A DNA stretch of 64,000 nt from Mycolicibacterium diernhoferi (GTDB lineage Bacteria; Actinomycetota; Actinomycetes; Mycobacteriales; Mycobacteriaceae). Position numbers and translations under genes: made by a program. Under the pieces are notes generated by a model. The model saw only the letters and a program-made list of their open reading frames with translations. It did no database searches and was not told where the DNA came from. Shown here one piece after another: positions 1 through 64,000 of the stretch (positions are counted from its first letter, which is position 1; each line of letters starts with the position of its first letter). The stretch spans positions 2,604,001 through 2,668,000 of the forward strand of contig NZ_CP080332.1 of NCBI RefSeq assembly GCF_019456655.1, read 5' to 3'.

Positions 1-10
1 CAGCAGTCCG

Positions 11-496
11 ATGACCATTCTCGAAGCTCGTACCAGTGCCCCGCAGTTCGACGCGCGTCCCCGGCAGACGGCGATGGCGCCCGAGGTGTGGCCGCTGCCA
101 CGCGACGTGGTGGTGCGCCGCCGGCGCGTGCAGTCCCGCCGCCCGGGAGGGGCGCCGCTGGGTTACCGCAACACCGGGGTGCTGATGTCCCGTGCCTCGC
201 ACCGTCGTCGGCCCATCACGCCGGTCGCCACCGTGCTGTTGGCCCTGCTGGCCGGCGGGTTCACCCTGTGGCTGGGGCTGGTCGCCCAACTCGGCGGACC
301 CACCGAGGAGCCGGTGCAGATGCCCACCCGGTTGTCCGTGGTGTACGTGGAAGCCGGTGAGACGCTGCAGCACATCGCGGCGCGGGTGGCGCCCGATGTG
401 CCGGCGGGCTCGGTGGTGGAACGTATCCGTGAACTCAACAAGCTCGAAACCAGCACCGTGCAGGCCGGCCAGACCCTCATTGCCCCCATCGGGTGA
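11..496 (+). CDS. chiZ: ChiZ-like LysM cell-wall hydrolase, single-pass membrane protein
   Basis: A 161-residue protein with a basic N-terminal cytoplasmic region, one membrane segment at about residues 71-92 (leucine/alanine rich, ending TLWLGLVAQ) and a C-terminal LysM domain at about 108-159 ending GQTLIAPIG. The block [14 protein letters not shown] and the LysM tail closely match my recollection of M. tuberculosis ChiZ (Rv2719c). That protein is an SOS-linked cell-wall hydrolase that slows division and is divergent from lexA. LexA would lie just upstream, outside the window, so the shared LexA box cannot be seen. Only 10 bases precede the ATG, so the start cannot be checked against a ribosome binding site. 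nrdR follows in the same direction. Confidence 0.85.
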
Positions 497-558
497 TCGC
501 CCAGGTAGGCTCGATGACAATCGAGTTGGTAGACCAGCGGTGGGGCAAAGGAGCGGTG

Positions 559-1020
559 ATGCACTGTCCGTTCTGCCGCCATCCCGACTCGCGTGTCGTC
601 GATTCCCGTGAGGCCGACGAAGGTCAGGCCATCCGACGTCGCCGATCTTGCCCCGAATGCGGGCGTAGGTTCACCACCGTGGAAACCGCGGTACTCGCGG
701 TCGTCAAGCGCAGCGGTGTCACCGAACCGTTCAGCAGAGAGAAAGTCATCCGGGGTGTGCGGCGCGCATGCCAGGGCCGCCAGGTCGATGACGATGCACT
801 GAACCTCCTTGCCCAGCAGGTCGAGGACACGGTGCGCGCCGCCGGATCTCCGGAGATCCCCAGCAATGAAGTGGGTCTGGCGATTCTCGGCCCACTGCGC
901 GACCTCGACGAGGTCGCGTACCTGAGGTTCGCCTCGGTGTATCGGTCCTTCACCTCGGCCGACGATTTCGAGCGCGAGATCGAGGCGCTGCGCGCCCACC
1001 GCGTGTCATCGTCGGGCTAG
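559..1020 (+). CDS. nrdR: NrdR transcriptional repressor of ribonucleotide reductase genes
   Basis: A 153-residue protein beginning MHCPFC, with a four-cysteine zinc ribbon (C3, C6, C31, C34) followed by an ATP-cone domain at about residues 46-136. NrdR senses dATP/ATP through the cone and represses nrd operons at NrdR boxes. The ATG at 559 is chosen because the zinc ribbon begins directly there and AAAGGAG sits 6-12 nt upstream. An in-frame upstream extension to 493 has no support. The length fits the family (about 150). It follows chiZ by about 60 nt on the same strand. Its stop overlaps the stop of the convergent PhzF gene by 4 nt. Confidence 0.95.
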
Positions 1021-1715
1021 CCGAGCCGGACGCCGGCGTTCTCGACGACGCGGCCCCCGACCTTCACCCACCCCGTCGGATCCCACCAGGTGCGGATCTC
1101 GGATCCCTTGCCCTGCGTGATGTGTAGGTCGCGGCTCAGATGGTCGGTCATCCGCACCGCCGCCGAGCCGGTGGCCTCGTCCTCGATGATCCCGAACTGC
1201 GGTGCGAACGTCCGCGAACGCAACGCCCCGCGGTCACGGTCGATCCAGGCCCACAGGTAGTGCTCGGCGTCGTCGGCGTACTCGGCCGGATCCGCGGCGA
1301 GCACCTCGTCGGGCGACTTGAGGTCGTGGATGACCAGTTCCGGGGCCCAGTCCGAACGCGCGCTGATCGCGGTCAACTCACCCTCGGCCTCGGACAGGTA
1401 GCTCACCTGCACCAGTCCGGCCGGGACCTGCAGTGTCCGCACCGGCGTGCCGCGCTGCTTGAGCCACCACGCGGTGCCGACCGTCGGGTGCCCGGCGAAC
1501 GCAATCTCGGTGACCGGGGTGAAGATGCGGACATGTGCACTCGCCGCACCCGGCTCCGGGAGATCGACGAATACGGTTTCGCTGTAACCCAATTCGGCGG
1601 CGATGCGCTGCCGGTCGGATGGCTCGACGGTCGCGGCGTCGATCACGCCGAGTGGATTGCCGAACTCCCCGTGAGCATCGGCGAACACCCGCAGAACGGT
1701 CACATCGACGGCCAT
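1017..1715 (-). CDS. PhzF-family isomerase-like protein
   Basis: A 232-residue protein with the PhzF N-terminal signature ([18 protein letters not shown]), the FAGHPTVG motif and a C-terminal [11 protein letters not shown] block. These are hallmarks of the diaminopimelate-epimerase-fold PhzF family. Members are isomerases or epimerases of unknown substrate outside phenazine producers. At 232 residues it is shorter than classical PhzF (about 280) but similar to the mycobacterial homologue (Rv2716 from memory). TACCAT (plus-strand 1722-1727) lies 6 nt before the ATG, suggesting a leaderless transcript. It converges with nrdR and follows the hydrolase gene downstream on the same strand. Confidence 0.8.
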
Positions 1716-1740
1716 ACCTCGATGGTAGGTCCGCGGTGCC

Positions 1741-2763
1741 TCAGGTGGCGCTGCGTTCGTCGGCTTCCATCGCGTCGAGCACGGCGACCCGGGCGTTCAG
1801 CGAGCCGGTGATGGCCTGTTCGGTGATGCCGGTGCGCAGCAGGCCGCGCAGCAGTTCGTGGTCGTACTCGGCCGGGATCGTGGTGTCGATGAAGTGCTGC
1901 ACCACCGCGACGAACCGATCGGGATCGTCATGGAACGGGAAATGCCCGGAACCTTCGAAGATTTCGAGCTCCGAGCCCGGCATGGCGGAATGCGCGAGCC
2001 AGGCGTGGCTGACCGGGATCACCGAGTCGTGGGTGCCCCAGACCAACTGAACGGGAACGGATTCGGTCAAATAACATCGGTCCAGCATGGTGACCACCTG
2101 CCCACGCCAGTCCACCACCGCGCGTAACGTCCGGGCGAACGCCGAGGACGCGGTGGGTTCGGGGAGATCGGAGAGCACGCGCAGCACGTCGGGCAGGTCG
2201 CGGCCCAGGCCGGTCGACCCGAACACCGCCCCGCCGATGCGGCCGACGGCCTGCAGCGCGGGCAGCACCAGCGGTAGCCGCAGCAGTGCGAGCGCCTCGG
2301 TGGCCATCGGCAGCGCGGCGATCCGCAGCGCCACGTTGACGTCTTTGGTGACACCGCCGGCGCCGACCAGGACCAGCCGGTCGACCAGTTGTGGGAACTG
2401 GTAGGCGAACTGCATCGCCACCCCGCCGCCCAGGGAATGCCCGACGACGGTGACCCGGTCGACATCCAGCACGCTGAGCAGATCCCGCATGCCGTTGGCA
2501 TAGGCGGCCACCGAGTAGTCCGCGCGCGGCTTGTCGGACTGGCCGTGCCCCAACAGGTCCGGCGCGATCACGGTGAACCGCCGAGCCAGCATGGTCTGCA
2601 CCGTGTGCCAGGTCGTCGAGTTGTCGCCGATTCCGTGGATCAACAGGATCGCCGGACCCGAACCCGCGATGCGGTAGGCGCGCCGGTACCCGTGGATGGT
2701 GCGGAACTGCAGCGTGGGAGATACCTCCGGCACGCTGCGCAGATTGGCCTTGCGCTCGGTCAT
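1741..2763 (-). CDS. Alpha/beta-fold hydrolase
   Basis: A 340-residue soluble alpha/beta hydrolase. It shows the oxyanion region [13 protein letters not shown], the nucleophile elbow GHSLGGG, an acid-bearing GTHDSVIP block and a catalytic histidine in GSGHFPFHD. The substrate cannot be told from sequence; the equivalent in M. tuberculosis (Rv2715, from memory) is uncharacterised. The ATG at 2763 has GAGGA 9 nt upstream and is preferred to a TTG 18 nt earlier. The gene lies 42 nt downstream of the PAC2 gene on the same strand and may be co-transcribed with it. Confidence 0.85.
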
Positions 2764-2805
2764 GTCCGCCCATCCTCGCAATCAGTCGGCGGACATCACC
2801 GTAGA

Positions 2806-3798
2806 TCAGGTGGTTTCTTCGCCGTCGGAGAAACCCTCGCTGAAGCCCTCGCCGAACTTGCCGTCCGCCTGCTGGGCGAGGAAACGCTCGAACTCCGCGC
2901 CCAGTTCATCGCCGCTGGGCAACTCCTCGTCCCGGGCGAGCAACGAGCGATTCTCCTGAGCGGCGACGAACGCATCGTACTGACGCTCCAGCGCGGTCAC
3001 CACCTGAGCGACCTCGGCGCTGGCCTCGACCTGCTCGTTGATCTTGGTCTGCACCTCGGCGGCCGCCTCACCCAGCGCGGTCAGCGGGATCTGCAGGGCA
3101 CCGGCCCGGGCCGCCTCCGCCAGCAGCGTCTCCGCGGCGTGCGGATAGGCGGTCTGGGCCAGATAGTGCGGTACGTGCACGGTGAACCCGATGGCGTCGT
3201 GGCCGTGCTGGCTCATCCGGAACTCCAGCAGGCTCGACACACTGGCCGGCACCTGGATCTCGCCGACCCAGGGGGTGTACTCGGCGATCAGCTCCGAGTT
3301 GGCCGAGTGTGCGGTCAAGGTGACCGGCCGGGTGTGCGGCACCGCCATCGGGATGGTGCCCAGGCCGATCACCTGGCGCACCCCGAGCCGTTCGGCCAGC
3401 AGCCGCACCGCGGTCACGAAACGCTCCCAGCGCAGATCGGGCTCCAATCCGGCCAACAGCAGGAACGGGGTGCCGACACTGTCGTGCAGCGCGTACAGAT
3501 TCAGCTCGGGCTGGTCATAGCTGCTGAAGTGGTCGGTCTTGAACGTCATCATCGGACGGCGGGACCGGTAGTCGAGCAGTTCGTCGACGGCGAAGGACGC
3601 CACCAACTCGGTGTCGAGGGTGTCCTTCAGGTGCTGGACGGCCAGCCGGATCGCGTGACCGGCGTCCGAGAATCCCTCCAGCGCATGGATCAGGACTGGT
3701 CCACGCCCATCCGTCGCGGACAGCTGCGGTGCGGGGAACTCCAGCTCGTACATGCCGTTCTGCTCGGGCTGGTAATGCTGCTCCTGGTGATCGGCCAT
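2806..3798 (-). CDS. PAC2-family (proteasome assembly chaperone 2-like) protein
   Basis: A 330-residue protein of the actinobacterial PAC2 family, equivalent to Rv2714 of M. tuberculosis from memory. It has the characteristic LIHALEGFSDAGHA and GLGTIPMAVPHTRP blocks and an acidic, low-complexity C-terminus. Its fold resembles the proteasome assembly chaperone and nucleoside-hydrolase-like ATP-grasp neighbours; the biochemical role is unknown. The ATG at 3798 is fixed by a strong AGGAGGTG 6 nt upstream. Longer in-frame extensions upstream have no family support. It is divergent from the DUF4192 gene across about 230 nt. Confidence 0.85.
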   Translation of the reverse strand: MADHQEQHYQPEQNGMYELEFPAPQLSATDGRGPVLIHALEGFSDAGHAIRLAVQHLKDTLDTELVASFAVDELLDYRSRRPMMTFKTDHFSSYDQPELNLYALHDSVGTPFLLLAGLEPDLRWERFVTAVRLLAERLGVRQVIGLGTIPMAVPHTRPVTLTAHSANSELIAEYTPWVGEIQVPASVSSLLEFRMSQHGHDAIGFTVHVPHYLAQTAYPHAAETLLAEAARAGALQIPLTALGEAAAEVQTKINEQVEASAEVAQVVTALERQYDAFVAAQENRSLLARDEELPSGDELGAEFERFLAQQADGKFGEGFSEGFSDGEETT

Positions 3799-4031
3799 GT
3801 AATTCACCTCCTGTTCACTAGTGTCTCGCACTTCGGCGGACGCGCGTTGCCTGCCCCCGACATTCGTGCAACACCGGCGAGGTGACCGGCAATCCCGCAC
3901 CCCCGGTAGCCGGCGCCACCGGCGGCCGGCCGGCCGGCTGAGTATCCACAGTCGCCGATCCATCCACACCGCGGCGGACCAGCGGCGCCGACGGGGCAGC
4001 GGTGACGGTGCCGACTGTCACCGTCGGACGC

Positions 4032-5084
4032 ATGACAACACAACCTCGCGGCCTCGACATCGGTCGACCCGCCTCCCTGATCGCCGCGTTGCCCGCCGTG
4101 CTCGGCTTCGTCCCGGAGCATTCGCTGGCGGTGGTGACCGTCGACAACGCCGGACCCGGGGCCGAGTTGGGTGCCGTGATGCGCGTCGACCTGTCCGCGG
4201 GCCTGGCCGAGAACACCGATCACCTGGCCGAGGTGGTCGGGGCCGGCGGGCCCGAGGGCGCGATCGCGGTGATCATCGACGAGTTCGGCTCCGAGTGCGA
4301 GGCCTGCGGTACCGACCATCTCGAGTTGGCCGATGCGCTGGCCCGATCGCTGGCCGAGGAAGGGGTGGATCTGTTCGCGGTGCTGGTGGTGGACCGGGTC
4401 GCTGCGGGCGGGCGCTGGTTCTGCGCGGACGGCTGCGGGGCCAACGGCGTGGTCGACGATCCGGAGGCCTCCCCATTGGCTGCGGCCGCGGTGCTCGACG
4501 GCCGTCGGCTCTATCGGCGGCGGGCCGATCTGCAGGAGATCATCGCGGTCACCGACTCCGACCGCAGCGAGCGGCTCGCGCAGACCATCGCCGGACACGC
4601 CCGGTTCGAGCCGACCGCCGCGCAGGTGCGCGAGACGGCCCACCTGGCGATGGTGGTCGCCGCCCGACTGGCTGACGGCACCGAGCCGGCCGACGCCGAA
4701 CTGGTGAGGCTGGCACGCGGTCTGAGCGACCCGCGGGTCCGCGATATCCTCTACGCCCTGGCGGTCGGCGCCGCGGCCGCCGATGCCGAGGCGCTGTGGG
4801 CGATGATGGCCCGGGTGCTGCCGGAACCGGCGCGCCCGGATGTGCTGGTGTTGCTGGCGTTTTCGGCCTATGCCCGCGGCGACGGTCCGCTCGCGGGTAT
4901 CGCGCTGGAGGCGGCGCTGCAGCTCGATCCGCGACATCGGATGGCCGCGATGCTGGACAGCGCCCTGCAGTCGGGGATGCGTCCGGAACAGATCCGTGGG
5001 ATGGCGCTGTCGGGCTACCGGACCGCGGAAAGGCTCGGGGTCCGGTTACCGCCGCGGCTCGCGTTCGGCCAGCGTGCCGGTTGA
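4032..5084 (+). CDS. DUF4192 protein, function unknown
   Basis: A 350-residue soluble protein with the DUF4192 opening (RPASLIAALPAVLGFVPEHSLAVV), a middle acidic/alanine-rich region with paired cysteines (CEACGTDH and CADGCGANG), and helical C-terminal repeats that look TPR-like (residues about 250-330). The family is widespread in actinobacteria and has no assigned activity. The ATG at 4032 places the domain at the extreme N-terminus; a GTG at 4002 is the alternative. It ends 4 nt before the convergent ideR stop. In M. tuberculosis I recall sthA between this gene and the PAC2 gene; here there is none. Confidence 0.75.
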   Translation: MTTQPRGLDIGRPASLIAALPAVLGFVPEHSLAVVTVDNAGPGAELGAVMRVDLSAGLAENTDHLAEVVGAGGPEGAIAVIIDEFGSECEACGTDHLELADALARSLAEEGVDLFAVLVVDRVAAGGRWFCADGCGANGVVDDPEASPLAAAAVLDGRRLYRRRADLQEIIAVTDSDRSERLAQTIAGHARFEPTAAQVRETAHLAMVVAARLADGTEPADAELVRLARGLSDPRVRDILYALAVGAAAADAEALWAMMARVLPEPARPDVLVLLAFSAYARGDGPLAGIALEAALQLDPRHRMAAMLDSALQSGMRPEQIRGMALSGYRTAERLGVRLPPRLAFGQRAG

Positions 5085-5088
5085 GGGT

Positions 5089-5793
5089 CTAGACCTTCTC
5101 GACCTTGACCGCGTGTGCCATGTGATGCGGCAGTTCGACGTCCTGGTGGCCCGGCATCAGGATCAGCACGCCGCCCTGGTCGCCGTGGTCATCGCTGACC
5201 TGCACGGTGACGCGCGCGTTGGGCACCACGCCGGCTTCCTTGAGCCGGCCGATCAGCTCGACGTCGCCCTGTACGTGCTCGGTGAGCTGGCGCACCACCA
5301 CCGCGACCGGGGAGCCGGCGGGCAGTTCGGTGAGCCGCACCAGGTTGGCGTCCTCACCGTGGCCGGTGCCGCCGAAGCCGAGTTCGGACAGCCCCGGGAT
5401 CGGGTTGCCGAACGGGGAGGTGGTCGGGTTGTCCAGCACCTGCACCAGGCGGCGCTCGACGTCCTCGCTCATGACGTGCTCCCAGCGGCAGGCCTCGGCG
5501 TGGACTTCCTCCCAGGGCAGGCCGATCACGTCGACCAGCAGTCGTTCCGCGAGGCGGTGTTTGCGCATCACCGAGACCGCCAGATAGCGGCCCTTCTCGG
5601 TGAGTTCGAGATGGCGGTCACCCGCGACGTGCAGCAGGCCGTCCCGCTCCATCCGGGACACGGTCTGGCTCACCGTCGGACCGCTCTGCTCTAGCCGTTC
5701 GGCGATCCGTGCACGCAGCGGCACCACTCCCTCTTCCTCGAGGTCGTAGATGGTCCGCAGGTACATCTCGGTGGTGTCGATGAGATCGTTCAT
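5089..5793 (-). CDS. ideR: IdeR iron-dependent transcriptional regulator
   Basis: A 234-residue DtxR-family regulator, nearly identical to M. tuberculosis IdeR over its first 140 residues. Order: winged-helix DNA-binding domain (1-73), dimerisation and metal domain (74-140), linker, SH3-like domain (about 150-234). Metal ligands are all present: H79, E83, H98 for the ancillary site and M10, C102, E105, H106 for the primary site. With Fe2+ it represses siderophore genes and activates ferritin genes. It lies downstream of sigB in the same direction, as in other mycobacteria. The linker is a few residues longer than in M. tuberculosis. I found no obvious iron box in this window. Confidence 0.97.
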   Translation of the reverse strand: MNDLIDTTEMYLRTIYDLEEEGVVPLRARIAERLEQSGPTVSQTVSRMERDGLLHVAGDRHLELTEKGRYLAVSVMRKHRLAERLLVDVIGLPWEEVHAEACRWEHVMSEDVERRLVQVLDNPTTSPFGNPIPGLSELGFGGTGHGEDANLVRLTELPAGSPVAVVVRQLTEHVQGDVELIGRLKEAGVVPNARVTVQVSDDHGDQGGVLILMPGHQDVELPHHMAHAVKVEKV

Positions 5794-5876
5794 GCCCTAC
5801 CTTCCAGGCCCTGCTGTCAGTCTCCGAGTCTAGCTGTCCGGCACCCTGAACAGGGGCTCAACATCCCCGCGACGCT

Positions 5877-5910
5877 GTGATGCCCGCCGCTGGGCGCGAC
5901 GGGCAATCAC
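5877..5910 (-). terminator. Hairpin between sigB and ideR
   Basis: Read on the minus strand, GTGA and TGCCCG pair with CGGGCA and TCAC around a GC-rich loop, with one bulged base. There is no clear T-run after it, so it could be a weak or factor-assisted terminator for sigB, or an mRNA-processing hairpin that uncouples sigB from ideR. Confidence 0.4.
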
Positions 5911-5938
5911 CGGTTATGTGAGTTTTGGCTGGTACGGG

Positions 5939-6898
5939 CTAGCTGGCGTAGGAGCGCAGCCGCTCGGCGCGGTCTCCGTTACGGAGCTTGGACATCACTT
6001 CGCGCTCGATCTGGCGGACCCGCTCGCGGGACAGCCCGAACAGCTTGCCGATCTGATCGAGGGTGCGCGGCTGACCGTCGTCCAGCCCGAACCGCAGCCG
6101 GATCACCTGCTGCTCACGCTCGTCGAGGGTGGCCAGCACGTACCGGATGTCGGTGTGCAGCAACTCGGAGATGACCGCGTTCTCTGCCGACATCGCCTCG
6201 GAGTCTTCGATGAAGTCACCCAGCGGTGCCTCTTCGTCGCTGCCGACCGGCATGTCCAGGCTCACCGGGTCACGGCTGTGCTCCAGCAGGTCGGCGATCT
6301 TCTCGGCGGGGATACCCGACTCTTCGGCGAGCTCCTCGTCGGTGGCCTCGCGACCCAGGTTCTGATGCATCTCACGCTTGATCCGGGCCAGCTTGTTGAC
6401 CTGCTCGACCAGGTGCACGGGCAGCCGGATGGTGCGGCTCTGATCGGCCATGCCACGGGTGATGGCCTGCCGGATCCACCAGGTTGCGTAGGTCGAGAAC
6501 TTGAATCCCTTGGCGTAGTCGAACTTCTCCATCGCGCGGATGAGTCCGAGGTTGCCCTCCTGGATCAGGTCCAGCAGCGGCATACCGCGACCGGTGTAGC
6601 GCTTGGCCAGCGACACGACCAGGCGCAGATTGGCCTCCAACAGGTGCCGGCGGGCGGCATCCCCGTCGCGCACAACGGCGGCCAGGTCGCGCTTGCGGGC
6701 CTCCCCGAGACGTTTCTTGGTGTTCAGCAGATGCTGGGCGTACAAGCCGGCCTCGATGCGCTTGGCGAGTTCGACTTCGTCGGCGGCCGTCAGCAGCGCG
6801 GTCTTACCGATGCCGTTGAGGTACACACGGACGAGGTCGGCAGCTGGGCTCTGGGCGTCCAGATCGGAATCGAAGCGGCTTGCGGTGGCGATCGCCAT
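5939..6898 (-). CDS. sigB: RNA polymerase sigma factor SigB
   Basis: A 319-residue group 2 sigma factor, almost identical to M. tuberculosis SigB. Region 1.2 begins near residue 21 ([15 protein letters not shown]). Region 2 carries the [12 protein letters not shown] and [14 protein letters not shown] core and -10-recognition motifs. Region 4 ends with the [22 protein letters not shown]. It directs stress and stationary-phase transcription. The start ATG has AGGAGG (6905-6910) 6 nt upstream. An extracytoplasmic-stress promoter of SigE type lies upstream (separate entry), as known for sigB in other mycobacteria. Confidence 0.97.
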
Positions 6899-6934
6899 TT
6901 ACGGCCTCCTGCTCGGTTGCACTGTCATGACGTA

Positions 6935-6962
6935 CAACGCCGAGGGGTGCCTCAGAGTTCCC
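6935..6962 (-). promoter_or_regulatory. SigE/SigH-type promoter of sigB
   Basis: On the minus strand GGGAAC(T) (6957-6962) and CGTTG (6935-6939) are separated by 17 nt, matching the GGAAC-N17-GTT promoter class read by SigE and SigH. Transcription would start about 30 nt before the sigB ATG. SigE control of sigB is established in M. tuberculosis. Confidence 0.7.
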
Positions 6963-6978
6963 GTCACGTCCCAGTGGC

Positions 6979-7005
6979 ATACCACCTGACCTGCAGTTTC
7001 AAACC
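6979..7005 (-). promoter_or_regulatory. Possible SigF-type promoter upstream of sigB
   Basis: On the minus strand GGTTT (7001-7005) and TGGTAT (6979-6984) are 16 nt apart, one base off the GGTTT-N16-GGGTAT pattern of mycobacterial SigF promoters. It lies just upstream of the SigE-type element. This is a pattern match only. Confidence 0.3.
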
Positions 7006-7045
7006 GTCGACCTGAGAATGTGCTGAGAAGTCCCGAACAGCGAGC

Positions 7046-7444
7046 TCAGTGGGGAACGTCGGGTTCGCCACCGGGGCGAGGGGTCGGGCGCACCGGCGGC
7101 TGCAGCGCCGGACGTTCGGCGGTGGGGAACAGCGGCGTGCGTCGCGCCGAGCCACCTTGGTACCGGCGGGGCTCGGTGGCGCTGCGGGGCGGGCGGTCGT
7201 TGGCGATGAGCACCGCGATCCAGGGCAGCGGGATGGAGACCACGATGATCGCCAGCGAGATCAGGCCGTTCTCCCACACCCCGTAGGCCACGGCGGCCAG
7301 GATGAGCGCCGGAATTCGGAACGCCATCAGTGTCAGGTACTTGCGTACCCGTTCGCGATGCTGCTCGTCCTGGGGGAGAGCAGCACGTGTGATGAGGACC
7401 GGCCGACCTTCGTCGTCGAAACTCAGCTCGGGGCCGTGTTTCAT
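7046..7444 (-). CDS. DUF3099 membrane protein
   Basis: A 132-residue protein with two closely spaced membrane segments (about residues 36-55 and 57-76: LMAFRIPALILAAVAYG, then LISLAIIVVSIPLPWIAVLI) flanked by a soluble N-terminus (LSFDDEGRPVLITRAA) and a proline-rich tail. This is the DUF3099 arrangement, equivalent to Rv2709 from memory. The start is uncertain: the ATG at 7444 has GGAGG almost touching it, and an ATG at 7462 is the alternative. It is divergent from the DUF3039 gene and precedes sigB on the same strand. Confidence 0.7.
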   Translation of the reverse strand: MKHGPELSFDDEGRPVLITRAALPQDEQHRERVRKYLTLMAFRIPALILAAVAYGVWENGLISLAIIVVSIPLPWIAVLIANDRPPRSATEPRRYQGGSARRTPLFPTAERPALQPPVRPTPRPGGEPDVPH

Positions 7445-7519
7445 ACCTCCACTGTTCCACATCTTGGCCCCGGTGTGGCGGCCGGTCTCGGCTGAATCGA
7501 TGTCGGGCACAATGGAGCA

Positions 7520-7756
7520 ATGCAGACCCAGACCATCGAGCGGCCCGACACCGACGAACGCGTCGACAACGGGACCGATGACGACGCCCCCAAGGTCTTT
7601 CACTACGTCAAGAAGGAAAAGATCGCCGAGAGCGCGGTCATGGGAAACCATGTGGTCGCGCTGTGCGGTGAGGTCTTCCCGGTGACCAAGGCGGCCAAGC
7701 CCGGCTCGCCGGTGTGCCCGGACTGCAAGCGGATCTACGAGTCGCTCAAGAAGTAG
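7520..7756 (+). CDS. DUF3039 small zinc-ribbon-like protein
   Basis: A 78-residue protein. After an acidic N-terminus it carries a conserved core, FHYVKKEKIAESAVMGN, followed by cysteines in ALCGEVFPV and CPDCKRIYESL, which together could bind one zinc. This is the DUF3039 family, found throughout actinobacteria and of unknown function (Rv2708c from memory). GGAG lies 5 nt before the ATG. Its last 11 nt overlap the convergent YihY gene. Confidence 0.85.
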   Translation: MQTQTIERPDTDERVDNGTDDDAPKVFHYVKKEKIAESAVMGNHVVALCGEVFPVTKAAKPGSPVCPDCKRIYESLKK

Positions 7757-8687
7757 GGGTTCGGCGCGCGCTGTCGGACTTCCCGGCGATCCACGCGCGC
7801 ACCCGACGGGCGTGGGTGTCCGGCGCCGGCCATTCCTCTTGTATCGCGGCGTTGAGTTCGGCGCCGATCATCACCGCGAAGCCGGCCAGGAACGCGAAGA
7901 GCAGGAACGCGATCGGCGTCGCCAACGCTCCGTAGGTGTAGCCGGTCGCGGTGATCCAGGACAGGTAGAAGCGCAGGCTGAACGTCGCGATCAAGAACAC
8001 CGCGGTCGCCAGCACGGCACCGACCACCAGTCGATGGGTGGGCAAGGGTTCGGGTAGCGACACCCGGTAGAGCACGGTCACCACCAGGATCAGCGCGATC
8101 ACCAGCACCGGGTAGTAGCCGTTCTGCAGCACATGGAACCAGCTGTCCGGGATGTACTCGGCGATCTTGCGCGGGCCCAGTGCGATGAACGGCGCCGTCA
8201 CCACCGCGCACACCAGCATGATCACGTAGAGCCCCAGCGCGAAGAACCGCTGCCGCACCGGGTGCCGTAGCGGAGTCTGATCGTGGGCCTCGACGACCGA
8301 GTCCACGAATGCCGAGACGGCCGAGGATCCGGCCCACAGGGAGATCACGAAGCCCAGCGACACCACCTCGCCGCGGGCGGCGCGCACGATGTCGTAGATG
8401 GTCGGCGCGATGATCTCGTTGACGACGTTCTGCGAGAAGAACCGCTCCGAGGTGCTGATGAGCTGGTTCTCGATCGTCGGCAACGTGTCCGGGCCGAACA
8501 GCGGTGCCAGGTAGGCCAGGCTGCCGAGCATGCCCAGCAGCAGCGGGGGCAACGACAAAGCACACCAGAATGCAGCTTGGGCCGACTCCGAGAAGATGGA
8601 GTCGTCCCAAGCCTTAGCGAGAGTGCGCTTGGTGATCGGCCACACGTGGTGGCGTGATGGCTTCGCCGGAGTCTGGTCGGTCATCAC
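7746..8687 (-). CDS. YihY/BrkB-family inner membrane protein
   Basis: A 313-residue polytopic protein with about six membrane segments and the family motif region GSSAVSAFVDSVVEAHDQ and the C-terminal pattern YGALATPIAFLLFAFLAGF...GAELNAA. The family, once called RNase BN, is now classed as a transporter-like membrane family of unknown substrate. It corresponds to Rv2707 from memory. The first codon is GTG at 8687, with an ATG immediately following at 8684 as an equal alternative. Its 3' end overlaps the convergent DUF3039 gene. Confidence 0.85.
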   Translation of the reverse strand: MMTDQTPAKPSRHHVWPITKRTLAKAWDDSIFSESAQAAFWCALSLPPLLLGMLGSLAYLAPLFGPDTLPTIENQLISTSERFFSQNVVNEIIAPTIYDIVRAARGEVVSLGFVISLWAGSSAVSAFVDSVVEAHDQTPLRHPVRQRFFALGLYVIMLVCAVVTAPFIALGPRKIAEYIPDSWFHVLQNGYYPVLVIALILVVTVLYRVSLPEPLPTHRLVVGAVLATAVFLIATFSLRFYLSWITATGYTYGALATPIAFLLFAFLAGFAVMIGAELNAAIQEEWPAPDTHARRVRAWIAGKSDSARRTPTS

Positions 8688-8745
8688 CCGTCCAGCATTC
8701 CCGACGACCGACGCCGCCGCCCGTAATCACCGGGCGGGCGGGTCG

Positions 8746-8937
8746 TTATGCGTCGGCTGCGCTGACCTCGATCACAGCCGCCAGCTCGACGAGCTTGGCT
8801 TCGTGTTCGTTGGCGTGGTGCTGGCAGAACAACAGTTCCGCGCCCGACGGTAGCTTCGCGCGTACACGCGCGGCAGCACCACAGCGGTCGCAGCGATCGG
8901 CCCGGGTCAGTTCCGGACTGGTCAGAGTTGCGTTCAC
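8746..8937 (-). CDS. DUF7455-type small zinc-finger protein
   Basis: A 63-residue protein with CDRCG followed after 20 residues by FCQHHANEHE, giving a C-x2-C...C-x2-H zinc site, in a fold common to small actinobacterial proteins (DUF7455). The function is unknown. It starts with GTG and has GGAGGA 6 nt upstream. It stands alone between the YihY gene and the DUF952 gene. Confidence 0.75.
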   Translation of the reverse strand: MNATLTSPELTRADRCDRCGAAARVRAKLPSGAELLFCQHHANEHEAKLVELAAVIEVSAADA

Positions 8938-9072
8938 GGCACATCCTCCGTTCAGCTTTGGTGCGTATGTCCACTCTGTCAGACGTTTTGGGATCTGGCC
9001 TTGTTCCCCTGGGGTTCACCGGTGTGTCGTGTCTCACTGCGTCGCCGTTACCGAGCGGGCAGCCTGGACAGC

Positions 9073-9477
9073 ATGAGTACCCCATCCGAGGTCCTGGTGC
9101 ACCTGTGCGCCGCTCACGAATGGCAACACGCGTCGACCGCCGCCGAGTACCGGCCGCCCTCGCTGGCCGAGGTCGGGTTCGTTCATCTTTCGTCCCCTGA
9201 GCAGGTTCATCTGCCGGCCAACCGGCTGTACGCGGGACGCACCGATCTCGTTCTGCTCAGCATCGACCCGGCGCGGCTCGTCGATCCCGTTCGCTGGGAG
9301 CCGGGCGTGCCGTCCGATCCGGAGTCGATGCTGTTCCCACATCTGTACGGCCCGTTGCCGACTGAGGCTGTGACAAGTGTCACGCGCTATCTGCCCGCCG
9401 CCGACGGCTCATTCGCTGAGTTGCCGCCGTCGGGCGAATGGTCAACGGCCGCCTCGAATTCCACGCCGCCATCGTAG
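9073..9477 (+). CDS. DUF952 family protein
   Basis: A 134-residue protein with the DUF952 signature: an N-terminal LVHLCAAHEW, the GFVHLSSPEQV block and the late FPHLYGPLP motif. Its ADP-ribosyltransferase-like fold has been suggested for the family, but the role is unknown. The ATG at 9073 matches where the domain begins; longer in-frame readings upstream lack support. The C-terminal 25 residues are unconserved and polar. Confidence 0.8.
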   Translation: MSTPSEVLVHLCAAHEWQHASTAAEYRPPSLAEVGFVHLSSPEQVHLPANRLYAGRTDLVLLSIDPARLVDPVRWEPGVPSDPESMLFPHLYGPLPTEAVTSVTRYLPAADGSFAELPPSGEWSTAASNSTPPS

Positions 9478-9505
9478 ACGGGTGGCCGGGACGTAAGTTG
9501 GGGGA

Positions 9506-10354
9506 GTGAGAGCAACTGATCGCGTGGCCGTCCCGAAGGTGGCCGTGGTGACCGGCGCGAGCCGCGGCGCCGGACGTGGCATCGCCACGGCGCTGGGCGC
9601 GCACGGGTGGCGGGTGTATGTGACCGGCCGGTCCATCGCCGAGTCCGGTACCGCCGATCTGGTCGGTGCGGCCGGCGGTGAGGGCATCGCGGTACCCGTC
9701 GACCACGCCGACGACCGGGCCGTCGCCGAACTCTTCGCCCGGGTCGGTGCGGACGGTTCCGGACTGGATCTGCTGGTGAACAACGCCGCGGTGATCCACG
9801 ACGAACTGATCGGCGCCAAACCGTTCTGGCAGAAGCCTCTCGGGTTGGCCGACGTGCTCGACGTCGGACTGCGGTCGGCGTACGTGGCGTCCTGGCATGC
9901 GGCGCCGCTGCTGACGGCCCGCGGCGGCGGACTGATCGCGTTCACCTCTTCGCCGGGTTCGGTCTGCTACATGCACGGGCCCGCCTACGGCGCGCAGAAG
10001 GCCGGCATCGACAAGATGGCCGCCGACATGGCCGTGGATTTCGCCGGGACCGGGGTGGCGTGCGTGTCCATCTGGATGGGCATCCTGCTGACCGAACGGC
10101 TGCGCGGAGCGTTCGAGGGCAACCCGGATGCGCTTGCGGCGACGGCCGCGCACGCCGAGACCCCGGAGTTCACCGGCCATCTGATCGACGCGCTGTTCGA
10201 CGACCCCCGGCGCGATGAGCTCAGCGGCCACAGCGTGATCGGTGCCGAACTGGCCACCCGCTACGGCCTCACCGACGAGGACGGGCGCCGGCCGCCGTCG
10301 CACCGCGAAATGCTTGGATCGCCAAGGGAACCCAGCACCGTGGTGCTGCGCTGA
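9506..10354 (+). CDS. Short-chain dehydrogenase/reductase, DHRS1-like
   Basis: A 282-residue SDR. The Rossmann motif TGASRGAGRG is at about residues 17-26, NNAA at about 92-95, an active-site serine region FTSSPGS and the catalytic YGAQK (Y-x3-K). The extended C-terminal region resembles DHRS1-type enzymes. NAD(P)-dependent; substrate unknown. The GTG start at 9506 is supported by a TAAGTT -10 hexamer 6 nt upstream (leaderless); a GTG at 9524 is an alternative. Confidence 0.8.
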   Translation: MRATDRVAVPKVAVVTGASRGAGRGIATALGAHGWRVYVTGRSIAESGTADLVGAAGGEGIAVPVDHADDRAVAELFARVGADGSGLDLLVNNAAVIHDELIGAKPFWQKPLGLADVLDVGLRSAYVASWHAAPLLTARGGGLIAFTSSPGSVCYMHGPAYGAQKAGIDKMAADMAVDFAGTGVACVSIWMGILLTERLRGAFEGNPDALAATAAHAETPEFTGHLIDALFDDPRRDELSGHSVIGAELATRYGLTDEDGRRPPSHREMLGSPREPSTVVLR

Positions 10355-10413
10355 GCATCGGCGACCCGCAAAGGGGCGTGACAAATGCCGCGCGTTTCGT
10401 AAACTGACTGACC

Positions 10414-11208
10414 ATGTCGATACTGTCCGGCTTCGCGCCGTGGATCGTGTACTGGGTGCTGGTCGGGAATGTTCCCTTCAGCGTCGCCGTGCTGGTGGCA
10501 CTGGCCGTCGCGGTGGCCACGTACACGATCGGGCGGGCCCGGGGCGGCGCCGGCCGCACGCTGGAGATCGGCGCCATCGCCACCTTCGCGGCGCTCGCGG
10601 TCCTGACGTTCACCCTCGACCAGGAATTCATGGAGCGCTGGATCCAGCCGCTGAGCGGCCTGGGGATCTTCCTGGTCGCGCTGATCGGCGTGCTCGCCGG
10701 CCGGCCGTTCGTGCGGGAGTTCGCCGAGGCCGACCAGTCACCAGAGGTGATCAAGAGCGAACTGTTCGGCCGCATCACCACGCAGGTCACCTGGATCTGG
10801 GTGGCCGCCTTCGCCGGGATGACGGTGTCCGCGGCGATCCCGCCGATCGTGCAGGGGGACGCCTCCATCCTGGACACCCGGACCCCGCTGTCGTTCATCT
10901 GCTACTGGGTGGTGCCCTTCGTGCTGCTCGGTGCCGCGGTGCTGGCTGGGCGGGTGCTCACCGAGCGGATGGTCGCCGAGGCCACCAGCCCGCACACCGT
11001 CCGCCGGTCGACGTTCGTCGCGTTCAAGGAGCTGGAGATCGACCAGCTCTACTACCTGGCCCGCGAGCGCGCCGAGCGGGAGGCCGGCCCTGATCTTGAG
11101 GTGTATGACGTCAAGCTAGGTAGCCAGGGGGTGCCGCTGACCGGTGACGAGTCACGCGAATCCTGGCCGATGAACTACAAGCTCCGAGAGCGCCGAGTCA
11201 AGCATTAG
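10414..11208 (+). CDS. Integral membrane protein of unknown function
   Basis: A 264-residue protein with about six hydrophobic segments: two near residues 8-40, two at 48-90, one at 120-145 and one at 160-180. A charged cytoplasmic C-terminal tail follows (residues 190-264, ELEIDQLYYLARERAEREAG). I do not recognise a named family. A TAAACT hexamer 8 nt before the ATG indicates a leaderless transcript. It follows the SDR gene by about 60 nt. Confidence 0.7.
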   Translation: MSILSGFAPWIVYWVLVGNVPFSVAVLVALAVAVATYTIGRARGGAGRTLEIGAIATFAALAVLTFTLDQEFMERWIQPLSGLGIFLVALIGVLAGRPFVREFAEADQSPEVIKSELFGRITTQVTWIWVAAFAGMTVSAAIPPIVQGDASILDTRTPLSFICYWVVPFVLLGAAVLAGRVLTERMVAEATSPHTVRRSTFVAFKELEIDQLYYLARERAEREAGPDLEVYDVKLGSQGVPLTGDESRESWPMNYKLRERRVKH

Positions 11209-11331
11209 CCAGAAATCCGGCATTGCTTTCCTCGGCAAGCGTCGGGTGCATCGTGCCTGTACAGGGCCTATTTCGCGGGCGTAGATTCCGATCTGGGGTG
11301 GGGGTCGGATCGTTCGGAGGGAGCGGGGGAG

Positions 11332-11724
11332 ATGTCAGAGCAGCAGGACAACATGGAATTGGTCAGGAAGGGTTACGAGGCGTTCTCCAGTGGGGATATC
11401 GAGACCGTCATGGCGTTGTTCGACGACGACGTGGAGTGGGTGCAGCCGGGGAACAGCACCATCAGTGGCACCTATCACGGCAAGGGCGAGGTGGCCCAGT
11501 ACCTGGCCAACCTGGGCGCGAAGAGCCCGACGGTGACACTGAGTCGGCTGCTGGCCGACGGGGACACCGTGGTGGCGCTCACCGACGTCGCCGTCGGTGA
11601 GGAGAAGGGCAGCAACGCCGACGTGTTCACCATTCGCAACGGCAAGACGACGAGGGTCGAGATACACACCGACACCGCGTTGATGGAGCGGATCTACGGC
11701 ACCAAGCAGCACGCGGCCCACTAG
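11332..11724 (+). CDS. SnoaL/NTF2-like protein
   Basis: A 130-residue cone-fold protein with the nuclear-transport-factor-2/SnoaL pattern: VRKGYEAFSSGDIETVMALFDDDVEW, then GTYHGKGEVAQYL and an R/N-rich strand near the end. Such proteins are ketosteroid-isomerase-like enzymes or ligand-binding proteins; the substrate is unknown. GGGGGAG lies just before the ATG. A strong bidirectional terminator separates it from the convergent sigA. Confidence 0.8.
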   Translation: MSEQQDNMELVRKGYEAFSSGDIETVMALFDDDVEWVQPGNSTISGTYHGKGEVAQYLANLGAKSPTVTLSRLLADGDTVVALTDVAVGEEKGSNADVFTIRNGKTTRVEIHTDTALMERIYGTKQHAAH

Positions 11725-11733
11725 ACCGAGAAA

Positions 11734-11776
11734 GACGAACGGTCGCTGCCGACAATGCCGGCAGCGACCGTTCGTC
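11734..11776. terminator. Bidirectional terminator between SnoaL-like gene and sigA
   Basis: A perfect 18-bp inverted repeat (GACGAACGGTCGCTGCCG and its complement) around a 7-nt loop ACAATGC sits between two convergent genes, 9 nt after one stop and 12 nt before the other. GTTTCC follows on the plus strand. Confidence 0.85.
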
Positions 11777-11788
11777 GTTTCCTGCGAT

Positions 11789-13168
11789 CTAGTCGAGGTA
11801 GTCGCGCAGCACCTGCGAACGGCTCGGGTGGCGCAGCTTGCTCATGGTCTTCGACTCGATCTGGCGGATGCGCTCACGGGTGACCCCGTAAACCTGGCCG
11901 ATCTCGTCGAGGGTGCGGGGCTGCCCGTCGGTCAGGCCGAAGCGCAGTCGCACGACGCCGGCTTCACGCTCGGACAGCGTCTCCAGCACCGACTGCAACT
12001 GGTCCTGCAGCAGCGTGAAGGAGACGGCATCCACGGCCACCACGGCCTCGGAGTCCTCGATGAAGTCACCGAGTTGGCTGTCACCCTCGTCACCGATGGT
12101 CTGGTCCAGGGAGATCGGTTCACGCGCGTACTGCTGGATCTCCAGCACCTTCTCCGGCGTGATGTCCATTTCCTTGGCCAGCTCTTCGGGCGTGGGCTCG
12201 CGGCCCAGGTCCTGCAGCAGCTCGCGCTGGATCCGGCCCAGCTTGTTGATCACCTCGACCATGTGCACCGGGATACGGATGGTGCGGGCCTGGTCGGCCA
12301 TGGCGCGGGTGATGGCCTGCCGGATCCACCAGGTGGCGTAGGTGGAGAACTTGTAGCCCTTGGTGTAGTCGAACTTCTCCACCGCGCGGATCAGACCGAG
12401 GTTGCCCTCCTGGATCAGGTCCAGGAACGCCATGCCGCGGCCGGTGTAGCGCTTGGCCAGCGACACCACCAGGCGCAGGTTGGCCTCGAGCAGATGGTTC
12501 TTGGCGCGGTCGCCGTCCCGGCAGATCCACTGCATGTCGCGGCGCTGGGCGGCGGGCAGCTTCTCGCCCTTCTCGGCCATCTCGGACATCAGCTGGGTGG
12601 CGTACAGCCCGGCCTCGATGCGCTTGGCGAGTTCGACTTCTTCTTCGGCGTTGAGCAGTGCGACCTTGCCGATCTGCTTCAGGTACGCACGCACCGAGTC
12701 CGCCGACGCGGTGAGCTCGGCATCCTTGCGGGCCTGCCGCAGGGCCTCGGATTCCTCTTCGTCCCAGACGAAGTCTCCGGAGGCCTTGTCCTTCTCGGAC
12801 GGTTCGGCGATCTCCTCGTCGGCCTTGGCGGGCTTGGCCTTGGCCTCGCCGGCTTCCTCGGTCTCGGCCTCTTCCTCGGCGTCTTCGGGCTCGTCGTCGG
12901 CGTCGAGGTCGTCGATCTCGACCTCTTCGAGGTCGTCGGGCTCTACCTCAAGGTCCTCGGTTTCGACATCCTCGCCGAGGGTGACGTCCTCGGCGGACTC
13001 GTCCTTCTTCGCGCGGGAGCCGGCGGCCTTCTTCGCGGGGGCCTTCTTCGCGGCACGCTTCACGGGCGCCTTGGTGGCGGCCTTGGCCGGCGCCTTCTTG
13101 GCAGGCGTCTTGGTGGCGGCGGTGGGCTTGGTCAGCTCTTCGGTTGCCGGGCTTTTTGTCGCTGCCAC
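11789..13168 (-). CDS. sigA: Principal RNA polymerase sigma factor SigA
   Basis: A 459-residue primary sigma factor. The N-terminal 120 residues are lysine/alanine-rich then acidic. From [15 protein letters not shown] on it is essentially identical to M. tuberculosis SigA, with region 2 ([26 protein letters not shown]) and region 4 HTH ([19 protein letters not shown]). Rv2703 has 528 residues from memory, so the low-complexity N-terminus is about 70 residues shorter here. The GTG at 13168 is preceded by GAGAGGG. In the 176-nt region to ppgK, TACAAT on the minus strand (13302-13307) is a plausible -10, giving a leader of about 130 nt. Confidence 0.97.
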
Positions 13169-13344
13169 GTACACCCTCTCGGTCTTGCGGTTCGGTGACG
13201 CGCGCAGGCGCCATCGAAAAGTTGTCGGCTGTCTCGAATAATGGCGTTTGATCTCTGCTGGGATATCCGCCGGTTATGTCGGTAGGCGGCCGCCATCGAC
13301 CATTGTAACGACACTGTGGGGGTGCGCCGCGCCGAGTAGGGAAT

Positions 13345-14106
13345 TCACTGGACGTGGACGCCCTGCGAGGCCATCGCCGCGCCGACGATACCGGCGCTGT
13401 TGAGCAGGGCGGCGGGCACCACCGGGGTGCGGTTGCGCAGCATCGGTATCCACCGGTCGGCCTTGCGGCTGATGCCGCCGCCCGCGATGAACAGGTCGGG
13501 CCAGATCGCGTTCTCGATGACGACCAGCACCTTGGTGACCTCCTCGGTCCAGCGCTGGTAGCTCCATTCCTTGCGTTCCTTGACCGAGGACGCGGCACGG
13601 TGCTCGGCCTCCTTGCCGCCGACCTCCAGGTGACCGAACTCGGTGTTGGGCAGCAGCACGCCGTTGTGGATGACGGCCGACCCGATGCCGGTGCCGAAGG
13701 TCAGCAGCACGATCAGCCCGGTGTTGTCCTTGCCGGCGCCGTAGTGCTCCTCGGCCAGGCCGGCGGCGTCGGCGTCGTTGAGCACCGTCACGGGCTGTCC
13801 GTCGAGTTCGGCACTGATCACCTGGGCCGCGTCGGTGCCGATCCAGCCCTTGTCGACGTTGGCCGCGGTCCGCACGATCCCGTCGGTCACCACGCCGGGA
13901 TAGGTCACGCCCAGCTTGCCGGTCCAACCGAACTCGCGCACCACGGCGGCGACGGTCTTTGCGACCGCGGGCGGGGTGGCCGGCTGCGGGGTGGCCAGTT
14001 TGAAGCGGTCACCGATGAGCTCGCCGGTGTCCAGATCGACGAGGCCGCCCTTGATGCCGCTGCCGCCGACGTCGACGCCGAATCCGGTGTTGGTCGATGC
14101 GGTCAC
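13345..14106 (-). CDS. ppgK: Polyphosphate glucokinase
   Basis: A 253-residue ROK-family kinase that phosphorylates glucose using polyphosphate or ATP. Visible motifs: phosphate-binding DVGGSGIKGG near the N-terminus, VTYPGVV, catalytic Asp in VLNDADAAGLAE, LLTFGTGIGSA and the NTEFGHLEVGGKEAE block. The sequence matches M. tuberculosis PpgK (Rv2702) closely. The GTG at 14106 has AGGAGC 7 nt upstream. It is divergent from suhB and lies downstream of nothing on its strand, with sigA following it. Confidence 0.95.
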   Translation of the reverse strand: MTASTNTGFGVDVGGSGIKGGLVDLDTGELIGDRFKLATPQPATPPAVAKTVAAVVREFGWTGKLGVTYPGVVTDGIVRTAANVDKGWIGTDAAQVISAELDGQPVTVLNDADAAGLAEEHYGAGKDNTGLIVLLTFGTGIGSAVIHNGVLLPNTEFGHLEVGGKEAEHRAASSVKERKEWSYQRWTEEVTKVLVVIENAIWPDLFIAGGGISRKADRWIPMLRNRTPVVPAALLNSAGIVGAAMASQGVHVQ

Positions 14107-14178
14107 GGGAACGCTCCTAGCAGGCGGGGAGACAACAGAATTCGTCACCACAGTAATGGGTTGTGGTGCGATGTACCC

Positions 14179-15000
14179 ATGAACGATCCAGTAGCCCTGC
14201 GGGCGGTGGCCGTCCGGCTGGCCGAGCAGGCCGCAACCTTCGTGCGCACCAGGCGGGCCGAGGTGTTCGGCGCCGGCGCGCAACAGGCCGACGCGATCCG
14301 CACCAAGAGCACCCCCACCGATCCGGTGACCGTGGTGGACACCGAGACCGAGCGGTTGCTGCGCGAACTGCTGGCCGAACACCGTCCCGGCGATCAGGTG
14401 CTGGGGGAGGAGGAGGGCGGCTCCGCGCAGGCCGCGCCGGGTGTCCCGGTCTGGGTGATCGACCCGATCGACGGAACGGTGAACTTCGTCTACGGCATCG
14501 AGGCCTACGCGGTGTCGGTGGGTGTGCAGATCGACGCTGTCGCGGTGGCCGGGGCGGTGGCCAATGCCGCAACCGGTGAGATCTACTCGGCCGCGCTCGG
14601 TCACGGTGCGACGGTGACCCGTGACGGGGTATCAACCACATTGCGCGTCAACGACATCGACGACCTGACGATGGCTCTGGTGGGTACCGGGTTCTCCTAC
14701 GAGGCCGAGCAGCGCAGCCGGCAGGCCGCGGTGCTGGCAGGGCTGCTGCCGACGGTGCGCGATGTGCGGCGGATCGGGTCCTGCGCCCTGGATCTGTGCA
14801 TGGTCGCGTCCGGGCGTCTCGACGCCTATTTCGAGGACGACGTGCACGTATGGGACTGGGCGGCCGGTGCGCTCATCGCGGCGGAGGCCGGCGCGGTGGT
14901 GCGATTGCCCGCGGGCGGGGGCAGTGCCGGCGATGCCCTGGTGGCCGCCGCGCCCGGGATTGCCGCCGCGCTGGACGCGGCCCTGCGACAGACCCGTTGA
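14179..15000 (+). CDS. suhB: Inositol monophosphatase SuhB
   Basis: A 273-residue Mg2+-dependent phosphatase that makes inositol for phosphatidylinositol, mycothiol and PIM synthesis. Metal and catalytic motifs: GEEEGG, WVIDPIDGTVNF and the C-terminal WDWAAGALIAAEAG. It closely follows M. tuberculosis SuhB (Rv2701c) but lacks some of its C-terminal tail. The ATG at 14179 begins the domain. It ends 1 nt before the convergent cei stop. Confidence 0.93.
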   Translation: MNDPVALRAVAVRLAEQAATFVRTRRAEVFGAGAQQADAIRTKSTPTDPVTVVDTETERLLRELLAEHRPGDQVLGEEEGGSAQAAPGVPVWVIDPIDGTVNFVYGIEAYAVSVGVQIDAVAVAGAVANAATGEIYSAALGHGATVTRDGVSTTLRVNDIDDLTMALVGTGFSYEAEQRSRQAAVLAGLLPTVRDVRRIGSCALDLCMVASGRLDAYFEDDVHVWDWAAGALIAAEAGAVVRLPAGGGSAGDALVAAAPGIAAALDAALRQTR

Positions 15001-15001
15001 C

Positions 15002-15661
15002 TCAGCAGGTGGCGCTGTGGATCTTGGTCAGCAGCGCCGCGTCGGCCGGCTGGGTGGCGTCCGGCCGCAGACCTGCCAGCATCGCGTCGATGTCGTCGCT
15101 GCGGCTGAACTCGGCGAACTCGGTGCCGACGGCGAGGTCCACCGAGTCGTCGGGCCGGCCGTCGAGGAACAGCTCGGTGCAGGGTGCGACCAGCCATACC
15201 GCCGCCGCGGCGGCCTTACCGGATTCCCCGAACCGGATCTGGCCCTGGCATTCCAGCCGGCCGTTGGCGTACACGGCGTCGTTGGCCGCGGTGGGCTGAG
15301 CGAAGCCGAGGTCGCGCAGCGCCCCGGAGACCTCCGCGGCCTGGCCGCCCTGACCGCTGGCGTTGAGGACCTGCACCTTGGTGTCGGCGAGGCGGGCCGG
15401 CATCACGTCGGCCATCTCGGCGGGGGGCACCTGCCGGCCGAGCGACACCGGGGCGGCGGTGCTGTCGGAGGCGGGCGGAGGGGGCGGGTTGCAGGCCACA
15501 GCTTCCTGCATCTCGGTCGACTGGTTGAGCGCGACGACCCACACCACGCCGGTCACCAAGGCAAGGACCACGAACAGGCACAGCACGGGGACATGGTTGC
15601 GGCGGCGGAACGGACGACCGTGTTTGTCGAACGCCGTGCCCTCGGTGATGGAAGCGACCAC
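15002..15661 (-). CDS. cei: Cei envelope integrity protein (LytR_C domain)
   Basis: A 219-residue membrane-anchored extracytoplasmic protein: short basic cytoplasmic part, one membrane segment at residues 24-45 (VPVLCLFVVLALVTGVVWVV), a proline-rich linker, then an alpha/beta LytR C-terminal-type domain (VQVLNASGQGGQAAEVSGAL) with several cysteines (C57, C138, C159, C219). It corresponds to Rv2700/Cei, needed for envelope integrity and virulence in M. tuberculosis. The start is GTG with AAGGTG upstream. A CRP-type site lies 53 nt before it. Confidence 0.88.
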   Translation of the reverse strand: MVASITEGTAFDKHGRPFRRRNHVPVLCLFVVLALVTGVVWVVALNQSTEMQEAVACNPPPPPASDSTAAPVSLGRQVPPAEMADVMPARLADTKVQVLNASGQGGQAAEVSGALRDLGFAQPTAANDAVYANGRLECQGQIRFGESGKAAAAAVWLVAPCTELFLDGRPDDSVDLAVGTEFAEFSRSDDIDAMLAGLRPDATQPADAALLTKIHSATC

Positions 15662-15713
15662 CCATGCACCTTAAGGGCTCGCGGCCGCGCCAAATGCCAC
15701 GAGCAGCCTGGTG

Positions 15714-15731
15714 CTGTGATATAAATCACAG
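15714..15731. promoter_or_regulatory. CRP (cAMP receptor protein) binding site
   Basis: CTGTGATATAAATCACAG is a perfect inverted repeat containing TGTGA-N6-TCACA, the CRP consensus also used by mycobacterial CRP (Rv3676 family). It sits in the divergent region between cei and the DUF4193 gene, centred about 60 nt before the cei start and about 75 nt before the proposed DUF4193 transcription start. Confidence 0.75.
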
Positions 15732-15762
15732 TCAATCTGGGTCGAATCCGGGCACGAATCAT

Positions 15763-15791
15763 TTGGTGTAGGCGTTCGACGCTGGTACAAA
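15763..15791 (+). promoter_or_regulatory. Candidate promoter of the DUF4193 gene
   Basis: TTGGTG (15763-15768) and TACAAA (15786-15791) are separated by 17 nt. The -10 lacks the usual final T, so the match is moderate. Transcription would begin about 40 nt before the ATG. Confidence 0.35.
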
Positions 15792-15835
15792 GCACTGCTG
15801 CAAGGGTGCTGCACCGGTACCGGAGGGGATGAAAA

Positions 15836-16138
15836 ATGGCTACCGACTACGACGCTCCACGGCGGACCGAGACCGACGATGTGTCCGAGGATTCGCTGGA
15901 AGAGCTCAAAGCGCGACGTAACGAGGCCCAGTCGGCCGTCGTTGACGTCGATGAATCAGAGTCCGCGGAATCGTTCGAACTCCCCGGCGCCGATCTTTCC
16001 GGCGAGGAACTCACGGTCCGGGTCGTCCCGAAACAGGCCGACGAGTTCACCTGCTCGAGCTGCTTTTTGGTTCACCACCGCAGCCGGCTGGCCAGCGAGA
16101 AGAACGGCCAGCCGATCTGCACCGACTGCGCGGCGTGA
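15836..16138 (+). CDS. DUF4193 zinc-ribbon protein
   Basis: A 100-residue protein, acidic for its first 60 residues, ending in a zinc-ribbon-like segment with FTCSSCFLVHHRSRLA and ICTDCAA (four cysteines). DUF4193, universal in mycobacteria (Rv2699c from memory), function unknown. GGAGGGG lies 7 nt before the ATG; an ATG 7 nt earlier is out of frame. The upstream region carries a CRP site. Confidence 0.88.
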   Translation: MATDYDAPRRTETDDVSEDSLEELKARRNEAQSAVVDVDESESAESFELPGADLSGEELTVRVVPKQADEFTCSSCFLVHHRSRLASEKNGQPICTDCAA

Positions 16139-16147
16139 CGCGCGGGG

Positions 16148-16642
16148 TCAGCTGCGCAGCGCGGCCAGCACCCGGTCGGGGTGTCGGCAGCTGACCAACC
16201 AGTACGGGGTGGGATCGTCGGGATCATCGAGCACGATCAGGACCATCGGTCCCACCCAGGCCTTGTGCAGGACGAAGGCGGCCGGGTCGAGTTGTCGGCC
16301 CAAGGCCGCCGACTTCGCCGATCTCGGCACCTCCGCCGACCGGGCGATGACGCTCACCGGCAGGTGGGCCTGTCCGGCCCACAGCTCCACCGCCGGTTTG
16401 GCATCGCCGGTGGTCTCATCTGCGACCACGCGGATCTCCGCCCGCCCGGCCCACATCAGGACGGCCGCGGCGGCGGGCAGCAGCACCGCGAACGGCAGCC
16501 ATTCGGGCATGCCCTCCACGCCCATGTTCACTTCGGTGGCGATGAGGGCGGCAAGGCCCAATCCGGGCAGCCAGAACCACAGCGGCAGCCGCAGTCGCTC
16601 GCGGTAGCGCACGGTTTGGGTGGTAGCACGCGTGTCAGACAC
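16148..16642 (-). CDS. DUF3093 membrane protein
   Basis: A 164-residue protein with two membrane segments near the N-terminus ([20 protein letters not shown] and [19 protein letters not shown]), followed by a soluble beta-rich domain ending [20 protein letters not shown]3093, Rv2698 in M. tuberculosis from memory; function unknown. The GTG at 16642 is 7 nt downstream of TACTCT, part of the bidirectional element shared with dut, so the transcript is probably leaderless. Confidence 0.8.
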
Positions 16643-16649
16643 GTGCCCA

Positions 16650-16659
16650 AGAGTAATCT
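16650..16659. promoter_or_regulatory. Symmetric bidirectional -10 element, DUF3093/dut
   Basis: AGAGTAATCT contains TAATCT on the plus strand, 8 nt before the dut GTG, and TACTCT on the minus strand, 7 nt before the DUF3093 GTG. The two hexamers share the central TA. Only 25 nt separate the two start codons, so both mRNAs should be leaderless. Confidence 0.65.
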
Positions 16660-16667
16660 CATCCGTC

Positions 16668-17132
16668 GTGCCTACTTCTCTGGCGGTTGTGAGATTGGAT
16701 CGCGAACTCCCGATGCCCAGCCGCGCCCACGACGGTGATGCCGGCGTCGACCTGTTCAGCGCCATCGACGTGGAACTGGCCCCCGGCCACCGCAGCCTGG
16801 TTCCGACCGGGATCGCCGTGGCGATTCCGCACGGGATGGTCGGGCTGATTCACCCGCGGTCGGGATTGGCCACCCGCGTTGGGCTTTCGATCGTCAACAC
16901 GCCGGGCACCGTCGATGCCGGTTACCGTGGTGAGATCAAGGTGACTTTGATCAACCTAGACCCGAAGGAGCCGATCGTGGTGCGGCGCGGTGACCGCATC
17001 GCACAGCTGCTGGTACAGCGCGTCGAGCTCCCGGAGCTGGTCGAGGTGTCATCATTCGATGAGGCCGGACTGGCCGACACCTCCCGTGGCGCAGGTGGTC
17101 ACGGTTCATCTGGCGGACACTCGAGTTTGTGA
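16668..17132 (+). CDS. dut: dUTP diphosphatase
   Basis: A 154-residue trimeric dUTPase hydrolysing dUTP to dUMP and pyrophosphate. All five motifs are visible: [10 protein letters not shown] (20-29), PRSGLA (63-68), catalytic D83 in [19 protein letters not shown] (110-117) and the Gly-rich arm [11 protein letters not shown] (139-149) that closes over the nucleotide. It includes the mycobacterial tail. The start is GTG, probably leaderless. The DUF3710 gene follows 15 nt downstream. Confidence 0.97.
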
Positions 17133-17147
17133 AAGAGGACGATCAAC

Positions 17148-17852
17148 GTGACTGACGAAGCCGAAGACTTCGACGGACCGTTCGACATCGAGGACTTCGA
17201 TGACCCGGAGTCGGCCAAGCAGGCCCGGCTCGATCTCGGATCGGTCCTGGTTCCGATGCCCGCAGCCGGTCAGGTGCAGGTCGAACTGACCGACCAGGGC
17301 GTGCCCAGTTCGGTGTGGATCGTCACACCCAACGGGCGGTTCACCATCGCGGCCTACGCGGCCCCGAAGACGGCCGGGCTGTGGCGTGAGGTGGCCGCCG
17401 AGTTGGCCGATTCGCTGCGCAAGGACGGCGCCAAGGTCCGGATCGAGGACGGTCAGTGGGGCCGCGAGGTGATCGGCGCGAGCACGACCGCCCCGCAGGG
17501 GCAGCAGCCAGGTGTGGTCCGGTTCATCGGCGTGGACGGGTACCGGTGGATGATCCGTTGCGTGGTCAACGGGCTGCCGGACAAGGTCGACGCGCTCGCG
17601 GCCGAGGCCCGGGAAGCGTTGAAGGACACGGTGGTTCGCCGCGGTGACACCCCGCTGCCGGTGCGCACGCCGCTGACCGTGCAACTGCCCGAGGCGATGG
17701 CGGCCCAGCTGCGTGCAGCCGCCGAACAGGCTCAGGCGCAGGCATTGGCGCAAGCGCAGGCCCAGGGGCAGCTGCCGCCGGAACCCGCGGCGCGTCGCAG
17801 CGCCGAGGGCTCCGCGATGCAGCAGATGCGCAGCACCATCACCGGAGGCTAG
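17148..17852 (+). CDS. DUF3710 protein
   Basis: A 234-residue soluble protein with the DUF3710 core (RLDLGSVLVPMPAAGQVQVE, IRCVVNGLPDKV) and an alanine/glutamine-rich tail (QAQAQALAQAQAQGQ) predicted helical. Corresponds to Rv2696c from memory; no known activity. The start is GTG with AAAGAGGA upstream. It probably shares a transcript with dut. The last 4 nt overlap the convergent hydrolase gene. Confidence 0.85.
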   Translation: MTDEAEDFDGPFDIEDFDDPESAKQARLDLGSVLVPMPAAGQVQVELTDQGVPSSVWIVTPNGRFTIAAYAAPKTAGLWREVAAELADSLRKDGAKVRIEDGQWGREVIGASTTAPQGQQPGVVRFIGVDGYRWMIRCVVNGLPDKVDALAAEAREALKDTVVRRGDTPLPVRTPLTVQLPEAMAAQLRAAAEQAQAQALAQAQAQGQLPPEPAARRSAEGSAMQQMRSTITGG

Positions 17853-18550
17853 GTCTCCAGCAGGGCGGCGACACACTGCGCGCCCAGCCGGGACGGGTCG
17901 GCCCCCATCTCGTCGAGTGTCACGGTGCGCAGCGCCGCGTACGGTGCGGCGGCGACCCATTCGACCGCGACGTCCACCGGGTGCACCGGGTCGCCGACGG
18001 CGGCCACCACACCCATCGGCGTCATCAGCGTCGTCAGCTGCGCCACGGTGGGCGCGACGTAGGCGGCGGCCTCGTCCATCGCGTCGGGCAGCCCCGGCCA
18101 CTGCGCCAGCCAGGACCGGGTCAACTCGGCGGCCAGCCATGCCGGGGTGGACGTCTGCATCGCCGAGACGGTGGCCGACAATCCGTTCTCGCGGAGTTGA
18201 TGGGCCGAGTGCCGTGCGGTCAGCGCCGCCGGGGCGTCTCCCGGCTCGCCGGACCAGGCGGGCAGCGCGACCAACAGGGCGGCGGCCCGACTGGGATGCG
18301 CCAACGCCCAGGACACCGCCACCGCGGCCCCGATGGACACCCCGCCGGCCACGATCGGCCCGGCGCCGCGTGCGGCCTCGTCGAGCGCCGCGAGGTACCC
18401 GGCGACCAGTCTGCTCGGATCCGGCGGGGGCGTGATCACCGTCGCACCGACATCGTGCAGGGCGCCGGAGAACGCCCGGTAGACGTAGTCGTCATCGGAT
18501 CCGGTACCGGCGAGCAGAACCGTTGTCGCGCCGCGTAAGTTGACCGCCAT
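17849..18550 (-). CDS. Alpha/beta-hydrolase-fold protein
   Basis: A 233-residue small hydrolase-fold protein beginning TTVLLAGTGSDDDYVYRAF, with the nucleophile elbow GGVSIGAA (G-x-S-x-G) and a late GDPVHPVDVAVEW segment that would hold the acid and histidine region. Equivalent to Rv2695 from memory; substrate unknown. The ATG at 18550 starts the domain; there is no clear ribosome binding site. Confidence 0.75.
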   Translation of the reverse strand: MAVNLRGATTVLLAGTGSDDDYVYRAFSGALHDVGATVITPPPDPSRLVAGYLAALDEAARGAGPIVAGGVSIGAAVAVSWALAHPSRAAALLVALPAWSGEPGDAPAALTARHSAHQLRENGLSATVSAMQTSTPAWLAAELTRSWLAQWPGLPDAMDEAAAYVAPTVAQLTTLMTPMGVVAAVGDPVHPVDVAVEWVAAAPYAALRTVTLDEMGADPSRLGAQCVAALLET

Positions 18551-18670
18551 CACACGATGGTGACACCTCGGGTGCGACACCCGCGCGTGACGTGGCGAAT
18601 AGCAACCAACAGGTCTACGGTGGCGTTGGTCAGGTAGTGCATCCACCAGGGATTCACGGCAGGGAGAGGT

Positions 18671-19042
18671 ATGGCTACGGCCGAAGGGTATCTGCGCCGG
18701 CTCACTCGTCGGCTGACGGAAGATCCCGAAAAACTCGACGTCGAGGAACTCAGCGACGAGGCCGCCGCCACCGGCGCGCAGCGGGCGATCGACTGCCGGC
18801 GCGGCCAGGAAGTCGTCATGGTCGGCACCCTGCGCAGCGTCGAGTGCAACGGTAAGGGCTGCGCGGGTGGTGTGCGCGCCGAGCTGTTCGACGGCACCGA
18901 TGCGGTCACCCTGGTGTGGCTGGGCCAGCGACGGATCCCGGGCATCGAATCCGGACGCACGCTGCGCGTGCGCGGACGGATCGGCAAGCTGGACAGCGGT
19001 GCGAAGGCCATCTACAACCCCCTCTACGAGATCCAGAAGTGA
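18671..19042 (+). CDS. OB-fold nucleic-acid-binding-like protein
   Basis: A 123-residue protein whose C-terminal 80 residues form an OB-fold: VVMVGTLRSVECNG, AELFDGTDAVTLVWLG, IPGIESGRTLRVRGRI. The N-terminal helix is charged (YLRRLTRRLTEDPEKL). Equivalent to Rv2694c from memory; DNA or RNA binding is inferred from the fold only. AGGGAGAGG precedes the ATG. Its stop overlaps the start of the DUF3159 gene (GTGA), so the two are translationally coupled. Confidence 0.82.
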   Translation: MATAEGYLRRLTRRLTEDPEKLDVEELSDEAAATGAQRAIDCRRGQEVVMVGTLRSVECNGKGCAGGVRAELFDGTDAVTLVWLGQRRIPGIESGRTLRVRGRIGKLDSGAKAIYNPLYEIQK

Positions 19043-19695
19043 CGGAACCAGATACCGCGTCCTCGACCGAACAAGATCCGCCCAAGAAGGGTGCCCAGGC
19101 CGTACTGGAGCAGATGGGCGGCGTCAGCGGCCTGATCTACTCCTCGCTACCGGTGCTGGTGTTCGTGCCGGTGTCCACCAACGTGGGCCTGATGCCCGCC
19201 ATCTACGCCGCGCTCGGCACCGCCGCGCTGGTCCTGGTGTGGCGCCTTATCCGCCGGGAGTCACTGCAGCCCGCGGTGTCGGGGTTCATGGGCGTCGGCA
19301 TCAGCGCGCTGATCGCCTATCTGGTCGGCGAATCCAAGGGCTATTTCCTGCTGGGCATCTGGTCGTCGCTGGTCTGGGCGTCGGTGTTCGCGCTCTCGGT
19401 GCTGATCCGCCGGCCCGTGGTCGGCTACATCTGGGGCTGGGTCAACAACCATGACCGGGGCTGGCGGCAGGTGCGCCGCGCCGTGCTGGCCTTCGACATC
19501 GCCACCCTGACCTGGGTGGCGGTGTTCGCGTCACGTTTCGTGGTGCAGCACCACCTGTATGACGCCGACGAGACCGGTCTGCTCGGGGTCGCCCGGATCG
19601 CCATGGGCTGGCCGCTGACCGGTGTGGCCGCGGTCATCACCTATTTCGCCATCCGCACCGCGCAGAAGGCGCTGCGCGCGCACAGCCAGGTCTAG
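19039..19695 (+). CDS. DUF3159 membrane protein
   Basis: A 218-residue protein with about six membrane segments after a polar N-terminus (residues 1-30). The pattern includes SGLIYSSLPVLVFVPV, VSGFMGVGISALIAYLVGESKGYF and GWVNNHDRGWRQVRRAVLAFD. DUF3159, Rv2693c from memory; it resembles small channel or transport-like proteins, but the function is unknown. GTG start overlapping the preceding stop. Its stop overlaps by 4 nt the convergent ceoC stop. Confidence 0.82.
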   Translation: MTEPDTASSTEQDPPKKGAQAVLEQMGGVSGLIYSSLPVLVFVPVSTNVGLMPAIYAALGTAALVLVWRLIRRESLQPAVSGFMGVGISALIAYLVGESKGYFLLGIWSSLVWASVFALSVLIRRPVVGYIWGWVNNHDRGWRQVRRAVLAFDIATLTWVAVFASRFVVQHHLYDADETGLLGVARIAMGWPLTGVAAVITYFAIRTAQKALRAHSQV

Positions 19696-20357
19696 CGGGG
19701 CTGCGGGCGCAGCAGCAGTTCGCGCAGCTCGTCCTCGGACTCGACGGTGGCCACGAAGACCAGCTCGTCGCCGCCCTCCAGCGGTTCGTCGCCCTCGGGG
19801 ACGATCACCCGTTGTCCGCGCAGGATGGTCACCAGTGAGGCGTCCCTGGGCAGATTGAGCCGTTTGACCGCCTTGCCGCCCCACGGGGTGTCATCCGGCA
19901 GGGTGATCTCGACCAGGTTGGCCTGGCCCTTGCGGAAGCTCAGCAGCCGCACCAGATCGCCGACCGCGACGGCCTCCTCGACCAGGGAGGCCAGCATCCG
20001 CGGGGTGGACACCGCGACGTCGACACCCCAGTTCTCGTCGAACAACCACTCGTTGCGCGGGTCGTTCACCCGGGCCACCACCCGGGGCACCGCGAACTCG
20101 GTCTTGGCCAGCAGGCTGAGCACCACGTTGGCCTTGTCATCGCCGGTCGCGGCGATCACCACGTCGAACTCCTCGAGCTTCACCGACTCCAACAGGGAGA
20201 GCTCGCAGGCATCGCCGAGGCGCCAGTGCGCCGCGGGAATGGCGTCCACGTCGATATGTTCGGGATCCCGTTCGAGCAGGGTGACTTCGTGACTCGACAC
20301 GAGCTCACGGGCGATGGAACGGCCCACGGCGCCCGCTCCGGCGATGGCGACTTTCAT
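19692..20357 (-). CDS. ceoC: TrkA-type potassium uptake regulatory subunit CeoC
   Basis: A 221-residue protein with an RCK_N NAD-binding domain (MKVAIAGAGAVGRSIA, then LLERDPEHID) and an RCK_C domain from about residue 140. It binds NAD(H) or nucleotides and gates a K+ channel or transporter. Equivalent to Rv2692. Its ATG overlaps the ceoB stop (TGATG), so the pair is coupled. No Trk membrane subunit is adjacent. Confidence 0.9.
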   Translation of the reverse strand: MKVAIAGAGAVGRSIARELVSSHEVTLLERDPEHIDVDAIPAAHWRLGDACELSLLESVKLEEFDVVIAATGDDKANVVLSLLAKTEFAVPRVVARVNDPRNEWLFDENWGVDVAVSTPRMLASLVEEAVAVGDLVRLLSFRKGQANLVEITLPDDTPWGGKAVKRLNLPRDASLVTILRGQRVIVPEGDEPLEGGDELVFVATVESEDELRELLLRPQPR

Positions 20358-21028
20358 CAGCGGTCGTTGTCCTCGCTCGGGGGCAGGGCGGAGATGGCCA
20401 GGGCTTCGGCGATATGCCCGGAGATGGCGGCGACGAAAACCTGGTCGCCGGCCTGGATGATGGTCTTGGTGTCCGGCAGCAGTCCGGAGCCCAGCCGCAG
20501 CATGAACGCCACCCGGCCGCCGGTGGCGGCCTCCAGCTCGGTCACCGGATGTCCGGCCCAGGCTTCGTGCAGCGGCAGCTCCGCGACGCCGACGTTGCCG
20601 GACGGGTCGCGCCACTTGGTGGTCTCGGATTCCCGGGTGAGCACGTTGAGCAGCCGGTCGGTTGTCCACGGCACGGTGGCGACGGTCGGGATGCCGAGGC
20701 GTTCGTAGACGGCGGCGCGTTTGGCGTCGTAGATGCGCGCGACCACCCGCTCGACGCCGAAGTTCTCCCGTGCCACCCGGGCCGAGATGATGTTCGAGTT
20801 GTCGCCCGAGGACACCGCGGCGAACGCCCCGGCTTCTTGGATCCCGGCGCGCAGCAGCACATCTCGGTCGAAACCCATGCCGAGGACCCGTTCACCGGGG
20901 AACTCGGGGGAGAGCCGGTTGAACGCGGTGGACTCCCTGTCTATGACGGCCACCTCATGGCCGATTCTGGCCAATCCGTCGGCCAGCGACGCGCCGACGC
21001 GGCCGCACCCCATCACCACTACCCGCAC
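20357..21028 (-). CDS. ceoB: TrkA-type potassium uptake regulatory subunit CeoB
   Basis: A 223-residue RCK protein starting VRVVVMGCGRVGASLADGLA, with the acidic end of the second Rossmann strand in VAVIDRES and the RCK_C domain in the last 80 residues. Paralogue and partner of CeoC; equivalent to Rv2691. GTG at 21028 places the Gly motif at the N-terminus, as in the family. It is divergent from the APC permease over 109 nt; whether the two are functionally linked is unknown. Confidence 0.9.
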   Translation of the reverse strand: MRVVVMGCGRVGASLADGLARIGHEVAVIDRESTAFNRLSPEFPGERVLGMGFDRDVLLRAGIQEAGAFAAVSSGDNSNIISARVARENFGVERVVARIYDAKRAAVYERLGIPTVATVPWTTDRLLNVLTRESETTKWRDPSGNVGVAELPLHEAWAGHPVTELEAATGGRVAFMLRLGSGLLPDTKTIIQAGDQVFVAAISGHIAEALAISALPPSEDNDR

Positions 21029-21137
21029 TCTCGGTCCCCTCTGGTCTGTCCAGGAATACCGTTGCATCGAACACGCCGTTGCACCAGCGCACCCGGAACG
21101 CTACAGCCAAACCGCTTCGGGCCTAGTGTTGGCACTC

Positions 21138-23138
21138 GTGTCCAAGCTTTCGACCGCCGCACGGCGGTTGGTCCTGGGGAGACCGTTTCGCAGCGACAGG
21201 CTGTCGCACACGCTGCTGCCGAAGCGGATCGCCTTGCCGGTGTTCGCATCCGACGCCCTGTCCTCGGTCGCCTATGCGCCCGAGGAGATCTTCCTGGTCC
21301 TGTCGGTAGCCGGTTTGGCGTCCTACTCGTTCGCGCCGTGGATCGGCCTGGCGGTGGCCGCGGTCATGATGATCGTGATCGCCAGTTACCGGCAGAACGT
21401 GCACGCCTACCCGTCCGGTGGTGGGGACTACGAGGTGGTCACCACCAACCTGGGCGGCACCGCCGGGCTGACGGTGGCCAGCGCGCTGCTGGTCGACTAC
21501 GTGCTGACGGTCGCGGTGTCCATGTCCTCGGCGATGGCGAACATCGGCTCGGCCGTGCCGTTCATCAACCAGCACAAGGTGCTGTTCGCGGTGATCGCGA
21601 TCCTGCTGCTGGCATCGCTGAACCTGCGCGGCATCCGGGAATCGGGCACTGCATTCGCCATCCCGACCTATCTGTTCATGTTCGGCGTGATCATCATGCT
21701 GGGCTGGGGTCTGTTCCAGATCCATGTGCTCGGGGTTCCGCTGCAGGCCGAGTCCGCGGGGTTCGAGATGCACGCGGAGAACGAGCACGAGGACGTGGCG
21801 GCGATCGCCATGATCTTCCTGGTGGCGCGGGCGTTCTCCTCCGGGTGCGCGGCGCTGACCGGTGTGGAGGCGATCAGCAACGGGGTGCCGGCCTTCAAGA
21901 AGCCGAAGTCCCGCAACGCGGCGACCACCCTGCTGATGCTCGGTGTGATCTCCACCACGTTGTTCATCGGAATCGTCATGCTGGCCAAGGAAACCGGCGT
22001 GCAGATCGCCGAGCGTCCGCACGAGCAACTGGTGGGCGCGCCGGCGGACTACCACCAGAAGACCCTGATCGCCCAGTTGGCCGACGCGGTGTTCCACGGG
22101 TTCCCGCTGGGCCTCTACATCATCGCCACGGTCACCGCGCTGATCCTGGTGCTGGCCGCCAACACCGCGTTCAACGGCTTCCCGGTGCTGGGATCGATTC
22201 TGGCCCAGGACCGGTTCCTGCCGCGTCAGTTGCACACCCGTGGCGACCGGCTGGCGTTCTCCAACGGCATCCTGTTCCTGGCGTTCGCGGCGATCGCGTT
22301 CGTGGTCGCCTTCCAGGCCGAGGTCACCCATCTGATCCAGCTCTACATCGTCGGCGTCTTCGTGTCGTTCACGCTGAGCCAGATCGGCATGGTCCGGCAT
22401 TGGACCCGGTTCCTGCGGATCGAGACCGATCCCATCGCGCGGCGCAACATGCACCGGTCCCGGGTGATCAACGCCGTCGGCGGTGTGTGCACCGGCACCG
22501 TGCTGCTGGTGGTGGTGGTCACCAAGTTCGTGGCGGGGGCGTGGATCGCGATCCTGGCGATGGCCGCGCTGTTCGTGATCATGAAATTGATCCGCAGGCA
22601 CTACGACACGGTGGCGCGCGAACTCGAGGAGCAGGAAGCCGACCTGGAGGACATCATGCTGCCCAGCCGCAACCATGCGGTGGTACTGGTGTCCAAGCTG
22701 CACCTGCCGACCCGCCGCGCGCTGGCGTACGCACGGGCCACCCGGCCGGACGTGCTGGAGGCGATCACGGTCAGCGTCGACGATGCCGAGACCCGTGAGC
22801 TGGTGCACACCTGGCAGGAGAGTGATGTCAGCACACCGCTGAAGGTCATCGCCTCGCCGTACCGCGAGATCACCCGGCCGGTACTGGATTACGTCAAACG
22901 GGTCACCAAGGAATCCCCGCGCACGGTGGTCACCGTGTTCATCCCGGAGTATGTGGTCGGGCACTGGTGGGAGCAGGTGCTGCACAATCAGAGTGCCCTG
23001 CGGCTGAAGGGCAGGCTGCTCTTCGAGCCGAACGTGATGGTTACTTCGGTACCCTGGCAGCTCAACTCGTCGGAGCGGCTCAAGACACTGCAGCCGCAGT
23101 CCGCGCCCGGCGACGCACGAAGAGGATTCTTGGATTGA
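21138..23138 (+). CDS. APC-superfamily amino-acid/cation permease
   Basis: A 666-residue protein: about 12 membrane segments in the first 470 residues (from ASDALSSVAYAPEEIFLVL), then a cytoplasmic domain of about 190 residues (RNHAVVLVSKLHLPTRRALAYARATRP). This matches the bacterial APC subgroup with C-terminal cytosolic domain related to KimA-like potassium importers and is equivalent to Rv2690c. Divergence from the K+ regulators ceoBC would suit a K+ importer, but this is inference. TAGTGT lies 8 nt before the GTG start, so the mRNA is probably leaderless. Confidence 0.82.
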   Translation: MSKLSTAARRLVLGRPFRSDRLSHTLLPKRIALPVFASDALSSVAYAPEEIFLVLSVAGLASYSFAPWIGLAVAAVMMIVIASYRQNVHAYPSGGGDYEVVTTNLGGTAGLTVASALLVDYVLTVAVSMSSAMANIGSAVPFINQHKVLFAVIAILLLASLNLRGIRESGTAFAIPTYLFMFGVIIMLGWGLFQIHVLGVPLQAESAGFEMHAENEHEDVAAIAMIFLVARAFSSGCAALTGVEAISNGVPAFKKPKSRNAATTLLMLGVISTTLFIGIVMLAKETGVQIAERPHEQLVGAPADYHQKTLIAQLADAVFHGFPLGLYIIATVTALILVLAANTAFNGFPVLGSILAQDRFLPRQLHTRGDRLAFSNGILFLAFAAIAFVVAFQAEVTHLIQLYIVGVFVSFTLSQIGMVRHWTRFLRIETDPIARRNMHRSRVINAVGGVCTGTVLLVVVVTKFVAGAWIAILAMAALFVIMKLIRRHYDTVARELEEQEADLEDIMLPSRNHAVVLVSKLHLPTRRALAYARATRPDVLEAITVSVDDAETRELVHTWQESDVSTPLKVIASPYREITRPVLDYVKRVTKESPRTVVTVFIPEYVVGHWWEQVLHNQSALRLKGRLLFEPNVMVTSVPWQLNSSERLKTLQPQSAPGDARRGFLD

Positions 23139-24319
23139 CCGGATCGGACCTGATTCTCACCGCTGGGCCGGCCGCCAACGGCGGTAGTTGCGTGGCGCGC
23201 CACGACGGGCGGGTGGTATTCGTCCGCTATGCGCTGCCCGGTGAGGTGGTGCGGGTGCAGGTGGTATCCGAGCGCGGATCGTACTGGCACGCAGATGTTG
23301 TCGAGGTGATCGAGCCGTCCCCGGACCGGATCGACTCGTTGTGCCGCATCGCCGGACGCGACGGGGCGGGGTGTTGCGATCTGGCGTTCGCGGAGCCCGC
23401 CTCGGCCCGCCGGATCAAGGGCGAGGTGGTGGCCAACCAGCTGAGCCGGCTCGGGGGTTACGAGTGGTCGGGCGTGGCCGAGGAAGTCGGCGGGGGCGGC
23501 CCGACGGGCTGGCGCACCCGGGTGCGCCTGGACGTGTCCGACGCCGGGCGTGCGGGCTTTCACCGCTATCACAGTGCGGAGCTGGCCGAGGACCTGAACT
23601 GCGCGCAGCTTCCGGCGGGGATGCTCGACGGTCTGGATGGATCCCGCTGGCCGCCAGGGTCGCAGCTGTATGTGGCTCTGGACGACGACGGGCGCCGCCA
23701 CGTGGTGCAGTCCGGTCCGCGCAACGGACGCAAGAAGGCCACGACGCAGGTCGCCGAGGGTGAGTACGAGGCGGTACAGCGCATCGGCGGTCGGCAGTGG
23801 CAGATCCCGGTGACCGCCTTCTGGCAGGCGCACCGTGACGCACCGCGGGTGTACAGCGAACTGGTGGCCGAGGCCGCGGGATTGCAGCCGGGCATGACGG
23901 CGTGGGATCTCTACGGCGGGGCGGGGGTTTTCGCGGCCGTGCTGGCCGAGGGCGTCGGCGAGTCGGGGAGTGTGCTCACCGTGGACACCTCCCGCGGGGC
24001 GGCGCGTGCCGCCCGGACCGCGCTGGCGGACCTGCCGCAGGTGTCGGTGGTGACCGAGTCGGTGCGCCGCGCCATCTCGGGCCGGTCGGACCGCCCGGAC
24101 GTCGCGGTGCTGGACCCGCCGCGGGCCGGTGCGGGCCGGGAGATCATCGATCAGCTGGCCGGTATCCCGCGCATCATCCATATCGGTTGTGAGGCGGCCT
24201 CATTCGCACGCGATGTGGGGGAGTACCTGCGGCACGGCTATACCGTGGAGCAACTACGGGTCTTCGATTCGTTCCCGCTCACCCATCACGTCGAATGCGT
24301 GGCGGTGCTCACGCGGTAA
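23135..24319 (+). CDS. TrmA/RlmD-family RNA (uracil-5-)-methyltransferase
   Basis: A 394-residue protein: N-terminal TRAM domain (residues 5-60), a cysteine cluster (LCRIAGRDGAGCCD) that could hold an iron-sulfur cluster, and a C-terminal Rossmann methyltransferase. That domain carries the SAM motif DLYGGAGVFAAV, the VLDPPRAG motif and a cysteine in IGCEAASFARD, which corresponds to the catalytic Cys of the family's SCNPxTLARD. Equivalent to Rv2689c; whether the target is tRNA or rRNA is unclear. A TTG start overlaps the permease stop (TTGA) with AAGAGGA upstream, so it is coupled to the permease. Confidence 0.85.
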   Translation: MTGSDLILTAGPAANGGSCVARHDGRVVFVRYALPGEVVRVQVVSERGSYWHADVVEVIEPSPDRIDSLCRIAGRDGAGCCDLAFAEPASARRIKGEVVANQLSRLGGYEWSGVAEEVGGGGPTGWRTRVRLDVSDAGRAGFHRYHSAELAEDLNCAQLPAGMLDGLDGSRWPPGSQLYVALDDDGRRHVVQSGPRNGRKKATTQVAEGEYEAVQRIGGRQWQIPVTAFWQAHRDAPRVYSELVAEAAGLQPGMTAWDLYGGAGVFAAVLAEGVGESGSVLTVDTSRGAARAARTALADLPQVSVVTESVRRAISGRSDRPDVAVLDPPRAGAGREIIDQLAGIPRIIHIGCEAASFARDVGEYLRHGYTVEQLRVFDSFPLTHHVECVAVLTR

Positions 24320-25582
24320 TCAGGCCGCGCGGTGGATCGTGACCACGTGGACGTCACGGGTCAGGATGCGCAGCCCACCGGCGATTGGTGGTGCGATGGA
24401 GCGGTACGTCGCCCCGGTGGGCGTGGTGTGTTCGGCGACGTGACGTCCGCCGGGATCGAATACGGTGCGCACCTGCCAGCCGGGTTGTTCCTTCACGTAA
24501 TTGCAGTGTTCGCAGCATCCCCGGCCGTTGCGGGCGCTGGTGGGACCCTGGCGGGTGTGCGGTCGGGCGTGGTCGATGTGGCGGATCGAGGCGTCGCAGT
24601 ACGGGGTGCGACAGGTCCGGTCGCGTAGCCGGATGAACCGGGCCAGCCCGCGCGGGAACGCCCGGGAACGGGACTCCATCGCGATCAGTGCCCCGCTGTC
24701 CGGCGCGGCGTACAGCCGGCGCAGCGCGACCCGGCCCTGCTCGTCGATGGCGTCGCTGATCATCTGGCGGGCCACCTCGGCGGGGACGGGCCCGTAATCC
24801 TCGACGGTCGCGGCGGCGTCGGCACCGGCGAGTAGTGCTTCGTCGGAGAGGACCACGTTGACGGTCACTGGTACGGGCACGTCCGCCGGCCGGCCGGTCA
24901 CCCGCTCGACCAAGGTGTCGGCCATCGTCTGCCCACGGGAACGGCCGTCGGGATTGATGTCGGCTTCGCGCTTCAGGCTCGCGTAGACCGAGACGCCCTG
25001 GGCCATCGGAAGCAGTGCGGTCACATAGGTCATGGACTCGGGTGCGGGACGGATGGACACGGTGCGATCCTGGGGCGCCTTCACCGCACGATCGACCACC
25101 GCCTGCGGATCCAGTTCGTAGGCAATGGACTTGGCGTCCGCGGCGATCCGTTTGTTCCCGAGGCCGTCGAGTGCGGCCGGATCGGCACAGAGCCGGTGAT
25201 CCAAGCGGCGACGGTCTTCGACGGTCAGGCAGGCCGATTCGCGGACGATGATGGTGGCGCGCCACTCGGAGAGGACCCCGGCTTCCAGTGCGGCCAGGGT
25301 GTGCGGCATATCCTTGACCAGCGCCTTGGCGAAACCCAGGTGCTGATCACCCTTGGATGGCGAATCCCGGCGCGCCAGAGCGACTTCGGAGGCCATGCCG
25401 CGTCCGCGCCGGGCGGCCGGCACTCCGGACTCGGCCTCGATCTGCCGCCGGACGGCATCCCATTCGGCGGTCGCAAGGGCCTGTTGGGCGGCGGCGGCCG
25501 CCTTCTGCCGTTCGAGCTCGGCGATGCGATCCCGCAGCACCGCTTCGCGGGCGTGCAGGCCATCAGCCGTAGTATCGAACAT
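24320..25582 (-). CDS. DUF222-HNH endonuclease-like protein (13E12 type), copy 1
   Basis: A 420-residue protein of the mycobacterial 13E12/DUF222 family. The helical DUF222 region spans about residues 10-290. The C-terminal HNH domain has CRTPYCDASIRHIDHARP and CEHCNYVKE. The HNH core with zinc cysteines looks intact. It is a close paralogue of the gene at 60621-61901. The ATG at 25582 lies inside a perfect LexA box and 7 nt after TAGTAT, so it is probably a leaderless SOS-controlled gene. Its stop abuts the stop of the convergent methyltransferase gene. Confidence 0.85.
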   Translation of the reverse strand: MFDTTADGLHAREAVLRDRIAELERQKAAAAAQQALATAEWDAVRRQIEAESGVPAARRGRGMASEVALARRDSPSKGDQHLGFAKALVKDMPHTLAALEAGVLSEWRATIIVRESACLTVEDRRRLDHRLCADPAALDGLGNKRIAADAKSIAYELDPQAVVDRAVKAPQDRTVSIRPAPESMTYVTALLPMAQGVSVYASLKREADINPDGRSRGQTMADTLVERVTGRPADVPVPVTVNVVLSDEALLAGADAAATVEDYGPVPAEVARQMISDAIDEQGRVALRRLYAAPDSGALIAMESRSRAFPRGLARFIRLRDRTCRTPYCDASIRHIDHARPHTRQGPTSARNGRGCCEHCNYVKEQPGWQVRTVFDPGGRHVAEHTTPTGATYRSIAPPIAGGLRILTRDVHVVTIHRAA

Positions 25583-25590
25583 GTGTTCGA
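25575..25590. promoter_or_regulatory. LexA (SOS) box over the start of DUF222-HNH copy 1
   Basis: TCGAACATGTGTTCGA matches the mycobacterial SOS box TCGAAC-N4-GTTCGA exactly. It lies within a longer 12-bp-arm inverted repeat (25571-25596). It covers -8 to +8 of the gene and touches the -10 hexamer TAGTAT (25590-25595), an ideal repressor position. Confidence 0.85.
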
Positions 25591-25635
25591 TACTACCTGA
25601 GATCGAGCCGGCTGGAAAGGGGTTGGCGACCGGCG

Positions 25636-26175
25636 CTACACGGCGCGGTGGAACATGGCGAAAAGCCTTTCCTCCCAATCCGTCCCGGATCTCCCGGTGC
25701 GGGCACGCTCGGCGATGTAGGCGCCGACGATGGCGTCGATCAGCGTCTCGGGATCGAGATCCGGCCGGATGTCGGAGTCGCTCTGCAGCTCTTCGATCAC
25801 CGTCACGAGTGCCGCCCGTTGCACCACGAGCACCTCCCGGAACAGGGAGTTGAATTCCGGGTCCTCCTCGGTGAGTAGGGAGGCGAATCCGCCGAAGCCG
25901 ATCCCGTCGCCGACCGCGGCGACCGCCTGGTTGATCACCCAGCGCAACCGCTCGGCCGTTTGCGTGCGCGGCGGGGCCGGCGTCGCTGCGACCAGTCGGG
26001 ACAGTGCCGCTCGCAGCATGTCCCGGCGATCGCGGTGGCGGCGGTAGATCGTCGTCTTCGCGATCCCGGACTGCGCCTGCACGGCCTGCACGGTGACCGA
26101 ACGCGGGCCGCTGGTGCGCAGGAGTTGGAGGGCGGATTCGGCGATGCGGTCCTCGACATTCGTTGCCGTTGTCAA
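25636..26175 (-). CDS. TetR-family transcriptional regulator
   Basis: A 179-residue TetR protein. The HTH is at about residues 22-48 (VTVQAVQAQSGIAKTTIYRRH), followed by an all-helical ligand domain. TTG start at 26175 with GAGGGG upstream; no ATG or GTG lies near the HTH. It is divergent from a small membrane protein, with a 12-bp palindrome between them that could be its operator. Confidence 0.85.
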   Translation of the reverse strand: MTTATNVEDRIAESALQLLRTSGPRSVTVQAVQAQSGIAKTTIYRRHRDRRDMLRAALSRLVAATPAPPRTQTAERLRWVINQAVAAVGDGIGFGGFASLLTEEDPEFNSLFREVLVVQRAALVTVIEELQSDSDIRPDLDPETLIDAIVGAYIAERARTGRSGTDWEERLFAMFHRAV

Positions 26176-26237
26176 TCGTCTACCCCTCGCGTGTGATGCG
26201 CGCGACTGCGCCCCGGTCCATGGTGAGCTACAGTGTA

Positions 26238-26249
26238 CGTATCGATACG
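26238..26249. promoter_or_regulatory. Candidate TetR operator palindrome
   Basis: CGTATCGATACG is a perfect 12-bp palindrome in the 111-nt divergent region between the TetR gene and the small membrane protein gene. Its position suits autoregulation and control of the divergent gene. No binding data can be inferred beyond the symmetry. Confidence 0.45.
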
Positions 26250-26286
26250 CTGCGCGTAGCGTAGCGGCGTGGGGAAGGAGTCGAAG

Positions 26287-26604
26287 ATGAAGAAGATGTC
26301 CGGTGGAACAGTCGTCTACCTCGGCTATGTGCTGATTCTGTTGGGGTTCGTGTCGCTGGGGGCGACCGTCGCCGCGCTGGCTTTCGGTAGCCCCTCCCTG
26401 GCGCTGGCCGCCGGTATCGCGCTCATCGTCGCGCTCGGCGCGGGCGTCGCCGTGATCCGGCGGGGCCTGCGGATCAAGGGGGGCATCTGGGCGAAGCCCG
26501 AGGCGGACGACCGCGTCGAGAGCTATCTGGCGACCTACCGCACGACTGCCGATGCCGTGGGCGATGAGCCTGCCGATGTCGTGAAGGTCCGCCGCGCGGC
26601 GTGA
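26287..26604 (+). CDS. Small two-span membrane protein
   Basis: A 105-residue protein with two membrane segments (VVYLGYVLILLGFVSLGATV and LALAAGIALIVALGAGVAVI) and a basic then acidic cytoplasmic tail. No named family recognised. ATG at 26287 has AGGAG 6 nt upstream. Its position opposite a TetR gene and about 70 nt before nhaA suggests a small stress or transport-related operon. Confidence 0.7.
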   Translation: MKKMSGGTVVYLGYVLILLGFVSLGATVAALAFGSPSLALAAGIALIVALGAGVAVIRRGLRIKGGIWAKPEADDRVESYLATYRTTADAVGDEPADVVKVRRAA

Positions 26605-26635
26605 CGTAGTGTCAATCCCCGGTGTGCCGGGAAGT

Positions 26636-26664
26636 CTGGTCGGCAACTGCTGAACGCCGACCAG
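26636..26664 (+). promoter_or_regulatory. RNA hairpin abutting the nhaA ribosome binding site
   Basis: CTGGTCGGC (26636-26644) pairs perfectly with GCCGACCAG (26656-26664) around an 11-nt loop. The 3' arm runs into the Shine-Dalgarno sequence AGAGGAG (26663-26669) 4 nt before the nhaA ATG. It may modulate translation. Confidence 0.45.
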
Positions 26665-26673
26665 AGGAGCCCG

Positions 26674-27975
26674 ATGAACCGACCCCGCCTACTCTCGCTG
26701 GGCTCCTGGCCGGAGACGCGCCGGGTCACCGCGATCCTCCGCAAGGAGACCGTCGGCGGTGTCATCCTGCTGATCGCCGCCGCGGCGGCGATCGTCTGGG
26801 CCAATTCGCCGTGGGCCGACAGCTATTTCGCACTGCGGGATTTCACGATCGGCGGCGAACCGTTCGGCCTGCATCTGAGCCTCAGCATCGGGCACTGGGC
26901 CTCCGATGGCCTGCTCGCGGTGTTCTTCTTCGTGGTCGGCCTGGAGCTCAAACGGGAGTTCGTGGCCGGTGACCTGCGTGATCCCGGCCGGGCCGCGCTA
27001 CCGATCGCCGCCGCGGTCGGAGGCATGGTGGTGCCGGCACTGATCTTCGTCGCGGTGGCCACCCGAGAGGGCGGCGACGCCGTACACGGCTGGGCGATCC
27101 CGACGGCCACCGATATCGCGTTCGCGGTGGCCGTGCTCGCGGTGATCTCCACGCATCTGCCCTCCGCACTGCGGATGTTCCTGCTCACCCTGGCGGTGGT
27201 GGACGATCTGCTGGCCATCACCGTCATCGCGATCTTCTACACCGACTCGCTCAACATCACCGCGCTGGCGCTGGCCGCGATCCCGCTGGTGATCTTCGCC
27301 GTCTGCGTGCAGCGCGGTGTGCAGGCCTGGTGGGTCCTGATCCCGCTGTCGATGGCGACCTGGGTACTCATGCACGAGTCCGGGGTGCATGCGACGGTCG
27401 CCGGCGTGTTGCTCGGCTTCATGGTTCCGGTGCGCAGAAAGGCGCAAAAGAAGGCTCGTGAGATCGAGGCCGGGATGGCCGAATACTTCGAGCACCGGTC
27501 GCGGCCCATCTCGGCGGGTGTCGCGATCCCGGTGTTCGCGTTCTTCGCCGCCGGGGTCAGCCTGGGCGGCTTCGGCGGGCTGGCCGGAGCGCTGGGGCAT
27601 CCGATCACCCTGGGCATCGTGCTCGGACTGGTGCTGGGCAAACCGCTGGGGATCTTCCTCACCACCTGGACGCTGTCGAAGGTGACGCGGGCCGAACTGG
27701 ACTCCTCGTTGCGCTGGGTGGACGTGCTCGGCGTCTCGATGCTGGCCGGCATCGGGTTCACCGTTTCGCTGCTGATCGGTGACCTCGCCTACAGCGACGC
27801 GGCCCGTGAGGAATTCGTCAAGGTCGGTGTCCTGACCGGTTCCGTGGTGGCCGCGACGCTGGCATCGGTGCTGTTGGCCACCAGAAACGCGGCATATCGC
27901 CGGATTCACGAAAACGAGACCGCGGACCAAGATCACGATGGTGTGCCCGACATCTACCAGGCTCGACAGGACTGA
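26674..27975 (+). CDS. nhaA: Na+/H+ antiporter NhaA
   Basis: A 433-residue antiporter with 12 membrane segments. Key residues align with E. coli NhaA: T146-D147 in [10 protein letters not shown] (E. coli T132-D133) and the ion-binding pair D177-D178 in [10 protein letters not shown] (D163-D164). It exports Na+ in exchange for protons and helps pH and salt tolerance. The cytoplasmic C-terminus ends with DQDHDGVPD, a thrombospondin type 3-like calcium motif unusual for NhaA. A hairpin overlaps the ribosome binding site. dxs follows 27 nt downstream with its own promoter. Confidence 0.93.
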
Positions 27976-27990
27976 TGGGTGTTACGTGGG

Positions 27991-27996
27991 TAAACT
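27991..27996 (+). promoter_or_regulatory. -10 element of leaderless dxs
   Basis: TAAACT lies 6 nt before the dxs ATG, in the short gap after nhaA. No Shine-Dalgarno sequence is present, so dxs is probably read from a leaderless mRNA. Confidence 0.6.
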
Positions 27997-28002
27997 AACG
28001 GG

Positions 28003-29913
28003 ATGCTTAAACAGATCCGCGGTCCCGCAGATCTGCAGCACCTGTCCCAGTCGCAGCTCGAAGAGTTGGCCGCTGAAATCCGTGAATTCCTCATTCACAA
28101 GGTTGCTGCAACCGGGGGACATCTGGGCCCGAATCTCGGCGTCGTCGAACTGACTCTGGCGCTGCACCGGGTTTTCGACTCGCCGCACGATCCGATCATC
28201 TTCGACACCGGACATCAGTCCTACGTGCACAAGATCCTGACCGGACGCGCCGCGGATTTCGACCAGCTGCGCATGAAGGACGGGCTGTCGGGCTACCCGG
28301 CGCGTGCCGAGAGCGACCACGACTGGGTCGAGTCCAGCCATGCCAGCACCGCGCTGTCCTATGCCGACGGCCTGGCCAAGGCCTTCGAACTGTCCGGCCA
28401 CCGCAACCGGCACGTGGTCGCCGTGGTCGGCGACGGCGCGCTCACCGGCGGTATGTGCTGGGAGGCGCTCAACAACATCGCCGGCTCCAACCGGCCGGTC
28501 GTCATCGTGGTCAACGACAACGGCCGCAGTTATGCGCCGACGATCGGCGGGTTGGCCGATCACCTGGCCGCACTGCAGCTGCAGCCGGGCTACGAGAAGC
28601 TCCTGGAAAAGGGCCGTGATGTGGTGCGCGGTGTGCCCGTCATCGGCGAGATCTGCTACCAGTGCATGCACAGTGTCAAGGCCGGCCTCAAGGACGCCCT
28701 GCAGCCGCAGGCCATGTTCACCGATCTGGGCCTTAAGTACGTCGGCCCGATCGACGGTCATGATGAGCACGCCGTCGAGGCGGCCCTGCGGCACGCCCGT
28801 GGCTTCAACGCCCCGGTGATCGTCCACGTCGTCACCCGCAAGGGGATGGGCTACGCACCCGCCGAGGCCGACGAGGCCGAGCAGATGCACGCCTGCGGCG
28901 TCATCGACCCGCTCACCGGGCTGGCGACTTCGGAGTCCGCCCCCGGTTGGACCGGCACCTTCTCCGACGAGCTGATCAAGATCGCCACCCGCCGGCGCGA
29001 CGTCGTCGCGATCACCGCGGCGATGCCGGGCCCGACCGGTCTGGCGGCGTTCGGCCAGCAGTTCCCGGATCGGCTCTTCGATGTCGGCATCGCCGAGCAG
29101 CATGCGATGACGTCGGCGGCCGGGCTGGCGATGGGTGGCATGCACCCGGTGGTCGCCATCTACTCGACGTTCCTCAACCGTGCGTTCGACCAGATGATGA
29201 TGGACGTCGCCCTGCACCAGTTGCCGGTGACGATCGTGCTCGACCGCGCCGGTGTCACCGGTCCCGACGGCGCCAGCCATCACGGCGTCTGGGACCTGTC
29301 GATCCTGGGCGTCGTGCCCGGTATGCGGGTCGCCGCCCCGCGCGACGCCTCCCGGCTGCGTGAGGAGTTGGGCGAGGCGCTGGAGGTCAAGGACGGCCCG
29401 ACGGCCATCAGGTTCCCGAAGGGTGCTGTCGGGGAGGATATTCCGGCGATCGAGCGTCGCAACGGGGTGGACATCCTGGCGAAGCCGGGGCCCGAGGCCT
29501 CCGAGGACGTCCTGCTGATCGCGGTCGGTTCGTTCGCACAGATGGGGCTGGACGTCGCGCAACGCCTGCAGCAGCACGGCATCGGTGTGACGGTCGTCGA
29601 TCCGCGCTGGGTGTTGCCGGTGCCCGAGGCGCTGCACGCGCTGGCGTCCGCGCACAAGCTCGTCGTCACGCTGGAGGACAACGGCGTGCACGGCGGTATC
29701 GGATCCTCGGTGTCGGCCGCGTTGCGGGCCGCCGAGATCGATGTGCCGTGCCGTGATGTCGGTGTGCCGCAGGAGTTCCAGACCTATGCCTCGCGGGGCG
29801 AGGTGCTCACCGAGGTCGGATTGACCGATCGGCACATCTCCCGGCAGATCACCGGCTGGGTGTCGGCGCTGGCCTCCCCGATCGGCGATCAGGTCGGCCA
29901 CCCGGTCGACTAG
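28003..29913 (+). CDS. dxs: 1-deoxy-D-xylulose-5-phosphate synthase
   Basis: A 636-residue thiamine-diphosphate enzyme joining pyruvate and glyceraldehyde 3-phosphate, the first step of the MEP isoprenoid pathway. Motifs: GGHLGPNLG with H40, TPP/Mg-binding GDGALTGG (143-150) with the following NN, the [17 protein letters not shown] block and the C-terminal [12 protein letters not shown]. Full length compared with M. tuberculosis Dxs (638), to which it is strongly similar. A VOC gene follows 5 nt after the stop. Confidence 0.97.
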
Positions 29914-29918
29914 CTGGA

Positions 29919-30281
29919 ATGCGAATCAGTCCGCCGATACCTGTTCTGCGGATGTTCGATGTCGGGCGCACGCTCGACTTCTATTGCGGCTACCTCGGTT
30001 TCGGCAAAGACTGGGAGCATCGGTTCGAGCCGGGGTTTCCGTTGTACGTGCAGGTGAGTCGGTCGGAGGCGACGATCCACCTCTCGGAGCACTACGGCGA
30101 CGGCAGCCCCAACACGGTGCTGTGGATTCCGGTCGACGACGTCGACGCACTGCACGCCGAGCTGAGCGCGCAGCAGCACGGGTACTCGAATCCGGGTATC
30201 GAGCACGACGGCCCGGGCGGACGGTGCATGACGGTCATCGATCCCTCCGGCAATCACCTGCGGTTCAATCAGCCGGACTGA
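29919..30281 (+). CDS. VOC/bleomycin-resistance-type glyoxalase superfamily protein
   Basis: A 120-residue vicinal-oxygen-chelate protein with paired beta-alpha-beta-beta-beta units: IPVLRMFDVGRTLDFYCGYLGF, LHLSE-like (IHLSEHYGD) and the closing MTVIDPSGNHLRFNQ. It resembles bleomycin-binding resistance proteins, which bind rather than modify the drug. Substrate not determinable. It lies 5 nt after dxs and is likely co-transcribed. Its last 13 nt overlap the convergent rnd. Confidence 0.8.
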   Translation: MRISPPIPVLRMFDVGRTLDFYCGYLGFGKDWEHRFEPGFPLYVQVSRSEATIHLSEHYGDGSPNTVLWIPVDDVDALHAELSAQQHGYSNPGIEHDGPGGRCMTVIDPSGNHLRFNQPD

Positions 30282-31534
30282 TCCTCGGGGGGCTTCGGGG
30301 TCAGTGCCTCCGTCAGCACCGGCACGGTCAACTCGCGCTGCCAGGGCCGGGCCTTGGCAGCCGCCAGGAATTCGTCGACCGCCGAACGCACATCGGGCGT
30401 CGGCTGCCAGTCCCAGCACAGCCGGCGCACGGTGTCCGGCGTCAACAGATTCTCCGTGGGCACCGAAACCCGTTCGGACAAGGCCGACAGAGCGGTGCGC
30501 ACAGCCTCCAGTCGTTCGGCGGCCTCGGGCTTGCGGCGAGACCACCGGGCGGGCGGCGGCGGGCCGTTCAACGGTTCCGATCCGGACGGCGGATTCGGAT
30601 CCTGACGCGCCCGGGCCAACGCGTCCAGCCAGGCCTGAGCGCCGCGGCGCTGCCTGCTGCCGCCGAACACCGGTAGCGCGGTGAGCTTTTCGATCGTATC
30701 GGGATCTGCGGTGGCGGCATTGATGATCGCGGCGTCCGGAAGGATCCGGCCCGGTGCGATATCGCGACGCTGCGCGATCTGGTCGCGGGTGGTCCAGAGC
30801 TCGCGCACCGCGGCCAGCGCCCGCGGATCACGAACCTTGTGGATGCCTGAGGTGCGACGCCACTTGTCCCGACGGGTGACGGTCGGCTCCGACGTGCGCA
30901 GGAACTCGAATTCCTGTGCCGCCCAATCGGTCTTGCCCTGCTCCTCGAGGACGGCGGCGAGCGCCTCCCGGAGCTCCAGCAGCACCTCGACATCGAGCGC
31001 GGCGTAGTTCAGCCAGTCGGCCGGCAGCGGACGTTTGGACCAGTCGGCGGCGCCGTGCCCCTTCACCAGGCCCAGCCCCAACAGCCGGCGCACCATCTCG
31101 GCGAGATTGACCCGATCGAATCCGGCCAACCGGGCACCCAGTTCGGTGTCATACAGGCGCGGCGGGGTCATCCCCAGTTCGGCCAGGCAGGGCAGATCCT
31201 GGTCGGCGGCATGGAGCACCCACTCGTCGGCGCTGAGCACCTCGGCCAGCGGCGCCATCACCTTCAGCGGATCACCACCATGGTTCACCGGATCGATCAG
31301 CACCGTCCCGGCACCCGCGCGGCGGATCTGCACCAGGTAGGCGCGGTTGGAGTAGCGGAAGCCCGAGGCGCGCTCGGCGTCGATCGCAAACGGCCCGGAC
31401 CCGCCGGCCAACAGCTCGGCCGCCCGGGCGATGTCGCTGGGGTAGAAGGCGACCGGTGGCACACCATCGGCAGGCGCCAGCAGGGGAGTCGGTTCCGGTT
31501 CGGGTGGGGTTCCGGATTCTTCGGGTTCGGTCAT
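30269..31534 (-). CDS. rnd: Ribonuclease D-like 3'-5' exonuclease (HRDC domain)
   Basis: A 421-residue DEDDy exonuclease. Exo I is FAIDAERASG with D52 and E54; Exo II is HAADQDLPCL with D113; Exo III is NYAALDVEVL with Y177 and D181. An HRDC domain follows at about 220-300, with a further C-terminal helical domain. RNase D trims tRNA and stable RNA 3' ends. Equivalent to Rv2681. Its ATG is 1 nt after the DUF3000 stop, so the two form an operon. Confidence 0.9.
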   Translation of the reverse strand: MTEPEESGTPPEPEPTPLLAPADGVPPVAFYPSDIARAAELLAGGSGPFAIDAERASGFRYSNRAYLVQIRRAGAGTVLIDPVNHGGDPLKVMAPLAEVLSADEWVLHAADQDLPCLAELGMTPPRLYDTELGARLAGFDRVNLAEMVRRLLGLGLVKGHGAADWSKRPLPADWLNYAALDVEVLLELREALAAVLEEQGKTDWAAQEFEFLRTSEPTVTRRDKWRRTSGIHKVRDPRALAAVRELWTTRDQIAQRRDIAPGRILPDAAIINAATADPDTIEKLTALPVFGGSRQRRGAQAWLDALARARQDPNPPSGSEPLNGPPPPARWSRRKPEAAERLEAVRTALSALSERVSVPTENLLTPDTVRRLCWDWQPTPDVRSAVDEFLAAAKARPWQRELTVPVLTEALTPKPPEDQSG

Positions 31535-31535
31535 G

Positions 31536-32117
31536 TCAGGCGCGGGTGCGGGAACCCAGCGTGGTGACACCGGTGGGCGGGAGTCCGGCGGCGTGCTCGA
31601 GCACCTCGCAGAACGCCTGAACATGGGGACCCAACTCCAGGTCGGTCGCCGTCCATGAGGCGCGCAGTTCCAGCTGATGGGCACGGGGCGGGCCGGAGAT
31701 GTCGCCGTAGCGCACCGACGTGGTGGCGGTGACGGTGCCGCCCAGGGCGGTGACGGCGTCCCCGTGCTGGGCCAGGGCCTCCTGCAGCCAGCTCCAGGCC
31801 ACCTCGGGCAGCAGCGGGTCGACGGCCTCACTGGAGTCCAGGTCGGCCTGGATGTAGGCGACCAGGCGCATCGTTCCGTCCCAGGCCTCGGCGCCCTCGG
31901 GATCGTGCAGCAGGATCAGCCGGCCGAATGCGTCGCCCTCGGACCGTTCCGGCACGGCGGCGGCGTCCGGGTGGCGGACTTCGGCACCCAGCGCGTAGCT
32001 GAAGGGTGCCAGCCGCTGCGGCGGACGGATCGGCCCCAGCTCGATCTCCGGCCGAACAGTGGCGGCATTCATGGCAGCAACCGCAGTGCGGAACTGAGCC
32101 GGTTCGGCGGACGTCAC
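31536..32117 (-). CDS. DUF3000 protein
   Basis: A 193-residue soluble protein with the DUF3000 core ([25 protein letters not shown], abbreviated here by its ends PEIELG and YALGAEV), [10 protein letters not shown] and the C-terminal [10 protein letters not shown]. Function unknown; Rv2680 in M. tuberculosis from memory. The GTG at 32117 lies 8 nt after TACCGT (32126-32131), a leaderless arrangement; an internal ATG at about 32069 is a shorter alternative. Confidence 0.8.
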
Positions 32118-32196
32118 AAATCTGGACGGTAGTCCGAAGTCGTCTCCGCCGTGCGCAGGCGCGCCGATCATCGGACACATGGCACGATGGGGCCCG

Positions 32197-33246
32197 ATGA
32201 ACACCCGTCGTGACCTGCCCGAGTCGCCGTATCTCGCCGCCGCCGCCGGCCGCACCCCGAACCGCACCCCGGTGTGGTTCATGCGCCAGGCTGGACGGTC
32301 GCTGCCCGAGTACCGCGTGCTGCGCGCCAACCACAAGATGCTGGAAGCCTGCTTCGACCCGGAGCTGGTCTGCGAGATCACCCTGCAGCCGGTGCGCAGG
32401 CACGGTGTCGACGCAGCCATTCTGTTCTCCGACATCGTGGTCCCGCTGAAGGCGGCCGGCGTCGCGCTGGACATCGTTCCCGACGTCGGGCCGGTCATCG
32501 AGCACCCGATCCGGTCCCGGTCCGATGTCGGCAGCCTGCCGCGGTTGGAACGCAGTCAGGTCGCCCCCGTCACCGACGCGGTGTCGCTGCTGGTGGCAGC
32601 CCTGGGCGAGGTCCCGCTGATCGGCTTCGCCGGCGCGCCGTTCACCCTGGCGTCCTACCTGGTGGAGGGCGGTCCCAGCCGTAACCACGAGAAGACCAAG
32701 GCGATGATGTTCGCCGAGACCGAGACCTGGCACGCGCTGATGACCGCGCTGACGGATCTGACCATCGACTTCCTGGAAGCGCAGCTCGACGCCGGCGTCG
32801 ACGCCATCCAGTTGTTCGACTCGTGGGCCGGCACGCTGTCGCTGGCCGACTACCGCAGTCATGTGCTGCCGCACAGCTCGCGGATCTTCGCCGCACTCGC
32901 CGACCGGGGCGTGCCGATGACCCACTTCGGGGTCGGCACCGCCGAACTGCTCGGCGCGATGGCCGAGGCCGGCGCCACCATGGTCGGCGTGGACTGGCGC
33001 ACCTCGTTGACGGCGGCCGCCGGCCGGGTGCCCGCAGGCATCGCGCTGCAGGGCAATCTCGACCCGGTCGTGCTGCTGGCGGGCTGGCCGGTGGTCGAGC
33101 GCGCGGCCCGCGCCGTCGTCGAGGACGGTCGCGCCGCCATCGCCGCGGGAGCCTCCGGCCATGTCTTCAACCTCGGACACGGTGTGCTGCCGGCCACCGA
33201 TCCCGGGGTGGTGACCGATCTGGTGAGCCTGGTGCACTCATTGTGA
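32197..33246 (+). CDS. hemE: Uroporphyrinogen decarboxylase
   Basis: A 349-residue enzyme converting uroporphyrinogen III to coproporphyrinogen III. Signature N-terminal [15 protein letters not shown], then [20 protein letters not shown] and the closing NLGHGVLP. The ATG at 32197 (MNTRRDLP) matches the M. tuberculosis N-terminus; an ATG 18 nt earlier is the alternative. hemY follows with a GTGA overlap. I recall echA15 at this place in M. tuberculosis; it is absent. Confidence 0.97.
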
Positions 33247-34598
33247 GTTCCACCTACTGCGTTGTCGGGGGAGGCATTTCGGGCCTCACCGCGGCCTACC
33301 GGCTGCGCGTCGCGGCCGGGCCGGACGCCTCGATCACGCTGTTCGACCCCGCCGACCGGCTCGGCGGGGTACTGCGGACCGAGACGGTCGGCGGGATGTC
33401 GATGGACGTGGGCGCCGAGGCGTTCATCACCCGCCGCCCCGAGGTACCCGCGCTGCTGGCCGAACTCGGGCTCACCGGTCGGCAGGTTGCCAGCGCCGGA
33501 GCCCGGCCGCTGATCTACAGCCAGGGCAGGCTGCATCCGCTGCCCACCGGCACCCTGCAGGGCATCCCGGCGCACGCCGAGTCGGTCGCCGGGCTGGTGG
33601 ACCCGCAGACGGTGGCCCAGATCGCCGACGAGGACCGGCGTGACTTCAGCTGGCGCCCCGGCGCGGACCCGTCGGTCGCCGACCTGGTCGGGGACCGGTT
33701 CGGTGCGCAGGTGGTGACCCGGTCGGTGGAACCGCTACTGACCGGGGTGTACGCCGGGTCGGCGGCCACCATCGGGGTGCGCTCGGCGCTGCCCGGGCTG
33801 GCGGCCGCGTTGGACCGCGGCGCGCGCAGCCTCACCGAAGCGGTGCGCAACGCGCTGCCGCCCCCACAGCCAGGCCCGGTCTTCGGTGCGCTGGACGGCG
33901 GCTACACCGTCCTGATCGAGGAACTGGCCCGGCGCGCGGGGATGCGCTGGGCGCAGGTCGGGATCAACGAGATGGTGCGCTCGGCGCACGGCTGGGAGCT
34001 CATCGACGACGAGGGTGAGCACTGGACCGCCGACGCGGTGGTGCTCGCCGTCCCGGCGCCGCGGCTGGCCCCGCTGGTCGAACCCGTCGCCCCGCGCAGT
34101 GCCGCGGCGGCCCGGCGTATCGGTGTGGCCTCCACGGCCCTGGTGGCACTCGCGCTGCCCGGCGGCACGCCGCTGCCGGACCAGTCCGGGGTGCTGGTCG
34201 CCACCGGAGAGCCGTTGCACACCAAGGCGATAACCCTGACCTCCCGCAAGTGGGGACGACGCGGCAACGTGGAGCTGGTGCGGTTGTCCTACGGGCGGTT
34301 CGGCGACAATCTGGCCCGCAGCATCGGGGATGACGAGCTGTTGAACTGGTCGCTGGAAGACCTGCAGAACGTGTTCGGCATCGCCGCCGACCCGGTGGAC
34401 CACCGGGTGCAGCGCTGGATCGACGCGATGCCCCAGTACGGCCCCGGACACGGCGAGCTGGTCGCCGAACTGAGGGCCGGGCTGCCGCCAACCCTGGCCG
34501 TTGCAGGCGGCTACCTGGACGGGATCGGAGTCCCCGCCTGTGTGGGATCCGCCACCAGGGCGGCCGCGAAACTGACGACCTCCGGCGTGGCACGATAG
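33243..34598 (+). CDS. hemY: Coproporphyrinogen III oxidase HemY (CgoX)
   Basis: A 451-residue FAD enzyme. The dinucleotide motif [15 protein letters not shown] is at the very N-terminus, with DPADRLGG next and the C-terminal FAD motif [15 protein letters not shown]. In actinobacteria this enzyme oxidises coproporphyrinogen to coproporphyrin III, before iron insertion and HemQ. Both neighbours (hemE, hemQ) support that pathway. GTG start overlapping the hemE stop. Confidence 0.93.
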
Positions 34599-34628
34599 GA
34601 CTGACGCGCACGCAAGGAGCAAGAAGAC

Positions 34629-35321
34629 ATGGCCAAGCTCGACTACGACAAGCTCAACTCGATGACCAGGTACATGATGATCTCGGTCTTCGCGGTTCAG
34701 CCCGAGGCTCTCGACGCGGACCGGTCCGCGGTCATCGATGAGACCGCGACTTTCCTCAAACAGCAGGAGGACAACGGCGTCGTCGTCCGCGGCCTCTACG
34801 ACGTCGCCGGCTTCCGTGCCGACGCCGACTTCATGATCTGGACACACGCCGAGCGGGTCGAGGACCTGCAGGCGACCTATTCGGCCTTCCGCCGGACCAC
34901 GCTCGGCCTGGCCAGCGATCCGGTGTGGAGCGTGGTGGCGCTGCACCGGCCCGCAGAGTTCAACAAGAGCCACGTCCCCGCGTTCATCGCCGGCGAAGAT
35001 CCGGGCGACTACGTGTGCGTGTATCCCTTTGTCCGGTCCCTGGATTGGTACCTGCTGCCCGACGACGAGCGCCGCAAGATGCTGGTCGATCACGGGATGG
35101 CCGGCCGCGAGTACCCGGACGTGCGGGCCAATACGGTGCCGGCGTTCGCGCTCGGTGACTACGAGTGGATCCTGGCGTTCGAGGGTCCGGATCTGGGTCG
35201 CATCGTCGAACTGATGTGGAAGTTGCGCTACACCGAGGCCCGCCGGCATGTCCGTGAGGAGACCCCCTTCTTCACCGGGCCCCGGGTCGGCGTCGAGCAG
35301 TTGCTGGCCAAGCTGCCCTAA
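34629..35321 (+). CDS. hemQ: Coprohaem decarboxylase HemQ (ChdC)
   Basis: A 230-residue chlorite-dismutase-fold protein that oxidatively decarboxylates coprohaem to haem b with peroxide. Visible: Y132 in [14 protein letters not shown] (catalytic tyrosine position) and the proximal ligand H155 in [11 protein letters not shown], then [13 protein letters not shown]. Equivalent to Rv2676c. AAGGAGCAAGAAGAC precedes the ATG. Third gene of hemE-hemY-hemQ. Confidence 0.95.
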
Positions 35322-35373
35322 AAGTCCCGCCAGAACCGACAACCGGTGCCGGAGGGTTTGCTAGCGTCTCAGG

Positions 35374-37701
35374 ATGCCGAGAGTCGGCCGAGTGGGCACG
35401 GTGGTCACGGCTGCGATCCTGGCATTCTGCGTCTGGCTGCTCGGCGGATGGGGTTCGCAGGCGACCCGGATCGCCGTCGAGGACATCGGTTTCGTCGTTC
35501 TCGCACTGTTCGTCACCGGGTGCTGCGGCCACGCCGCGTGGCGGCAGCACGGCCGGCAGCGCACGGTGTGGATCTGGGTCACCATCGGCATGGTCGGCTA
35601 CACGGCCGGATCGGTGATCTGGGCCTATCACGAATGGTGGCGCGGCGAGAATCCGTTCCCGACCACGGCCGACGCCGGCTATCTGATCCTGCCGGTCGCG
35701 GTCTGCGTCGCTTTGCTGCTGATGCCGGTCGGGACCTCGGGCTACACCCACACCCGGTTGGCGCTCGACGGGTTCATCGTGGCCGTCGCGTTCTTCCAGA
35801 TCGGCTGGTGGACGCTGCTGGACCCGTTGCTCGACTCCGGTGGGGCCGGCAGGTTCGCGATCGGGGTCGCGCTGGCCTACCCGGTACTCGACCTCGGCGT
35901 GCTGACGGTGGCCCTGCTGGTGCTGGGGCGCGTCCAGCCCGCGCAGCATCGACCGCTGGCTCTGCTGGTCTGCGGCATGACGCTGATGGCGGTGGCCGAT
36001 TGCGTGTTCGTGTACTCGAACATGCTGGATGACTTCACTGTCGTGAAGTACGGCAGTGTGGCCTGGGCGTCCGGGCTGCTGCTGATCGCATTCGCGGCGC
36101 TGAGTTCCGACGTGTCCCTGGATGATCACGCCGATGCTGAGCGGGAGATCTCCCCATTCGACATGTGGCTGCCGTATGTGCCGATCGTGCTGGCGATGGC
36201 CGCGGCGCTGGTGCGTTTCGCCGCCGCCCCCGAGCTGGCGCCCGCGCTCATCGCATCGGTGTTGCTGATCGTGCTGGTGCTGTTGCGTCAGTTCATCGTG
36301 GTGGGGGAGAACCGCCGCCTGCTCGTCGCCGTCGAGGCGCAGGCCATGACCGATCCGCTGACCGGCCTGGCCAACCGGGCCCTGTTCCAGGACAGGCTGG
36401 CGCACGCCATGGTGCTGCACCGGCGCGACCAACAGACGGTGTCGGTGCTGTCCCTGGATCTCGACGACTTCAAGCTCGTCAACGACGGTCTGGGCCATCC
36501 GGCCGGCGACCGGCTGTTGGTCCAGGCGGCCGAACGGATCCTGGGCTGTGCACGGTCCAGCGACACGGTCGCACGGCTCGGCGGCGACGAGTTCGTGGTG
36601 TTGATGGAGGGCGACCCCGACGAGTCGCGGGAGGTCATCCACGCGGTGTTGCGGGCCTTCGATGAACCGTTCCACGTCGATGGGCACGATCTGCTGCTCA
36701 GACCCAGCGCCGGCCTGGCGGTCGCCGCCGCAGAGGACTCGGAGCAGTCTCCAGAACGGCTGCTCAAGCAGGCCGATGTGGCGATGTACTCGGCGAAGCG
36801 GTCCCGGTCGCGTGGGTTGCACACCTACAGCCCGGGCGATATGCCGGACGTGGACGAGCGCGGCGGCGGCCACACCGCCCCGAATGCCGCGGTGCACGAC
36901 AGCGCCGTGGCCTACCAATTGCTCGGCGAGTTGCGCCAGGCCATCGACAACCGGGCACTGACGCTGGCCTACCAGCCGAAGTTCGATCTGCACGACGACT
37001 CGATCACCGGCGTGGAGGCCCTGGTGCGCTGGCCGCACCCCGATCGGGGACTGTTGGGGCCGGATCAGTTCCTGCAGTTGGTCCGCGATCACGGACTGAT
37101 GCGGCCGATCAACGAACTGGTACTCACCCAGGCGCTCAACCAGATCGCGCAGTGGCGGGATCTGGGTCTGGAGGTGGCGGTGGCGGTCAACGTGTTCGCG
37201 CCTTCGCTGAGTGACCTGACGTTGCCGGCGGGGGTCGAGCAGGAACTGAGCAGGTGTGGTCTGCCGTGCGAGCTCCTGACCGTGGAGATCACCGAGGATC
37301 TGCTGCTGGGCAACCACGAACACACCCACGCGGTGATCGACCGGCTGCGCGAGCGCGGGGTCCGGGTGGCGATCGACGACTTCGGCAGCGGCTATTCGGC
37401 GCTGTCCTACCTACGGGAACTGCACGTCGATGAGCTGAAGCTGGACCGCGGGTTCGTCACCGCGGTGCTGGATGACCGGCGCGCGGCGGCGATCGTCCGT
37501 GCCGTCATCGACCTGGCCCGTGAACTCGGCCTGACCACCGTTGCCGAGGGGGTGGAGAACGTCGAAACCGCAACGCTGCTAAAGGATTACGGCTGCCAGG
37601 TGGCGCAGGGCTATCTCTACAGCCCGCCGCTGTCGCCGGCGGACATGCTCAGTCTGCTGAGGTCGCGCCGGCCGGCACCAGGCGCAACGATATCGAGTTG
37701 A
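35374..37701 (+). CDS. Membrane-bound GGDEF-EAL cyclic-di-GMP enzyme
   Basis: A 775-residue protein with about nine membrane segments (residues 10-308), then GGDEF and EAL domains. The GGDEF motif is intact (403-407, RLGGDEFVVL), with an RSSD product-inhibition site 5 residues before it (394-397). The EAL domain is also intact: EAL at 548-550, ITEDLL, DDFGSGYSALSYL and a late AEGVEN. Both c-di-GMP synthesis and hydrolysis are therefore possible. TAGCGT lies 6 nt before the ATG (leaderless). Its 3' end overlaps the convergent msrB by 53 nt. Confidence 0.92.
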   Translation: MPRVGRVGTVVTAAILAFCVWLLGGWGSQATRIAVEDIGFVVLALFVTGCCGHAAWRQHGRQRTVWIWVTIGMVGYTAGSVIWAYHEWWRGENPFPTTADAGYLILPVAVCVALLLMPVGTSGYTHTRLALDGFIVAVAFFQIGWWTLLDPLLDSGGAGRFAIGVALAYPVLDLGVLTVALLVLGRVQPAQHRPLALLVCGMTLMAVADCVFVYSNMLDDFTVVKYGSVAWASGLLLIAFAALSSDVSLDDHADAEREISPFDMWLPYVPIVLAMAAALVRFAAAPELAPALIASVLLIVLVLLRQFIVVGENRRLLVAVEAQAMTDPLTGLANRALFQDRLAHAMVLHRRDQQTVSVLSLDLDDFKLVNDGLGHPAGDRLLVQAAERILGCARSSDTVARLGGDEFVVLMEGDPDESREVIHAVLRAFDEPFHVDGHDLLLRPSAGLAVAAAEDSEQSPERLLKQADVAMYSAKRSRSRGLHTYSPGDMPDVDERGGGHTAPNAAVHDSAVAYQLLGELRQAIDNRALTLAYQPKFDLHDDSITGVEALVRWPHPDRGLLGPDQFLQLVRDHGLMRPINELVLTQALNQIAQWRDLGLEVAVAVNVFAPSLSDLTLPAGVEQELSRCGLPCELLTVEITEDLLLGNHEHTHAVIDRLRERGVRVAIDDFGSGYSALSYLRELHVDELKLDRGFVTAVLDDRRAAAIVRAVIDLARELGLTTVAEGVENVETATLLKDYGCQVAQGYLYSPPLSPADMLSLLRSRRPAPGATISS

Positions 37702-38077
37702 TGCAGTAGCGCTGATCGGTGGGCGTCGGGTAGCCCTCGCCCTCGAAGACGTGGCCGAGGTGGCTGTGGCAGTTGGCGCAGATGACCTCGACACGGCTCA
37801 TGCCCAGCGAATCGTCGCGTCGCAGGATCACCGCATCCGAATCGGCCGGGTCGTAGAAAGACGGCCAGCCGCAGTGGGATTCGAACTTCTCGGTGCTGCG
37901 GAACAGCTCGGACCCGCAGGCCCGGCATTCGTAGACCCCGGCGGTCTTGGTGTCGGTGTACTCGCCGGTGAACGGCCGCTCGGTGCCGGCCCGGCGCAGC
38001 ACCTGGTACTCGGCGGGATTGAGCTTCTCGCGCCACTGATCGTCGGTCAGCTCAAGCTTGGGACCCGGGATTGTCAT
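37649..38077 (-). CDS. msrB: Methionine-R-sulfoxide reductase B
   Basis: A 142-residue MsrB repairing methionine R-sulfoxide. Zinc cysteines C51, C54, C100, C103; GWPSF at 70-74; catalytic C125 in RYCINSISLRL. Equivalent to Rv2674. Its ATG overlaps the aftC stop (ATGA). The last 53 nt overlap the convergent GGDEF-EAL gene, so both C-termini are encoded on opposite strands of the same DNA. Confidence 0.96.
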   Translation of the reverse strand: MTIPGPKLELTDDQWREKLNPAEYQVLRRAGTERPFTGEYTDTKTAGVYECRACGSELFRSTEKFESHCGWPSFYDPADSDAVILRRDDSLGMSRVEVICANCHSHLGHVFEGEGYPTPTDQRYCINSISLRLVPAGATSAD

Positions 38078-39363
38078 GATTCAACGCTAGCGCGCCGACG
38101 CTCATCCGTCATCCATGGCGGATCGATACCGGAATCCAGCCGGCCCTCGGACTTGGCATCCAGGTAGCGGAAGTACAGCACGCAGAACACCACGATCAAC
38201 AGCAGCGACCAGCCGTAGGTGATCTTCATGTACTCCAGGAAGCGCCCGGTGGTCGGCCAGTGCACCAGCAGCCAGCGGTCCATCGTCATAAACCCGTAGA
38301 CCGCCAGCCAGGCCGGCCAGTTGTGCAACACCGAGTTCCGCAGCACCACCGTCATCAGGAACGGGAACAGCATCGTCGAGTAGTAGCCCTGGCCCAGCGA
38401 GAGCACCAGGAACGAGGCGGTCAGCAGCACACCCGAGGAGGTCAGCAGCCAGAACCGCGGGTCGCGCTCGCGGTAGTACTTGTAGAGCAGGTAGAGGCTG
38501 CCGGCCGCCAGCAGCAGGAAGACGATGCGCAGCGACAGGATGAGCCACATCGGCAGGCCGTAGTAGATCCCGTTGCCCAGGATCGAGGAGTTGAAGTAGT
38601 CGCGGGTCTCCAGGATGTAGGGGACCGTGCGGTACACGAAGTTCATCGGGTCCGAAACCAAAGGCCACGCGGCGACGTTGAACACCAGCGGCACACCGAA
38701 AGCGGTGACCAGCGTGTAGAACTGGCGATTGAGCACCGGCAGCAACAACAGCGGCGCCAGCGACGGTTTGACCACCAGCGTCAGCCCGATGGCCGCGCCG
38801 GCCAACAGTTCGGCGTTTCGTCCGCCCTTGAGCAGGTACCGGAAGAACAGCACCGCACCCAGCAGCATGCAGCCGTTGATGTTGGTGAACACCAGTGTGT
38901 TGGTGACGGATTCGGTGCAGAACATGGCCAGCACCAGCGCCGGAGCGGCCACCGAGGACAACGTGTAATCGAAAATCCGCAGCAGCAGGTATGCCGCGAT
39001 GAGGAAGGCCAGCACGTTGAACGTGATGTACCAGTAGCGCGCCGCGTCGACCGGCAGGTACCCGAACGGGGCCAGCAGCAGGGTGCCGCCGGGTGGGTAC
39101 AGGTAGTGCGGGTCGACGTGGTCGAAGTTCTCGTTGTAGATGTCCCAGCCCAGTTTGAAATTGATCACCGCGCGGTAGACCGGGCCGAAATCGTCGGTGA
39201 TGTAGCCATTGGTGCCCAGCACATAGCTGCGGTGGATCACCGACATGATGGCGAACGGCCACAGGATGGACCGCAGAATCGTTGCGGTGCTGGGCGGTGT
39301 GGTGCTGGGGCGGAATGCGTTCAGCACACCGGAGGGCAGGAACGACACCAGCGCACCGTACAC
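38074..39363 (-). CDS. aftC: Arabinofuranosyltransferase AftC
   Basis: A 429-residue GT-C membrane glycosyltransferase (GT87) with about ten membrane segments. It adds the alpha-1,3 branches of arabinan in arabinogalactan and lipoarabinomannan, using decaprenyl-phospho-arabinose. The conserved acidic loop TDDFGPVYRAVINF follows the first membrane span; DPHYLYPPGGTLL and SSILGNGIYYGLPMWLI match AftC (Rv2673). GTG start at 39363 (VYGALV) aligns with the tuberculosis N-terminus. It sits between the upstream lipoprotein gene and msrB on the same strand. Confidence 0.93.
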   Translation of the reverse strand: MYGALVSFLPSGVLNAFRPSTTPPSTATILRSILWPFAIMSVIHRSYVLGTNGYITDDFGPVYRAVINFKLGWDIYNENFDHVDPHYLYPPGGTLLLAPFGYLPVDAARYWYITFNVLAFLIAAYLLLRIFDYTLSSVAAPALVLAMFCTESVTNTLVFTNINGCMLLGAVLFFRYLLKGGRNAELLAGAAIGLTLVVKPSLAPLLLLPVLNRQFYTLVTAFGVPLVFNVAAWPLVSDPMNFVYRTVPYILETRDYFNSSILGNGIYYGLPMWLILSLRIVFLLLAAGSLYLLYKYYRERDPRFWLLTSSGVLLTASFLVLSLGQGYYSTMLFPFLMTVVLRNSVLHNWPAWLAVYGFMTMDRWLLVHWPTTGRFLEYMKITYGWSLLLIVVFCVLYFRYLDAKSEGRLDSGIDPPWMTDERRRASVES

Positions 39364-39383
39364 CGCAGCCGTCGGTGGCCCGC

Positions 39384-40943
39384 TCAGGCGGGGCAGAACG
39401 TGTCGGTCTCGGGCAGTTTGCCGCTCTCCAGGTAACCCAGAACCGGTGGCAGTGCACACGGCGAGTAGATGCTGGCGCCGTGGCCGATGCCCTGCCAGAT
39501 CACCCGCTTGCTGTTGGCGCCGGCGTTGATGATGGTGGCGGCCACCGCGGCCACCCCTTCGTTACCGACGATGGGGTCGTTCTGCACGCCGAGCAGCATC
39601 ACCGGGATCTTGAGGTCCTTGGGATCCTGCGGCGCGGTGCCGCTGGGCCAGCTCAGGCAGTTGACCATCCGCAGCGCACCCACGGTGCCGAACTGCGGGT
39701 ACAGCCGGTCCCAGGCGACGACGAGTTCACGCACCCGGTCCGGGGTGGGGCGGTTCAGGGCATCGCTGCACCCGTTGACGAACTGGCCGTCGGTCTGGCG
39801 GGTCCGCTCGGCCCGGGCGATCAACTCGGACATCGCGCCGGTGTCGCCGGCGCGGGCGGAGGCGATCGCGCCGGCCAGCGCGTTGGAGGCCGTCACCCGG
39901 TCGCCGCGCGGGAAGGCCAGCGCGGTGGTGATGGCGTCGGCGACCGCGGCCACCGAGGCGCCGTTGGGGCCGTCGCCGTTGCGGGCCGCGGTCAGCAGCG
40001 CGTCCACGGCGGCCTTGGGGTCGGGGCCCAGCGGGCAGTTGGTGGCCGCGCACTGCGCGGTGAAGGCATCGAGCGCGGCCTGCTGTCCCTTGACCTTCTG
40101 TTCGGTGGCGGACTCCGCGCCGACGGCCAGCGGCAGCGGGGAGTCCAGCACCAGCCGGGACACCTTGTCCGGATGGGAACCGGCGTAGGCCAGCGCCACT
40201 TGGGCGCCGTTGCCGATTCCCCACAGCGCGAGTGTCGGCACGTCCCAGGTGCTGCGCAGGCGTTCGATGTCCTCGGCGGCGTGGGCGTTGTCGTAGGCCG
40301 AGTCGCCCGGGGCGATGGTGTCGGTGCACGTGGTGGTCGCGGTCTGCACGACCGCGCCGAGCTTGGCCACCGGGTCGTCACCGGGCTCGAACTGGGTCTG
40401 GTCGATCATCTCCTGCCGGTCGAACAGGTCGCGGCAGTCGATGTCCTCGGACATCCCGGTGCCGCGGCGGTCCACCGCGACGATGGGATTCGTCTTGAGG
40501 ATGTCGGCACCGGCGCGGGACAGCCATACCGGCAGTTGTGCCGAGGACGGCAGATCTGTTCCGGTGGTCATCACCACCGGTCCGGCGCCGGCCGGGGTGT
40601 CCGCCGAGGTGGCCCGCACCACGCCGATGGTGATGGAGCCGTTGGCGCCCTTGATCGAATCCAGGTCGGCGTCATACGTCGCGCAGTCCAGGGTGATGCC
40701 GGACGGCACGGGCACCGCGGCGTCGGCGGACACCCGCCCGGTGCAGTCCTGCCAGGACAGGTCGTTCTTGGGGGCCTCCACCGCCGGCGGCCCGTCGGCG
40801 ACGCTGGTTTCCGGTGGCGCGCCCTGTGGTCCGGCGCCGGCGTCGGTGGCGAACCGCGGGTTGGCGGCCAGCAGTGGGGCGCACGAGGTCAGCAGCAGCG
40901 TGACCGACGACAAGGCCAGCGTCTGGCCCCAACGAACTCGCAT
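39384..40943 (-). CDS. Secreted lipoprotein with alpha/beta-hydrolase fold (Rv2672-like), nucleophile absent
   Basis: A 519-residue exported protein. A signal peptide ends in the lipobox LLTSC (cysteine at residue 21). The body is a tripeptidyl-peptidase-like alpha/beta hydrolase: VAVDRRGTGMSEDIDC, LALWGIGNGAQVALAYAGSH, VSRLVLDSPLP and a late WQGIGHGASIYSPC. The usual nucleophile elbow G-x-S-x-G reads GIGNG, so the serine is missing. It may be a binding protein or use another residue. Named a possible secreted protease in M. tuberculosis from memory. Start ATG at 40943; aftC follows 20 nt downstream. Confidence 0.82.
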   Translation of the reverse strand: MRVRWGQTLALSSVTLLLTSCAPLLAANPRFATDAGAGPQGAPPETSVADGPPAVEAPKNDLSWQDCTGRVSADAAVPVPSGITLDCATYDADLDSIKGANGSITIGVVRATSADTPAGAGPVVMTTGTDLPSSAQLPVWLSRAGADILKTNPIVAVDRRGTGMSEDIDCRDLFDRQEMIDQTQFEPGDDPVAKLGAVVQTATTTCTDTIAPGDSAYDNAHAAEDIERLRSTWDVPTLALWGIGNGAQVALAYAGSHPDKVSRLVLDSPLPLAVGAESATEQKVKGQQAALDAFTAQCAATNCPLGPDPKAAVDALLTAARNGDGPNGASVAAVADAITTALAFPRGDRVTASNALAGAIASARAGDTGAMSELIARAERTRQTDGQFVNGCSDALNRPTPDRVRELVVAWDRLYPQFGTVGALRMVNCLSWPSGTAPQDPKDLKIPVMLLGVQNDPIVGNEGVAAVAATIINAGANSKRVIWQGIGHGASIYSPCALPPVLGYLESGKLPETDTFCPA

Positions 40944-40960
40944 GCCGACCACACTAGCGA

Positions 40961-41743
40961 TCAACCGCGCTGTTCTCGGCGGCTGTAGCGCGTGTACAGG
41001 TAGCCGTCGTCGTCGCTGAGCACGTGGCGGCGCTGTAGGCGGGTGATCAGCTCGGGGTGTCCGTCGGAGATCCGGGTGGATCCGCCGCCGACGACGGTGG
41101 GTGCGATCGTCAGGCACAGGTCGTCGAGCAGGTCCGCGGCGATGAACGCGCCGAGCAGACTGGGGCCGCCCTCGGTGAGCACCCGGGTCAGGTCCAGATC
41201 CGCCAGCGTGCGCAACAGCACGGTCAGATCGACGCTGCCGCTGTCGGCGGCCGAGCAGTCGTACACCTCCGCGAGGCCGGCGAACCGGGCCCGCGCATCG
41301 GCGATGGTGTCGTGGACGGTCAGCAGCAGCGGCGGCACCTCGGTCTGGGTGAACACCGGTAGGTCGTGATCGAGATCCCCCGAGCGGGTGACGATGGCGA
41401 TCGGCGGTACCTCGCCCTGCCCGCGGCCGTGCCGGCGCTGGCGCTGGGCCACGCCGAGTTGGGCACCGGAGTAGGTCTCGACGCGCACTGTGCCGGCACC
41501 GACCACCACCACATCGGCCAGCTCCCGCAGCAGCCGGAACACGGCCCGATCCCCGGGGCCGCCCAGGGCGCCGGAGCGACCCTCGGTGGAGGCGGCGCCG
41601 TCGAGGCTGCTGATGAAATTGGCCCGCACCCAGCAGGTGCCCAGGTCTTCCGGGTAGGCGTAGAGCTGCTCGAGCTCGCCGTCACCGGCGACGGAGACCG
41701 GTCCGAGTGCTGTGAGTTCCGTCCCAGCGGCGCTATCCGGCAT
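40961..41743 (-). CDS. ribD: RibD C-terminal-type reductase (Rv2671-like)
   Basis: A 260-residue protein with only the reductase (DHFR-fold) part of RibD: WVRANFISSLDGAAST, GPGDRAVFRLLRELADVVVVG and TEGGPSLLGAF. The M. tuberculosis homologue can act as a substitute dihydrofolate reductase and is linked to para-aminosalicylate resistance. The ATG at 41743 (MPDSAAG) is preferred; one at 41752 is possible. Divergent from zapE over 35 nt; the lipoprotein gene follows 17 nt downstream. Confidence 0.88.
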   Translation of the reverse strand: MPDSAAGTELTALGPVSVAGDGELEQLYAYPEDLGTCWVRANFISSLDGAASTEGRSGALGGPGDRAVFRLLRELADVVVVGAGTVRVETYSGAQLGVAQRQRRHGRGQGEVPPIAIVTRSGDLDHDLPVFTQTEVPPLLLTVHDTIADARARFAGLAEVYDCSAADSGSVDLTVLLRTLADLDLTRVLTEGGPSLLGAFIAADLLDDLCLTIAPTVVGGGSTRISDGHPELITRLQRRHVLSDDDGYLYTRYSRREQRG

Positions 41744-41778
41744 GGGGATCATTGCAGCACGTCGATAGGGTGCACGAC

Positions 41779-42813
41779 ATGCAAAGTGCGGGTGAGGTCG
41801 CGGGTCTGACGGATCGGCACCCCAGAGTTACCCCCGAGCGGCTGGTCGCCCAGCTGGTGCCGCCGCCCACGTTCGCCGACGTCAGCTTCGACAGCTACCG
41901 GCCCGATCCGGCCGAGCCGTCTCAGGCTGCGGCCGTGGGGCACTGCCGGCGGTTCTGCGAGCAGGCCGCCGAGCGTCGAGCCGGGAAGAAGAAGCTGTTC
42001 GGTAAGCGCGAGGTACTGCCCGGGGTGGGTATCTACCTTGACGGCGGGTTCGGCGTCGGCAAGACCCACCTGCTCGCGTCGACGTACTACACGCTCTCGG
42101 GCGGGGAGGCCAAGACCGCGTTCGCGACGTTCGGTGAGCTGACCCAGTTGGCCGGCGTGTTCGGGTTCACCGAGTGCATCGATCTGCTGGCCGACTACAC
42201 GGTGCTGTGCATCGACGAATTCGAGCTCGACGATCCGGGCAACACCACGTTGATCTCCCGGCTGCTCTCGGCGCTGGTGGAGCGCGGGGTGTCCATCGCG
42301 GCCACCTCGAACACGCTGCCCGAGCAGCTCGGTGAGGGCCGCTTCGCCGCGCAGGATTTCATGCGCGAGATCCACACGCTGTCCGCGATCTTCACGACCA
42401 TCCGGATCGAGGGCCCGGACTACCGGCACCGCGGGTTGCCGCCGGCGCCCGAGCCGTTGACCGACGAGCAGGTCCGCGCCGCGGCCGCCGCGAAACCCGG
42501 TGCCACCCTGGACGACTTCGACGCGCTGTGCGCGCACTTGGCGACCATGCACCCGTCGCGCTATCACGCGCTGATCGACGATGTCACCGAGGTGTTCATC
42601 ACCGGGGTGCACCCGATCGACGACCAGAGCGTGGCGCTGCGGCTGGTCGCCCTGACCGACCGGCTGTATGACGCGGGCATCCCGGTGCTGGCCTCGGGCG
42701 CCAAGCTGGACACCATCTTCAGCGATGAGATGGTCGCCGGCGGGTTCCGCAAGAAGTACCTGCGGGCCACCTCCCGGTTGCTGGCCCTGACGGCGGCCGC
42801 GCAGAGCAACTAG
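41779..42813 (+). CDS. zapE: AFG1/ZapE-family AAA ATPase
   Basis: A 344-residue ATPase with Walker A GGFGVGKTH (89-97), Walker B VLCIDEFE (142-149), sensor 1 AATSNTLP and an arginine-rich C-terminus. E. coli ZapE affects Z-ring stability; the yeast homologue helps degrade mitochondrial proteins. Equivalent to Rv2670c. TAGGGT lies 7 nt before the ATG, so it is probably leaderless. Its last 4 nt overlap the convergent GNAT gene. Confidence 0.88.
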   Translation: MQSAGEVAGLTDRHPRVTPERLVAQLVPPPTFADVSFDSYRPDPAEPSQAAAVGHCRRFCEQAAERRAGKKKLFGKREVLPGVGIYLDGGFGVGKTHLLASTYYTLSGGEAKTAFATFGELTQLAGVFGFTECIDLLADYTVLCIDEFELDDPGNTTLISRLLSALVERGVSIAATSNTLPEQLGEGRFAAQDFMREIHTLSAIFTTIRIEGPDYRHRGLPPAPEPLTDEQVRAAAAAKPGATLDDFDALCAHLATMHPSRYHALIDDVTEVFITGVHPIDDQSVALRLVALTDRLYDAGIPVLASGAKLDTIFSDEMVAGGFRKKYLRATSRLLALTAAAQSN

Positions 42814-43334
42814 CGGGCGCGGACCATCACGTAGTCGTTCTCGATCCCGGCGCCGAGCCGGAAGGTCTTGGTGCCGTTGATCCGGAACCCGAACTTGGTG
42901 TAGAAGCGTTGCGCGCGTTCGTTTTCCTGGTTCACGCCCAGCCACACGCAGGCCGCGCCGGACTGCGCGCCGCGTTCCAGAGCCTCGGTCATCAGCGCTG
43001 CGGATACCCCGGTGCCGTGCACATCGGGCAGCGCGTACATCTTGGAGATTTCCAGGGCCGGGCGCAGTGGTACCGCCTGCTGCACATCCGCGTCATCGGG
43101 CACACCGTGAATCAGCATGGCGTAGCCCAGGATTCGGTCGTCGTCGCGGGCCACCAGGACGATCCGGTCCGGGTCGGCGAGGTAGCCGGCGAACTTGTCC
43201 GCCGAGAGGTTCTCCGCGATGAACGCGGCCGCATCGGCCGGGCTGACGCTGGGCGGGCAGGCCAGCGGGAAGGTGGCTGCGGCGACGGCGGCGAGTTCGG
43301 TCAGGTCGTCGGGGCCGGGTTCCTCGATGCGCAC
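42810..43334 (-). CDS. GNAT-family N-acetyltransferase
   Basis: A 174-residue acetyltransferase with the acetyl-CoA region ISKMYALPDVHGTGVSAALMTEAL (R/Q-x-x-G-x-G/A variant HGTGVS) and the C-terminal NERAQRFYTKFGFRI. Substrate unknown; equivalent to Rv2669. GTG start with TACCCT (43341-43346) 6 nt upstream, which overlaps the end of the preceding gene; probably leaderless. Confidence 0.85.
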   Translation of the reverse strand: MRIEEPGPDDLTELAAVAAATFPLACPPSVSPADAAAFIAENLSADKFAGYLADPDRIVLVARDDDRILGYAMLIHGVPDDADVQQAVPLRPALEISKMYALPDVHGTGVSAALMTEALERGAQSGAACVWLGVNQENERAQRFYTKFGFRINGTKTFRLGAGIENDYVMVRAR

Positions 43335-43338
43335 CCGG

Positions 43339-43890
43339 TCAGGGTAGCGGGGTGCCCGGTTGCCAGATGTTCCACTGCGCCAGGTGAGTTCCGGTCTGCG
43401 GGTTGAGCATCACCACGTTGGTGACCAGTGCGCGGTAGACGTCCCAGTAGACGCCGCCGGTGACCGTCGATCCGGGGGGCGCGTTGAGCAGTACCTTCTC
43501 CAACGCGTCGGGAGCGTCGGTGTGCTTGGAGGCGTACGCGTCGGCGTACGGGGTCACCCCGCTGAAGGTGGTGGCCAGGGCCAGCTTGTACGGGTTGGGC
43601 GCGGAGATGACGTGCACCGTCACATTGGCGCGCCACGGGCCGCCCTGCGCGCGCCAGCGCGGGGAGCCGTTCCAGCCCCAGCCCGGGGGGACCTCGGCGG
43701 GCAGGACGTCGTGCACGGTGACGTCGGCGACGAAGTCCCCGAACTCCACCCGCAACGTCTCACCGAGGTTGCCGATCGGGGTCACGGCTGCCGCGGCCGG
43801 TGGCGCGATGCCGATCGCCACCGCGGCCGTCAGGCTCGTCAGGAGAACCGCGAACCAGGATCGCGTCTTTGCCAATCGCATGCATCGCAT
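43339..43890 (-). CDS. Exported protein of unknown function (Rv2668-like)
   Basis: A 183-residue secreted protein. The signal peptide has a basic start, a hydrophobic core (FAVLLTSLTAAVAIGIA) and an alanine-rich cleavage region (PPAAAA, about residue 35). The mature part is beta-rich with VEFGDFVADVTVHDV and many tryptophans (GWGWNGSPRW, WNIWQPG), like ligand-binding MPT-type exported domains. Start at 43890 or the ATG at 43881. It precedes the GNAT gene on the same strand. Confidence 0.72.
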   Translation of the reverse strand: MRCMRLAKTRSWFAVLLTSLTAAVAIGIAPPAAAAVTPIGNLGETLRVEFGDFVADVTVHDVLPAEVPPGWGWNGSPRWRAQGGPWRANVTVHVISAPNPYKLALATTFSGVTPYADAYASKHTDAPDALEKVLLNAPPGSTVTGGVYWDVYRALVTNVVMLNPQTGTHLAQWNIWQPGTPLP

Positions 43891-43902
43891 GATGGCACAT
43901 GG

Positions 43903-44328
43903 TTACCCGACCCAGGGTCCCTGTCCGCCGATCGAGTCGATACGGATCCGGGTGAGGTAGCCCTCGGGTGCGTCCTTGGGCGGAAAGTACTCGTCGGAGC
44001 CGAGCAACGCGGTGGCCAGATCCCTGAGCAGCGCGGGCGCGCCGCCCTCGACGATGCGGGCGGTGCCGGTGACCGAGAGGTACTGCCGCTGCTGCCCGGG
44101 ACGGCTGGGCGCGAGGATGGTCGCGGCGACGCGCGGGTCGCGGCGGATGTTGCGCACCTTGCGATAGGTGTCGGACAGATGCGCGGAGACGAGTTCGTCG
44201 CCCTCGGGTGTGGACTGCAACGCCACCCACACCAACGTGGCGTGCGGGCTGCCGTCGGCGTTGACCGTGACCAAGGTGGCATCGGCGCCGGCGCCGATGA
44301 GTTCGCGCGCTGCCTCGTTGAGCTCCAT
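43903..44328 (-). CDS. PPOX-class F420/FMN-binding oxidoreductase-like protein
   Basis: A 141-residue split-barrel protein: LVTVNADGSPHATLVWVAL, KVRNIRRDPRVAATI and VTGTARIVEGGAPALL. This is the F420-dependent class of the pyridoxamine-oxidase-like family common in mycobacteria; the cofactor (F420 or flavin) and substrate are not determined. The clpC2 gene lies upstream of it on the same strand, ending 28 nt before its start. Confidence 0.85.
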   Translation of the reverse strand: MELNEAARELIGAGADATLVTVNADGSPHATLVWVALQSTPEGDELVSAHLSDTYRKVRNIRRDPRVAATILAPSRPGQQRQYLSVTGTARIVEGGAPALLRDLATALLGSDEYFPPKDAPEGYLTRIRIDSIGGQGPWVG

Positions 44329-44356
44329 GCGGTGTTCTACAGCGGCGGGTCCGGAT

Positions 44357-45070
44357 TCATTCCCGCCGGATTCGCGTTCCCGGGATGGAGGCGAGCATCT
44401 CGATGAGCGAGGCGATGACGCGCGCCTTGTCGATGCCCAGACTGTGCAGGGGGCCGTTCCCGTCTTCGGACTCCAATAGTGCCAGCAGGATGTGCTCGGT
44501 GCCGATGTAGTTGTGGCCCAACCGAAGTGCCTCCCGGAAGGTCAGCTCCAGAACCTTCTTGGCCGGCCCGTTGAAGGGCACCAGGTCCAGTTCCTGCCCG
44601 GTCGAGGGCGGCAGCGTGATCGCCGCGCGGAGCTGGTCGGGTTCGGCGCCGTGGGCTCTCAGCAGCGCGACGGCCAGCGAGTCGGTGTCGCCCAACAGAC
44701 CCAGGATCAGGTGTTCGGGGGCGATCTCGGCGTTACCGGCGTCCCGGGCCGCGGTCTGGGCGGCGACGACGGCGGTGCGGGCGCGTGGGGTGAACCGGGC
44801 GAAGCCCTCGTTGGGGTCGATGCCGGCGGCGTCGGCCTTGGGTACGAAGCGTTTCTGGGCGGCCTGTTTGGTGACGCCCATGCTGGTGCCGATGTCGGTC
44901 CAGGAGGCGCCGGAGCGGCGGGCCTGGTCGACGAAGTGGCCGATCAGGTGATCGGCGACCTCGCCGAGGTGCTCGGCCGCCAGGACGGCGTCGGAGAGCT
45001 GGTCCAGGGCATCGGTGTGCCCGGTCTTGATCGCGTGGATCAGGGTGTCCAGGCTGACGGACTCGGTCAT
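44357..45070 (-). CDS. clpC2: ClpC2, Clp-N-domain protein with HTH
   Basis: A 237-residue protein. An N-terminal part carries a helix-turn-helix (about 55-76, SWTDIGTSMGVTKQAAQKRF), followed by two Clp N-terminal repeats (about 92-150 and 167-230: FTPRARTAVVAAQTAA, KVLELTFREALRLGHNYIGTEH). There is no AAA ATPase domain. It matches M. tuberculosis ClpC2 (Rv2667), which can bind ClpC1-targeting peptides such as cyclomarin and protect the ClpC1 unfoldase. Two perfect palindromes flank its -10 region, which with the HTH suggests autorepression. Confidence 0.9.
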   Translation of the reverse strand: MTESVSLDTLIHAIKTGHTDALDQLSDAVLAAEHLGEVADHLIGHFVDQARRSGASWTDIGTSMGVTKQAAQKRFVPKADAAGIDPNEGFARFTPRARTAVVAAQTAARDAGNAEIAPEHLILGLLGDTDSLAVALLRAHGAEPDQLRAAITLPPSTGQELDLVPFNGPAKKVLELTFREALRLGHNYIGTEHILLALLESEDGNGPLHSLGIDKARVIASLIEMLASIPGTRIRRE

Positions 45071-45072
45071 GC

Positions 45073-45117
45073 GTCAACCGTAGGTTGACTTTATCGGTGC
45101 GTCAACCCTGGGTTGAC
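45073..45117 (-). promoter_or_regulatory. Twin GTCAACC-N3-GGTTGAC operators of clpC2
   Basis: Two perfect inverted repeats, 45073-45089 (spacer GTA) and 45101-45117 (spacer CTG), start 28 bp apart. Between them on the minus strand lies TAAAGT (45088-45093), a likely clpC2 -10. The first site begins 2 nt before the clpC2 ATG; the second overlaps the end of the SRPBCC gene. Confidence 0.75.
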
Positions 45118-45587
45118 TGCGGGTAGCCGCGCCGCACCGTTCGGTCGAGGATGCCCAGGGTCGCCCGCAGCGCGCTTTCCGGAATCACCGGGAAGATGCC
45201 CGCCGCCCGCCACTTGTCACCGATGGCCGACCAGTCGTAGAACGAGGTCACCACCGTTGCCTCGGCGGCCGGTTCCAGCCGGTAGCCGTAGACGTGGCCG
45301 ATCTGCGGGTCGATGTTGCCGAGGATGGTCCAGGCGATCAGGCGGTCCTGCTCGTATTCGGTGATGTCGACCGTCACGTCGTATCGGCCCATCGGAAAGT
45401 CGTTCAGCGCTTCACGGTCCATGTGCACGACGAAGCGGTCGCCCACCTTGCGTGCCGGTTCGCCGGTGGCGGCCTGCAGCATTCCGGAGGCGTCGATGGC
45501 CACGTGTCCCTGCGGGTCGGTCAGTACCGCGAAGATGTCGGCGGCCGGGGCGGCGATGGTGCGCTGCACTTCGATGCGGTCGGTCAT
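45102..45587 (-). CDS. SRPBCC (START-like) domain protein
   Basis: A 161-residue protein with the SRPBCC N-terminal pattern IEVQRTIAAPAADIFAVLTDP and a hydrophobic-pocket fold ending ALRATLGILDRTVRRGYPQ. Ligand unknown. Start ATG at 45587. It lies 12 nt downstream of a methyltransferase gene and just upstream of clpC2; its final codons include the distal clpC2 operator. Confidence 0.8.
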   Translation of the reverse strand: MTDRIEVQRTIAAPAADIFAVLTDPQGHVAIDASGMLQAATGEPARKVGDRFVVHMDREALNDFPMGRYDVTVDITEYEQDRLIAWTILGNIDPQIGHVYGYRLEPAAEATVVTSFYDWSAIGDKWRAAGIFPVIPESALRATLGILDRTVRRGYPQSTQG

Positions 45588-45599
45588 CGACGCGGCTCC

Positions 45600-46259
45600 T
45601 CAGTGGTCGGTGGGTGCGGACTTGCGCGCGATCAGATACCCCTGCGGGGTCGATTCAACACCGTCGCCCTCGGGCGCGCGGACGAGTTGGGCAATGACCG
45701 GTAGCCCCGCATTCTGCAGTAGTTCGGCGATGGTTTCGGGGTGGCGGCGGTGGAACATCAGATCGACCGACTCGCCGAACGCCTCGGTCAGGTGCCGGGG
45801 GCGGTCGCCGATCTGGAAGGCGAGCAGGGCCACGCCGCCGGGGACGAGGACCCGGTGGAATTCGGCGAACACGGCCGGCAGGACGTCGTCGGGAACGTGG
45901 ATCACCGAGTACCAGGCACACAGGCCGCCGACGCCGGCGTCGGGCACATCGAGATCGGTCATCGACCCGACGGTGAAGCCGATGTCCGGGTGCAGTCGGC
46001 GGGCGTGCGCAACCATGTTCGGCGACAGGTCGATTCCCGACACGTCGGCGCCGTGCGCGCGCAGGATCGCGGTGGCCGCGCCGGTGCCGCAGCCGACGTC
46101 GATCACGCGGTGCCCGGCCGGCACCAGTTCGGTGAAGGCCCGCAGCATCGCGTGGTCAAGCGGTTTGCCGTCCAGGTGCTGCTGGAATGCCGCGACATAC
46201 CCGGTGGCGGTGCGGTCGTAGCCGTCGCGGGTGCGGTCCAGAAACGAGGTTTCACACAT
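45600..46259 (-). CDS. SAM-dependent class I methyltransferase
   Basis: A 219-residue methyltransferase with motif I VIDVGCGTGAAT, the acidic GIDLSPNMVAHAR, post-I SMTDLDVPDAGVGGLCAWYSVIHV and VLVPGGVALLAF. Small-molecule methylation is likely; substrate unknown. TAGCCT lies 8 nt before the ATG (leaderless), sharing bases with the divergent -10 of the small membrane protein gene. It forms a run with the SRPBCC gene. Confidence 0.85.
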   Translation of the reverse strand: MCETSFLDRTRDGYDRTATGYVAAFQQHLDGKPLDHAMLRAFTELVPAGHRVIDVGCGTGAATAILRAHGADVSGIDLSPNMVAHARRLHPDIGFTVGSMTDLDVPDAGVGGLCAWYSVIHVPDDVLPAVFAEFHRVLVPGGVALLAFQIGDRPRHLTEAFGESVDLMFHRRHPETIAELLQNAGLPVIAQLVRAPEGDGVESTPQGYLIARKSAPTDH

Positions 46260-46267
46260 CGCCCCCG

Positions 46268-46277
46268 AGGCTACTGT
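46268..46277. promoter_or_regulatory. Symmetric bidirectional -10 element
   Basis: AGGCTACTGT holds TACTGT on the plus strand, 7 nt before the ATG at 46285, and TAGCCT on the minus strand, 8 nt before the methyltransferase ATG. The hexamers share TA; both mRNAs should be leaderless. Confidence 0.6.
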
Positions 46278-46284
46278 CGCAGGT

Positions 46285-46470
46285 ATGCGTATCGCCGTGC
46301 TGATCATCGGAATCGTCGTCGCCCTGTTCGGGACGTTGTTCGCGCTGCAGGGGTTCGGCGCGGTCGGCGGCAGCCCGATGAGCAACACCACCACCTGGTC
46401 GGTGCTCGGCCCGATCATCGCGCTGATCGGGATCGGGATCGCCGGGTACGCGTGGCGGTTGAAGACCTAG
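46285..46470 (+). CDS. Small two-span membrane protein
   Basis: A 61-residue protein that is almost entirely two membrane segments (IAVLIIGIVVALFGTLFALQ and TWSVLGPIIALIGIGIAGYA) joined by a short polar loop and ending WRLKT. No family recognised. The ATG at 46285 is set by a -10 hexamer 7 nt upstream. It ends 3 nt before the promoter of the aromatic leader. Confidence 0.65.
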   Translation: MRIAVLIIGIVVALFGTLFALQGFGAVGGSPMSNTTTWSVLGPIIALIGIGIAGYAWRLKT

Positions 46471-46473
46471 CTT

Positions 46474-46501
46474 TTGACTCATCCCGGCCGCCGTGTAACG
46501 T
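46474..46501 (+). promoter_or_regulatory. SigA-type promoter of the DAHP synthase leader
   Basis: TTGACT (46474-46479) and TAACGT (46496-46501) are separated by 16 nt. The -10 ends 7 nt before the GTG at 46509, so transcription should begin at or next to that start codon and the leader peptide would be leaderless. Confidence 0.75.
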
Positions 46502-46508
46502 GGCCGGG

Positions 46509-46583
46509 GTGAACATCCGTGTGTGCGCCGGCTATTGGCGCTTTATCGAGGCTCCGGGCGGAGCCGATAAAGCGCAGCACTAA
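46509..46583 (+). CDS. Aromatic leader peptide (Tyr-Trp-Arg-Phe) upstream of DAHP synthase
   Basis: A 24-residue reading frame, MNIRVCAGYWRFIEAPGGAD followed by KAQH and TAA. It begins with GTG 7 nt after a -10 hexamer. Codons 9-12 are TAT TGG CGC TTT, placing Tyr, Trp and Phe, the three end products that control DAHP synthase, within four codons. The Arg and Phe codons form the start of a strong RNA hairpin (46539-46574), and a terminator-like hairpin follows at 46607. This is the classical layout of ribosome-mediated attenuation. A leader (aroR) upstream of a type I DAHP synthase is known in Corynebacterium glutamicum from memory. Confidence 0.8.
   Translation: MNIRVCAGYWRFIEAPGGADKAQH
46539..46574 (+). 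promoter_or_regulatory. Leader hairpin 1 (pause or protector stem)
   Basis: CGCTTTATC (46539-46547) pairs with GATAAAGCG (46566-46574), and after a 2-nt bulge GGCTCC (46550-46555) pairs with GGAGCC (46560-46565), closing on a GGGC tetraloop: 15 base pairs. The 5' arm starts at the codon right after Trp. GGCTCCGGG (46550-46558) is also perfectly complementary to CCCGGAGCC at 46596-46604, giving an alternative fold. Confidence 0.75.
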
Positions 46584-46606
46584 GCGACGCATCCACCCGG
46601 AGCCCA

Positions 46607-46634
46607 GGCAGTGACCCTCGCGGTCGCTGCCTTT
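46607..46634 (+). terminator. Attenuator terminator-like hairpin
   Basis: GGCAGTGACC (46607-46616) pairs with GGTCGCTGCC (46622-46631) (one G-U pair) around a CTCGC loop, followed by TTTCGTCATT. The T-run is short, as is common in high-GC actinobacteria. It ends about 60 nt before the DAHP synthase ATG. GCAGC at 46574-46578 and nearby A residues could pair with its 3' arm as a weak antiterminator. Confidence 0.65.
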
Positions 46635-46694
46635 CGTCATTAAAGGGCGCCCGGGAATGTGGCTCAGGTGCCCACCACCAGGAAGGTACCTCCC

Positions 46695-47747
<1,053 letters not shown>

Positions 47748-47858
47748 CGGGTAGGGCCACGATCAGGGGGACCCAATCTGGGCATCCCGCTGAGCTCCTG
47801 CGTGCTGGGCGGCATCACCGAGGTGTCGGCTCTGGGCCCGCGCCACTAGCATTCGGCC

Positions 47859-48290
47859 ATGGCCAAACTCGAACTGTCCCGCGAACTGTCACTCAGCCCG
47901 CAGACAGCGTGGGATCACGCGTCGAATCTCGGTGAGCTGGGGGACTGGATGGTGATGCACGAGGGTTGGCGTAGCGACATTCCCGATGAGCTGACCGTGG
48001 GCACCACGCTGATCGGGGTGGCGGGGGCCAAGGGCATGCGTAATCGCGTCACCTGGGCGGTTCGCCGGATGGACCCGCCGCATCTGCTGGAGGTCACCGG
48101 TAAGGGCGTGGGCGGCACGAAGTACGGGATGACGCTGAAGGTGAAGCCGACCGGATCGGGTTGCACCTTCTACGTCACGCTCGAGTTGGGCGGCCCGCCG
48201 CTGTTCGGCCCGATCGGGTCGGTTGCGGCCCGCGCCGTCAAGGGCGACATCGAGCGTTCGATCGAGAGGTTCGAAACGCTGTACGCCTGA
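47859..48290 (+). CDS. SRPBCC protein resembling the Rv0910 toxin family
   Basis: A 143-residue SRPBCC protein: MAKLELSRELSLSPQTAWDH, WMVMHEGWRSDIPDEL, KGMRNRVTWAVRRMDPP and a closing GGPPLFGPIGSVAARAVKGDIERSIERF. This pattern is what I recall for Rv0910, annotated as a type II toxin. No antitoxin-sized partner is adjacent, so it may be a plain ligand-binding protein. TAGCAT (47847-47852) lies 6 nt before the ATG (leaderless). Between the DAHP synthase and this gene, 47778-47849 reads like a 23-codon coding remnant (LGIPLSSCVLGGITEVSALG) with no start. Confidence 0.72.
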   Translation: MAKLELSRELSLSPQTAWDHASNLGELGDWMVMHEGWRSDIPDELTVGTTLIGVAGAKGMRNRVTWAVRRMDPPHLLEVTGKGVGGTKYGMTLKVKPTGSGCTFYVTLELGGPPLFGPIGSVAARAVKGDIERSIERFETLYA

Positions 48291-48399
48291 TCAGCGTAGC
48301 GTTGTGGTTGTCAGCCGTCTTTTCCGCACGCGACCATATGGAGCGTGTCCTCGCTGATGTGAATATCGGCCCTCTCGCGGCCGAGATAGGAGCGTCGTC

Positions 48400-48936
48400 A
48401 TGACGCCTCAGCAGACACGGAAAACCGATCAGGACACCACGGTGCCGGCGCATACACCGCGGCTGCGGCTGAAAGCCAAGGCCGCCCAAAGCGGATTCGT
48501 CGACGGAGCATGGTGGCCGCGCACCGATGACCTTGCCGCCGAACTGCCGGATCTACTCGCTGTGCTGTCGGTGCGTCTGGGCCGTATCGACCGCGTGTTG
48601 TACCGGCTGGGTGCCTGGGCTGCGGCGCCCCGCAAGCTCAGCACCGGGGGCCGCGTGGTGCATCTGGACGGATACCGACTTCAGCCGCTCAACACCGTTG
48701 AAGTTGTCGGCCTCGACGACAAACACAACCGGGTCACCCTTCTGGTGATTCCGCCTCACACCGAGGCCGGCGACGCGCATAGCGCCATGATGACCGCGGC
48801 CGAGGCCGGCAACGCCGCCACTGTTGACGGGCTGCTCACGATCAGTCCAGATGACCGCGACCGGCGTATCCGGGCCTCCGGTGCTGAACAACGCTGGGAA
48901 GCAGAGGGCGGAACACCGGCGCCCGTACTGACGTGA
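48400..48936 (+). CDS. DUF5994 protein, copy 1
   Basis: A 178-residue protein with the DUF5994 pattern: RLRLKAKAAQSGFVDGAWWP, ELPDLLAVLSVRLGRIDRVLY, LNTVEVVGLDD and VTLLVIPPHTEAGDAHSAM. Function unknown; the family is actinobacterial and often found in pairs. AGGAG lies 8 nt before the ATG. Its stop overlaps the start of the second copy (GTGA), so both are made from one message. Confidence 0.82.
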   Translation: MTPQQTRKTDQDTTVPAHTPRLRLKAKAAQSGFVDGAWWPRTDDLAAELPDLLAVLSVRLGRIDRVLYRLGAWAAAPRKLSTGGRVVHLDGYRLQPLNTVEVVGLDDKHNRVTLLVIPPHTEAGDAHSAMMTAAEAGNAATVDGLLTISPDDRDRRIRASGAEQRWEAEGGTPAPVLT

Positions 48937-49481
48937 GTATCAGCGTGCCCAGGTTGGCTGCCCCGCGCCGATGCGCACGGCCGGTGCGGGTGCTGCTGGC
49001 AGAGCAGCTGGACGGCGACGTCGACGGAGTCTGGTGGCCGGTTTCGGAATCGCTGGCGGATGAACTCGTCGAACTCGTCGTGGTTTTACAGCAGCGGCTG
49101 GGTGGGATCGTCGATATCCGGCTGAACTGGTCCGAATCCGACATCCAACTCGATTTGGGGACCATGGCCGTGGGTGGTTCCCGACGGCCGGTCAGCGCCC
49201 GACTCGGCGGCCGCCCCCGCCTGGTCAAGATCATCGGCTGCGACGACAGCGCCACGCTATTGGTGGTGCCGCCCAGAACGTCGCCGGCATTGGGGGCTCT
49301 GGTGATGCGGTGCGCCGCGGCGATGCCGGTCGATGACGAATGTCGGCAGACCACGGTGTTCGATACCGCCCGCCGAGTCCTTGATGCGGCCGTCCTCGAA
49401 TCGGGCCGCTGGGCTCCGGTGATGCGCGACGGCCCCGAAGCGGTTGGAAATCAACGGCTCACGCGAACCGGTGCCCGGTAG
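48933..49481 (+). CDS. DUF5994 protein, copy 2
   Basis: A 182-residue divergent paralogue of the preceding gene with the same order of motifs: VLLAEQLDGDVDGVWWPVSE, LADELVELVVVLQQRLGGI, LVKIIGCDDSATLLVVPPRT. GTG start coupled to copy 1 by a 4-nt overlap. The C-terminal 35 residues are not shared with copy 1. The pair probably forms a heteromer, which is inference from coupling alone. Confidence 0.78.
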   Translation: MSISVPRLAAPRRCARPVRVLLAEQLDGDVDGVWWPVSESLADELVELVVVLQQRLGGIVDIRLNWSESDIQLDLGTMAVGGSRRPVSARLGGRPRLVKIIGCDDSATLLVVPPRTSPALGALVMRCAAAMPVDDECRQTTVFDTARRVLDAAVLESGRWAPVMRDGPEAVGNQRLTRTGAR

Positions 49482-49519
49482 CGTGCGTTGACTCGTCGGT
49501 AGGGGACAGGAGAGGTCAG

Positions 49520-49693
49520 ATGGTGATGCTGCGTTCTTTGTTCCGGCGCTTTCTCTCGGCGGGAGAACCGGCGGCCAGTCGCGCCGCCGAGGATCGCCGG
49601 ACCACCGACGGGATTCGTCGCCGCGCCCGATTCGTGGACTGTTGCCGGGACAACCGGCTGTCACACCAACGCCGGTGCGATCGGCACCGGTGA
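49520..49693 (+). CDS. Possible small basic protein
   Basis: A 57-codon reading frame starting MVMLRSLFRRFLSAGEPAAS and ending NRLSHQRRCDRHR, very arginine-rich with three cysteines. AGGAGAGG 5-12 nt before the ATG is a good ribosome binding site. No family recognised and the frame could be chance in GC-rich DNA. Confidence 0.3.
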   Translation: MVMLRSLFRRFLSAGEPAASRAAEDRRTTDGIRRRARFVDCCRDNRLSHQRRCDRHR

Positions 49694-49713
49694 CGGTTTC
49701 CCATCGCCACGGT

Positions 49714-49729
49714 TCGAACATATGATCGA
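49714..49729. promoter_or_regulatory. LexA-like box overlapping a -10 element
   Basis: TCGAACATATGATCGA differs from TCGAAC-N4-GTTCGA at one base. It contains TATGAT (49721-49726), a good -10 hexamer 6 nt before the ATG at 49733, so a bound repressor would block that promoter. Confidence 0.5.
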
Positions 49730-49732
49730 ACA

Positions 49733-50041
49733 ATGGGTGAGCTGCAGGGCCTGGGGCATGGCGGGCAGCCCGTGCGTGAGGTGTTCCGCCGGGTGGATCC
49801 ACCGCGCGCCGTGCTCGTGGACCTGGCCGCCCTCTTTCCACGCCAGCCGCACTGTCGGTGGGGTCGCTATCACCCGTTCGGCCTGCAGATGCACAGGGTG
49901 GTCGAGGGGCAGCTGAGCTGCTGGGGGCTCTGCGAGCAGGGCGCCTGGTGGGGGCTGGTCACCTATTCGATCGTCTTTGGAGCATCCGAAAGACCTGTGA
50001 CGCACTGGATTCCGGCGTGGATGCTGACGGTGCGGGAATGA
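49733..50041 (+). CDS. Hypothetical tryptophan-rich protein
   Basis: A 102-residue protein with a tryptophan/histidine-rich C-terminal half: PHCRWGRYHPFGLQMHRVVE, then LSCWGLCEQGAWWGLVTY and THWIPAWML. Three cysteines (C59, C81, C85 approximately). I do not recognise a family, though similar short proteins occur in mycobacteria. TATGAT 6 nt before the ATG indicates a leaderless gene, and a one-mismatch LexA box covers that hexamer, so DNA-damage control is possible. Confidence 0.6.
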   Translation: MGELQGLGHGGQPVREVFRRVDPPRAVLVDLAALFPRQPHCRWGRYHPFGLQMHRVVEGQLSCWGLCEQGAWWGLVTYSIVFGASERPVTHWIPAWMLTVRE

Positions 50042-50081
50042 GTCGTCGCGGGCCGGGCGTCGCGGGACTACTGTCCCGGCT

Positions 50082-50813
50082 ATGACGGAGCCGTCGAACG
50101 ACGAGCCGACCGGCTATCTGGCCGATGCCGGGGCGCCCACGGAACTGGCCGGTGTCGCGGATGCCGACACTCGGGCGGCTCACGCCTGGGCGTTCGATGA
50201 TGAGCCAGAGCCCGGGCCAGGGCCGGCGCGACAACGGTTCACGCCCGGACTGGTCACGGCATTGGTGGTCGCCGCGGCGGTGGTGGCGATCGCCGCCGCC
50301 GCGGGCGTCGCCGTGTGGTTCCTGCGCGATGCGCCGGTGGCCGATCCGGCCCCGCGGCCCGACCTGCTCAACGGCGTGTACCGCGTCGAATATCACTGGG
50401 ATCAGGCCACTTATCGAGATGTCGGCGGGACCACGAACTGGGGTGACGGAGCCGATTCCAGGCCGTCTCAGGACTGGTTGATGCTGACGTCGACGTGTAC
50501 CGACCGGGATTGCATCGCGACCGGGGAGGTGTTGGGTCAGGGTGGGGTGCGGGTGCCTGGCGCCCGGCGGTTGACGTTCAAACTGACCAACGGCCTCTGG
50601 CAGGACATCGCGCCGGCGCGCGTGAAGTCGACGTGCACCTATGGCGACGGATCCATCGCCGGCGAGTCTTGGACGACCGTGACACTCGGCTTCACGCCGC
50701 GCCCGGACGGGTCGTTCACCGGTGCGCTCACCACGGTGGTGGACACCAACGAGTGTGGAGACCAGGGCAACACAGTCGTGACCCCGTTGACGGCTCGGAA
50801 GGTGGGGGAATGA
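50082..50813 (+). CDS. Membrane-anchored extracytoplasmic protein, unknown function
   Basis: A 243-residue protein: acidic cytoplasmic N-terminus (1-52), one membrane segment (about 58-82, VTALVVAAAVVAIAAAAGVAVWFL), then a beta-rich external domain with cysteine pairs (STCTDRDCIATG, STCTYGDG, TNECGDQGN) likely disulfide-bonded. The domain (LLNGVYRVEYHWDQATYRD, LTFKLTNGLW) resembles exported mycobacterial sensor-like domains seen after Ser/Thr kinases. TACTGT lies 7 nt before the ATG (leaderless). Confidence 0.72.
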   Translation: MTEPSNDEPTGYLADAGAPTELAGVADADTRAAHAWAFDDEPEPGPGPARQRFTPGLVTALVVAAAVVAIAAAAGVAVWFLRDAPVADPAPRPDLLNGVYRVEYHWDQATYRDVGGTTNWGDGADSRPSQDWLMLTSTCTDRDCIATGEVLGQGGVRVPGARRLTFKLTNGLWQDIAPARVKSTCTYGDGSIAGESWTTVTLGFTPRPDGSFTGALTTVVDTNECGDQGNTVVTPLTARKVGE

Positions 50814-50863
50814 AGGCCGGCCGGGGCTGAGCTGCGCTCGTTCTTGATGCCCGGGTACAACAA

Positions 50864-50885
50864 AGGCCCGGTCGAAACCGGGCCT
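50864..50885 (-). terminator. Terminator of the tRNA operon
   Basis: AGGCCCGG and CCGGGCCT pair perfectly (8 bp) around a 6-nt loop. On the minus strand it is followed by TTGTTGT, fitting termination after tRNA-Val. Confidence 0.8.
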
Positions 50886-50897
50886 CAGTGTGAAACG

Positions 50898-50972
50898 TGG
50901 TGCGCGATACTGGGATTGAACCAGTGACCTCTTCCGTGTCAGGGAAGCGCTCTCCCGCTGAGCTAATCGCGC
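50898..50972 (-). tRNA. tRNA-Val (GAC)
   Basis: A full cloverleaf on the minus strand: acceptor GCGCGAT/ATCGCGC, anticodon stem CTTCC/GGAAG with loop CTGACAC (anticodon GAC), T-arm ACTGG-TTCAATC-CCAGT and encoded ACCA end. Third tRNA of the Gly-Cys-Val cluster. From memory, prophage phiRv2 of M. tuberculosis uses a tRNA-Val in an equivalent cluster as its attachment site; here the gene is uninterrupted with no prophage. Confidence 0.95.
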
Positions 50973-50986
50973 CGGGGTCGAAACTT

Positions 50987-51060
50987 TGGAGGTGGAGACG
51001 GGAATCGAACCCGTGTGCACGGCTTTGCAGGCCGTTGCCTCACCACTCGGCCACTCCACC
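50987..51060 (-). tRNA. tRNA-Cys (GCA)
   Basis: Acceptor GGTGGAG/CTCCACC, anticodon stem ACGGC/GCCGT with loop CTGCAAA (anticodon GCA), T-arm CGGG-TTCGATT-CCCG, and a TCCA end encoded. Middle gene of the cluster. Confidence 0.95.
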
Positions 51061-51088
51061 GTAGGGGTTGATGCCCACTGAACCTTCG

Positions 51089-51161
51089 AGCGGATGACGG
51101 GATTCGAACCCGCGACCCTCACCTTGGCAAGGTGATGCGCTACCAACTGCGCTACATCCGC
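51089..51161 (-). tRNA. tRNA-Gly (GCC)
   Basis: Acceptor GCGGATG/CATCCGC, anticodon stem TCACC/GGTGA with loop TTGCCAA (anticodon GCC), and T-arm CGGG-TTCGAAT-CCCG. CCA is not encoded (TCGA follows). First gene of the cluster. Confidence 0.95.
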
Positions 51162-51198
51162 GTGCCTCGGGTGAGATCGTCACCCGGTGCGATCAGGA

Positions 51199-51228
51199 AC
51201 ATTAGTCCACCGGTGCGACGAACTACAA
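51199..51228 (-). promoter_or_regulatory. Promoter of the tRNA Gly-Cys-Val operon
   Basis: On the minus strand TTGTAG (51223-51228) and TAATGT (51199-51204) are 18 nt apart, about 37 nt before tRNA-Gly. Apart from this I see nothing in 51162-51374. Confidence 0.55.
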
Positions 51229-51374
51229 ATCACCTGGAACATCGGGGCCACCGAACCTAAAACCGCTGGTAAACCCGTCGTGAAAACCTCTCGCGCGATG
51301 AAGGGGCCGTGGCCAGAGTTGCGATCGGGACAGGTGATGCTTATCTCAGCGTTGTCGCATGGGCTCTCGGCGCG

Positions 51375-52408
51375 TCACGGGGCAACCCGCAGCACCATCC
51401 GGTAGCGGGCCCGTCCGCTGTCCATCGCCGCGTAGGCCTCCGCGGCCTGGGCCAGCGGCAGCTCCTGTATCCGCGCTCGCACGCCGGACTGCACCGCGAA
51501 CTTCATGGTGTCCTCGACGTCGCGAGCGGTCCCCGACGGGTGCCCGGTGACGCTCAGGCCGGGCGTGATCAGCTGCAGCGGGCTGATCGGCAGGGGATCG
51601 GGCGTCACGCCCACCACGATCAGCTCACCGCGCGGCAGCAGTCCGCCCACGGTGTCGCCCATGGCCTGCGAGTTGGCCGCGGTCGCCAGCACCACCGACA
51701 CGCCACCGAGCGCCTGCAGCGCCGCCCCGACGTCGCCGGCAGTCGAGTCGACGTAGTGGTGCGCCCCGAGATCGAGGGCGTCCTGCGCCTTGTCCGCCCC
51801 GCGGGCGATGGCCACGGTCTCGAACCCCATCGCGCGGGCGAACTGCACGCCCAGGTGTCCCAGCCCGCCGATGCCGAGCACCGCCACCCGGTCACCCGGT
51901 CACCCGGTTTGGCCTTGGTCTCGCGCAGTCCGTGGAACACCGTGACCCCCGCGCAACTCATCGGGGCGGCCTCCATGAACGACAGTTCATCGGGAATGCG
52001 GGCCAGCGCATTGGCCGGCACCGTCACCGACTCGGCGTACCCGCCCGGGTAGTGCCAGCTCGGGATCTGGCCGTTGGCGCAGTGGATGAAGTCACCCTGG
52101 TGACACGGCACGCAGCGTCCGCAGTGCCCGCCGAACCAGCCGACGGCCACCCGGTCACCGACCGCGTAATCCTGCACGCCCTCGCCGACCTCGGCGATGG
52201 TGCCGGCGATCTCGTGCCCGGGGGTCAGCGGCCAGGACAGGCCCGGGAAGGCGCCGTTGACGAAGGCGTGGTCGGTGCCGCACACCCCGCAGGCCGCCAC
52301 GGCGATGCGGACGTGGTCACGGCCCGGTGGGGTGGTGTCGACCTCGGTGAGCTCCAGGGCGGCGCCGGCCGATGCGACATGGACTGCGTGATGACGTGCC
52401 ATTTTCAT
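51375..52408 (-). pseudogene. Zinc-dependent alcohol dehydrogenase, frameshifted
   Basis: A medium-chain zinc alcohol dehydrogenase of about 340 residues if read through. N-terminal part (52408 to about 51910): ACGVCGTDHAF with a zinc cysteine, PGHEIAGTIAEVG, structural-zinc cysteines in CGRCVPCHQGDFIHC. C-terminal part in another frame: VLGIGGLGHLGVQFARAMG (NAD motif) to the end MVLRVAP. The break lies at KPGDRV, where CACCCGGT occurs three times in tandem; with two copies the frame reads PGDRVAVLG as in intact homologues. All other residues look functional, so the lesion is recent, reversible or a sequencing error. Confidence 0.85.
51885..51908. repeat. Tandem octamer (CACCCGGT) x3 causing the frameshift
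   Basis: Three perfect adjacent copies at 51885-51892, 51893-51900 and 51901-51908 inside the alcohol dehydrogenase gene. Loss of one copy restores the canonical reading frame. Confidence 0.9.
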
Positions 52409-52552
52409 CCTCGGGATCGATGCTCGGGTTGATGTCTCATGTGTACTCGCGCATGCGTCCGGCGGCAGCGGAGTTGGCCGAGATTGGCGCCACCGTGACC
52501 AGGCGATTCCAGCTGGCCGCCAACAGCGTGCTAGTCTTCCTCCTCGTTCCCC

Positions 52553-52624
52553 GGTCTCGTAGCTCAGGGGGAGAGCGTCCGCCTCACACGCGGAAGGTCA
52601 CTGGTTCGATCCCAGTCGGGACCA
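52553..52624 (+). tRNA. tRNA-Val (CAC)
   Basis: Acceptor GGTCTCG/CGGGACC (one G-T pair), D-arm GCTC-AGGGGGA-GAGC, anticodon stem TCCGC/GCGGA with loop CTCACAC (anticodon CAC), T-arm CTGG-TTCGATC-CCAG, discriminator A; CCA not encoded. TAGTCT at 52532-52537 is a plausible -10. Decayed foreign-looking DNA follows its terminator. Confidence 0.95.
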
Positions 52625-52632
52625 CAACAAAA

Positions 52633-52656
52633 GCCGCCCACCCGGGCGGTTTTTTT
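52633..52656 (+). terminator. Rho-independent terminator of tRNA-Val (CAC)
   Basis: CCGCCC (52634-52639) pairs with GGGCGG (52644-52649) across ACCC, followed by seven T residues and preceded by A residues: a textbook terminator. Confidence 0.92.
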
Positions 52657-52849
52657 GTGCCCGTTACGCGCCCCTCAAACCTAAAGCCTTGAGGTATTGA
52701 CGGCCTGGTCGCGGCCTGTGCCCGGTGGTGCTCAAAGCGGCCCCGGAAACCGCCCTGGACGCTCTGGTGTTCGCCGAGGCGGCCGATGAGGCGGGACTGC
52801 CGCCCACACTCCACCAGCGCCGCGATGGGGGCGAACAGTCCTGCGGTCC

Positions 52850-53102
52850 ACCACAGCGGGTGGACGTCGCCGATGATCGCCAAAGCGTCTGAGCCCATGC
52901 TCATCTGGGCGATCAGCCGGACCAGTTCGCCGGGGTAGTGCAGCACCGCGGCACGGATCGGGGTGCGGGTCTGGAATGGCCTGCACGCCCACCGCGGTGG
53001 CGATGATGTTGATCACGAACGTGCCATGAAGGTATAGACGACGGTCTCGTTGACGGCGTCGCCGACGCCGGCCGGCCCGCCCTGCACGGTGATGCCGACG
53101 TA
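52850..53102 (-). pseudogene. Decayed YrbE (MlaE-type) permease fragments
   Basis: On the minus strand 53102-53021 reads YVGITVQGGPAGVGDAVNET then VVYTFMA, the C-terminal signature of YrbEA permeases of mce operons. A one-base loss near 53020 shifts the frame, after which VINIIATAVGVQA continues the same protein. A second fragment, LHYPGELVRLIAQMSMG and ALAIIGDV, matches the N-terminal part of YrbEB (pattern YxxExxRLxAxMxMGxxALxxIG). No mce genes are present, so this is a remnant at an A/B junction. The rest of the 52657-53125 stretch shows no gene. Confidence 0.65.
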
Positions 53103-53125
53103 AGGCTGTTAACGCACTTAGCGGC

Positions 53126-53494
53126 CTACTCGGCCGCCCACTGCTTGGCTTGCTCCAGCTCGTCGAGGCCGAACACCGCCAACTCGCCGGGCACCATCCA
53201 CCCCAGCGCGTGCATGGTGTGGTGGACCCACTCCTTGTCGGAGACCACCGCGATCCGTTTGAACGCGGAGTGATGCGCCAGCAGCGTGCCGAAGCCCATC
53301 TTCAGATCTGCGGACAGCCCGCCCGGGCCGAAGCCCTGGTAGTCCGGGGCGATGATCTCCACGATCCTGATGTCGCCGGACTGCCCGAGTTTCTCCATCG
53401 TCGGCTTGAACGCGCGGAAATCCTCACCGCTGATCCGCCCGGAGGCGCGGATGCCGGTCACGCCGGCCGGCATATCCGTCAGTACCTCGATCAT
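53126..53494 (-). CDS. SpoIIAA-like (STAS/SEC14-type) protein
   Basis: A 122-residue protein with the SpoIIAA-like pattern: MIEVLTDMPAGVTGIRASGR, RIVEIIAPDYQGFG, FKRIAVVSDKEWVHHTMHAL and a closing LDELEQAKQWAAE. The family binds lipids or acts in stress signalling; role unknown. AAGGAGA lies before the ATG. It is 22 nt downstream of the ferredoxin gene and probably in the same operon, under the DosR-like box. Confidence 0.8.
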   Translation of the reverse strand: MIEVLTDMPAGVTGIRASGRISGEDFRAFKPTMEKLGQSGDIRIVEIIAPDYQGFGPGGLSADLKMGFGTLLAHHSAFKRIAVVSDKEWVHHTMHALGWMVPGELAVFGLDELEQAKQWAAE

Positions 53495-53516
53495 CGCCAG
53501 TCTCCTTCGCGCCGGG

Positions 53517-53870
53517 TCAGTGCGCGGGCGTGCTGCGCTCCGGCATCGCGGCCACCAACGGGGTGTCGACCCCCACCCGGCCGACTCCGCGCGCACCGCC
53601 GGGGGAGCCCAGCGGTGCGTCGCGGCCGGGCAACACCGTCAGGAAGAACGCCGCGTTGTCGGCCAGGTGTGCCGATTCCTCCGCGGACAGATCGGTCTCG
53701 TACTCGATCGCATCCAGACGGCAGGCGATCTTGCAGGCGCCGCAATCGACGCACTCGTCCGGATTGATGTAGAGCGTGCGCCCGCCTTCGTAGATGCAGT
53801 CCGCGGGGCACTCGGCCACACAGGACTTGTCCATCACGTCAACGCAGGCCGAGGTGATCACGTAGGTCAT
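53517..53870 (-). CDS. fdxA: FdxA-type 7Fe ferredoxin
   Basis: A 117-residue ferredoxin with eight cysteines: C9, C17, C21, C25 and C40, C43, C46, C50. The spacing C-x7-C-x3-C-x3-C then C-x2-C-x2-C-x3-C is that of seven-iron ([3Fe-4S][4Fe-4S]) ferredoxins. The last cysteine is followed by Arg instead of the usual Pro. The C-terminal 50 residues extend past the cluster domain with ALGSPGG-like (PLGSPGGA) sequence typical of FdxA. A DosR-like box lies 59 nt upstream, in keeping with hypoxia-induced fdxA of M. tuberculosis (Rv2007c, from memory). Confidence 0.85.
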   Translation of the reverse strand: MTYVITSACVDVMDKSCVAECPADCIYEGGRTLYINPDECVDCGACKIACRLDAIEYETDLSAEESAHLADNAAFFLTVLPGRDAPLGSPGGARGVGRVGVDTPLVAAMPERSTPAH

Positions 53871-53928
53871 GACCTGACCTTAGAAAACCTGCCCCCACCT
53901 GCACCGGAGTCCAAAGCCATCAGCACAT

Positions 53929-53942
53929 GGGACTTTGGTCCC
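53929..53942 (-). promoter_or_regulatory. DosR-like dormancy box upstream of the ferredoxin gene
   Basis: GGGACTTTGGTCCC matches the DosR core GGGACTWWAGTCCC at 13 of 14 positions. It is centred about 65 nt before the ferredoxin ATG. A weaker second half-match (GGACTCCGGTGC on the minus strand, 53901-53912) lies closer to the gene; paired boxes are usual for DosR. Confidence 0.6.
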
Positions 53943-53977
53943 TGCGTGTCGCCTCGACAGGTGCGGCGACGGGCTGG

Positions 53978-55222
53978 TCATCGGAGGAACCGCTCGGAGT
54001 AGCCCCCGAATCGCGCCCGGACCGCGTCGGGATCCAGCCCGAACATCTCCGGTGAGGTGGCCACCCGGCCCAGCCGCCCACGCCGGTGTGCGGCGAGGTA
54101 GTCGGTGATCGCGCCGCGCGCGGCGTCGTCGAACGGTTCGCCGGCCAGCGCGTACAGCCGTTCGGCGGTGCCCACCTCGTCGGTCAGGAAGTCCTCGAAC
54201 CGGATGTCCACCGACCGTTCGGGGCCGATGACGTGACGGTCGCGCACACACCCCTCGAGCAACTGGCCCAGCCGGTCCACCCACCGGTTGGCGATGCGGG
54301 ACACATCGACGGTGTCGCGGTGCATCCGCTCGCTGTAGGCGATCATCGCGATCATCGACAGCGCCACCGGCACCGGATCGCGATGGGTGAATGCCACCAC
54401 CACGCCGGGAAACACCTTGTCCAGCACCGGAAGCTGGCCCAGGTGCTGCGGGGATTTGAGCACCCAGCGCCGTCCGCCGCGCAGGAACTGCAACGCCTTG
54501 AGCTGGATGGCCAGATACTCGTACGACGGCGTCTGATCCCGGGACCAATAGAAGTCGCTCCAGCGCGGGACGTCGGCCAGCGTGTCCATCAGCATGGTGG
54601 AGAAGTCGTTGGCCAGCAGCTGGATCTCTTCGTGGGCGTGCTCGGTGGTCATCTCGTGCATCAACGCGAAATGCGGCATCAGGATGTTCATCACCTGGAC
54701 GGCGACATCCATCCGCGTGATGCGCGGATCCGGCTGCAGGCCCACTTCGATGGGCAGCGGGAATGGTTCGACCGACTCCCAGTACGGCAGGCTGCGGAAG
54801 GTGGGGGCGGCGGCCAGCAGGTTGTGCAGATGTGTGGTGCCCGACCGGGGGAGACCGGCGATCACCACCGGAGCCAGTAGCTCGATGTCGTGGATCTCGG
54901 GGTGCCGCTTGAGCAGGTCGGTGAGCAGCAGCCGGTTCTTCAACCACTGCACCAGCTGGGAACCGAAGTTGACGATTCCCGGCCCGTGCATGTCGATCTC
55001 GCGCAGTCCGGCGACGTAGAGCTCGAGGCGCTCCCGGTAGTCGTCGGCCCCGAAATCGTCCAGGCCGGTATCGGCGCGGGCACGCTCGTGCAGCACGTCG
55101 GCGTCGAGCGGGAAGTCGGCGGCGACGGTGGCCATCATCTCCCGGATCGCCTGGGCCTCCGCGCTGTACCGCGGGGTGGCCAGGTCGTCGAGGTGGATGA
55201 CATCGGCTGTGGTCTCGGTCAC
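53978..55222 (-). CDS. PAPS-dependent sulfotransferase-like protein
   Basis: A 414-residue protein of the mycobacterial sulfotransferase family. A helical N-terminal extension (1-125) precedes the 5'-phosphosulfate-binding loop VIAGLPRSGTTHLHNLLAA, and the 3'-phosphate motif lies in VVAFTHRDPVPVALSMI. The acceptor is unknown. The GTG at 55222 lies 7 nt after TAACAT (55230-55235), so it is probably leaderless. It is divergent from a TetR gene 27 nt away and likely controlled by it. Confidence 0.85.
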   Translation of the reverse strand: MTETTADVIHLDDLATPRYSAEAQAIREMMATVAADFPLDADVLHERARADTGLDDFGADDYRERLELYVAGLREIDMHGPGIVNFGSQLVQWLKNRLLLTDLLKRHPEIHDIELLAPVVIAGLPRSGTTHLHNLLAAAPTFRSLPYWESVEPFPLPIEVGLQPDPRITRMDVAVQVMNILMPHFALMHEMTTEHAHEEIQLLANDFSTMLMDTLADVPRWSDFYWSRDQTPSYEYLAIQLKALQFLRGGRRWVLKSPQHLGQLPVLDKVFPGVVVAFTHRDPVPVALSMIAMIAYSERMHRDTVDVSRIANRWVDRLGQLLEGCVRDRHVIGPERSVDIRFEDFLTDEVGTAERLYALAGEPFDDAARGAITDYLAAHRRGRLGRVATSPEMFGLDPDAVRARFGGYSERFLR

Positions 55223-55229
55223 AGCACTT

Positions 55230-55239
55230 ATGTTACTGT
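55230..55239. promoter_or_regulatory. Symmetric bidirectional -10 element, sulfotransferase/TetR
   Basis: ATGTTACTGT holds TACTGT on the plus strand (10 nt before the TetR ATG) and TAACAT on the minus strand (7 nt before the sulfotransferase GTG), sharing TA. The surrounding TTAC-N10-GTAA (55234-55251 region, TTACTGTCAGTTTCGTAA) is a possible operator for the TetR protein. Confidence 0.55.
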
Positions 55240-55249
55240 CAGTTTCGTA

Positions 55250-55822
55250 ATGGCGACGGAAATTGGGCGACCCCGTAACCGGGGCATCGACGAGGCGGTG
55301 CTGCGCGCGACCGTCGAGTTGCTCGGCCAGGTCCCGTACGCCGAGTTGTCCGTCGACGCCATCGCCGCGCGAGCCGCCACCTCCAAGCCGGCCATCTACC
55401 GGCGCTGGCCGAGCAAGGCCGCGTTGGTGCACGAGGCCGTCTTCCCGCTCGACGCCACCACCGAATTGGTGTTCACCGGAACGCTTCTCGGTGACATCGC
55501 GGCGATGGTGCGGCGTACGGTCGTGGTGTTCAGCACCCCGGCCGCGCGGGCCGCGCTGCCCGGTCTGGTCGGTGAGATGGCCGCAAACCCGGCGCTGCAC
55601 ACCGCCCTGCTGCAGCGGTTCTCCGGCATCCTCGAGCGCGGGCTCGGCGACTATCTGGCGGCCGCGGTGCAACGCGGTGAGGTGCGCGCCGGCGTCACCG
55701 CCGCCGACCTCGCCGAATCCATCGCCGGCATCACATTTCTCGCGCTGCTCAGCCGCGGCGTACCCGATGAGGCCTGGATCGACCGCACCGCCACGCTCAT
55801 CACGAAAGGAATCAGCGCATGA
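55250..55822 (+). CDS. TetR-family transcriptional regulator
   Basis: A 190-residue TetR protein beginning MATEIGRPRNRGID, HTH at about residues 26-52 (LSVDAIAARAATSKPAIYRRW), then a ligand domain of the TetR_C type. It is divergent from the sulfotransferase gene and overlaps the DUF1214 gene downstream (ATGA), so it probably regulates both sides. Ligand unknown. Confidence 0.88.
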   Translation: MATEIGRPRNRGIDEAVLRATVELLGQVPYAELSVDAIAARAATSKPAIYRRWPSKAALVHEAVFPLDATTELVFTGTLLGDIAAMVRRTVVVFSTPAARAALPGLVGEMAANPALHTALLQRFSGILERGLGDYLAAAVQRGEVRAGVTAADLAESIAGITFLALLSRGVPDEAWIDRTATLITKGISA

Positions 55823-56922
55823 CCCACGAATCCAGGGCGGCCTGGCGCGAATTGCTCGACACCCTGCGCGACCTGGACCGCTCATTCCTGGAGGGGGACA
55901 AGGCCGTCACCGACGACCGGCACGTCGCCGACGGCTACCGGATGCTGGCGACCACCCTCGGTGTCGCGCTGGACACCTACCTGTTCGCCGACCCGAGCCG
56001 ACCGCAGTGGCTGGAGGTGAACTCACCGTGGCGCCCGGACCGGCGTTGGGGCGGGGACAATACCGACGCCATCTACTACATGTGCCCGGTCGATCCGGAG
56101 CGTCGCTACCGGATCAGCGGCAATCGCGGTGACAGCGTGTACTTCTCGGTCACCGCCTACAACGAGCCGTCGCCCGGCGCCTGGTCGGACCGGATCGTGG
56201 CATTGTTCCGTGACGACGAGCTGGACTTCGACGCCGACGGCAACTTCACCCTGGACTTCGGGCCGGTCCCGGATGCCGCGGTGCTGATGACCCGCGACTA
56301 CCAGGCCGACCCGCACACCGGGAAACGCGTGACATGGCAGATCGAGGCATTGGAGGAGCCCGCACCGTTCCGGCACGGCGACGACGAGACCGCGGCGGCG
56401 CTGCGGGCGAGCGCGGCATGGCTGCGTACCATGTTCGCCATCGTGCCGCTGGCGGTCGGGGTGCGCAACGACGACGCCCACAACCTTGGCCACGAAACCA
56501 ACATGGCGGCAAACGATTTCGCTGCCCCGTACCAGGTGCCGGACTTCAACTTCGGCTGGTCGGCCCGGGACGCCTGCTACTCCTACGGCAGCTTCGACCT
56601 GGCCGAGGACGAGGCGCTGGTGATCACCCACCGACCGCCGGCCTGTCGGTTCTGGAATCTGGTGGTGTGGAACCAGTTCATGGCCGTCCCCGGGGTACGG
56701 GACGCCCGCAGCTCCGTCAACGGGCACACCGCGGTGCCCAACAGCGACGGGACGGTGACGGTGGTGCTGTCCCGCGGTATGACCAAGCACCCCAATTCGC
56801 TGACCACCCTGGACTACCCGCGCGGCAACCTGGCGTTCCGCTGGTTCCTCGCCGACCAGGTACCCGAACAGCCACGGGTCCAGCTGGTCAAGATCGCCGA
56901 CGCCCCGGATCGGGTGAGCTAG
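55819..56922 (+). CDS. DUF1214 domain protein
   Basis: A 367-residue soluble protein. Its C-terminal half has the DUF1214 pattern: RFWNLVVWNQFMAVPG, SSVNGHTAVPNSDGTVTVVL, LDYPRGNLAFRWFL. The N-terminal part shows YYMCPVDPERRYRISGNRGD and YFSVTAYNEP. Often found with sulfotransferases or steroid/lipid catabolic genes in mycobacteria; activity unknown. Coupled to TetR by a 4-nt overlap. Its 3' end overlaps the convergent monooxygenase gene by 4 nt. Confidence 0.85.
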   Translation: MTHESRAAWRELLDTLRDLDRSFLEGDKAVTDDRHVADGYRMLATTLGVALDTYLFADPSRPQWLEVNSPWRPDRRWGGDNTDAIYYMCPVDPERRYRISGNRGDSVYFSVTAYNEPSPGAWSDRIVALFRDDELDFDADGNFTLDFGPVPDAAVLMTRDYQADPHTGKRVTWQIEALEEPAPFRHGDDETAAALRASAAWLRTMFAIVPLAVGVRNDDAHNLGHETNMAANDFAAPYQVPDFNFGWSARDACYSYGSFDLAEDEALVITHRPPACRFWNLVVWNQFMAVPGVRDARSSVNGHTAVPNSDGTVTVVLSRGMTKHPNSLTTLDYPRGNLAFRWFLADQVPEQPRVQLVKIADAPDRVS

Positions 56923-58280
56923 GGCGTAACCCGTTCGGTGGCCGCCGCCAACCCGAGATGCTCGCGCAGCGTGGTCCCGGTGTACTCGGCGCGGAACACC
57001 CCGCGCTCCTGCAGCAGTGGCACCACCTTGTCGACGAACGGGTCCAGCCCGGCCGGCGTGACGTGCGGGACCAGGATGAAGCCGTCGCTGGCATCGGCCT
57101 GCACCAGGGTGTTGATCTGCTCGGCCACCGTCGACGGCGACCCGATGAAGTTCTGGCGGCCGGTGACCTCGATGATGAGTTCACGGGTGGAGAGCTTTTC
57201 GGCTTCGGCCTTGGCGCGCCACTCGTTGGCCACCGCCACCGGATCCCGGTGCATGCGCACGCTGGCCCGGCCGCGGGCGATGGTGTTCTCCCCGACGATG
57301 GGATCCACCGTGGGCAGCGGTCCGTCCGGATCGTGGTCGGACAGGTCGCGGTTCCACAATTGTTCCAGGAACTTGATCGCGGTGGCCGGGGACACCTGGG
57401 CCAGCCGGACCTGGTGTGCGATGTCGGCGGCCTCGGCGTCGGTGTCGCCGAGCACGAAGGTCGCAGCGGGCAGGATGAGCAGCTCCTCGGGTCGGCGGCC
57501 GTACTTGTCCAACCGGCCCTTCACATCGGCGTAGAACGCCTGCCCCTCGGCCAGGGTGCCGTGCCGGGAGAAGATGGCATCGGCGGCGCGGGCGGCGAAT
57601 TCGCGGCCGTGATCGGAGTCCCCGGCCTGGAAGATGACCGGGCGCCCCTGCGGGCTGCGCGGCACGTCGAGCCGCCCGCTGATGTCGAAATGCTCGTCGC
57701 GGTAGGAGAATTGGCCCGGGCTGCCGGTGGTGAGGAACTGTCCGGACTCCTTGTCGGCCACGATCTCATCGCCGGACCACGAATCGAACAGGGTGTGCGC
57801 GGCGGCCAGGAAGCTCTCGGCCCGGCTGTAGCGCTGGTCCTCGGCGAGGAACCCGCCGCGGCGGAAGTTCTCTCCGGTGAACGCATCCCAGGAGGTGACG
57901 ACGTTCCAGGCGGCCCGTCCGTCGGACAGGTGATCCAGCGACGCGAACTGGCGGGCCACCTCGTAAGGTTCGTTGAAGGTGGAGTTGATGGTGCCGGTCA
58001 ATCCGAGCCGCTCGGTGACCGCGGCCAGTGCGGCCAGCACCGTGAAGGTGTCCGGGCGGCCGACCACGTCCAGGTCGTAGATCCGCCCGCCTTGTTCGCG
58101 CAACCGCAGCCCCTCGGCCAGGAACAAGAAGTCGAACTTGCCGCGTTCGGCGGTCTGCGCAAAATGCACGAACGAGGCGAAATCGATGTGGCTGCCCGAC
58201 GCCGGATCGCTCCAGACGGTGGTGTTGTTGACGCCGGGGAAGTGCGCGGCGAGGTGAATCTGCTTGACGGGCTTGCTCAT
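56919..58280 (-). CDS. NtaA/SnaA/DszA-family flavin-dependent monooxygenase (LLM), gene 1
   Basis: A 453-residue bacterial-luciferase-like monooxygenase of the NtaA/DszA type: QIHLAAHFPGVNNTTVWSDP, FLAEGLRL, NVVTSWDAFTGENFRRGG, PVIFQAGDSDHGREFAARAADAIF. Uses reduced FMN and oxygen on a small organic (often sulfur or nitrogen) substrate; which one is not clear. Its ATG overlaps the stop of gene 2 (ATGA). Last gene of the operon. About 450 residues is normal for the family. Confidence 0.88.
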   Translation of the reverse strand: MSKPVKQIHLAAHFPGVNNTTVWSDPASGSHIDFASFVHFAQTAERGKFDFLFLAEGLRLREQGGRIYDLDVVGRPDTFTVLAALAAVTERLGLTGTINSTFNEPYEVARQFASLDHLSDGRAAWNVVTSWDAFTGENFRRGGFLAEDQRYSRAESFLAAAHTLFDSWSGDEIVADKESGQFLTTGSPGQFSYRDEHFDISGRLDVPRSPQGRPVIFQAGDSDHGREFAARAADAIFSRHGTLAEGQAFYADVKGRLDKYGRRPEELLILPAATFVLGDTDAEAADIAHQVRLAQVSPATAIKFLEQLWNRDLSDHDPDGPLPTVDPIVGENTIARGRASVRMHRDPVAVANEWRAKAEAEKLSTRELIIEVTGRQNFIGSPSTVAEQINTLVQADASDGFILVPHVTPAGLDPFVDKVVPLLQERGVFRAEYTGTTLREHLGLAAATERVTP

Positions 58281-59431
58281 GAGTTCACATACCGGTTGGC
58301 GGGGCGGGACAGGCCGAACAGTCCGCGCAGGGTGGATTGCTGATACTCGGTGCGGAAGACACCGCGGCGCTGCAGTTCGGGGACCAGACCGTCGGTGATC
58401 TGCGCCAGATCGTGCGGGACGGTGGCCGGCCGCAGCCGGAAGCCGTCCGCGCCGGCGGTCTGCCAGTGCGTCAGCAGGTCGGCCAGCCCGGCCGGGGTGC
58501 CGACGAAAACCTCGGCGTCACTGATGTATTCGCGGCCGAGCAGGGTGTCCAGCTGGGCGCGGTGTGCCGCAGCGGACGCCGCGGTGTCGCCGAGGAAGAC
58601 CACCAGGTCGACGATGATCTGCACGCGGGGAGCCCCGGCCGGGCGCAGCGCCGCGATGGTGTCGGTGATCGTCGCGATGTCGTGCGCGCTGCGCGGGGTG
58701 ATGAATCCGAGATCCGCACCGGCGGCGATCAGCCGGTAGGCCGGATCACCATGGCCCAGCGCCGCGACCAGCGGCTGGCCCTGCGGCGGACGCGGGGTGA
58801 TCGACGGGCCCTTCACCGAGAACCAGCGTCCCTCGAAATCGATGTAGTGCAGCCTGTCCCGGTCGACGAACCGGCCGGTGGCCGCATCACGGATCTCGGC
58901 GTCGTCCTCCCAGCTGTCCCACAGCCGGCGCAGCACCTCGACGTAGTCGGCGGCCTCGGCCATCGGGTCGTCGGCGACGGGGCGCCCGAAATGCCCCGTC
59001 GATTCCGGGTTCGACGACACCTGCACCCGCACCCCGGCGCGCCCGGAGCTCACGAAGTCCAGTGTCGCGATGGCCTTGGACAGATGGAACGGTTCGGTGT
59101 GGGTCGTGATCGCGGTGGGGATCAGACCGATGTGCCGGGTGCGCGGCGCCACCCGGGCGGCGATCTGCACTGCGTCCAGGCGACCGCGGACCCGGTCGGT
59201 GCGGGCATCGGCACGCCACGGATGGTCGGACTGCAGCGCCAGCCCGTCCTCGATGGTGACGAAGTCCAGCAGGCCCCGTTCGGCGGTGACCGTCAGATCG
59301 GTCCAGTAGGCGGCGGTCAGCAGGTCCTCGGGCCGGGCATCGGACTGCCGCCACGAGGACGGATGCCAGCCGGCGCCGTCCAGCGCCACGCCGAGGTGAA
59401 GCTGTGTCGACACGTCCGGGGGAACAGCCAC
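58277..59431 (-). CDS. LLM-class flavin-dependent monooxygenase, gene 2
   Basis: A 384-residue LLM protein: LHLGVALDGAGWHPSSWR, FVTIEDGLAL, RVRVQVSSNPESTGHFGRP, and PLVAALGHGDPAYRLIAAGADLGFI. It shares the C-terminal RRGVFRTEYQQSTLRGLFGL with gene 1 (ERGVFRAEYTGTTLREHLGL), so the two are paralogues and may pair. GTG start with GAGGAG 7 nt upstream. Middle gene of the operon, 26 nt after the flavin oxidoreductase gene. Confidence 0.85.
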   Translation of the reverse strand: MAVPPDVSTQLHLGVALDGAGWHPSSWRQSDARPEDLLTAAYWTDLTVTAERGLLDFVTIEDGLALQSDHPWRADARTDRVRGRLDAVQIAARVAPRTRHIGLIPTAITTHTEPFHLSKAIATLDFVSSGRAGVRVQVSSNPESTGHFGRPVADDPMAEAADYVEVLRRLWDSWEDDAEIRDAATGRFVDRDRLHYIDFEGRWFSVKGPSITPRPPQGQPLVAALGHGDPAYRLIAAGADLGFITPRSAHDIATITDTIAALRPAGAPRVQIIVDLVVFLGDTAASAAAHRAQLDTLLGREYISDAEVFVGTPAGLADLLTHWQTAGADGFRLRPATVPHDLAQITDGLVPELQRRGVFRTEYQQSTLRGLFGLSRPANRYVNS

Positions 59432-59457
59432 GGGATACTCCTCGTAGGGGCGACCGA

Positions 59458-60552
59458 TCAGGTCAGGGCGGCCAGTGCCTTCTCCGGCTCGTAACCGGTG
59501 AAGCCGTCGAGGGTGCCGTTGCGCAGCCGGTTCACCCATGCGGGATCTGCCAGCAGCGCACGGCCCAGAGCGGCGATATCGAACTCGCCGGCGTCGAAGT
59601 GTGCGACCAGGCGATCGGCGGACTCGGGCTCGATCACCTGACCTGGTGTCTCGCTTCGGAACTGGGTCTGTAGCCCCACCGAACCGACTGCGATGACCGG
59701 CGATCCGGTCACCTTCTTGGTCCAGCCTGCCAAGCTCAGTTCACTGTCCGCTCCGGGGAACGCGGGCACGTAGTGCCTGCGGGTCGACGGGTGGAAGACG
59801 TCCACACCGGCAGCGACCAGCGGGGCCAGCAGATCTTTGAGCTGATCGGGATCGTCGGCGATGGACGCCGCGTAGTCGGTGCCCTTCCACTGTGAGAAGC
59901 GGAAGATGATCGGATAATCCTGGCCCACCGCAGCACGCACCGCTGCGATTACTTCGCCGGGAAAGCGAGTTCTCGCCGCCAGTGACCCGCCGTACTCGTC
60001 GGTCCTCAGATTTGTTTTCTCCCAGAGGAATTCGTCAAGAAGGTAACCGTGCGCACCGTGCAGCTCGACCGCGTCGAAGCCGAGTTCGCGCGCGGAGGCG
60101 GCGGCGTCGGCGAAGTGTTCGGCCACCTGGCCCAGCTCATCGCGTTCCAGCGCTCGGCCTTTCGGTTTGCCGAGGCCGTCGATCCCGGATGGGCTGACCG
60201 TGACCACACCGTCGGAGTCGTTGCGTTCGGCACCCTGATGCCACAGTTGCGCGGCGATCGTCGAGCCCTCCTGGTGTACCGCGTCGACGACGCGTGTCCA
60301 GCCGGCCAGCACGTCATCGCCCGCAATGGTCGGAATCGACGCCGGATAGCCCGCTGCGGGGTCGGCCAGCCTGACCCCTTCGGTGATGATGAGACCGACA
60401 CCACCGGCGGCGCGCCTGCGGTAGTACTCCGCGACATCAACGCCGGGGACTCCACCGGGTGAGGCCTGACGGGTCATCGGCGCCATCGCGAAGCGGTTGG
60501 GCACCGTGAGCGAGCGAACGGTCAGCGGTCGGAAGAGGTCTTCGATGGACAC
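59458..60552 (-). CDS. Old-yellow-enzyme-family NADH:flavin oxidoreductase
   Basis: A 364-residue FMN TIM-barrel enzyme: PLTVRSLTVPNRFAMAPMTR, AAQLWHQGAER, VELHGAHGYLLDEFL, TDEYGGSLAARTRFP, and a late ALGRALLADPAWVNRLRNG. Reduces activated alkenes or related substrates with NAD(P)H. GTG start at 60552. First gene of the operon with the two LLM monooxygenases, suggesting one oxidative pathway. Divergent from the second DUF222-HNH gene. Confidence 0.88.
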   Translation of the reverse strand: MSIEDLFRPLTVRSLTVPNRFAMAPMTRQASPGGVPGVDVAEYYRRRAAGGVGLIITEGVRLADPAAGYPASIPTIAGDDVLAGWTRVVDAVHQEGSTIAAQLWHQGAERNDSDGVVTVSPSGIDGLGKPKGRALERDELGQVAEHFADAAASARELGFDAVELHGAHGYLLDEFLWEKTNLRTDEYGGSLAARTRFPGEVIAAVRAAVGQDYPIIFRFSQWKGTDYAASIADDPDQLKDLLAPLVAAGVDVFHPSTRRHYVPAFPGADSELSLAGWTKKVTGSPVIAVGSVGLQTQFRSETPGQVIEPESADRLVAHFDAGEFDIAALGRALLADPAWVNRLRNGTLDGFTGYEPEKALAALT

Positions 60553-60620
60553 GGATCAATACAACCCGAAGGCCGGTCAGAAAAATCCCGATGTCGGACA
60601 GTGGATGTACCGTTGTCACC

Positions 60621-61901
60621 ATGTTCGAAAGTTTGTTCGAGATCAATCCTGGGGCTTCCGAGGAGGAGCTCCGGATTCTGGTCGAGCGCTGCGAACAGTT
60701 GAAGTCTCAGGCTGCGGCGGTGCAGGCCCGGGCGACCGCGTTGTGGGCCGAGAAGCGGGCCTGCGCTGAACGCGAGCGTGGAGTCTCTCGAGCGCGGCGG
60801 GGGAAGGGCTTGGTCACCGAGATCGCACTGGCCCGCCATGACGGTCCGGTCAAAGGCAACACCCATCTCGGGGTGGCCAACGCCTTGGTGCATGAGATGC
60901 CGCACACCCTGGCCGCATTGGAGTCCGGCGTGCTGTCCGAGTATCGGGCCACGCTGATCGTGCGGGAGTCGGCCTGCCTGAGCGTGAGAGACCGCCGCAC
61001 GTTGGATGCAGAATTATGCGCCGAGTCGTCCCGTTTGGTCGGCTGGGGCAATAGCCGAATCGAAGCCGAAGCCAAGAAGATCACCGCCCGCCTGGACGCC
61101 GCTGCGGTGGTGGAGCGCAACAACAAAGCCGCCGCCAGTCGCTGTGTCACGACCCGTCCGGCACCCAACGGCATGGTCTATGTGACCTTCCTGATGCCAC
61201 TAGCACAGGGCGTCGGCATGTACGCCGCACTCAAGCGGGAGGCCGACGTGACCGGCGACGGACGTTCCCGGGGCCAGGTGATGACCGACATCGCCTACGA
61301 ACGCGTCACCGGCCGATCCGTTGCCGAACCCGTCTCCATGGCGCTGAACGTGGTGATGTCTGACATCACCCTCTTCGGAGGCGATGACTGTCCCGGCGCC
61401 ATCGCCGGCTACGGGCCGGTCCCCGCGAACATCGTTCGGCACCTGCTCGACGCAGCGATCGCCGACGAGAACGCCAAGACCACCCTGCGCCGGTTATACC
61501 GGCATCCCACCAGCGGGCAGTTGGTGGCGATGGAGTCCCGGGCCCGAACTTTTCCGAAAGGCCTCGCAAACTTCATCGGGCTGCGGGACCAAACGTGTCG
61601 TACCCCGTACTGCAATGCCCCGATCCGCCATCGCGACCACGCCACACCGGACCGTGGCGGTGGAAAAACCAACGCCGACAACGGACTCGGGCTCTGCGAA
61701 GCCTGCAATTACGCCAAAGAAGCCGAAGGTTGGACGGTCACCACCAGCGACCACGACGGGGTTCACACCGCGCTGTTCGTCACACCCACCCACGCGCGGT
61801 ACTACTCGATCGCCCCGCCGGCGCCGGGTTCACCCATCACCCGGCGCAGTATCACCGAAGACCAGATCAGCATCGACCTGGCCACCTTCAGGGCTGCCTA
61901 G
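60621..61901 (+). CDS. DUF222-HNH endonuclease-like protein (13E12 type), copy 2
   Basis: A 426-residue close paralogue of copy 1 at 24320-25582. Shared blocks: ALVHEMPHTLAALESGVLSE, LIVRESACLSVRDRRTLD, and the HNH end CRTPYCNAPIRHRDHATPDR with CEACNYAKE. HNH residues are present. The ATG at 60621 lies 7 nt after TACCGT (60608-60613), leaderless, and 1 nt before a LexA-like box. Copy 2 is divergent from the old-yellow-enzyme gene. Confidence 0.85.
   Translation: MFESLFEINPGASEEELRILVERCEQLKSQAAAVQARATALWAEKRACAERERGVSRARRGKGLVTEIALARHDGPVKGNTHLGVANALVHEMPHTLAALESGVLSEYRATLIVRESACLSVRDRRTLDAELCAESSRLVGWGNSRIEAEAKKITARLDAAAVVERNNKAAASRCVTTRPAPNGMVYVTFLMPLAQGVGMYAALKREADVTGDGRSRGQVMTDIAYERVTGRSVAEPVSMALNVVMSDITLFGGDDCPGAIAGYGPVPANIVRHLLDAAIADENAKTTLRRLYRHPTSGQLVAMESRARTFPKGLANFIGLRDQTCRTPYCNAPIRHRDHATPDRGGGKTNADNGLGLCEACNYAKEAEGWTVTTSDHDGVHTALFVTPTHARYYSIAPPAPGSPITRRSITEDQISIDLATFRAA
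60625..60640. promoter_or_regulatory. LexA-like box at the start of DUF222-HNH copy 2
   Basis: TCGAAAGTTTGTTCGA matches TCGAAC-N4-GTTCGA except for one base. It spans +5 to +20 of the gene, just downstream of the proposed transcription start, similar in place to the perfect box of copy 1. Confidence 0.6.
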
Positions 61902-61915
61902 AGAGCCGACGCCGC

Positions 61916-63151
61916 TTAGTGTGCCAGCAACAGGATGAGTTGCAGTTGCAGCTCGCCGCACAGGAAGCCGAGGGCGGAGCCCAGCACCACGATGATCCAT
62001 TCGTCGTCCTTGAACGCCGGCCGCAGCAGATTCTCATACGACGCCGAATCCAGTTCGTCCATCTTGGAGACCATCACGTTCTCCAGGTCGAGTCGGCCGG
62101 CCGCGTACTCCTCGATGTAGGAGGAGGTCTCCGGCAGCTTCTCGATGATCGAGTTCGCGATCTGGACCTTCATCTCCTGGTACTGGCGACCGCCCAGGAC
62201 GTTGATGACCCGGCCCGCGAAGCCCATCTGGTCGTCGATGGTGCGGCCGATCTCGGCCTGGATGATGTCGAAGAACTTGTCCGACATCGGGCCGGTGAGC
62301 AGGCTCTCCATGATGGCCTTCGGGGTGAAGATCTCCCGTGCCATCAGCGCGGCGTACCCGCGGATGACCTCCTTGCGGTGCGCCTGGAACACCCCCTGCC
62401 ACTTGATGCCGAGGAAGATGTTCTTGCGCTCCAGCGGCCGGAAGATCATCTGCAGGGCCACCCAGTCGGTGAGGCCACCGGTGATCAGACCGAACAGCGG
62501 CAACGCCAGATGCCAACCGGTGACGCCGAAGACCAGCATCTGGACCAGGCCGATGATGAACCCGAAGTACAGGCCGGACTTGATCAGGAATTTGAACGCC
62601 GGCCGGCCGATGTCCTGGAACACCGCGTTGAGAGTGTGCTTGTCGCGGACCAGGTTGGTCACGACCATGTGCTTGATGTCGAAGATCTGGTCGACCTGCC
62701 CGCGGAACTCCTCGAACATGCCGCGCGCCGCCGTCGGGATGCGGCCCTCGACGTTGTCGATGATCAGCTTCTTCACCGGGTCGGGGGTGGCCCGCCACAC
62801 CTGCGGCTGGAACGCCATCATGATGGTGTCGACGAGTTCCTCGGACGCCTCGCGCAGCGGTCCGCCGAGTTCCTTCACCAGCTCGTCCGGGTCGATCTTG
62901 TCGAACAGTTCCTCTGGCTTCAGAATGCCCGAGGTCAACGAATCGACCGCCACCGCAGCCATTTTCGGTGCCCGCTTGGGGATCTGCCCCTGCCAGCCAA
63001 GGTAGGGCTTGATGCCCTTGAACTCGACGGGATGGAACATCATCTTCAGCGCGAGGATCTTGGTGATCCAGCCGACGAAGGCCGCCCCGAACGGGATGGT
63101 GATGTACACCCACAGTGGGTAGGAGAAGGCGTTCTCCCAGAACTCGTTCAC
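61916..63151 (-). CDS. DUF445 membrane protein
   Basis: A 411-residue protein with a membrane segment near the N-terminus (LWVYITIPFGAAFVGWITKI), a large cytoplasmic helical region, two central membrane segments (about 200-250) and a C-terminal one (VVLGSALGFLCGELQLQLIL). The DUF445 motif KMMFHPVEFKGI appears, with the second copy QMIFRPLERKNIFLGIKWQG. Function unknown (YheB-like). GTG start with GGGAGG 9 nt upstream; it overlaps the stop of the DUF4393 gene (GTGA). Confidence 0.85.
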   Translation of the reverse strand: MNEFWENAFSYPLWVYITIPFGAAFVGWITKILALKMMFHPVEFKGIKPYLGWQGQIPKRAPKMAAVAVDSLTSGILKPEELFDKIDPDELVKELGGPLREASEELVDTIMMAFQPQVWRATPDPVKKLIIDNVEGRIPTAARGMFEEFRGQVDQIFDIKHMVVTNLVRDKHTLNAVFQDIGRPAFKFLIKSGLYFGFIIGLVQMLVFGVTGWHLALPLFGLITGGLTDWVALQMIFRPLERKNIFLGIKWQGVFQAHRKEVIRGYAALMAREIFTPKAIMESLLTGPMSDKFFDIIQAEIGRTIDDQMGFAGRVINVLGGRQYQEMKVQIANSIIEKLPETSSYIEEYAAGRLDLENVMVSKMDELDSASYENLLRPAFKDDEWIIVVLGSALGFLCGELQLQLILLLAH

Positions 63152-63810
63152 TTGGCCGCCTCCCATAGTTCTTGCCCGAGGTCACTGATGCGCACGGTGC
63201 GCCGGACGACCCGTGCCGCCCGGACGCCGCGGCGCGCGGTGGCCAGTGCGATGTTCACCACCGAGTCGGTCAGCAACATCTCGTACTCGTCGTACATGGA
63301 TGTGGCCTCCGGCCCGATCCGGACCAGGCCCAGCCGGAGCATCCTGGTCAGATACAGCGGGGTGTAGCGGGGCAGGGACACTCCCGCCGACCGGCCCACC
63401 GTGGAGGCGTTCTTCAGCGCGTATGCGGACGCCCCGCCGGCTCCCGGTTCGGCGACGTGGATGACGGGGTAGGCAGACCCGTCGGACAGCGCGGCCAGAA
63501 TCCGCGCCTCGTCGGGCACCAGCGATCCCAGCAGATCCAGGTACAGCGCGTCGCGGCTCCTGTCGGGACTCGAGTACATCGACCGGTCGAGCAGGGTGCG
63601 CAGCAGCTGATTCGGTGACGCTGCCTGCTCATCATCGTCTGCGGTCACCGCAGCGGGCGGGTCCAGATCGGTCAGGTGCTTGCGCATCACCCGCACCACG
63701 GCGCGCTCGGCGTCGGCCAGCAGGGGTAGCACGTCAGCGGCGAGCGGCGCCCGCTTGGCGACGCCGCCGAGAAGGGTCAACCCCCCGCCGATCAAACCCT
63801 CCAGATCCAC
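63148..63810 (-). CDS. DUF4393 (Abi-alpha-like) protein
   Basis: A 220-residue protein with the pattern of the DUF4393/Abi-alpha family: a helical middle (LLRTLLDRSMYSSPDR), DLLGSLVPDEARILAALSDG and YTPLYLTRMLRLGLVRIGPE. Some relatives were linked to phage abortive infection, but here coupling to DUF445 suggests a house-keeping membrane role. The GTG at 63810 has GAGGGG upstream; a longer reading to 63909 is possible. Nothing else is seen from 63811 to 64000. Confidence 0.7.
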   Translation of the reverse strand: MDLEGLIGGGLTLLGGVAKRAPLAADVLPLLADAERAVVRVMRKHLTDLDPPAAVTADDDEQAASPNQLLRTLLDRSMYSSPDRSRDALYLDLLGSLVPDEARILAALSDGSAYPVIHVAEPGAGGASAYALKNASTVGRSAGVSLPRYTPLYLTRMLRLGLVRIGPEATSMYDEYEMLLTDSVVNIALATARRGVRAARVVRRTVRISDLGQELWEAAK

Positions 63811-64000
63811 GCGGCCCCTCGGTGTTCGGTCAGCAACTATTGCTAGCACCCTAGTGGTCGGCGGTTGCAGGCCCGCAACAATCCCCGGTAAACGACGATC
63901 TGTGCGCATTGCGCACGGCTTTTCTCACATCCGTCGGCTGATCGGCCGACAGTGATGTGGCGGCCGGATGCGATTTCAGCAACGTCATGACCGGCACCGG

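Follow-up and report, generated by a model that had tools for sequence, protein, structure and literature searches.

A candidate ribosome-mediated attenuator with tyrosine, tryptophan and phenylalanine codons upstream of the type I DAHP synthase gene in mycobacteria

INTRODUCTION

In the classical trp and phe attenuators (E. coli trpL and pheL), terminator and antiterminator have one strand in common. The aroR-aroF leader of Corynebacterium glutamicum was reportedly described by Neshat et al. in 2014. The accessible sections of PMC11802643, in which E. coli-type trpL/pheL attenuators are named, present C. glutamicum aroR as a Phe-Tyr-Phe leader of aroF and the aroF operon as responding to Phe limitation and not to Tyr availability; an RNA-seq study also lists the aroR leader (PMC4046766, accessible sections). 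In Acholeplasma, the uORFC-13-1 motif is described as a candidate Phe-codon uORF and a terminator before aroF (PMC8632094, accessible sections). As far as the accessible text of a 2005 study goes, no conserved RNA structures were found upstream of Phe/Tyr operons in Actinobacteria (PMC1262725). A literature search that mostly did not cover subscription papers gave no mycobacterial aro attenuator among the matches listed.

Here, we analyse the region upstream of a DAHP synthase gene of Mycolicibacterium diernhoferi, located in a window of 64,000 nt (the whole stretch of DNA under study). An earlier note, made from the letters of this DNA, had proposed that a leaderless Tyr-Trp-Arg-Phe leader peptide and an attenuator control this gene. 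Our results support that interpretation in part.

RESULTS

Promoter, leader frame and downstream gene

Reading the sequence confirmed the coordinates previously given for the promoter hexamers, the GTG, the 24-codon frame, the Tyr-Trp-Arg-Phe codons and the hairpins, all on the plus strand. The putative promoter (46474-46501, +) is composed of TTGACT (46474-46479), a 16-nt spacer and TAACGT (46496-46501). It had been called consensus-like; the hexamers are present, and TANNNT was found 6-7 nt before the start codon in 60/60 mycobacterial loci (53 at 7 nt and 7 at 6 nt, one genome being counted twice), but a strict scan of 46400-46760 gave no consensus sigma-70 promoter and no terminator. No Rfam family matched the same region at E<=1. 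When the whole window was compared with curated RNA families, the gathering score was reached by four tRNAs only, with no riboswitch or T-box match.

The leader peptide frame (46509-46583, +) runs over 24 codons, from a GTG at 46509, 7 nt past the -10 hexamer, to a TAA stop at 46581-46583, and encodes VNIRVCAGYWRFIEAPGGADKAQH. It is the tail end of a longer mechanical open frame (45741-46583). The GTG is unchanged across 59 aligned sequences, and the frame has 24 codons in 48, 23 in 11 and 13 in one of the 60 mycobacterial loci. When the sequence preceding the farthest in-frame GTG was crudely scanned, one of these 60 loci scored for a Shine-Dalgarno-like stretch. The TANNNT spacing in 60/60 is consistent with translation of the leader as a leaderless frame, and a 5'-terminal ATG or GTG reportedly serves as a start in mycobacteria (PMC4633059, accessible sections).

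As the earlier note had stated, the next gene encodes a DAHP synthase, of type I (aroFGH family; PF00793, 289 bits; TIGR00034, 493.9 bits). It specifies 350 aa from its ATG and occupies 46695-47747 (+) in our feature list, 46695-47744 being the gene span in one listing. Around its Shine-Dalgarno sequence AGGAAGG (46680-46686, +), the fold and the pair counts gave a further pairing, F:G, of 46667-46672 with 46685-46690. The genome has one copy of the leader. It also carries a type II DAHP synthase gene (L324, G000:C1:3735557-3736873, minus strand); a search of the 450 nt preceding that gene gave no small frame with aromatic codons.

Sensor codons

Codons 9-12 of the leader, TAT TGG CGC TTT (46533-46544, +), specify Tyr-Trp-Arg-Phe (YWRF). 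Across the 60 mycobacterial loci, Tyr is found in 58, Trp in 59, and Arg and Phe in all 60. In leaders from beyond the genus, these residues vary in identity yet remain aromatic (YPYF, YRYF, WYAYF, WYRRF, YRWRF, WRFYF and others). Single-aromatic-loss variants of the sensor were also seen (L118, L139, L140 and L196: YRRF, HWRF, MWRF and HSWRF). The sensor is followed by a segment called A (GGCUCCGGG, then CGG; 46550-46561, +), which begins 5 nt past the Phe codon. This spacer is 5 nt in 133/136 loci (search range 0-8 nt; the spacer-count pattern missed L224). As leaders we took sequences with A paired to its partner C (helix A:C, see later in the text) plus at least two aromatics within the six codons before the 5-nt spacer. 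Of the 148 distinct leaders so obtained, 146 have Phe as the final codon of the sensor, 5 nt before A. All three aromatics occur in 130, whereas 15 lack Trp and three lack Tyr. Phe is, of the three, the codon retained almost everywhere. Counts of 60, 136, 137 and 153 still include some duplicate loci, whereas counts of 148 do not; L141, L168 and L169 were dropped as duplicates, and L034/L122, L037/L128, L035/L149, L051/L210 and L010/L018/L021 are identical over the compared stretch.

The sensor codons are nearly always the synonym avoided by these GC-rich genes. In 153 leaders, TTT is used 154 times versus four for TTC and TAT 161 times versus five for TAC, whereas the DAHP synthase genes of 46 loci have 1 TTT versus 390 TTC and 10 TAT versus 224 TAC. 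The Arg codon of YWRF is CGC in 113/116, so that a general loss of third-position GC does not account for this preference. We assume that one tRNA reads both synonyms here, unlike the case treated in a published model. That model, in its accessible sections, makes sensitivity depend on the synonym used, for synonyms read by different tRNAs (PMC1183508). The Tyr, Trp and Phe codons probably signal shortage of these amino acids to the cell.

Alternative helices

Segment A can enter two helices. The first (hairpin A'A:BB', 46539-46574, +), identified from the fold and pair counts, joins 46539-46547 with 46566-46574 (9 bp) and 46550-46555 with 46560-46565 (6 bp), and starts at the Arg codon after Trp. 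The 15-bp hairpin that had been noted is thus present here, but it is complete only in part of the genus: the inner 6 bp (A:B) are widely paired, and the outer 9 bp decay elsewhere in mycobacteria. In the second helix, A pairs with segment C (CCACCCGGAGCC; 46593-46604, +), its partner in the putative starved conformer, identified from pairing and covariation. In line with the earlier claim that a second segment can replace one arm of the hairpin, 46550-46558 is perfectly complementary to 46596-46604, and this helix, A:C, is the most widely paired of all. An A:C helix of at least 9 bp was found in 133/137 leaders with the motif and A, versus 2.6% of Markov-resampled downstream regions.

In an alignment of 59 genus sequences (A1), a single cell of the A:C core differs, so that conservation in this set cannot separate pairing from sequence constraint, and the scores for the structure as a whole are marginal, the covariation score being matched by 58/500 shuffles and the paired cells by 10/500. 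Because the core hardly varies and the A1 scores are marginal, we used a wider set of 68 sequences (A2), from which repeated sequences were dropped and L043, L044, L045, L221 and L285 were left out by hand. In A2, which leans towards A:C because C was identified there by at least 7 nt of complementarity to A, the nine core pairs are intact in 68/68 sequences and the A:C covariation score is 0.082, versus a shuffled mean of 0.041, a value reached by 0/500 shuffles. Two-sided changes occur in 5/12 pairs (30 cells), of which eight cells belong to the core plus the pair adjoining it and 22 to the two outermost pairs; these two are open in 33 and 55 of the 68 sequences. The count of further pair types is reached by 83/500 shuffles. 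When the helix is slid out of register, the paired fraction falls to 14.7-52.1%. The 133/137 leaders with at least 9 bp provide a control separate from this alignment. A:B is also supported, less strongly than A:C: slid by +1, it has 38 two-sided cells versus 35 in the true register, and its pairs with two-sided change do not exceed the shuffles (466/500).

A further segment, E (46645-46655, +), emerged from folding and resampling as an A mimic able to pair with C once the downstream hairpin D is made, and in free full-length RNA, C:E encloses D. Of 153 loci, 36 have at least 9 of the 10 E:C pairs, versus 2.5% in resampled sequence. RNAalifold also pairs the U tail that follows D with the Shine-Dalgarno sequence; its five pairs vary and mostly remain paired, but we set this pairing aside because a pyrimidine tract faces a purine tract in it.

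A terminator-like hairpin abutting C

Hairpin D (46607-46631, +) has 10 pairs, one of them G-U, and is followed by the tail UUUCGUCAUU (46632-46641). It was recognized from its sequence, its position after C and its two-sided changes, which affect two of the ten pairs in A1. The hairpin is conserved, but its U tail falls below the strict criterion: the tail TTTCGTCA has 4 T in 8, under the U criterion of the strict scan, and the tail after D, TTTCGTCAT or TTTCGTCGT in 40/60 mycobacterial loci, is too U-poor for that scan.

A strong hairpin lies near C in 137/148 distinct leaders versus 14/444 resampled ones. With gaps searched from -10 to +29, the best hairpin starts 0-2 nt after C in 110 of the 148 leaders, 0-4 nt after it in 128 and inside C in three, and a 0-2 nt gap was obtained in 29/444 resampled leaders. 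When only the 0-12 nt downstream of C were searched, the gap was 0-2 nt in 121/134 loci. How far C lies from the stop codon differs between loci. In most leaders, D abuts C and shares no strand with A:C, which is not the layout of an antiterminator that excludes a terminator.

This differs from what we observed in some other leaders. Five betaproteobacterial DAHP synthase genes (L081, L093, L094, L098 and L110) are preceded by YFWF...PGG leader peptides, and there a terminator with a strong U tail has its 5' arm complementary to the segment that follows YFWF, in the classical layout. Since the betaproteobacterial leaders have the classical overlap, the abutting C-D arrangement is a real difference.

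Simulated ribosome stalling

In an in silico stall scan, the ribosome footprint was masked at each codon of the 59 mycobacterial sequences, with the RNA ending at C. The mean probability of A:C reached 0.99 for stalls that placed codons 8-10 in the A site and dropped to 0.78 for codon 11, 0.26 for codon 12 and 0.00 for codons 13-22. Stalls before the sensor gave 0.86 at codon 2, 0.46-0.55 at codons 3-6 and 0.98 at codon 7, and stalls at codons 23 and 24 gave 0.71 and 0.98; a ribosome parked at the stop codon also gives A:C. In the simulation, A:C is thus not confined to stalls at the sensor codons. We discount the helices obtained at codons 23-24 and at the stop with the argument that they would close around the ribosome. 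When the masked edge was moved from +16 to +11, the probability of A:C became 0.99 at codon 12 (Phe), 0.64 at codon 13 and 0.03 at codon 14. With full-length RNA, the peak was narrower (0.86, 0.90 and 0.94 at codons 8-10; 0.37-0.47 at codons 2-6). In ribosome-free RNA, A:B was ahead on average, with 0.65 versus 0.33 for A:C. In this model, the sensor codons would occupy the downstream edge of the stretch in which a stall permits A:C, with Phe on the boundary, and this would give a reason for the fixed 5-nt spacer.

Hairpin D forms with a probability of about 0.96-0.98 in every simulated state, so that exclusion of the terminator hairpin by A:C is not supported. In RNA ending at the 5' arm of D, this arm is unpaired at 0.82 for the Tyr stall, 0.80 for Trp, 0.56 for Phe and 0.50 without ribosome, and at 0.28-0.54 for stalls at codons 3, 6, 13, 15, 18, 21 and 24. 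Since D forms in all states and its 5' arm is more open at the Tyr and Trp stalls, no classical antiterminator was found. The mean accessibility of the Shine-Dalgarno sequence is also flat, at 0.54-0.59 in all simulated states of the 59 mycobacterial sequences. With D never prevented and the Shine-Dalgarno accessibility unmoved, neither textbook output is visible in folding. Folding with imposed stalls, which the earlier note had put forward as a check, gave A:C at Tyr and Trp, gave little of it at Phe unless the footprint was tight and left D unchanged.

Distribution of the element

A protein search found a type I DAHP synthase gene in 58 of 148 genomes of the same genus, and the element is present upstream of the gene in all 58 (61 element loci in total, from the 58 genomes and three named-genome loci, two genomes being met twice). 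The exact A, B, C pattern matched 56/148 genomes, once each and all within the 58 (G014 and G131 were missed), and had no match in the 90 genus genomes without the type I gene; a reversed control pattern gave one match in the 148 genomes. The leaderless-looking aromatic-codon leader and its alternative helices are thus conserved upstream of type I DAHP synthase, and the comparison of YWRF and the hairpins among relatives did not refute the reading.

Searches at wider levels found the type I gene in 127/151 genomes of the family sample and in 59/296 of the class sample, one of the latter (G515) being a weak partial match; one locus (L188) has a run of N at the element position, and G195 was left out of the class set. 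A stricter pattern matched 16 of the 296 class genomes, and all 16 matches adjoin the type I gene. In the class sample, the element was not found at the 17/17 type I loci of family f18 or at L040, L046 and L048, and there was none at L253. The element is therefore not universal among type I DAHP synthase loci of the class. What appears to be the same device is present in relatives and many other actinobacteria.

DISCUSSION

Comparison with known systems

The short aromatic-codon leader peptide upstream of an aroF DAHP synthase gene is common to this locus and to aroR-aroF, and the gene downstream of the leader is of type I here. The sensor is different, being Tyr-Trp-Arg-Phe here, in mycobacteria and other actinobacteria, and Phe-Tyr-Phe in C. 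glutamicum; compared with C. glutamicum aroR, sensing of Trp would be new. In two loci of genus g3 (L221 and L224; MRNWRFYFEWGSGR and MRMWRFYFSKAPEAETS), which we infer to be Corynebacterium, the reported Phe-Tyr-Phe is contained in the leader, and both show pairing of A with C; the spacer is 5 nt in L224, whose sensor reads WRFYF, and L221 scored with 6 nt. The Acholeplasma uORFC-13-1 motif, as presented in the accessible sections of PMC8632094, differs in having a ribosome-binding site and in being known from Acholeplasma and environmental sequence only, with 24 unique representatives. Given C. glutamicum aroR and the Acholeplasma aroF uORF, we file the element as a variant of the same kind.

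Like the leaderless polycysteine uORFs described for cysA2 and other genes in the accessible sections of PMC4633059, the leader is a short, leaderless-looking mycobacterial frame that contains codons for the product and precedes a biosynthetic gene. However, the codons there are for cysteine, and in the accessible text of PMC1262725 the polycysteine uORFs have no conserved hairpins able to serve as terminators, whereas alternative helices and a terminator-like hairpin are conserved here. With trpL and pheL, the element would share a decision between helices, before a terminator, by stalling at product codons; unlike in these systems, the best hairpin overlaps C in only 3/148 distinct leaders. 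Relative to the known systems, the new features would be the three-aromatic sensor, the leaderless start, the near-exclusive use of the rare TTT and TAT codons, the wide distribution, and a helix that usually abuts a terminator-like hairpin with no shared strand.

Proposed mechanism and alternatives

We consider it likely that the element controls the type I DAHP synthase gene as a ribosome-mediated attenuator of the AroR kind. A short frame with codons for the product amino acids is conserved (frame, GTG and Tyr, Trp and Phe codons), and in silico the alternative helices are selected by the position of the ribosome. With charged tRNAs, the ribosome would reach the stop codon or leave, A would be covered or held in A:B, D would form and transcription would mostly end. 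Should Tyr-, Trp- or Phe-tRNA run low, the ribosome would wait at codons 9, 10 or 12 and mask the outer arm of A:B; A would then pair with C, and transcription would continue into the gene. A:C would tie the stalled ribosome to the terminator, and the step from A:C to read-through is one that we infer.

For this step, we tentatively suggest, as a possibility that we hold with some doubt, that a tethered ribosome causes antitermination by blocking D through distance and not through strand exchange. A:C would act as a ruler that starts 5 nt past the last sensor codon and ends beside the terminator hairpin; it would remove 55 nt of leader (46550-46604) from the path and pin the ribosome beside the terminator. 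With A:C in place and D completed, the ribosomal P site would be separated from the active centre of the polymerase by about 20-29 nt of free RNA, as calculated from coordinates for stalls from Phe12 to Tyr9 with the polymerase at 46638 and helix widths ignored. The closest ribosome-polymerase spacing in collided expressomes is about 30 nt. The free RNA would be at or below this spacing, so that D could not close, without any competing strand being involved. According to the accessible sections of PMC5021804, a ribosome close behind the polymerase can prevent terminator hairpins, and stalling is described as usually raising premature termination.

The output could also lie in translation. A:B, C:E and F:G would hide the Shine-Dalgarno sequence in fed cells, A:C and E:F would free it on a stall, and D would merely be a spacer hairpin. 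The helices do form a chain of mutually exclusive pairs, the free RNA from the window folds as A:B, D, C:E and F:G, and E resembles A at more loci than expected by chance. We nevertheless regard such a switch as unlikely: translational control is not preferred because the Shine-Dalgarno accessibility is flat in mycobacteria (0.54-0.59 in all states of the 59 sequences), and a spacer needs no tail, whereas a TTTCGTC-like tail is conserved after D in most of the 60 mycobacterial loci. The leaders with a YFWF sensor (such as L060, L067, L068, L080, L232-L262 and L293-L308) are possibly a translational version. In many of them, A (about CAGGCCGGCCC) can pair with B (GGGTCGGTC) or with a near-copy of B by the Shine-Dalgarno sequence (GGGTCGGCCTG), D has no U tract, and the mean Shine-Dalgarno accessibility is 0.51 at the Tyr stall versus 0.34 in free RNA (54 of 64 loci, those that gave all parts), but stalls before the sensor give the same (0.45 and 0.52), and at Trp and the last Phe the increase disappears (0.39). 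In this group, C apparently overlaps D, and exclusion of D was considered there too; it was not seen, the probability of D being 0.94-0.99 at the sensor stalls and 0.84 without ribosome (61 of 64 loci).

That the element is a classical attenuator whose antiterminator we missed, another segment pairing with the 5' arm of D on a stall, is improbable in our opinion. Attenuators of this kind are well known, and the betaproteobacterial aroF-type leaders have such a layout, their post-YFWF segment pairing with the 5' arm of their U-tailed terminator; here, however, this arm is more unpaired at Tyr (0.82) and Trp (0.80) than without ribosome (0.50), and the rarity of best hairpins starting inside C (3/148) points the same way. 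It would be very surprising if the RNA were read by a protein or a small ligand and the small frame were incidental. Such a reading would fit the almost invariant A:C core within the genus, as well as the locus L120, in which the frame ends straight after YWRFI and A, B, C and D are all retained. It agrees poorly with the retention of the frame and its aromatic residues across the class, Phe being last in 146/148 distinct leaders, with the rare synonyms in the sensor codons and with the lack of an Rfam match at E<=1.

If a ribosome-mediated attenuator operates here, the entry enzyme of the aromatic pathway would be under translation-sensing control in all 58 sampled same-genus genomes that have the type I gene. 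The YWRF, YPYF, WYAYF, YFWF, WRFYF, HWRF and YRRF leaders would then form a natural series of sensors on related RNA frames, allowing direct tests of the aromatic amino acid to which each sensor responds and of the reason for the choice of the rare TTT and TAT codons. The constancy of the 5-nt spacer and the closeness of the terminator also pose a question that experiments can address, namely how a stalled ribosome could stop a terminator without an antiterminator strand.
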